A model generated the notes under the pieces. The model saw nothing but the letters and a program-made list of their open reading frames with translations. It was not told where the DNA came from and searched no databases. The position numbers and the translations under genes are program-made. This document shows, in pieces, positions 1 to 23,360 of a stretch of DNA of 23,360 bases. The stretch is from positions 1-23,360 of the IMG/VR virus record IMGVR_UViG_3300046313_000479. One strand, written 5' to 3'. How positions within the stretch are numbered: the stretch's first letter is position 1; every line of letters starts with the position of its first letter. Source of the stretch: a virus.

Positions 1-94
1 TTGTAAAGTTGTTGTGCAAATGCGTAAATAGAGGTACACTTCGTTTCGCAATTTGATAAAAATTGTCTAAACAATCAACTTATGAAAGATAAAC
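1..94 (+). promoter_or_regulatory. AT-rich leader before the first gene
   Basis: No gene is visible here. The stretch is clearly more AT-rich than the coding DNA that follows. It holds a perfect 5-base inverted repeat, ATTGT-CTAA-ACAAT, at 62-75, which could be a small operator. I see no convincing -35/-10 pair at standard spacing. The ribosome binding site for the gene at 95 is at best a weak AAAGA. The region may be the start of the early operon, but the upstream sequence is cut off by the window edge. Confidence 0.3.
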
Positions 95-808
95 ATGCTG
101 GAAAAACTAAGTGAAACGCTAATTTCAATCGACAGCTCGCTGAAACGCCTAGTGCAGATCGCTGAAACGCAGAACACTGCAACAGAAGAACTGGGCGCAC
201 CTAAAGCTGAGTTCACGATCAAGGGCACACGCACTCGGGCAAAAGCTGAGAAGTCTGAGCCTGCAGCCGCCACCGCTGCCGCACCTGCAACAGAGCCTGC
301 ATCTACGTCTGTGTTTGAACTGGCAGAAGGTGACCCAGTGGGCACCCGCTACTTCATTATTGACAAGCACAACTCGGTAGCGCGTGTGTTACCAGGTGAG
401 AACGTACCGTCGATCAGCGGCATGGTCGAGGTCGGTGGCAATGCATATCTGCACGCTAAGGCAGAACAAGCAAAAAAGTCAGCAACGGCACAGCCCCAAG
501 CAACGGTCGCACAGACCGCAGCCTCTGCCGCATCAACGACTGCTGGTGCATCGACTGCCTCATCAACAGGGGCAAACGTATCGTTTCAACAGGTTGTGGA
601 TGCGTTGATGAAGCTCGCGCAAGACCCGCGTGATGGTATGGGTCGCCCTGCTGTCACAACATTCTTGGCCAAGCACCTGCCAAACGAGTCAAAGCCCCGC
701 GTCCCAGTGCTTGAGTCTTTGGGTAAAAACGCAGAACTCTTGACCGAAGTCGAGCAGTTGTTGATCCCTGTCGCTGCCAGCGCAGTTGCTGACGACATTT
801 TTGGTTGA
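95..808 (+). CDS. Phage protein with SSB-like acidic C-terminal tip, probable replication accessory protein
   Basis: 237 aa. Visible layout: an N-terminal helical segment (about 1-30), a short Lys/Arg-rich stretch (about 43-55), an Ala/Thr/Pro-rich linker, a compact region around 75-125, a second Ala/Thr/Ser/Gln linker (about 130-160), and a C-terminal helical domain (about 163-225). It ends in VADDIFG. That tip, two acidic residues then a hydrophobic and Phe, resembles the C-terminal tip bacterial SSB proteins use to recruit partners, and closely matches the end of the DUF2815 SSB two genes downstream. An in-frame stop just before 95 fixes the start at this ATG or later. No catalytic motif is visible and I cannot name a family. 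From its place ahead of a nuclease and an SSB I infer a role in replication or recombination. Confidence 0.75.
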   Translation: MLEKLSETLISIDSSLKRLVQIAETQNTATEELGAPKAEFTIKGTRTRAKAEKSEPAAATAAAPATEPASTSVFELAEGDPVGTRYFIIDKHNSVARVLPGENVPSISGMVEVGGNAYLHAKAEQAKKSATAQPQATVAQTAASAASTTAGASTASSTGANVSFQQVVDALMKLAQDPRDGMGRPAVTTFLAKHLPNESKPRVPVLESLGKNAELLTEVEQLLIPVAASAVADDIFG

Positions 809-819
809 TTGACAGCTAA

Positions 820-2235
820 ATGAGCTACCACGCCAAGTTGTCGCCGTCCAGTGCTCACCGCTGGACTGAATGCACAGCCTCAATCGGTGCGCAAGCAGGT
901 CTGTCAGATGACGGTAGCGAAGCTGCGCGTCTAGGTACCACTTGCCATCAGTTGTCGGCAGAGTGCCTTGAGGCTGACCTTGATCCGCAGACTTATCTAG
1001 GGCGCAAGATGGTGTTCTGGAAAGACCCGTACGACGGGAAAACGGGTGAGGATTGGGAGAGCCCTATCATCATTGAAACTGTCGTCGCCGAGGTCACCGT
1101 CACCCAAGACATGATCGACGCTTGCTCGACTTACATTAACTTCGTGCAGGAACAGGTCAAGCTGTCAGGTGCTGAGTTGCACGTCGAGCAGCGTGTGCCT
1201 ATCGGCCACATCACCGGTGAATACGATGGTGACAAACCTGCTGGCGGTACTTCTGACGTGGTGATGGTGGCGGGTGACATGCTCACCACCGTTGACGCAA
1301 AGTTCGGTCGCGCCAAGGTCTTGGCCTATGACGTGATCAAGCCTGCTGGCGTTGACATCATCAGCGGTGAGGTGACGGCAGCACAGTTGCGCATCAACCT
1401 GCAGTTGGCGTTTTACCTCTTGGGTTCGCTTGAGAAGTATTGCCATCGTGACGCAGGTACTGGAAAGTATTATGCCAACGGCAGCGGCGACCACATCACC
1501 AAGGTTAAGGCCATCATTGTGCAGCCATACCTGAGCCACACCAGCGAGTATTCGTGCGAACTGGACGAGCTTTTGGATGTTGCCAACTGGCTGCGTGAAC
1601 GTGCTAATGCAACCCGCACCGCCCCCGTGTTCGCACCGTCGCAAGACAACTGCCACTTCTGCAAAGCCCGCATGACCTGCGAGTCGCGCACCAGCGTCGT
1701 GTTATCAACCGCGCTCGTTGGGTTTGATGACATCGACGAGGCACAACCTCGCTCGGTGCCAGTCAACGCACTTGGCTCTGTTTACGACGCGCTCGGCATG
1801 ATTCGTCAATGGTGCAACGACATCGAGACGCGAGTTTACGACGAGTTGACCGCTGGCAACAAGGTCATGCGCAACGATGGCCTGCAATACAAGCTGGTCG
1901 TCGGCAAGAAGGGCAACCGCACGTTTGATGACCCTGAAGCTGTGGCAACACTGCTCAAGTCCATGCGCGTCAAAGACGAACTCATGTACAAGCGCACGTT
2001 GATCACCGCGACACAAGCTGAAGACTTGTCGAAGCCAACCAAAAAGGGCAAAACCATCATCGCACCTGCGGTGCTTGGTGAAACCCAGTGGGCACGTATT
2101 GCTGCCCACATCACACAAAGCCCCGGTTCCCCAACCGTGGCTCTCGAAACTGACCCGAGGCCAGCTATTGAGAAATCAACAGTTGACTTTGATGACGTAC
2201 CCCAAGTTCCGGCAGATTGCCGAGACTTGTTCTAA
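820..2235 (+). CDS. DUF2800 family PD-(D/E)XK nuclease, Cas4/RecB-like, with probable Fe-S cluster
   Basis: 471 aa. The N-terminus (LSPSSAHRW, then Cys18) is characteristic of the DUF2800 phage family. Nuclease motifs are visible: H43 in a short helix, E123, D146 in GTSDVV, D159-x-K161 in VDAKFG, and a QxxxY motif (Q195, Y199) as in RecB and AddA/B nucleases. C278, C281 and C287 together with C18 reproduce the one-plus-three cysteine pattern that ligates a 4Fe-4S cluster in Cas4 and AddB. The expected activity is metal-dependent exonuclease on DNA ends. The C-terminal third (about 300-471) is a separate region ending in acidic residues and DLF. It lies 11 bases after the previous stop with no good ribosome binding site, so translation may be coupled. 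DUF2800 next to DUF2815 and a polymerase is a recurrent phage replication cassette. Activity is inferred from motifs. Confidence 0.87.
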   Translation: MSYHAKLSPSSAHRWTECTASIGAQAGLSDDGSEAARLGTTCHQLSAECLEADLDPQTYLGRKMVFWKDPYDGKTGEDWESPIIIETVVAEVTVTQDMIDACSTYINFVQEQVKLSGAELHVEQRVPIGHITGEYDGDKPAGGTSDVVMVAGDMLTTVDAKFGRAKVLAYDVIKPAGVDIISGEVTAAQLRINLQLAFYLLGSLEKYCHRDAGTGKYYANGSGDHITKVKAIIVQPYLSHTSEYSCELDELLDVANWLRERANATRTAPVFAPSQDNCHFCKARMTCESRTSVVLSTALVGFDDIDEAQPRSVPVNALGSVYDALGMIRQWCNDIETRVYDELTAGNKVMRNDGLQYKLVVGKKGNRTFDDPEAVATLLKSMRVKDELMYKRTLITATQAEDLSKPTKKGKTIIAPAVLGETQWARIAAHITQSPGSPTVALETDPRPAIEKSTVDFDDVPQVPADCRDLF

Positions 2236-2262
2236 ACCATGTAAATTTAAAGAGAGAAAACC

Positions 2263-2862
2263 ATGACTACTGTTTTATTGAAAAATGTGCGCCTTAGCTT
2301 CCCTGACCTGTTCAAGCCAGGTAAACCAATGAACGAGGGTGATACACCCAAGTACGGCGGTCAATTCGTCATCACCAAGGGTAGCGAAGCCGAAGCTGCT
2401 GTGAAAGCAGCAATGATGCAGACGGCTCAAGAGACATTCGGTGCCAACTGGCAAGCGATTGTCGGTGCAATGGAAAAGAGCAAAAAGTGTTTGCGCAACG
2501 GCAATGACAACTTGGACAAAGAGGGCAATATCCGTGACGGCTACAAAGACGGCATGTACGTCGTAGCACGCAACAAGGCGAAACCTGCGCTTGTGGATGC
2601 GAAAAAGAACGCTGACGGCTCGTTCAAATATCTGACCGAGGTGGACGGTAAGCCTTACGGCGGCTGTTTCGTCAACGTCAAGATTGATGTCAAGGCGATG
2701 AAGGCGAAGGAAAAAATCCCTAACCAGATTTACGCCTCGTTGTTGGCCGTGCAGTTCCTGCGTGACGGTGAAGCGTTCGGTGCAGCCCCAGGCACACCCG
2801 AGGGCTTCGACGACGAAGGCGGTGCTGAGACTGAAGGCGCAGCCGACGAAATGTTCGGTTAA
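2263..2862 (+). CDS. DUF2815 single-stranded DNA-binding protein (Enc34 SSB type)
   Basis: 199 aa. The start (LKNVRLSFPDLFKPG) and the pattern of small conserved blocks fit DUF2815, the family of the phage Enc34 ssDNA-binding protein, which has an OB fold. The body has many Lys and aromatic residues, and the last 20 or so residues are strongly acidic, ending in ADEMFG, like an SSB tip that contacts partner proteins. An AGAGAG element a few bases before the ATG is a plausible ribosome binding site. The protein probably coats phage ssDNA during replication and recombination and may recruit the nuclease and polymerase encoded beside it. A hairpin follows the stop codon. Confidence 0.88.
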   Translation: MTTVLLKNVRLSFPDLFKPGKPMNEGDTPKYGGQFVITKGSEAEAAVKAAMMQTAQETFGANWQAIVGAMEKSKKCLRNGNDNLDKEGNIRDGYKDGMYVVARNKAKPALVDAKKNADGSFKYLTEVDGKPYGGCFVNVKIDVKAMKAKEKIPNQIYASLLAVQFLRDGEAFGAAPGTPEGFDDEGGAETEGAADEMFG

Positions 2863-2882
2863 CCCGCTTCGCAGCGGCCTTA

Positions 2883-2909
2883 CTTCGGCTCTCGGGCAGA
2901 GGTCTTTTT
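2883..2909 (+). terminator. Terminator-like hairpin, copy 1
   Basis: A 27-base element, a GC-rich arm pair followed by CTTTTT, lies between the SSB gene and the next small gene. It matches a second copy at 3131-3157 at 26 of 27 positions. The single difference (A at 2898, C in the second copy) puts a mismatch in the middle of the 7-bp stem here, so this copy should be the weaker terminator and may only attenuate downstream transcription. Confidence 0.55.
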
Positions 2910-2929
2910 ACTAAAAACCGGAGTTAAAC

Positions 2930-3115
2930 ATGACTTTTGAATTTGAACTAGGTCAATTTGTTGACATCAACGCAAGCGGTGAGCGAGGGCAGGTCATTGG
3001 ACGTGCTGAATATTCACATTGTGAAAACAGCTACTTCCTTCGTTATAAAACTATGACTGGCACTGCACAAGAGGCGTGGTGGTCAGAGTCAGCATTGGTG
3101 ACTGCTGGCACCTGA
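2930..3115 (+). CDS. Small conserved phage protein, SH3/KOW-like
   Basis: 61 aa. It reads as a small beta-rich protein: FELGQFVDI, then GERGQVIGRAEY, then SYFLRYK, and EAWWSESAL near the end. This pattern (short strands, a GxxGxV(I)GR turn, a paired Trp) recurs in uncharacterised small proteins of Burkholderiales phages and suggests an SH3-like or KOW-like barrel. A CGGAG sequence nine bases before the ATG serves as ribosome binding site. The gene is isolated between two copies of the same terminator-like hairpin, so its dose may differ from that of its neighbours. No specific function can be given. Confidence 0.75.
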   Translation: MTFEFELGQFVDINASGERGQVIGRAEYSHCENSYFLRYKTMTGTAQEAWWSESALVTAGT

Positions 3116-3130
3116 TTGAGTTTATCAACC

Positions 3131-3157
3131 CTTCGGCTCTCGGGCCGAGGTCTTTTT
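3131..3157 (+). terminator. Rho-independent terminator, copy 2
   Basis: CTTCGGC and GCCGAGG form a 7-bp stem with one G-U pair and a 6-base loop (TCTCGG), followed by TCTTTTT. The stem is fully paired, unlike copy 1. It sits just after the small gene and before the DNA polymerase leader, so polymerase expression would need read-through, antitermination or a promoter between 3158 and 3298. Confidence 0.7.
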
Positions 3158-3276
3158 GGTGGGGGCATTGGAACTCCCTGCGGTCCCGATAGGTGCGCTA
3201 GGTTGTCAGTCCCCTCTTTAGGGGCATCACGCGAACCAACACCATGCTGCACAGCAACCAATGCCTCCACCAAAAA
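3153..3276 (+). ncRNA. Candidate structured RNA or leader upstream of the DNA polymerase gene
   Basis: The 183-base gap before the polymerase holds a long-range inverted repeat: 3153-3171 pairs with 3258-3276 over 19 consecutive positions, with one G-U wobble (3163/3266) and no other mismatch. Inside it, short nested pairings are possible: GGTG 3192-3195 with CACC 3240-3243, GGTT 3201-3204 with AACC 3234-3237, and a CCCCT-CTTT-AGGGG hairpin at 3211-3224. No open reading frame explains the conservation of the arms. The 5' arm begins in the T-run of the upstream terminator, so the two structures compete. It could be a regulatory leader, a small RNA, or the remains of a tiny mobile element; I do not recognise a known family. 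Confidence 0.45.
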
Positions 3277-3298
3277 TGACAACTGACTCCATCCAAAC

Positions 3299-5146
3299 AT
3301 GACAAAACTGACAGCAGTTCTCGATATTGAATGTTATCGCAACTATTTCTTGGTCAAACTCAAGCGTATTGATAGCGGTGCGATCCGTGAGTATGAGATT
3401 TACGACGACCACATCTGTGACTTTTCTGAGCTGAAGCGCATCCTGTTGGCCTATCGGATTATCACGTTCAACGGTGCGAACTACGACATGCCGATGTTGG
3501 CATACGCGCTGCAATTGATAAAAAATTGCCCTGCGTTTATAACCCCGCTTGAGGTGTGTGAAAAGCTAAAAGAGGCCAGTGACGCGATCATCGTCGGCAA
3601 CTTGCGAAGCTGGCAATTTGAGCGGCAGTTTGAGTGCAAAGTTTCCCAAAACATCGACCACGTTGACCTGTGCGAAGTCGCACCTGGTGTGATGGTGTCG
3701 CTCAAGCAGTATGGCGGTCGCATGCACTCTCGCAAACTGCAAGACCTGCCAATTGACCCTTCGGCAAACATCCTGCCCGAGCAGCGACCACTGATGCGCG
3801 ACTACTGCGGCAACGACCTTGACACCACTATCGACTTGTACAAACGACTGACGGCTGAAGGTGATGATGTAATCGCAATCCGCGAAGTCATCGGTGCCGA
3901 GGCCAAGTTGGAGCTGCGTTCAAAGTCTGATGCACAGCTCGCTGAGGCGGTCATCAAGTCTCGCATCGAGAAGTTGATCGGCAGCAAGATTTACAAGCCT
4001 GTCATCCCCGCTGGCACACGCTACAAATACTCAGCCCCCAAGTTCATCAAGTTTCAAACAGAGGTGCTACAGACGTTGTTGACTGACATTTTGGCAGCAG
4101 ACTTCATTGTCAAAGCAGACGGCAAGATGGCCGAGCCTGCAGCACTTAGCGGTCGGCAAATTGTGATCGGCGGCAGCACTTATGCGATGGGTATTGGTGG
4201 GCTCCACTCGTGCGAGAAGTCCGTTACCCACTGTGCCGACGAGCACACCCTGCTCGTTGACCGCGACGTAGTGAGTTTCTACCCCAAGTTAATCGAGCAG
4301 TGCGGACTGTCACCTAAGAACATGGGGCAGCACTTCCAAACAATTTACACCGAGTTCATCAAGCGTCGCATTGCCGCCAAGAAAGCTGGCCACAAGACCA
4401 CTGCACAAACGCTCAAGATTTTCTTGAACGGTACGTTCGGCAAACTCGGCAGCGCATTTTCTGTGCTGTACGCACCTGACTTGCTGATGCAGGTTACGTT
4501 GACCGGCCAGCTCGTGCTGCTGATGATGATCGAAACTATCGAACTGGCAGGCATTCCTGTGGTCAGCGCCAACACGGACGGTATCGTCATCAAGTGTCCG
4601 CGCGCCCGTGAACAAGTGCTGCTAGACATTGTGACTGCATGGGAAAAGGCCACGGGCTTTGAGACTGAGGAAACCCGCTACCGTGCGCTGTGCTCACGCG
4701 ACATCAACAACTACATTGCCCTTAAAGAAAAGGGTGGCCACAAGGCCAAGGGCACGTTCACCGAACCCGGGTTGCAAAAGAACCCACAAGGTGAGATCGC
4801 CAACATCGCCGCCATCAAGTTTTTGGAGCACGGCACACCCGTGGCCGAGACGATATTCGGCTGCAAAGACGTGCGCAAATTTATCACTGTGCGCAATGTG
4901 ACAGGCGGTGGCACCTACGATGGCAAGTATCTCGGCAAAGTGGTGAGGTGGGTCTACGGCAGGGGTGAGACACGCCACATCGCCCGTGCCAAGGCAAGCA
5001 AGACTGGCAACTACGACAAGGTGGCGGGTAGCACCGGTGCCATGCCGCTCATGGAACTGCCCGACCATGTGCCAGTTGACATCGACTACGAGCACTACAT
5101 CACCGAGGCGAACGACATTCTGCGCGAAGTTGGGGCAATTCGATGA
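3299..5146 (+). CDS. Family B DNA polymerase with 3'-5' proofreading domain
   Basis: 615 aa, short for family B. The exonuclease domain shows ExoI D9-I-E11, ExoII in FNGANYD (57-63), and ExoIII Y169xxxD173. Polymerase motifs follow: motif A DRDVVSFYP (321-329), motif B K373...NGTFGKLGS (to 385), motif C NTDG (425-428), and a later thumb-proximal KxKG-like segment (about 482-485). Motif C has NTDG where most family B enzymes have DTD, keeping one of the usual two acidic residues. Only about 44 residues separate motifs A and B, too few for the TPR1 insertion of protein-primed phi29-type enzymes, so a nucleic-acid-primed enzyme is likely. No good ribosome binding site precedes the ATG. The next gene overlaps by ATGA. 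It is the phage replicase by position; I am sure of the family, less of its exact role. Confidence 0.92.
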   Translation: MTKLTAVLDIECYRNYFLVKLKRIDSGAIREYEIYDDHICDFSELKRILLAYRIITFNGANYDMPMLAYALQLIKNCPAFITPLEVCEKLKEASDAIIVGNLRSWQFERQFECKVSQNIDHVDLCEVAPGVMVSLKQYGGRMHSRKLQDLPIDPSANILPEQRPLMRDYCGNDLDTTIDLYKRLTAEGDDVIAIREVIGAEAKLELRSKSDAQLAEAVIKSRIEKLIGSKIYKPVIPAGTRYKYSAPKFIKFQTEVLQTLLTDILAADFIVKADGKMAEPAALSGRQIVIGGSTYAMGIGGLHSCEKSVTHCADEHTLLVDRDVVSFYPKLIEQCGLSPKNMGQHFQTIYTEFIKRRIAAKKAGHKTTAQTLKIFLNGTFGKLGSAFSVLYAPDLLMQVTLTGQLVLLMMIETIELAGIPVVSANTDGIVIKCPRAREQVLLDIVTAWEKATGFETEETRYRALCSRDINNYIALKEKGGHKAKGTFTEPGLQKNPQGEIANIAAIKFLEHGTPVAETIFGCKDVRKFITVRNVTGGGTYDGKYLGKVVRWVYGRGETRHIARAKASKTGNYDKVAGSTGAMPLMELPDHVPVDIDYEHYITEANDILREVGAIR

Positions 5147-5652
5147 GGACGTTTGACACACCACGCTCACAACGCAACCCTACTGCCCGCAGGATTATGA
5201 AAAACCTGCCAAACACCAGTAAGAAGTTGTCCGAGATATTGAAAGTGGGGCAAGGTAGTGTCAACGACGCTCTACGCATATTGCGTGCAGAAAAACTCAT
5301 CCACATCGGGGGGTGGGAGTCGTCACTTGGCACCAGCGGTAGATTAAAGCGTGTCTATCACGAGGGTAAACGGCGCGATGTTAAAGAGCCCACCGACAGT
5401 GAGCGTCGCAAAACAGTGCAAGGCACGTACTACGCCCGCAACAAAGAAGCCCTATCCAAGAAACTACGTGATTGGCGTGACACCGCAACTGGACACACCC
5501 TGCATTTGCAGCGCTGCGCAGAGTACCGTGCAGCCAACCGCGAACTGATAAATGCGCGTGCCCGACAGCGCCGTGCCGACAAAAAGGCTGCGGCTGTGCC
5601 TAAAACAAACTGGGTCAATAATTCTATTGCGCAATTGCATAAAATAAGATAA
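5143..5652 (+). CDS. Winged-helix DNA-binding protein
   Basis: 169 aa. The start codon overlaps the polymerase stop codon (ATGA), so the two are translationally coupled. Residues about 25-60 form a helix-turn-helix (LSEILKVGQGSVNDALRIL, then a wing-like IHIGGW). The C-terminal half is rich in Arg, Lys and Ala, with an AANRELINARARQRRADKK segment resembling the NPEK-type basic repeats of the protein at 10283. It probably binds DNA, either as a transcription regulator or a replication accessory factor. The gene ends a few bases before an operator-like palindrome, so it is a candidate to bind there, but nothing in the sequence proves it. Confidence 0.65.
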   Translation: MRTFDTPRSQRNPTARRIMKNLPNTSKKLSEILKVGQGSVNDALRILRAEKLIHIGGWESSLGTSGRLKRVYHEGKRRDVKEPTDSERRKTVQGTYYARNKEALSKKLRDWRDTATGHTLHLQRCAEYRAANRELINARARQRRADKKAAAVPKTNWVNNSIAQLHKIR

Positions 5653-5663
5653 GATTGCGCAAT
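5627..5663 (+). promoter_or_regulatory. Operator-like palindromes before the exonuclease gene
   Basis: TTGCGCAATTGCATAA at 5627-5642 is an exact 16-base match to 9429-9444. A second perfect palindrome, ATTGCGCAAT, lies at 5654-5663 and runs into the ATG of the next gene (5662). An AT-rich TAAAAT/TAAGAT stretch between them could be a -10 box, but I see no good -35. Binding here would block transcription or translation start of the exonuclease gene. Confidence 0.5.
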
Positions 5664-6207
5664 GAAATACACAGATTTAATGATTGACACTGAGACTATG
5701 GGCTTGCCGCCTGACGGCGCATTACTCTCAATTGGTGCCGTTTTCTTTGACCTGCAAACTGAGCAGTTCAGCCCCCCGTTTAGCAGAACCATCAATTTAG
5801 CAACTGCGGTGCGCGATGGTGGCACGCTGACCCCTTCAACGATCATGTGGTGGCTTGGACAAAGCCAAGAGGCACGCGATGCTGTTCGCTTCAGTGGTGG
5901 CGATATTCGTGTCGTCTTGGCTGAGTTTGCCGACTACATCGCTGAGCACTCGCGTGTGCAAGATGTTCGACCGTGGGGTAACTCCAGCAGCTTCGACATG
6001 ACGCTCATTAACTCAGCATGTATCCGCTCGGGTATCCCGACACCGTGGCACTTCACCAACGAGCGGTGCTTTCGCACGGTGCGCAATATGTACCCCAAAG
6101 TGGAGTACACCGTTGATAAAAAAGGCACGTCTGCACATACTGCCCTTGCTGATGCGGTGTTCCAAGTGGAGCATCTTTTCAAAATTAAGGCTCGCCATGC
6201 AAAGTGA
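5662..6207 (+). CDS. DEDDh 3'-5' exonuclease, Rv2179c-like
   Basis: 181 aa. It has the full DEDDh set: D9 and E11 in IDTETMG (ExoI), D112 in WGNSSSFD (ExoII), H159 and D164 in HTALADAV (ExoIII). The overall arrangement, including LSIGAVFFD and the MWWLGQ block, fits the Rv2179c-like exoribonuclease family, common in phages. It probably degrades RNA or single-stranded DNA from the 3' end in a metal-dependent way; the natural substrate is unknown. The start codon lies inside an operator-like palindrome and no clear ribosome binding site is visible. The HNH gene overlaps its last 11 bases. Confidence 0.88.
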   Translation: MKYTDLMIDTETMGLPPDGALLSIGAVFFDLQTEQFSPPFSRTINLATAVRDGGTLTPSTIMWWLGQSQEARDAVRFSGGDIRVVLAEFADYIAEHSRVQDVRPWGNSSSFDMTLINSACIRSGIPTPWHFTNERCFRTVRNMYPKVEYTVDKKGTSAHTALADAVFQVEHLFKIKARHAK

Positions 6208-6712
6208 TGAAGTTTGGCTACCTGTAGCGAGTTATGAGTCTGTCTACGAAGTCAGCAATATGGGGCGAGTACGAAACGCAAAAGGTAAGTTGCTATCTCA
6301 GCAATTGGTGAATAGTGGATATATGGTTGTCCACCTGTACAACAGCGGCAAACACACACGACGAATCGCAAGCGTCCATAGACTTGTAGCAAAAGCATTC
6401 GTCGCCAACCCTGCCAATAAACCTGAGGTCAACCACGATGACGGCATAAAAACGAACAATATTAGTTCAAATCTTGTTTGGTCAACACGACAAGAGAATG
6501 TTACACACAGTATTGCAAATGGGCTGATCCCACCGGATGTAAAGATGCAAGCTGTTATCGGCGTGTGTAAATTGAGTAAAAAATCAATCGTATTTAAAAG
6601 CATGACTGATGCCGAAATAAATTTATCAGGCAAGAAAACATCAGCCATAGGGCACAGCATGCGCAGAGAAAATGGCAGTGCTTACGGGTACACATGGCAA
6701 GTTAACAATTAA
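6197..6712 (+). CDS. HNH homing-type endonuclease with NUMOD4 domain
   Basis: 171 aa, from an ATG preceded by AAGG at 6187-6190. In-frame sequence extends upstream to 6113, but that part lies inside the exonuclease gene and is not needed. The N-terminus (EVWLPVASYESVYEVSNMGRVRN) is a NUMOD4 domain, and the HNH core runs from H61 through N79-H80 to N88/N92 (VHRLVAKAF, EVNHDDG, NLVWST). The C-terminal part (about 130-171) looks like a NUMOD1-type DNA-binding segment. Such genes are usually selfish homing endonucleases that cut cognate DNA lacking them. The gene is more AT-rich than its neighbours and interrupts a run of nucleic-acid enzymes, consistent with later insertion. Confidence 0.88.
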   Translation: MQSDEVWLPVASYESVYEVSNMGRVRNAKGKLLSQQLVNSGYMVVHLYNSGKHTRRIASVHRLVAKAFVANPANKPEVNHDDGIKTNNISSNLVWSTRQENVTHSIANGLIPPDVKMQAVIGVCKLSKKSIVFKSMTDAEINLSGKKTSAIGHSMRRENGSAYGYTWQVNN

Positions 6713-6726
6713 ATCTTTATAAAAAT

Positions 6727-7047
6727 ATGCGTGAATCCACCATTGAAAAATACCTGCACGACCGCGTGAAAGACCTCGGTGGCGACTACCGCCGCGTTTC
6801 TTGGATCGGTCGCAATGCTGCTGCCGATGACCTCATCCTGCTACCAAAGCGACACCTGCTCGTTGAGTGTAAACGACCAGGTAAGGTGGCAACGCCCGCA
6901 CAAGCCCGTGAGCACGACAGGCTTCGCGCTGCTGGCTTTGAGGTGCATGTCGTTTCGACGACCGCTGAAATTGATTTGATTTTCCCCAACGTGCCGACAA
7001 AAGGCTTCTCACATATTACCAACCAAAATGAAAGCGAATATGACTGA
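6727..7047 (+). CDS. VRR-NUC domain nuclease
   Basis: 106 aa, a stand-alone VRR-NUC of the usual small phage size. Key features are the N-terminal helix with E3 and E7, AADDLILL (D34/D35, where the family often has a PD), E47-C-K49 in LVECKRPG, and Q59 in TPAQ. The fold is PD-(D/E)XK-like; relatives cut branched or flapped DNA structures, and phage copies typically sit beside SNF2 helicases and polymerases, as here. It probably resolves replication or recombination intermediates. It starts 14 bases after the HNH gene with no strong ribosome binding site. Confidence 0.87.
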   Translation: MRESTIEKYLHDRVKDLGGDYRRVSWIGRNAAADDLILLPKRHLLVECKRPGKVATPAQAREHDRLRAAGFEVHVVSTTAEIDLIFPNVPTKGFSHITNQNESEYD

Positions 7048-7459
7048 AATTACATCTGAACAAACCGTCTCTGACGCTCAGGCCACGCAAACAAAATATT
7101 TTGCCGAGCGACTACAAGCCATCTGCCACGGTGCAGCAAAGAAAGCTGGTTGGTGGGTGGCCAAAGACGGCTCACCGGTTATCGCCAACCCCTATGCCTT
7201 CAGCAACAAGCTGATGCTGGTCGTGTCTGAGTGCGCCGAGGCGATGGAGGGTGACCGCAAGGGGCTAAAAGACGACAAGTTGCCACACCGTGACATGCGC
7301 GAAGTTGAACTGGCCGACGCTGTGATCCGTATTTTCGACATGGCAGGTGCCTACGGTATGGACTTGGGTGGTGCCATCGCTGAAAAGATGACATTCAATT
7401 CCATTCGCCCTGACCACAAACCTGAAGCGCGTGCTGCTGAAGGTGGAAAGACATACTGA
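7028..7459 (+). CDS. MazG-like nucleotide pyrophosphohydrolase
   Basis: 143 aa. The MazG metal-binding pattern is visible as E68xxE71 in SECAEAMEGDRKG and E94xxD97 in ELADAVIRIFDMAG. Such enzymes hydrolyse nucleoside triphosphates to monophosphates and pyrophosphate; phage versions may adjust nucleotide pools or lower the alarmone response. The start at 7028 overlaps the VRR-NUC gene by 20 bases; an alternative ATG at 7040 overlaps by 8. Neither has a strong ribosome binding site, so the first 4 residues are uncertain. The catalytic core is complete. Confidence 0.85.
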   Translation: MKANMTEITSEQTVSDAQATQTKYFAERLQAICHGAAKKAGWWVAKDGSPVIANPYAFSNKLMLVVSECAEAMEGDRKGLKDDKLPHRDMREVELADAVIRIFDMAGAYGMDLGGAIAEKMTFNSIRPDHKPEARAAEGGKTY

Positions 7460-7580
7460 TTGCAAACCCCCTTCGACTTTCTACGTGGATATGGAGGATG
7501 GGGCGAAAGTGCGCCAAACGCGGGCGGCAAATGCGTGACGGCAACCAGAGGTTGCACCGTTTAACAAACTGAGGATAGAC
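7460..7580 (+). other. Intergenic region with small hairpin
   Basis: 121 bases between the MazG-like and membrane-protein genes. A tight hairpin, GCAACC-AGA-GGTTGC, lies at 7541-7555, followed by a short AT-rich stretch but no T-run, so it is not a classic terminator. GAGGA at about 7572 is the ribosome binding site of the next gene. Short frames, for example a basic 24-codon frame from 7498, lack spaced ribosome binding sites and are not called. Confidence 0.4.
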
Positions 7581-7907
7581 ATGATTGATACGTTTTTAAA
7601 CTTCAAATTTGACAGCCTACTTGCACTTGTCTTGTACTGGGTGCCGCTCATTTTTTGTGCGGTTTATTACACTGTTTGCATAGGTAAAGATTACCTGTTT
7701 GACAAGCGAAACCGCGAATTGCATAAAAATGCGTATTTCCCGACGCTGACAATCGGTGTGATCGTGAGCAGGGTCTTGGCATCAATTGTGCCACTTGTCA
7801 ACTTGATAGCTGCCGTCTTCGACATCTCGCCCGTGGTTTTCAAAAAGTTTTACCACTTGCTAGGTGACATTTTTGATCAGCCAATTGTGCCGCGTATAAC
7901 CAAATAA
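7581..7907 (+). CDS. Small two-helix membrane protein
   Basis: 108 aa. Two strongly hydrophobic segments are visible, about residues 12-33 (LLALVLYWVPLIFCAVYYTV) and 55-82 (LTIGVIVSRVLASIVPLVNLIAAVF), separated by a charged loop with KDYLFDKRNRELHK. The N- and C-termini are short and should be on the same side of the inner membrane. GAGGA six bases upstream is a good ribosome binding site. I recognise no family. Its place in the early region, away from the lysis genes, argues against a holin and would fit a superinfection-exclusion or membrane-anchoring role, but that is only a guess. Confidence 0.7.
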   Translation: MIDTFLNFKFDSLLALVLYWVPLIFCAVYYTVCIGKDYLFDKRNRELHKNAYFPTLTIGVIVSRVLASIVPLVNLIAAVFDISPVVFKKFYHLLGDIFDQPIVPRITK

Positions 7908-7923
7908 ATTTGCTACATTTTTA

Positions 7924-7957
7924 ATAGCTGCTTAGGCAATAAATACGCCGGCTAGAC
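7924..7957 (+). repeat. Intergenic repeat element, copy 1
   Basis: This 34-base segment in the gap before the helicase gene matches 15120-15153 at 26 of 34 positions, the last 20 bases at 18 of 20, in the same orientation. TAGC and GCTA near its ends can pair, as can GGC and GCC inside. With its flanks (GCTAC, T-run, AATAGCTGCTT, then a T-run after 7957) it resembles a hairpin-forming repeat I know from between genes of Comamonadaceae. The family assignment is from memory. Confidence 0.5.
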
Positions 7958-7976
7958 CTAGTTTTTACTGCCTAAA

Positions 7977-9392
7977 ATGTCCCAATTTACCCCCCGCCCG
8001 TACCAACATTTAATCACCAACTTCGCCCTTGACCACCCGCGCTGCAACATTTTTGCTGGCATGGGCATGGGCAAGACCTCATCCAGTGTGGCAGTGTTCG
8101 ACACGCTGCGCATGTTCGGTGAGAGCAAACGGGCACTGGTCATCGCCCCCAAGCGCGTGGCGCTAAACTCATGGCCGGACGAGATCGTCAAATGGCAAGC
8201 CTCGTTCGGACACCTAAGTATGGCCGCTGCCATCGGCACACCCGACCAGCGCCTTGCTGCCCTGCGCAGTAGCCCTGACATCTTGACGATAAACTACGAC
8301 AACTTAGCGTGGTTGATCGAGCAGTACGGTGACGACTGGCCTTTCGACATGGTTTTCGCAGACGAGTCCACACGCCTCAAGGGTCTGCGCGTCAGTGTAC
8401 AGACCAGCAAACTGGGCAAATCGTTCCTGCAAGGGCAAGGTGCCGCGCGCGCCAAGGCCATTGCCCGAGTCGCCCACACTAAGGTGCGCCGATGGGTGAA
8501 CCTCACCGGTAGCCCTGCGCCCAACGGCATTGTTGACTGTTGGGGCCAGCAGTGGTTCATTGATCGGGGCTTTGCCCTCGGCAACAGCTTTACAGCTTTC
8601 ACCAAGCGGTTTTTCCGCGCCGTACCTGGTGGCAATGGCTACTCGCAGATCGAGCCCCTTGAGTATTCGCAAAAAATTGTCGAAGACCTCATGCGCCCGA
8701 CCAGTATCACCGTTGACGCAAAAGACTGGTTCGACCTTGAGAAAGTGATCGAGAGAACAGTCTTCGTTGACCTGCCGCCTGCCGCACGCAACCAGTACCG
8801 TGAAATGCAAAAAGAGCTGTTTACGTGGATTGAGCAGCACCCGCTTGAGGCGTTCAACGCTGGCACCAAGTCGCTGAAATGCCTGCAGATTGCCAGCGGT
8901 GCTGTCATCTACGACGACAAGGGTAGTTGGGCTAAGGTGCATGACGAGAAGTTGGACGCGCTCAAGAGCGTAGTCGAAGAAGCCAACGGTGAGTCGATAC
9001 TTGTGACCTACCAGTTTAAATCTGACCTTGAGCGCATTCTCAAGGCTTTCCCCCGTGCGCGAACGCTTGACAGTACCAAGACGCAAAAAGACTTTGAGAG
9101 CGGCAAACTCCCTATGCTGGTCGTCCACCCGAAGTCGGCTGGCCACGGTCTGAACTTGCAGCAAAACTGCCGCATCCTGTGCGACTACAGCAGCGGGTTC
9201 AATCTTGAAGAAGACGAGCAGGTCATCGAGCGGATCGGTCCAACCAGACAAGCGCAAATAGGCAAGAAGCGCTCTGTTTTTCGCTACCGCATCGTCGCCC
9301 GTGACACTGTTGAGCACCATGTTGTGCTCCCGCGCCTCAAGTCAAAAGCCTCTGTGCAAGACGCATTTAAAGAGGCCATGAAAAAACGCTAA
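7977..9392 (+). CDS. SNF2-type DEAD-like DNA helicase/translocase
   Basis: 471 aa. Superfamily 2 motifs are in order: Q-like RPYQ (7-10), Walker A GMGMGKT (28-34, K33), motif Ia-like VIAPKRV, motif II DES (129-131), motif III LTGSPAPNG (176-184), motif V SAGHGLNLQ (387-395), and motif VI QVIERIGPTRQ (415-425; R419 and R424). The ADES-T variant and the ERIGPTRQ form are typical of phage SNF2 proteins of this size. It should hydrolyse ATP to move on duplex DNA. Together with VRR-NUC and the polymerase it belongs to a known phage replication module; no hexameric replicative helicase is visible, so it may be the main motor. No ribosome binding site is evident before the ATG. Confidence 0.9.
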   Translation: MSQFTPRPYQHLITNFALDHPRCNIFAGMGMGKTSSSVAVFDTLRMFGESKRALVIAPKRVALNSWPDEIVKWQASFGHLSMAAAIGTPDQRLAALRSSPDILTINYDNLAWLIEQYGDDWPFDMVFADESTRLKGLRVSVQTSKLGKSFLQGQGAARAKAIARVAHTKVRRWVNLTGSPAPNGIVDCWGQQWFIDRGFALGNSFTAFTKRFFRAVPGGNGYSQIEPLEYSQKIVEDLMRPTSITVDAKDWFDLEKVIERTVFVDLPPAARNQYREMQKELFTWIEQHPLEAFNAGTKSLKCLQIASGAVIYDDKGSWAKVHDEKLDALKSVVEEANGESILVTYQFKSDLERILKAFPRARTLDSTKTQKDFESGKLPMLVVHPKSAGHGLNLQQNCRILCDYSSGFNLEEDEQVIERIGPTRQAQIGKKRSVFRYRIVARDTVEHHVVLPRLKSKASVQDAFKEAMKKR

Positions 9393-9399
9393 ATAAATG

Positions 9400-9444
9400 T
9401 TGACAGTTATTATGCAATTGCATTAAACTTGCGCAATTGCATAA
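9400..9444 (+). promoter_or_regulatory. Promoter with two palindromic operators
   Basis: TTGACA (9400-9405), a 17-base spacer and TTAAAC (9423-9428) make a good sigma-70-type promoter. The spacer holds the perfect palindrome ATGCAATTGCAT (9412-9423), and just downstream lies TTGCGCAATTGCATAA (9429-9444), whose core GCAATTGC repeats the first one 19 bases later. A protein bound at either site would block RNA polymerase. The promoter would drive the accessory, excisionase and integrase genes. Confidence 0.72.
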
Positions 9445-9468
9445 TTTCAACACAACCGGAGCGTAAAG

Positions 9469-10077
9469 ATGACAGATCAAGTAACGAGATTCAAGGTCGG
9501 GCAGAAGTGGCGAACACGCGGGGGGCTCATTGACACGATCACCAGTGCCGATGGTGTCGGTGACTATCCTATCCAAGTTAGTAGTGGGTATGTATATACC
9601 TGCGCAGGGCGGTTCGACTCGTCAAAGAATACCAATGAAATGGACCTGGTTCATCTCGTAAGCGAAGCTCCTGATGACACAAATATCGTGCCTGAACAAT
9701 CAGTGGTCGATGCGTTCATGGCCAACGCGCAATCCACAACTCAGATCGAAATGTTTGAGAAACCTGTTGTTGCCACCAGCAATATGAATGTCGCTGGCTA
9801 CGAAACCTTAGCTGATGTTTTACAGCGCGCTTACAACCAAGCAGCAGTCGGCAAGGGTGTAGAACGCCACTCAGCAGCGGGCGAACCCTTCCACGAGCAG
9901 GTCATGCAGATTGGTGCTGCCAAGTTCGGACACGGTGCGCTGTTGTTCCAAGCCTTCAAAAAGTCTGAGGAAAGCCAGCGTCTACCGCATGACCGCGCCA
10001 TCAACGAGTTGTTGGGTGCCATCAACTACTTGGCAGGGGCCGTGATCGCCTTGGAAATCAAAAAGGACACCGCGTGA
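9469..10077 (+). CDS. Two-domain phage protein of unknown function
   Basis: 202 aa, with a good ribosome binding site (CGGAG, seven bases before the ATG). The N-terminal part (about 5-70: FKVGQKWRTRGGLIDTI through DLVHLVSE) looks like a small beta domain. The C-terminal part (about 110-198) is helical: LADVLQRAYNQAAVGKGVERH, FHEQVMQIG, and RAINELLGAINYLAGAVIALE. I recognise this C-terminal block as a frequent phage domain of unknown function, often near dNTP-metabolism genes, but cannot give an activity. It is the first gene after the operator-controlled promoter. The next gene starts within its stop codon. Confidence 0.7.
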   Translation: MTDQVTRFKVGQKWRTRGGLIDTITSADGVGDYPIQVSSGYVYTCAGRFDSSKNTNEMDLVHLVSEAPDDTNIVPEQSVVDAFMANAQSTTQIEMFEKPVVATSNMNVAGYETLADVLQRAYNQAAVGKGVERHSAAGEPFHEQVMQIGAAKFGHGALLFQAFKKSEESQRLPHDRAINELLGAINYLAGAVIALEIKKDTA

Positions 10078-10295
10078 TGACTACAAAAAATACCCCGTGC
10101 CCTGAGTACCAAAAACTCCAAGGTGCACGCGCAGCGTCTGCCGAGCGCGTGCGCAAATCCACAGAGCGTCTTGAGGAAACACGCGATGCGCGCGACCCGT
10201 ACATGGTCGATGCCATCGTCGGTGCGATCCTCGGGCTTGTCGCCTTCGGGTTGCTGATTGACAAATTCAACGGGTGGTTGTCATGGGTGCAGTAG
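10077..10295 (+). CDS. Small single-pass membrane protein
   Basis: 72 aa from ATG; a GTG one codon earlier is possible. Residues about 15-42 are charged and helical (ERVRKSTERLEETRDARD), probably a coiled coil, followed by one transmembrane helix (about 45-61, VDAIVGAILGLVAFGLLI) and a short tail with FNGWLSWV. The start overlaps the preceding stop by one base (TGATG). The function is unknown. The form, coiled coil plus tail anchor, would suit a membrane-tethered adaptor. Confidence 0.65.
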   Translation: MTTKNTPCPEYQKLQGARAASAERVRKSTERLEETRDARDPYMVDAIVGAILGLVAFGLLIDKFNGWLSWVQ

Positions 10296-10729
10296 CTGAT
10301 GGTGAAACCCTGAGAATGGTTAAAAGAGATGCCGAAAAACGGTGGAGATTGGCTAACCCTGAGAAAGTCAGAGATTACCAAAGACAGTGGAGGGCAGCTA
10401 ACCCTGAGAAAGACAGAGCCAATAAAGCTAAGTGGCGACTCTCCAACCCTGAGAAAGTTGCTGCAATCGCATTGAAATACCAACAGTCAATGCGATTGAA
10501 ATTAAAAATAGCTAAGGCTGACAAAGCTGTTGCTACCGCTTTGAAACTGAAAAGAATCAAGGACGATAAGGCTGAAGCAAAAGTCGAGAAAGCTGAGGCC
10601 GCCAAGTTGGCTTCAAAAATTAAGTATGTAGCCAAACTAGCAGCTTTACGCGAGGCAACTCGCCTGAAGCGGGAAATAAGAATGACCAACACGGTTACAA
10701 GCTACGTGATGATGCCCTATCGCCACTAG
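10283..10729 (+). CDS. Highly basic protein with 15-residue NPEK repeats
   Basis: 148 aa from the ATG; a GTG at 10274 and an ATG at 10316 are alternatives. It overlaps the preceding gene by 13 bases. The N-terminal half carries three 15-residue repeats, W-R-(L/A)-(A/S)-N-P-E-K followed by seven variable residues; the rest is a long Lys/Ala helix. The base composition is AT-richer than the flanking genes. Similar NPEK-type repeats occur next to HNH or endonuclease VII domains in phage and bacterial proteins, but no nuclease motif is present here, so it may be a nuclease remnant or a free DNA-binding protein. Confidence 0.65.
   Translation: MGAVADGETLRMVKRDAEKRWRLANPEKVRDYQRQWRAANPEKDRANKAKWRLSNPEKVAAIALKYQQSMRLKLKIAKADKAVATALKLKRIKDDKAEAKVEKAEAAKLASKIKYVAKLAALREATRLKREIRMTNTVTSYVMMPYRH
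10343..10477 (+). repeat. Three tandem 45-base coding repeats
   Basis: Units start at 10343, 10388 and 10433, exactly 45 bases apart. The core GCTAACCCTGAGAAAG occurs unchanged in units 1 and 2 and with two differences in unit 3. Near identity at DNA level in the core, against variation elsewhere, points to fairly recent duplication or to selection on the protein repeat. Confidence 0.8.
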
Positions 10730-10770
10730 CACCTTGCTTGTTCCGAAATCAAAAAATAGTCAGAAAAATT

Positions 10771-10965
10771 ATGAACATCAAAGTCAACCGATCAAACGTG
10801 GCTGTCGATCAGAACTACTTTTGGCAACCCGTGTCCACCTGCCTGAAAGGTGTCAAAGTACAGTTGCTTGGACAGGGCGGTTTACCGATGTACGGTAACT
10901 GGGACGGAAAAGACAAGATCTACACCGATTGGGCACCGTTACCAAAGAAGCGTGAGGACACATGA
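10771..10965 (+). CDS. Small conserved phage protein
   Basis: 64 aa from the ATG; a TTG at 10738 would extend it by 11 residues but has no ribosome binding site. Conserved-looking blocks are NVAVDQNYFWQPVSTCLKG, KVQLLGQGGL and GNWDGKDKIYTDWAPLPK. I have seen this pattern in short uncharacterised proteins of many Proteobacteria phages, usually in early regions. Its beta-rich, Gly/Trp-containing form suggests a small barrel. Its stop overlaps the excisionase start (ATGA). The function is unknown. Confidence 0.7.
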   Translation: MNIKVNRSNVAVDQNYFWQPVSTCLKGVKVQLLGQGGLPMYGNWDGKDKIYTDWAPLPKKREDT

Positions 10966-11168
10966 GCGAAGTTATAAACGTCCTGCCGGCGCAGAATGTC
11001 ACGATCAAGCTGGCATCGGTATGTACAGGCTGGTCTGAGAAAGCGATCAGGCGTAAGATTGAGGACGGCATCTGGTTGGAGGGGCGAGAATATTTCCGCA
11101 CCCCTGACAAATGCATAATGGTCAATCTGAAAGGGGTCACAAAATGGGTAGAAAAGGCACCGGCGTAG
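10962..11168 (+). CDS. xis: Excisionase-like DNA-binding protein
   Basis: 68 aa. The pattern VTIKLASVCTGWSEKAI-R-RKIEDGIW, then EGREYFRTPDKCIMVNLKGVTKWVE, is a small winged helix of the excisionase type: a recognition helix with ARRKI-like residues, then a wing with D-x-C-I-x-V. GAGG at 10954 is a good ribosome binding site. It overlaps the upstream gene by ATGA and the integrase gene by 25 bases, the usual arrangement for a directionality factor that controls the balance between integration and excision. Confidence 0.8.
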   Translation: MSEVINVLPAQNVTIKLASVCTGWSEKAIRRKIEDGIWLEGREYFRTPDKCIMVNLKGVTKWVEKAPA

Positions 11169-12289
11169 AGGTACGCGACAAGTCAATACGACTCACCTTC
11201 ACATTTGACGGTGAGCCCAAGCGCGAAACGCTGAAACTCAACGGTGTGGTAATGCCACCAACGGCAGCAAATGTACGATATGCCAACAAATTGGCCGTTG
11301 AAATTCGCGACAAAATCGCCCACGACACTTTCAGCATGGCTGAGTATTTCCCTGCCAGCGGTTCGGGCGGCGGGCTGACGGTCAGTGCGCAGTTGGACAC
11401 TTGGCTTGCTGCGCAGCGCATTGAGTACAGCACGCGCAAAGGATATGAGACTTGCATGCGCTTTTGGAAAGCCACCATCGGTGACAAACTGGTCAGAACT
11501 TTGAAGCCAAGTCACGCTATGACTGTGATTGCCAACCGCCTTGATCTATCGGGCAAAACCATCAACAACTACACCAGCGTGCTACGTGAAGCGATGCAAC
11601 TGGCCGTGCTGGACAAAATCTTGGTCGAGAACCCGATAGGCAAAATTCAAAGTGCCACCTACCAGAAGCCTGAGCCGGACCCGTTCACCGCTGAGGAAAC
11701 CGAGCGGATCATCAGCTACATGGAAACCAAGCACCCAGGTCATGTTGCCAACATGGTTAAGTTCTGGCTGTGGACAGGGTTGCGCTCTGGTGAATTATTA
11801 GGTTTGCACTGGGCGAACGTGGACATTGCCAGTGGCACGATTCTGGTCACAGAATCACGGGTGCTCGGCATCCAGAAGAAAAGCACCAAGACCAACAAAG
11901 CCCGCACCGTCAAGCTGAACAGCCGCGCCATGGCCGCACTGCAAGCCCAGCGCGCACTGACGCAAATCCAAGGCGATGAGGTGTTCAAGCACCCGCGCTA
12001 CGGCACGGGATGGGTGAACGTGCGGGGTTTCGTCCTGACCTACTGGCAACCTGCGCTGAAAGTGTTGGGCATCCGCTATCGCCGCCCCTACGACATGCGC
12101 CACACCTACGCCACGGCGATGTTGATGGCAGATATGAACTCATCCATGGCAGCAAAGCAAATGGGGCACAGCGTCGAGATTTTCCTGAGAACCTATGCCA
12201 AGTGGCTAGAGGGATCGCAGACTGACCATGAAATGAACAAGTTAGAAGCGGCGTTCGGTGTGCCGCAGAAATTGAAAGGTGTGAAATGA
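11144..12289 (+). CDS. int: Tyrosine integrase with DUF3596-type arm-binding domain
   Basis: 381 aa from the ATG with AAGGGG at 11131-11136; an upstream ATG at 11111 lacks a ribosome binding site. The N-terminus (GVEVRDKSIRLTFTFDG, about 7-65) is an arm-type DNA-binding domain of the DUF3596 class, followed by a core-binding domain (about 80-165) and the catalytic domain. Catalytic residues seen are R214 (TGLRSGE), R319 (YDMRHT), H342 (MGHS) and nucleophile Y351 (LRTYAKW), plus a lysine in the STKTNKART turn. The first position of the HxxR motif is Tyr316, a known variation in this subfamily. It probably recombines the attP site about 250 bases downstream with the 3' end of a host tRNA gene. 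Confidence 0.93.
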   Translation: MGRKGTGVEVRDKSIRLTFTFDGEPKRETLKLNGVVMPPTAANVRYANKLAVEIRDKIAHDTFSMAEYFPASGSGGGLTVSAQLDTWLAAQRIEYSTRKGYETCMRFWKATIGDKLVRTLKPSHAMTVIANRLDLSGKTINNYTSVLREAMQLAVLDKILVENPIGKIQSATYQKPEPDPFTAEETERIISYMETKHPGHVANMVKFWLWTGLRSGELLGLHWANVDIASGTILVTESRVLGIQKKSTKTNKARTVKLNSRAMAALQAQRALTQIQGDEVFKHPRYGTGWVNVRGFVLTYWQPALKVLGIRYRRPYDMRHTYATAMLMADMNSSMAAKQMGHSVEIFLRTYAKWLEGSQTDHEMNKLEAAFGVPQKLKGVK

Positions 12290-12498
12290 CTAAATTTATC
12301 GTACAACGACTTGACCCGAAAACAGGTGGGTTAATCACTGAGTTTGACAAACAGGCTATGGAGTTTGCACAAGCAGCAGATTCGTTTAAACATGCTGCTG
12401 AAACCTTCCGTGAGCATGTGTGCAATATCAATATTGCATCAAAGACGCTGGTATCAGCACTGGCAATTCTTCCCCACAACTTCCCCGAGCAAAAATAA
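12286..12498 (+). CDS. Small protein of unknown function between int and attP
   Basis: 70 aa. It overlaps the integrase stop by ATGA and has a good ribosome binding site (AAAGGTG). The sequence is helical (EFDKQAMEFAQAADSFKHAAETFREHV), with no recognised motif. Its last 11 or so codons are made of the left-side arm-type repeats (two TTCCCC at 12470-12486), so its C-terminus doubles as part of attP. An 8-bp inverted repeat, TGCAATAT-CA-ATATTGCA, lies within it at 12421-12438. Confidence 0.6.
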   Translation: MTKFIVQRLDPKTGGLITEFDKQAMEFAQAADSFKHAAETFREHVCNINIASKTLVSALAILPHNFPEQK

Positions 12499-12664
12499 AA
12501 ACCTCGTAAGTCATTGACCTACGAGGCTAATTTATGGAGCGGGTAAAGGGAATCGAACCCATCTATTAGGGGAAAGTAGGGGAACATAGGGGCATAGTTT
12601 ACCTCTGTAGGGGGTCAGTTCGTTCCCCCTGATTCCCCTAATTCTTCCCCCGATTCTTCCCTGA
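12466..12664. other. attP: Phage attachment site attP with tRNA 3'-end core
   Basis: The core at 12535-12560, read on the - strand, is GGGTTCGATTCCC plus a 7-base acceptor strand and TCCA: the T-arm and 3' end of a tRNA. U before CCA and the acceptor sequence suggest tRNA-Gly. The matching 5' half of the tRNA is absent. Repeats of TTCCCC/GGGGAA surround the core: two at 12470-12486 on the left, GGGGAA at 12570 and 12580 plus TAGGGG at 12587 on the right, then inverted copies at about 12622, 12632, 12644 and 12655. These look like integrase arm sites. Having arms and phage genes on both sides identifies attP; an integrated prophage would have them split between attL and attR. Confidence 0.85.
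12491..12526 (-). terminator. Rho-independent terminator of the late (- strand) operon
   Basis: 12502-12510 pairs with 12518-12526 over 9 positions with one G-U wobble, around a 7-base loop. On the - strand the hairpin is followed by TTTTTATTTTT. It ends leftward transcription of the lysis genes before it can run into int. On the host chromosome it would also lie just after the tRNA 3' end, so it may act as the tRNA terminator there. The hairpin alone could also hinder rightward transcripts. Confidence 0.8.
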
Positions 12665-12666
12665 AC

Positions 12667-13107
12667 TTAATTCGGCGGTACTGCCCACGGAGCTACAGGT
12701 GTAATGCTAATAAGTGCGTTGTTGGCCACATCTTTATCAGCCGCACCTTTTGTACTGTTGACGATGTTCCCAACGAGGCCGAACCAACCGCCAGCCAAGC
12801 TAGTTGCTGCCGGAACAATAATCTTAGCCATTTCCACATTGCCGTTTAATGGTGCTTTGTACTCAGGTACTTTTCCACTGGTATCGGCGGGGTTGTAAAC
12901 AGTCATTGACTGCACGCCCTTCAACTCAATGGTTTGACCAGGCAAACCAACCATTTGAAAAATGGGTACAGGCTTAGCTTTTTGAGTTGCTTCAATCTGT
13001 TTGTCGTACATCTTCTCGCTGTGATCCATTTCAGCCTGTGAGGATGCGCAGCCAGTGATGAACAAAGATACAACAACAGCAGTGGAGATGAGTATGGTGC
13101 GTTTCAT
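12667..13107 (-). CDS. Phage-encoded lipoprotein
   Basis: 146 aa. It has a signal peptide with lipobox LFITGC, Cys20 being the lipidated residue, and an AAGGA ribosome binding site seven bases before the ATG. The mature part contains IFQMVGLPGQTIELKGVQSMTVYNP, Pro/Lys-rich loops, and a Gly/Ala-rich hydrophobic stretch (about 95-115, KIIVPAATSLAGGWFGLVG) that could associate with the membrane. It is the last gene of the lysis region, next to attP. It is not the outer spanin, which is nested in the previous gene. It could be a superinfection-exclusion or envelope protein; I do not know its function. Confidence 0.8.
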   Translation of the reverse strand: MKRTILISTAVVVSLFITGCASSQAEMDHSEKMYDKQIEATQKAKPVPIFQMVGLPGQTIELKGVQSMTVYNPADTSGKVPEYKAPLNGNVEMAKIIVPAATSLAGGWFGLVGNIVNSTKGAADKDVANNALISITPVAPWAVPPN

Positions 13108-13118
13108 GGTGAAGTCCT

Positions 13119-13685
13119 TTATTGTGGGGGGAGCGGAGGTAACGGTGGAACAGGGTCAGTGATTTGACGACTCAAGTGGTCGTTTGAACTTTTCAAGGTG
13201 TGAGCAGCATTTGCAGCTCCAACAACTTCGCGTCCCAAGTCTCGATATTCGTCTCGACACGCTTGATATAAACTTGAGGCTCCAATGGCATATTGACGGA
13301 GACTGTAGGTAGAGGCGCGGTCGATGGCGGGTTTAAGTTGAGCGGTGCGCTCCCGCAGCCTTGCATCAGCAGCAGCAGCGCGAGTATTGGCAGCAGCAGC
13401 CAATTGGTTAGTTTTGTTGTATTCATCTTGCAATCCTCTTGTAACTTGGGTTAGTCGTTCGACTTCATCTTTAGCGCGCTTGAGTTCAGCGTTTTCTCGG
13501 TTTTTCACACTGATCTCAATGTCCGATTTACCATGATCCTTGCCTGTCATATACACATAGCCGTAGCTAAACAAGACCGCCGACACAATCGCACCATAGA
13601 AGGCTAACTTGATCCAACCAATAGCAAGCACAGTTGTTTTTTTAGCTGCGTACCACGCGAGTACAGGGGCAAGAAATACAGGCAT
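13119..13685 (-). CDS. Rz: Inner-membrane spanin (Rz-like)
   Basis: 188 aa, with GGGAG before the ATG. One N-terminal transmembrane helix (about 25-48, KLAFYGAIVSAVLFSYGYVY) is followed by a long Ala/Arg/Glu-rich coiled coil (about 60-120) and a helical C-terminus ending in a proline-rich tail (PVPPLPPLPP). This is the layout of i-spanins such as lambda Rz. It spans the periplasm and pairs with the lipoprotein Rz1, encoded inside it in another frame, to fuse inner and outer membranes in the last step of lysis. Confidence 0.87.
   Translation of the reverse strand: MPVFLAPVLAWYAAKKTTVLAIGWIKLAFYGAIVSAVLFSYGYVYMTGKDHGKSDIEISVKNRENAELKRAKDEVERLTQVTRGLQDEYNKTNQLAAAANTRAAAADARLRERTAQLKPAIDRASTYSLRQYAIGASSLYQACRDEYRDLGREVVGAANAAHTLKSSNDHLSRQITDPVPPLPPLPPQ
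13193..13426 (-). CDS. Rz1: Outer-membrane lipoprotein spanin (Rz1-like), nested in Rz
   Basis: 77 aa, encoded entirely within the Rz gene in a different frame, the classic embedded spanin arrangement. It has its own ribosome binding site (AGAGG, about nine bases before the ATG), a hydrophobic signal with lipobox LLMQGC and Cys24 as lipidation site, and a mature part of about 53 residues that begins Pro-rich (APLNLNPPSTAPLPTV). The C-terminus carries a helix that could pair with Rz. Confidence 0.85.
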   Translation of the reverse strand: MNTTKLTNWLLLPILALLLLMQGCGSAPLNLNPPSTAPLPTVSVNMPLEPQVYIKRVETNIETWDAKLLELQMLLTP

Positions 13686-13694
13686 AAAGGCTCC

Positions 13695-13796
13695 CTAGAA
13701 TGTGTGTTTAGATAGCATGGCGGTCAACCAGATGACCGACAAACCAATGCCGAAAAATGAAGCTGAAACTGCAAAAAGGGCAATGATGATGGACAT
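13695..13796 (-). CDS. 33-aa membrane microprotein
   Basis: ATG at 13796, stop TAG at 13695, with AAAGG six bases upstream of the start. It is almost entirely hydrophobic (begins MSIIIALFAVSASFF, ends AMLSKHTF) with only Lys and His charges near the end, so it is a single transmembrane helix. It sits 9 bases before the Rz start, in register with the tight packing of the lysis genes, and fills what would otherwise be an empty gap. It may be an antiholin-, pinholin- or lysis-modulating peptide; no family is recognised. Confidence 0.6.
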   Translation of the reverse strand: MSIIIALFAVSASFFGIGLSVIWLTAMLSKHTF

Positions 13797-13843
13797 GATT
13801 CGCCTTTAAAAACAGCATGTAGAGCCTTAAAAACCACTGCTGG

Positions 13844-14095
13844 CTAGGTAGATGAACCGCCCGAGCAGCTTGCCGCAAGTGCCACGACAGCGACAACCAG
13901 CAGCAGCGCGAGCATCTTGTCCCAATGCGTTTGCCAAAACTCGGGCTTAATGAAGCCCAACGAGCCTTTTTCACCCTTGATCGAGAACTCAACTCGGTTG
14001 GTAAAATTTTTAGGACGTGAATACAAAACCCAACCTATTGCCACTACTATCAACAGTAGCAGCGCTCCCCAACCAATCGACTTTAATATTTCCAT
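13844..14095 (-). CDS. Small two-helix membrane protein of the lysis cassette
   Basis: 83 aa. Two hydrophobic helices, about 8-25 (GWGALLLLIVVAIGWVL) and 60-76 (KMLALLLVVAVVALAA), flank a periplasmic or cytosolic loop with SRPKNFTNRVEFSIKGEKGSLGF and PEFWQTHWDK. The layout (two helices, small, in the lysis region) fits a class II holin or antiholin, but the larger protein encoded just before the endolysin is the better holin candidate. The ribosome binding site is weak (AAAGGGT, about eight bases before the ATG). Confidence 0.68.
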   Translation of the reverse strand: MEILKSIGWGALLLLIVVAIGWVLYSRPKNFTNRVEFSIKGEKGSLGFIKPEFWQTHWDKMLALLLVVAVVALAASCSGGSST

Positions 14096-14108
14096 GATAA
14101 AGACCCTT

Positions 14109-14264
14109 TCAGGGTGTAATTGGCGAAGTTGCCGGAACTCTTAGAATGACGATTTCTTTCCCCACCAGGGTACCCCGTGGGCGTGACGTACCTGTAAAAA
14201 GCATCGCACCTACATGTGCAAATAGCGCACTGATAATGCATGCAACGACAATTACAGTAATCAT
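14109..14264 (-). CDS. Small single-pass membrane protein of the lysis cassette
   Basis: 51 aa from the ATG at 14264. A GTG at 14300 would add 12 residues and overlap the endolysin by 22 bases; neither start has a strong ribosome binding site. Residues 1-23 are one transmembrane helix (MITVIVVACIISALFAHVGA), followed by a short tail with Arg, Lys and Pro. The function is unknown; it could help or antagonise the holin. Confidence 0.55.
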   Translation of the reverse strand: MITVIVVACIISALFAHVGAMLFTGTSRPRGTLVGKEIVILRVPATSPITP

Positions 14265-14278
14265 GAATAAAAGGTCTT

Positions 14279-14809
14279 TCACGCCAAGCCCTTCATGCAC
14301 AAGCCTGATTCAGCTAGTCGGCGGTTGAATAAACCTTGAATGAATCTTTGATTCCCCTTAGCATCAATCGTGTAGCTCCACACCGGTGCGCCGTTCGGCC
14401 CACGGCTGATGGCTTTACAACCCTCTTTGGTTTTGCCTTGGTTGATAAGCCTAAGCGCGCGAGACGCGCATACCCCACCAACACCCACGTTGTGTGCCAT
14501 GCTGGTGAGTGCATCAAAGGTTTCTTGGCTGACAGGGCGCTTGATGCAGCTTGCCAACTTGGTTTGGGTCTTGGCCACTACCAGTGTTTCAATTTCTTCA
14601 CATTTGAGGTCAGGCCAATAATCACCTACTACTATCGGTAAATCGGTCACATGCTTGGTGATGCCTGCACAAACAGTCGGTAGCCCTGCAGCCAGTTTGT
14701 CCGGGTAAACTGTGTTTGGGCGGTCTTCCCATAAGCCCAAAAACGCGATCAACGGTGCGCTTGCAATAAGCAGCACAACCCCTGCGACTTTGATGGTTTG
14801 CTGGTTCAT
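14279..14809 (-). CDS. SAR endolysin, GH24 lysozyme (R21 type)
   Basis: 176 aa from the ATG at 14809, which overlaps the previous stop (ATGA); sequence in frame further upstream is not needed. The N-terminus (about 8-26) is a weakly hydrophobic Ala/Ile-rich helix without Cys, a signal-anchor-release domain. The catalytic triad fits GH24: E28 in LWEDR, D37 in YPD and T45 in GLPTVC, spaced E-8-D-7-T, two residues longer than the R21 spacing. Six cysteines (47, 70, 88, 114, 131, 171) suggest disulphides in the periplasm. With no Cys in the SAR helix it resembles phage 21 lysozyme rather than the P1 type. Sec exports it, it stays tethered, and it is freed when the membrane depolarises. Confidence 0.88.
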   Translation of the reverse strand: MNQQTIKVAGVVLLIASAPLIAFLGLWEDRPNTVYPDKLAAGLPTVCAGITKHVTDLPIVVGDYWPDLKCEEIETLVVAKTQTKLASCIKRPVSQETFDALTSMAHNVGVGGVCASRALRLINQGKTKEGCKAISRGPNGAPVWSYTIDAKGNQRFIQGLFNRRLAESGLCMKGLA

Positions 14810-15093
14810 CGTGTTGTCAGTCTCGCCATGGTCGCCGCGTGCTCTGCGTCGCGCCGGGCATCCTCTTTGACTTTGAGAGCATGCTCTTTGTTTTTGAAGT
14901 GGTACGTGACTATCAAACCCAAAAGTCCGAACAGCACCGTGAAACATAATCCGAGAATGGCTATGCCATATTCCCCAAAGAAGCTGGCACTTGTTGCCAC
15001 TACTGCACCGCCTACGGTTCCCAGTTTTGAGGCGTTGATCGTTGCGATAGTCGCAGCACCTGCTGCTGCCGGCTCAGTCAAATATTCACTCAT
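14806..15093 (-). CDS. Holin candidate
   Basis: 95 aa. A weakly hydrophobic Ala/Gly/Thr-rich helix (about 13-40) is followed by a strong transmembrane helix (about 43-64, GIAILGLCFTVLFGLLGLIV), then a charged, Lys/Glu/Arg-rich cytosolic tail (KNKEHALKVKEDARRDAEHA). This fits a class II-type holin, and the gene directly precedes and overlaps the endolysin (ATGA). A SAR endolysin usually works with a pinholin or holin that depolarises the membrane. A modest ribosome binding site (AAAGATAG) precedes the ATG. Confidence 0.75.
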   Translation of the reverse strand: MSEYLTEPAAAGAATIATINASKLGTVGGAVVATSASFFGEYGIAILGLCFTVLFGLLGLIVTYHFKNKEHALKVKEDARRDAEHAATMARLTTR

Positions 15094-15285
15094 GGTAACT
15101 ATCTTTCACTATGAATTTTATAGCAATGTTGGTAATAAAAACGCCGGCTATACAAAACGAATGAAAAATTCACACTCAGTTCCAGCGCAGCGAAACACGA
15201 TTCACGTCGGTAGTATGCTGCGCCCTGCACAAAACGTGCTGCGGTAATTTTGCTAAAGTTGCAGCAGGTGATTAAATCTGCTAGG
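15094..15285. other. Intergenic region between tail and lysis genes
   Basis: 192 bases with no gene visible in either direction. It contains the second copy of the repeat element (15120-15153) and, on the - strand, a TATAAAAT (about 15117-15124) that could be a -10 box for the lysis genes; no -35 at proper spacing is evident. Nothing else is recognised. Confidence 0.4.
15120..15153 (+). repeat. Intergenic repeat element, copy 2
   Basis: It matches the 34-base element at 7924-7957 at 26 of 34 positions, the last 20 bases at 18 of 20, in the same orientation. Both copies lie in gaps next to gene starts. Terminal TAGC/GCTA arms are kept in both, which suggests the hairpin is what is preserved. 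Confidence 0.5.
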
Positions 15286-15513
15286 TCAAACTTCTACTGT
15301 CACAGGTGTCAACTGCGGTGCTGTGCCTTCAATCACGCCGTCACGGATAAATACCTGCTCAGACACGGCGAAACCCTCACCTCGAACCCGTACCTGAGCA
15401 CCGCCAGGGTATGCCACTGTACAAGTGCCGTCAGCATGATCTGCGGCAACAGTCGCTATGGTTAGCGGGGTTTGTGGCAGTAGCTCAAGCAGTTGCCGAA
15501 ATACGTTTGTCAT
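15286..15513 (-). CDS. Small tail-associated protein, probable OB-fold
   Basis: 75 aa. VTIATVAADHADGTCTV, then GGAQVRVRGEGFAVSEQVFIRDGVIEG, is a compact beta-rich pattern seen in small proteins at the end of tail operons of Burkholderiales prophages. The start overlaps the stop of the 613-aa protein (ATGA), so it is made together with it. It could be a baseplate or hub component. The function is inferred from place only. Confidence 0.68.
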   Translation of the reverse strand: MTNVFRQLLELLPQTPLTIATVAADHADGTCTVAYPGGAQVRVRGEGFAVSEQVFIRDGVIEGTAPQLTPVTVEV

Positions 15514-17351
15514 AGGTGTCGCTCCAAGGTTGCAGATTGTCGAACGCGGGATATAGGCTCGTTACCACCTTTGCTGGTGCAAGAAACCTCAATACTGCGA
15601 ACTCGCCCGCGCCACGGTGAAGACTCGTTGACTTGCACCAACTTGCCGACATCAATGACACCTGGCTGGCCAGAGCCCGTCAACACTGGCAACTCAAGTA
15701 CCGCATGCTCTTTGGCACCCGCTGTGCCCAAAATACTCAAGCCCCGCTGTGTGGCAGCGTCAACGTGAGTTATCAGCGCATCAGCTTGCATAGATGCGAG
15801 TTTTGCACCCGCAGTGCCTGCACGCTTGACCAGTGCGACAACACCTTGATTTGTGCCGGTAATGTAAACCCCATCTACGTCCGGCCCGTCTTTGTCCTCT
15901 TTGGAACTTGTGATAACTGCGTCACTTGCCAGCTCAATGTCAACGGCAGATGTGCCCCAATTCCACGGGCCACCGGGCACGCCGCCAGGTAAAAGTGGGT
16001 ACGGGTGTCGAACTTGCAATGTTGGCAATGATCGGTGACTTTGCAAATAGCCACCTGCAGCTTCTGCCACACGTTGCACTGCGCTGAGGCGCGAACCTGT
16101 ATGACTCCAGGCACCGGTTGGCACGAGCCAATCTGTGATTCCCCAGTCGAGCCCTACGCCCGACAAATCAAGCGCATCAGCAGCGAGCTGTTGGGCAGTC
16201 ATACTTGTGCTATTGGTGTAGCTACTGTCGCGCACCCACGGGGCACCCGTCAGCGCAGTGACGCTGCGACCCGTGATCGAAACGCCGTGCTTACCAAAGC
16301 TGTGAGTTCTACGTCGAGTTTCGACAAGGAAAACCCACTCAAGACCGTCGATGACAAGCTTGAGTTGCACAGGCAATGCACTTGTGCGCGCGAGTTGCGT
16401 GAACAGGCTTTCCGGCCCATTGGCACTGAAGCTCCAAGCGAAACTGCCGACATCTGCACTTAATGTCGCGTTGTAGATCGGGACATTTGCCATGCTCGGC
16501 AGTAATTGCGCATACACGTTATGGACTGTCATATAAACCCTTGCTGGCAAAATTACAAATTCAGCACCACTGTTGCCACCCGTGCAACGCGACACCCCAA
16601 ACCCGATAGCGATATTGCTAAGCCAGCCGTTCGACGGATACACCTCACAAAACACCAACGGCACTTGCACCACTGGCACAAGCACTACAGGCGCAGCGCC
16701 CCGCACATCAAACACACCGCCGCCAAACGACGTTAGCGTTTGCGCTTGCTGCCATGGCGCGATGCAGTGCTGTACCGATTCAGTGCTTAAAAGCTGCCAC
16801 GGCGTAACCATCACCACCGCCGCGTGCTTGGCCGGTTGCCACGGTGCATCTAAAAAACGATCTGTCGCCAGCAGCGTTTGCCACGGTACGGTTTTAATGT
16901 CGCTATGTGCCGCAGCCTGATGCCACGCTGCCACAACACCTAAGCCCGCCAAGTCACGCTGCACGCGCCACGGCACGATCAAGTCGTCACTGTGCGGCGA
17001 GGCTGTGTCGTAGGCAATGGCGACGTTTGCATTGGCCACTTCAAAATCCATGATCCAAGGTGCTGCAAAATGCACATGCTCAGTCGTCGCACTGCGCATA
17101 GGTACAACCTGCACCACAGGTAGCAAAGCCGCCTCTTGCCAAGGGGTTGCCAATATTTCAGCACGTGGCTTTGCAGGCATCCAAGAGCAGGCCACCAAAG
17201 TGCTTGCCCCCCTGTAGATGCCTGTCACTGGGTCAACACCGTTCGGGTCTTCGACCTCCACCCCATCCATGCCAAACACCAGCACCACCACAGGGTTCGG
17301 CCCTGCATGCGCCGTGGCTGGCTGACTAAAGACGATGTTTTGGATGGTCAC
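15510..17351 (-). CDS. Phage tail protein (hub-like) with Trp-anchored 14/15-residue repeats
   Basis: 613 aa, GTG start, 17 bases after the previous stop, with no strong ribosome binding site. Residues 1-50 form a small beta head. Residues 57-205 are a striking array of about 10 repeats of 14 or 15 residues, each beginning with Trp (or Met/Tyr) and ending in Pro, as in (A/T/V)PWQ. From about 215 the protein becomes beta-rich, with a domain at about 285-375 (VYAQLLPSMANVPIYNATL, SFAWSFSANGPES, LKLVIDGLEWVFLVE) and an alternating alpha/beta part up to the C-terminus. I recognise the whole as an uncharacterised tail protein of Burkholderiales siphophages, likely part of the tail tip. Confidence 0.8.
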   Translation of the reverse strand: MTIQNIVFSQPATAHAGPNPVVVLVFGMDGVEVEDPNGVDPVTGIYRGASTLVACSWMPAKPRAEILATPWQEAALLPVVQVVPMRSATTEHVHFAAPWIMDFEVANANVAIAYDTASPHSDDLIVPWRVQRDLAGLGVVAAWHQAAAHSDIKTVPWQTLLATDRFLDAPWQPAKHAAVVMVTPWQLLSTESVQHCIAPWQQAQTLTSFGGGVFDVRGAAPVVLVPVVQVPLVFCEVYPSNGWLSNIAIGFGVSRCTGGNSGAEFVILPARVYMTVHNVYAQLLPSMANVPIYNATLSADVGSFAWSFSANGPESLFTQLARTSALPVQLKLVIDGLEWVFLVETRRRTHSFGKHGVSITGRSVTALTGAPWVRDSSYTNSTSMTAQQLAADALDLSGVGLDWGITDWLVPTGAWSHTGSRLSAVQRVAEAAGGYLQSHRSLPTLQVRHPYPLLPGGVPGGPWNWGTSAVDIELASDAVITSSKEDKDGPDVDGVYITGTNQGVVALVKRAGTAGAKLASMQADALITHVDAATQRGLSILGTAGAKEHAVLELPVLTGSGQPGVIDVGKLVQVNESSPWRGRVRSIEVSCTSKGGNEPISRVRQSATLERHL

Positions 17352-17368
17352 AACAGGAACCCGACAAG

Positions 17369-17641
17369 CTACCCAGTAACCACACGGTCAACCACCACCG
17401 CGTTGTATTGCGCCGTGTCGTCAATGCTCAACACCAACCAAGACCCCGCTTTAATCTTTTCAAACGCATAGCTACCGCCCACACTACGGGTAGCAGCCGC
17501 CACATGCAGCGAGTCTTGCTCAAGCAGGTAAACAGGTCGCTCAGCCGCAGCGGTCAACACCTTGACCGTGCCCGTCACGCTAAACTCACCACTAAACCGT
17601 GACCAAGTGCCGATAGCGCGTTTAGCCAAAGCTGTCGTCAT
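17369..17641 (-). CDS. Small tail protein with carboxypeptidase-regulatory-like fold
   Basis: 90 aa from the ATG at 17641, which overlaps the previous stop (ATGA); a TTG two codons earlier is unlikely. Visible: SGEFSVTGTVKVL, RPVYLLEQDSL, then GSYAFEKIKAGSWLVLSIDD and YNAVVVDRV. The G-x-Y-x-F-x-x-(I/L)-x-x-G-x-(Y/W) turn is that of a seven-strand beta sandwich like the CarboxypepD_reg or transthyretin fold. It probably decorates or links tail-tip proteins. Short but clearly in the operon. Confidence 0.72.
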   Translation of the reverse strand: MTTALAKRAIGTWSRFSGEFSVTGTVKVLTAAAERPVYLLEQDSLHVAAATRSVGGSYAFEKIKAGSWLVLSIDDTAQYNAVVVDRVVTG

Positions 17642-18699
17642 GTCCAAGCCTCTTCGTCTATGGCGATGGCTGTAGACACAGCATAGCCAGCACCCACATT
17701 CAGCGCCACCGTTTTAGCCCGACCACTAACGCCTGCTAAATTGGCATAGGTATCTAAAAACGAACCCGCGAGGGCGTGGGGTATCAATTTATAAACATTC
17801 GGCATCACGCCACGCATCACATTGTCAACTGCCTGATGCACTGTACCGTAAGGTATGAGGCGCAAACCATCTGCAATCACACTGGGCCAAGTTGCAGTAC
17901 CTTGGCTACCTGTATCCAAATTAACAATTATCGCACCGGCAGCGCCGGCATGGTTTCGCGCCAACCACCTATTGCTCTGCAGCGATATATAAGTCGAATA
18001 AGTATCACCCACCTTGACTTGCTCAGCCAGATCGCCAAAAAATAACGGCACCAATGAATAATTGGCCGCCACCGCATCTGCCATGGCAAAAATCATCCAT
18101 TTGTCAGTTGCAATAACAAACCATGGTGAATTAGACGCGGCTGCGTACTCAATGTTGCCAATAGCAAACGCCGTAGAATCCTGCGCAGTCGTCGGAAACA
18201 ACCCCGTCCCCGTACTAATAGCCGTCATTGCCTCATACCCACGCGCCACAAGGTTGGCATTCACCGCATGCACACATCGCAAATACCGGCGGTTGCCAGC
18301 AGGCGGGCGAAATACTGCCGTTGTGGTGTTGCTATAGGGCTTTGACCAACCCGCAGAAGCCTGCTTGATGGTGATACCCGCACCACTGGAGCCAACCACA
18401 CCGTCTGCCAAACCTGCAATAGCAATCGTCACTTGGTTGCTGGTATTGGCAATTACCCGATGCTGACCGTTAACAATGGCGGTAGACGACACCGCCACTT
18501 GGACAGTTTGCAGCGCCTCAAAGCCGGGGTCTGTTGCAAAATTCAGCGTCAAAATACCGCCGCTGGCTGACGCGCTGGTGGCTGTTTTGGTGTTGAAGCC
18601 ATTGACCAAGCACGCTTCTAAAATGGCGTTGATGTTGCCGTTGGAATTGGCATACTGCGGCGCTCCCGCCATGCCGCTGTGAATGTAGATAGGTTTCAT
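17638..18699 (-). CDS. Phage structural (tail) protein
   Basis: 353 aa. It starts MKPIYIHSGMAGAPQYANSNGNIN and contains LEACLVNGFNTKT, a beta domain (about 45-115, GILTLNFATDPGFEALQTVQVAVSS and VTIAIAGL), WSKPYSNTTTAVFR-P, RYLRCVHAV, and a C-terminal region with WMIFAMAD and LVPLFFGDL. The pattern fits a conserved tail protein of Burkholderiales prophages with no assigned role; it may be a tail-tip or fibre-attachment protein. AAGA before the ATG is a weak ribosome binding site. Confidence 0.7.
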   Translation of the reverse strand: MKPIYIHSGMAGAPQYANSNGNINAILEACLVNGFNTKTATSASASGGILTLNFATDPGFEALQTVQVAVSSTAIVNGQHRVIANTSNQVTIAIAGLADGVVGSSGAGITIKQASAGWSKPYSNTTTAVFRPPAGNRRYLRCVHAVNANLVARGYEAMTAISTGTGLFPTTAQDSTAFAIGNIEYAAASNSPWFVIATDKWMIFAMADAVAANYSLVPLFFGDLAEQVKVGDTYSTYISLQSNRWLARNHAGAAGAIIVNLDTGSQGTATWPSVIADGLRLIPYGTVHQAVDNVMRGVMPNVYKLIPHALAGSFLDTYANLAGVSGRAKTVALNVGAGYAVSTAIAIDEEAWT

Positions 18700-18723
18700 G
18701 TATTAATTCTTAAGCGTCAAAAT

Positions 18724-21700
18724 CTAAGCGTCAATAGCGCCACGTACTTCAATCAAAATCTGATCATTTCCCTGCGCACCCGGTTGCGATTGCTCTACTG
18801 TGCGAGCGCACCATGCGGGCAACACTGCGCCGCGTGTATTAAAACGCAACACATTGCCTGCCGACCAGCCGCCACCAAAACCTGCAGGCTGCATGGTGAA
18901 CATGGCAACGCCGGTTACAGGGTTCACAGGTGACAACACAGTAGCCGTGCTGCCCGTGATCACCTCACCCCGCGTTTCACCCACCAACCTGAAGGTGGTG
19001 CTACTGGTAAAAATCAGCGCCCACAACTGAGTGATCGCACCATCATTGCTGACAGCTATCGGGTAAGTGGTCTGGTCATACTGTGCCAAAATTGGGCTAC
19101 CAATGCGCGTGTCAGACCACTCGTCCGTCCAAGCCAACTGGCTAAACGATTGTGTCGCCCCCGCCTGCAGCGTGCCACCTAGCAAAACACTGCTGACATA
19201 GCTTTCATCTGCAGGGTAGTTGTGCGCTAAAGGGCGCAGCAGTTGCACCGTGCCGTCAATCAACACATCAGCGCACAGCGCCTCGGTTTCAATGCGGCTT
19301 TGCACGGTAACGGGCTGTGAATAGCCTGTGACGTTGCTGAACGACACCGTGCCAGCGTCCAAGTTTTTAGTAAAGCCGTTGACTATCTCAAGGCCATCTG
19401 CACCATACACTTTGAGCCAGCTCAACAGCAAGCGACCTGTGTTGATCGTGGTGCTATTGGTCACCGTTTGCGGCGCTTCGTCTTTGGTGTGGTGTACCAC
19501 CACCACGCGGCTGCGTTTGAAAATAGCCACTCGACCATCTTGCGGCAGGCGCACAGGGTCAACGCCCAACACTTCTTCGCTCAGCGGCAGGTAGGTGTAG
19601 GCCACGGCGGTGTAGCGCAGGGCGCTTACGGCAATGGCGTCAGGCTTCCAAATCTGCCCGCCAACCACAGCAGCGGCGTTGTACCACGGCTCGGCTTCAT
19701 TACCCGCCGCTGTCACTATCGCACCAAAGTTCAGCCGAACAATGCCGGTTTGCCAGTCCACCAAACCGACCACGCCTGTGGCCATAATGCTGCCATCAGG
19801 TGCAGCGTTGATGGTTTGCACCCCACCTGTGGCGCGTGAGAATTGAATCGACAATGAGCTAGGCTTCAAAGGTGCAGCCGCCGTGCGAAACACAAACTCG
19901 CTGGACAACATTTCGCCCGCCACACTCACCGCACTATGTCGGGTAAAAGCGTTTGTCGAATTGCTTGGCCAAGTGGTCAACACGCCCGTGGCATTGGTGT
20001 ATGACACCGTACCCCGCGCCAGCCATGCACCGCCAATGTACGTCCGCAGCACACCCAAGCCATTGTCCGCAATGTATTGCAGGTCTACACCCGCTCCCAC
20101 GCTCAGCAACACACTGTTTGGCAGTAAAGCAGGCTTCACGTTGGGAATAATGTCCAAACTTGGCGCAAAGGTGACAACACTGTTTTGCGACGCGCCACCC
20201 GCAGCGCTGTTGTAGCGCAGAACCACGCGACCACTGGTGTCGTTGGGGTACAGGCTCGGGGCATCCACGTAGCTGATGCCTGAAAAAGCAATGCGCCATG
20301 TAGTCGCCGCAACTTGGTTGCCGACCTCATAATTGGGCACGGGTATGGCTACTGTCACATCGGGGTTGAATGTGACAATGCCGGTGGCGTAGGCGACTGT
20401 TCCAATGTTTACACCGTTCAGCACCACATTGCCAGCGCCATCGTCTCGCGCAATGTGAGTAGGGTCTACACCAGTAAAACTGACATTACCCGGCGACGCA
20501 GGCTGCATCAAGCCCATGGTGATCAACTGAAATCTAGTGTAAGTACCAAGCACAGCTTCACTGGTCAACGTGTCCCATTCAACTTCTAGTGAATTAGGTG
20601 TGATCGCGCCTAGCGTGGCCGTCACTGGCACTTGACCGCCGCCGTTACGGGCAGGGTGTGCAAAGGTGTCTACCTGTTTGGGCGCATCGCTGTAGGCAAT
20701 GGTCAACTGCGCACCGATGGCAGGCATCATATTGGGGGCAAACACAATCTCGCGCCGAGCATAGCTGACTTTGCCGGTGGCAGAGCCTACCAACAAACCG
20801 CTTGCGTCTGTCGCTGTCAGATCGCCGCCACCCGCAGGGTTTGGCCAAGTGATAGTGATCGTGCCAGGTGTGAGCGCCAACGTACCCGCAATGGTGATAG
20901 TTTGCTGTGCTTTTAGCACCGCGTTAGGCCACTTGGTTTCTTGCGTAGCGCAACCCCAAGCAATCATCACATGCGAGCCAATATCGGGCAGCGCACCGAG
21001 CGACGCGCTTAAAAACCCGCCCTCATAGTTCACCTGCCCCGCACCCACTTCAGCGCTGCTGCCGCGCAAACCGCCACCCGAATCATCAGCCAGCACGTAC
21101 CAGCGGCCACCCGCCATGTATGACACCGACACCGAGCCAGCCATAGGTGCAGGGTCTAAGAACACTGCATAATTTTGCGCACGGTTGTTCACCGTCACCT
21201 CAAGTCCACTGGCCTGTGGCGCACGTACAGCAGTGCCTGCAGGCTTGTAGCTACCGGCTGTTGTCGTCAAACTCACCCCTGTAAGCAGTGTGGCAATGCC
21301 CGCGTCGTAATCAATCACACCCACGTCCGCACCCGCAAGGCGCAGTTTGCCAGCAAGGTCTGTCACCACGCCTGCGCTGGTGGTCACAGAAAACGAGCTA
21401 GGGTAGCATGCACCTGGTAGTTGTAAATTGGTGGCATCTGTCCAAGTGGGCTGCGGCGTGAATGCAATCGCTGTGCCAGAGTTAATGCGCAAATTGGCAG
21501 GTGGCGTGGGGTCGCGGTTCAACAGTACCGTTTCCACTTGGCTGCTAGGTAGCAGTTGCTCAAAAATAGAAGTGGCCTTCACCGACAAATCACCCAGCAC
21601 CCCAGCCACCGCCAACTTGGTCGTGCCGTAATACTGCGCAGCGTCAGCCACCACGGTTTCGCGTATTTTTGTTTTGCCAGTGTAGTCAATGCTTGCATCC

Positions 21701-22326
21701 AGTCGAACCGCCTCAAAACCATCAAAATCAGCCGACAGCGATGTCGAAATGCCGCACGTCACTTGGTTGCGGCCGAAGTCGCCACTCTCATACGTGAAAG
21801 AGCGTTCAACCACTGACACAGCGGTGATCTGTACAAACTGGCTCACCTCTGTCAACAAACCTTCGTTTTTGATCAAATACAACACATCACCGACCACGGG
21901 TGGCGTGGCCTCTACCCGCTGCAAAAAGATAACCGCCGTCATGCCGGCCAAGTGGTTGCCATACAGCAGCCCGGGGTAAGTGCCACCAGGGGCGAGGAAA
22001 GAAGACATTTTCTTGACCGCATCGACCCGCGTGTCGTCTGGGTATTGCGGCGAAAACAGCAGCGCATGCACCTTGGGGTCAGCGGGCGGCTCGGCGATCA
22101 TCAGCCGGGCACCCATGTACTTATCCGTACCCGAAGCAACCACCGCCGCACCAAACTTGCGCAACTGCACATTGCCGGTAACTCGGCTCAGGGGGTCAAC
22201 GTCGTCGAAAAGGTTGTTATCAACCCCGCTCTGTAGCACATTGCCCGTCAAGCGCCCACCACCGTCGGAGTTGTCGGTGTTTCGCTCGGCGGCTAGGATT
22301 TTGATGTCATTTGAGGTGATTGGCAT
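18724..22326 (-). CDS. Large repeat-containing tail protein
   Basis: 1200 aa, the largest gene in the window. The N-terminus (MPITSNDIKILAAERNTDN, DGGGRLTGN, NNLFDD) is recognisable from tail proteins of Burkholderiales prophages. From about 330 to 870 a motif recurs six times (about 330-350, 420-450, 507-540, 628-660, 754-788, 842-868), each with a G-x-(V/I)-x-(Y/W)-x-x-G-(I/V)-like turn followed by a hydrophobic strand, as in GTVAYATGIVTF and GLVDWQTGIVRL. It is beta-rich and probably a trimeric or ring-forming tail-tip protein that sits above the 613-aa protein. The start ATG at 22326 is preceded by a hairpin leader and lacks a close ribosome binding site. Confidence 0.82.
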   Translation of the reverse strand: MPITSNDIKILAAERNTDNSDGGGRLTGNVLQSGVDNNLFDDVDPLSRVTGNVQLRKFGAAVVASGTDKYMGARLMIAEPPADPKVHALLFSPQYPDDTRVDAVKKMSSFLAPGGTYPGLLYGNHLAGMTAVIFLQRVEATPPVVGDVLYLIKNEGLLTEVSQFVQITAVSVVERSFTYESGDFGRNQVTCGISTSLSADFDGFEAVRLDASIDYTGKTKIRETVVADAAQYYGTTKLAVAGVLGDLSVKATSIFEQLLPSSQVETVLLNRDPTPPANLRINSGTAIAFTPQPTWTDATNLQLPGACYPSSFSVTTSAGVVTDLAGKLRLAGADVGVIDYDAGIATLLTGVSLTTTAGSYKPAGTAVRAPQASGLEVTVNNRAQNYAVFLDPAPMAGSVSVSYMAGGRWYVLADDSGGGLRGSSAEVGAGQVNYEGGFLSASLGALPDIGSHVMIAWGCATQETKWPNAVLKAQQTITIAGTLALTPGTITITWPNPAGGGDLTATDASGLLVGSATGKVSYARREIVFAPNMMPAIGAQLTIAYSDAPKQVDTFAHPARNGGGQVPVTATLGAITPNSLEVEWDTLTSEAVLGTYTRFQLITMGLMQPASPGNVSFTGVDPTHIARDDGAGNVVLNGVNIGTVAYATGIVTFNPDVTVAIPVPNYEVGNQVAATTWRIAFSGISYVDAPSLYPNDTSGRVVLRYNSAAGGASQNSVVTFAPSLDIIPNVKPALLPNSVLLSVGAGVDLQYIADNGLGVLRTYIGGAWLARGTVSYTNATGVLTTWPSNSTNAFTRHSAVSVAGEMLSSEFVFRTAAAPLKPSSLSIQFSRATGGVQTINAAPDGSIMATGVVGLVDWQTGIVRLNFGAIVTAAGNEAEPWYNAAAVVGGQIWKPDAIAVSALRYTAVAYTYLPLSEEVLGVDPVRLPQDGRVAIFKRSRVVVVHHTKDEAPQTVTNSTTINTGRLLLSWLKVYGADGLEIVNGFTKNLDAGTVSFSNVTGYSQPVTVQSRIETEALCADVLIDGTVQLLRPLAHNYPADESYVSSVLLGGTLQAGATQSFSQLAWTDEWSDTRIGSPILAQYDQTTYPIAVSNDGAITQLWALIFTSSTTFRLVGETRGEVITGSTATVLSPVNPVTGVAMFTMQPAGFGGGWSAGNVLRFNTRGAVLPAWCARTVEQSQPGAQGNDQILIEVRGAIDA

Positions 22327-22330
22327 AATT

Positions 22331-22379
22331 AGGTCGCATGAGGTGATCCTCGTTTATGAGGACATTCTTTACGCGACCT
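22331..22379 (-). promoter_or_regulatory. Nested hairpin in the leader of the 1200-aa tail gene
   Basis: AGGTCGC (22331-22337) pairs with GCGACCT (22373-22379), and inside it TCCTC (22347-22351) pairs with GAGGA (22358-22362) around a 6-base loop. On the - strand mRNA a GAGGA that could be a ribosome binding site lies in the inner stem, 7 bases before an ATG at 22339 that opens a 10-codon frame ending at 22307, overlapping the tail gene start. This could set the translation level of the large protein. Confidence 0.45.
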
Positions 22380-22406
22380 GAAATCAGCTACTGCGGTAGT
22401 ATTTCG

Positions 22407-22799
22407 TTAAACCTCAATGAACCTGATGTTCACAATGTAATAGTCACCACTTACCGTCTCTCGGTAGAAGACCAGTGGGTAAGCTTCAAACGCCGTCTTC
22501 TCATGGTCAAAAACAACAGAGTGCGTCACACCTCGGTAAACCAGAGTGAGGGCGATGCCTGGCAAACTGGCCCAAGTTTTGATCTGGTCACATATCGCTT
22601 TTGTTAACCACGCTTGGTCTTCTGTGTTGTTTAGCGAGATCGGTCGGCCAGCTTGCTTCATTGCGGACTCGATCAGCAGGGCACCTGTCGTCGTGAACTC
22701 GCTAGATTGGACAATGGGGTGCCAATCGTATTCGTCCGACCAGATCATGTCGTCAGGCAGGGTGACAGTCACCGCGTTGTATGTCAAAGTTGTGCTCAT
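22407..22799 (-). CDS. Phage tail protein
   Basis: 130 aa. It has a beta-strand start (TLTYNAVTVTLPDDMIWSDEYDWHP), then TTGALLIESAMKQAGRPISL, a helix with Trp (DQAWLTKAICDQIKTWASL), and a strand-rich end (LTLVYRGVTHSVVFDHE, DYYIVNIRFIEV). The arrangement is that of a small tail-tip or hub protein common in siphophages of Burkholderiales, encoded directly after the tape-measure gene. The first residues (MSTTLTYNAV) follow a short leader with GAGG-type sequence about 10 bases before the ATG. Confidence 0.75.
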   Translation of the reverse strand: MSTTLTYNAVTVTLPDDMIWSDEYDWHPIVQSSEFTTTGALLIESAMKQAGRPISLNNTEDQAWLTKAICDQIKTWASLPGIALTLVYRGVTHSVVFDHEKTAFEAYPLVFYRETVSGDYYIVNIRFIEV

Positions 22800-22813
22800 G
22801 TGTGTTCCTCGTA

Positions 22814-23360
22814 TTACCGTCCCGCAGACCGGGCACTTTGTTTGAATGCATTGACCAAGTTTGCCGCGCTTTGTGCGTCCGTGTTCACCGGATAGGTGTT
22901 ATCGCCAACTTGGATGTTCACGACCCTTGCACCCCCGAGTGATGGCGCACTTGTTGGGTTAGTAGCGCCAGTCGGGTTGGTGCCAGTAGGTTTCGCCTGT
23001 TGCAACTCTTTAAGTTTTGTCGCATTTAGATAATCCTTGATTCGGTTTGCGACAGCCTTGAACTCCAACATTTGAAGGTTTGCCGCAGGCGTTGCGTATG
23101 ACGGGTCAAGGCGCAACGCAGACTCGTGTGATCTCGCGTTGTCGTTGATGTCAAGCATTACTGCCTTCAATGTTGCAGGGTCAACACTTGACAAGTCGTT
23201 GCCCCGCTTTAGTAGGTCTAACACCCTAAACAATGCACTGTTGTCAAGCAATGGGCCACCTTGCAGCCCTGAGCTACCGTCTTTAGGTCTACCGTACTTG
23301 TCGTCCAAGAGCTTTCTCAACTTAATGTCACCATCGGTCGGCGCACCTCCACCTGAATCA
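22814..23360 (-). CDS. Tail tape-measure protein, C-terminal part (cut by the window edge)
   Basis: The frame runs open to the right edge: the first 180 or so visible codons have no stop, and an apparent TTG start at 23320 is not used, since the frame continues with DSGGGAPTDGD upstream. It ends in a helical part (LLKRGNDLSSVD, DYLNATKLKELQQ), a Pro/Thr/Gly linker and ARVVNIQVGDNTYPVNTDAQSAANLV-NAFKQSARSAGR. That last pattern, a V-N-I-x-(V/I)-G strand plus a helix, is the usual C-terminus of tail tape-measure proteins. It sets tail length and its C-terminal end meets the tail tip. Confidence 0.68.
   Translation of the reverse strand, partial: DSGGGAPTDGDIKLRKLLDDKYGRPKDGSSGLQGGPLLDNSALFRVLDLLKRGNDLSSVDPATLKAVMLDINDNARSHESALRLDPSYATPAANLQMLEFKAVANRIKDYLNATKLKELQQAKPTGTNPTGATNPTSAPSLGGARVVNIQVGDNTYPVNTDAQSAANLVNAFKQSARSAGR

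Follow-up and report, generated by a model that had tools for sequence, protein, structure and literature searches.

The window, the whole 23,360-base stretch of a viral record analysed here, carries replication genes on the plus strand, an integrase, and lysis and tail genes grouped in a minus-strand module. Within the tail module, a gene with a GTG start (15510..17351, minus strand, as for all tail genes and features below) encodes a 613-aa tail protein that matches PHROG 6079, annotated 'tail protein', from residue 66 to residue 612 (E 2.1e-96), a span that takes in both an array of aromatic-anchored units in the N-terminal part and a predicted tail hub domain behind it. Directly after it comes the gene for a 75-aa small tip protein (PHROG 5076; 15286..15513); upstream of it lie those for a 92-aa protein (phrog_27013; 17369..17647), a 353-aa tail protein (phrog_9998/9600; 17638..18699), a 1200-aa tail protein (phrog_6128; 18724..22326) and, before the 1200-aa gene, a 130-aa protein (phrog_4408; 22407..22799). 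The order 130 aa, 1200 aa, 353 aa, 92 aa, hub, 75 aa matches a hub-type tail module. In Stenotrophomonas phage S1 the major tail protein and one more gene precede the tape measure, behind which stand genes for 138 aa, 1201 aa and 344 aa, the hub and a small protein (lengths taken from coordinates), and the slot equivalent to the 130-aa gene comes after the tape measure gene; the window record stops before any tape measure gene, and the order from tape measure to hub is seen in S1. Slots near the 353-aa gene are occupied in relatives by genes with lectin, SPRY or FG-GAP annotations; by analogy, the 353-aa protein is possibly a receptor-binding candidate.

The 613-aa protein can be read from its N-terminus as follows. 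Two 'LVF' strand motifs (NIVF...VVLVFG, residues 4-27; 17271..17342) stand before the array and have a counterpart in nearly all homologues. A probable start cap, Y-R-G (residues 46-48; 17208..17216), is assigned in the window by its spacing: R47 lies 10 residues ahead of W57, as in homologues, where the cap pattern is Y-x-x-x-x-x-R-[PG]. Eleven aromatic-anchored units then occupy residues 57-208 (16728..17183), delimited from the sequence, the homologue alignment and the PHROG match. A second pair of strand motifs (VPLVFCEV ... NIAIGFG, residues 229-253; 16593..16667) separates array from hub; AF2 places strands there at 233-237 and 248-252, with low confidence. The N-terminal extension as a whole is residues 1-262, and the hub domain residues 271-613 (15513..16541).

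Structure prediction assigns residues 271-613 to the tail hubs of the T4 gp27/Mu gp44 type. The AF2 model, built from 47 homologues, has pLDDT mostly above 90 in this domain; Foldseek returns hits with E down to 2.8e-17, and VIA-align gives Z 23.2 to Agrobacterium phage Milano (8fqc), 21.9 to Mu (9ki1_G) and 18.4 to T4 (1k28_D). The whole fold is held in common with T4 gp27 and Mu gp44 (1k28, 9ki1, 1wru) and with the Milano protein, at Z 18-23 over 287-299 residues, and the modelled domain has the two tube-like barrels and the cup domains of such hubs. The gene has the corresponding position as well, after the tape measure (in S1) and before a small tip or spike gene (PHROG 5076 in the window). 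Mu gp44 starts at what is residue 277 of the window protein and has no counterpart of residues 1-270 or of the array; everything earlier in the window protein is therefore extension. Pfam and NCBIfam searches gave no domain for either array or hub.

Among hub homologues, two carry a PHROG 5076-type sequence, like the 75-aa tip protein, fused to the hub C-terminus (L012, L030), and in two others (L005, L026) the hub frame breaks in its C-terminal third and continues in another frame, through sequencing error or a real frameshift.

The original prediction had described ten units of 14,14,14,15,14,15,14,14,14 and 15 residues, each opening on Trp, Met or Tyr, and these fall exactly where it put them, at W57, W71, M85, W99, Y114, W128, W143, W157, W171 and W185. 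The ten units occupy residues 57-199 (16755-17183, minus strand), not 57-205, and the array includes one anchor more, W200 (WQQA), the eleventh and likewise in register. That most units end in Pro holds for the window, where PW stands at 7 of the 11 anchors, but not for the family, in which Pro (19%) is less frequent than Arg (23%). Trp with another Trp at +14 or +15 was matched in 0.05% of 20,000 shuffles of the protein, and shuffling the region 5,000 times never reached the observed periodicity; the window array alone finds PHROG 6079 with E 1.1e-4. There are no DNA tandem repeats within the array, which is thus not a recent duplication. A search of PDB sequences with the full profile and with the cleanest array found no match. 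Two candidates were set aside: ThiP, with weak matches (E 0.001-0.07) far below the cut-off that are attributed to composition, and a lectin neck found by sequence in PDB (E 0.015), which splits into domains each with E of at least 9.

The array is a feature of the family, for which one scan returned 288 relatives. It occurs in viral contigs, in a Burkholderiales genome and in cultured phages, and is often far cleaner there than in the window, as in L063: SHWQDAAPVRSSTESKWQDSVRLRAVVAARYQDG... Cultured members of the family are Stenotrophomonas phage S1, Marinobacter phage AS1 and Psychrobacter phage Y8A. By an alignment-free anchor-chain score, 76 of 83 non-redundant homologues beat every shuffle; the ends of these chains overrun into the flanks, so the anchor numbers they give (mode 12, perhaps including the start cap, with many chains longer) do not serve as counts of units. 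Aromatic autocorrelation, which also needs no alignment, was pooled over 56 non-redundant N-terminal regions: at lags 14, 28 and 42, aromatic pairs are 3.1, 2.8 and 2.15 times as frequent as expected. The family unit consensus is [R/P]-[WFYH]-Q-[D/E/Q]-[A/G]-x-[P/R]-[L/V]-R, with [WFYH]-Q-x-[AG] as conserved core. The combination of an even period and highly variable interiors, the heart of the first description, is thus borne out family-wide, interior identity being 18%. In four members (L081, L089, L021, L003) the anchor is largely His (RHAHG..., VHQVA...), and the period is still about 14 residues.

Length varies far less than sequence. When 63 homologues (27-52% identical to the first sequence) are aligned, anchors fall at columns 91, 105, 119 and so on to 231, at a uniform spacing of 14, and 11 units are kept. 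The array is framed by a start cap (Y75 in 88%, R81 in 96%) and an end cap (P237 and G240, each 96%), and the cap-to-cap span is 156-161 residues in 62 of the 63; a pattern search with no alignment puts the last anchor 156-160 residues after the start aromatic in every homologue with two canonical caps. Gaps make up a fraction of 0.0012 of the array and 0.0235 of the hub, and the insertions in the array are concentrated at five places. Even in distant members (S1, L018, L065, L084), Trp ladders fit eleven positions over 142-143 residues, non-Trp anchors being counted by position; the window ladder spans 143. One homologue, L027, has apparently ten anchors, so that eleven is not absolute. The original prediction had left room for a variable repeat number; in alignment and pattern checks alike, the number stays at 11 almost without exception. 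The errors in spacing are lopsided: 13-residue steps are rare and those of 15-16 tolerated, and aromatic autocorrelation is 0.64 times expectation at lag 13 against 1.27 times at lag 15, so that one-residue losses are rarer than gains.

The units alternate in type, and the true repeat is of 28-29 residues. Mean unit similarity (BLOSUM sums) is 11.2 for units two apart against 5.7 for adjacent ones, and up to lag 6 the even lags score above the odd ones. When unit order was permuted jointly across all sequences, p was 0.002 for all units with the full profile, and 0.076 for interiors alone. Pro at +5 tends to mark odd units, Arg at +5 and +7 even ones; in L018, L065 and L084 the spacing itself alternates 14,15,14,15.

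Interiors change fast. Mean pairwise identity is 0.177 for array interiors, 0.424 for anchor cores and 0.464 for the hub. In 20 non-overlapping close pairs, omega is higher in the array than in the hub in 19, with medians of 0.22 and 0.07. The array is thus less constrained than the hub but not positively selected; the suggestion that its exposed residues change quickly holds as to rate, dN being about 3.7 times that of the hub, and fails as to positive selection.

The array is also exchanged between phages with near-identical hubs. L015 and L016 have DNA 99.1% identical from the hub start on, over 3.7 kb, and arrays only 27% identical. In this pair, and in L141/L150 and L032/L070, hub and downstream DNA are near-identical and the N-terminal half is unrelated; a sharp intragenic recombination boundary lies near the start of the hub domain. 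The N-terminal motifs belong to the exchanged block, and so, often, does the gene preceding the hub. In L051/L052, however, the array is kept and the upstream gene replaced, and in L079/L080 and L031/L037 the array is changed and the flanks are more alike; no partner is therefore singled out. Co-exchange of array and upstream DNA would fit contact with other tail subunits, although linkage alone could produce the same pattern. A match of the array to one upstream gene was considered and rejected: the DNA correlation falls with distance (0.88, 0.62, 0.29), for which linkage could suffice, and the pairs are non-independent.

As to what the array looks like, two AF2 runs, on the window protein and then on L092, whose array aligns in register nearly free of gaps, gave array pLDDT of 25-47 and no confident secondary structure, so that on these models the array may or may not be the solenoid or strand-turn array first proposed. 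Free variation in repeat number, common in solenoids if not strictly required, is not seen here, the count being nearly fixed. Disorder of the whole array together with irregularity in homologues had been named as what would overturn the proposal; the low confidence is there, whereas regularity in homologues is very strong. Family-mean hydrophobicity has a period of two (permutation p 0.046 for the 2-residue share), an alternation absent in the window protein; on this sequence pattern one may lean towards extended strands, as an inclination and not as a result. A coiled coil was discarded, as period 3.6 has no power and a weak helix at 173-201 of L092 reaches only pLDDT 42-47. With alignments this good, low pLDDT argues, in our judgement, against a self-folding domain, which usually predicts better; near-fixed length argues against a free linker. 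The two together favour structure that appears only with partners, although low AF2 confidence as such fits disorder equally well.

One way to understand these properties is to regard the array as a measured part in tail-tip assembly, which it probably is. The form of this idea that we favour, with somewhat less than an even chance of being right, is a partner-dependent belt of measured length tying the hub trimer to other parts of the tip. The hubs gp27 and gp44 are established trimers, and the window hub may by analogy be one as well. A central hub of this type at the end of the tail tube would then carry, on its N-terminal extension, eleven aromatic pegs; each aromatic, with its Q-x-[A/G], would dock in a small pocket, provided either by neighbouring tip subunits or by the arrays on the two remaining hub chains; about 14 residues would be the least length that spans two adjacent pockets; and the array would fold only inside the assembled tip. 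Pockets, partners, extended shape and trimer are what we infer in this scheme, and the arithmetic of 12 anchors on 3 chains, giving 36, is allowed no weight in it. A belt that spaces pockets should tolerate insertions of one or two residues, seldom lose one, keep a count of 11 and leave the residues between pegs nearly free. The near-fixed count and length, the asymmetry of insertion and loss, the alternation of units, the low confidence of the monomer, the hub fold and the exchange of arrays all support it. A tight fit of the array to one neighbour draws no support from the three mismatched pairs, L051/L052, L079/L080 and L031/L037. The LVF motifs that flank the array could moreover pair with each other, making of it a returning excursion instead of an outgoing strap, and this counts against the belt.

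The main rival keeps the constraint and changes the geometry: the three N-terminal arrays would fold together into a trimeric beta structure (a spiral, a solenoid or a hairpin stack, built of 28-residue repeats) and give the tip a short, rigid collar or stem. The 28-29-residue super-repeat at fixed length suits this proposal, as does the preference of 61 of 63 homologues for hydrophobics at alternate positions outside the anchor core, and general experience with fibres is that monomer prediction can miss an obligate trimer. Yet AF2 predicts no strand in the array, the two-residue harmonic is marginal in the family and missing from the window protein, and shafts of the adenovirus kind vary in repeat number (PMC7248032), as the array does not. 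We judge such a stem rather unlikely.

A third possibility dispenses with fixed structure: an intrinsically disordered multivalent linker, its evenly spaced aromatics acting as stickers with weak affinity for the host surface or for many partners. Low pLDDT in both models is in keeping with this, as is an interior rich in A/R/G/Q/S/P at a mean identity of 18%; such linkers vary in length, however, whereas here the count is near-fixed, deletions are almost absent and units differ by parity, which makes the linker quite improbable. Least probable of all is the example preferred in the original prediction, a receptor-contact surface diversifying under host pressure, as may be imagined from the fast interiors and recombinational exchange, since median omega lies well below 1, length is near-fixed, the Q-x-[A/G] core is conserved, and the lectin- and SPRY-like annotations of relatives fall in genes just before the hub and not in the array.

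Comparison with other systems separates what is known from what is newly seen. Hub and family are known: PHROG 6079 and 1887 (S1 gp21 and relatives) are the same family, annotated merely 'tail protein'. What is added here is the aromatic ladder of counted units on a hub of the gp27 type; a search of open-access papers turned up no account of the array. The tape measure proteins of TP901-1 and p2 likewise carry regular Trp/Phe in a siphophage tail protein, with a period of 11 or 18, and several of their repeats can be deleted, and one replaced by alanine, with little effect (PMC5099701); the array differs in its period of 14 (28), its near-fixed number and its place in the hub, the tape measure being a separate gene in S1. 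The adenovirus fibre shaft has a 15-residue repeat that builds a triple beta-spiral in a trimeric attachment part, its repeat number varying between types (PMC7248032); the period is close to the 14-15 of the array, but the consensus differs. The hubs of siphophages JBD30 and LSH1 are trimeric at the tail tip and bear phage-specific additions, and the available portions of those reports mention no 14-residue aromatic array (PMC11445458, PMC13243795). A stretch with nearly free letters and a length counted to the unit is unusual, and here, in a large family, is a plainly constrained region that defeats current structure prediction. An undescribed fold or assembly, in which three chains bear eleven pegs each as 5.5 repeats of 28 residues, together fasten the hub to the remainder of the tail tip, and are exchanged by phages as a belt cassette of constant length, seems to us somewhat unlikely. 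Should the belt or the trimeric stem prove correct, it would show how siphophages that have Mu-like hubs and no obvious hub of the lambda or T5 type build a tip, and how adjacent tail genes can be swapped so freely.

A few minor features complete the picture. Two hub homologues (L012, 2849-5230; L078, 2298-4511) have other N-terminal repeats, SFSAxLDDFTGxF and AVDFDLPSYTPPxWDAV, as if a different repeat module replaced or preceded the array. The 1200-aa protein of the window contains five similar 'VxY..xG.V' segments (VIDYDAG, KVSYARR, TVAYATG, TVSYTNAT, LVDWQTG), probably repeated domains. An ORF at the end of the record (22814-23359) matches a macro domain weakly, at E 0.008 and below cut-off. 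Short tandem repeats with periods of 9-12 lie at 12567-12661, in the gap between the integrase and lysis genes, a possible regulatory or attachment region.
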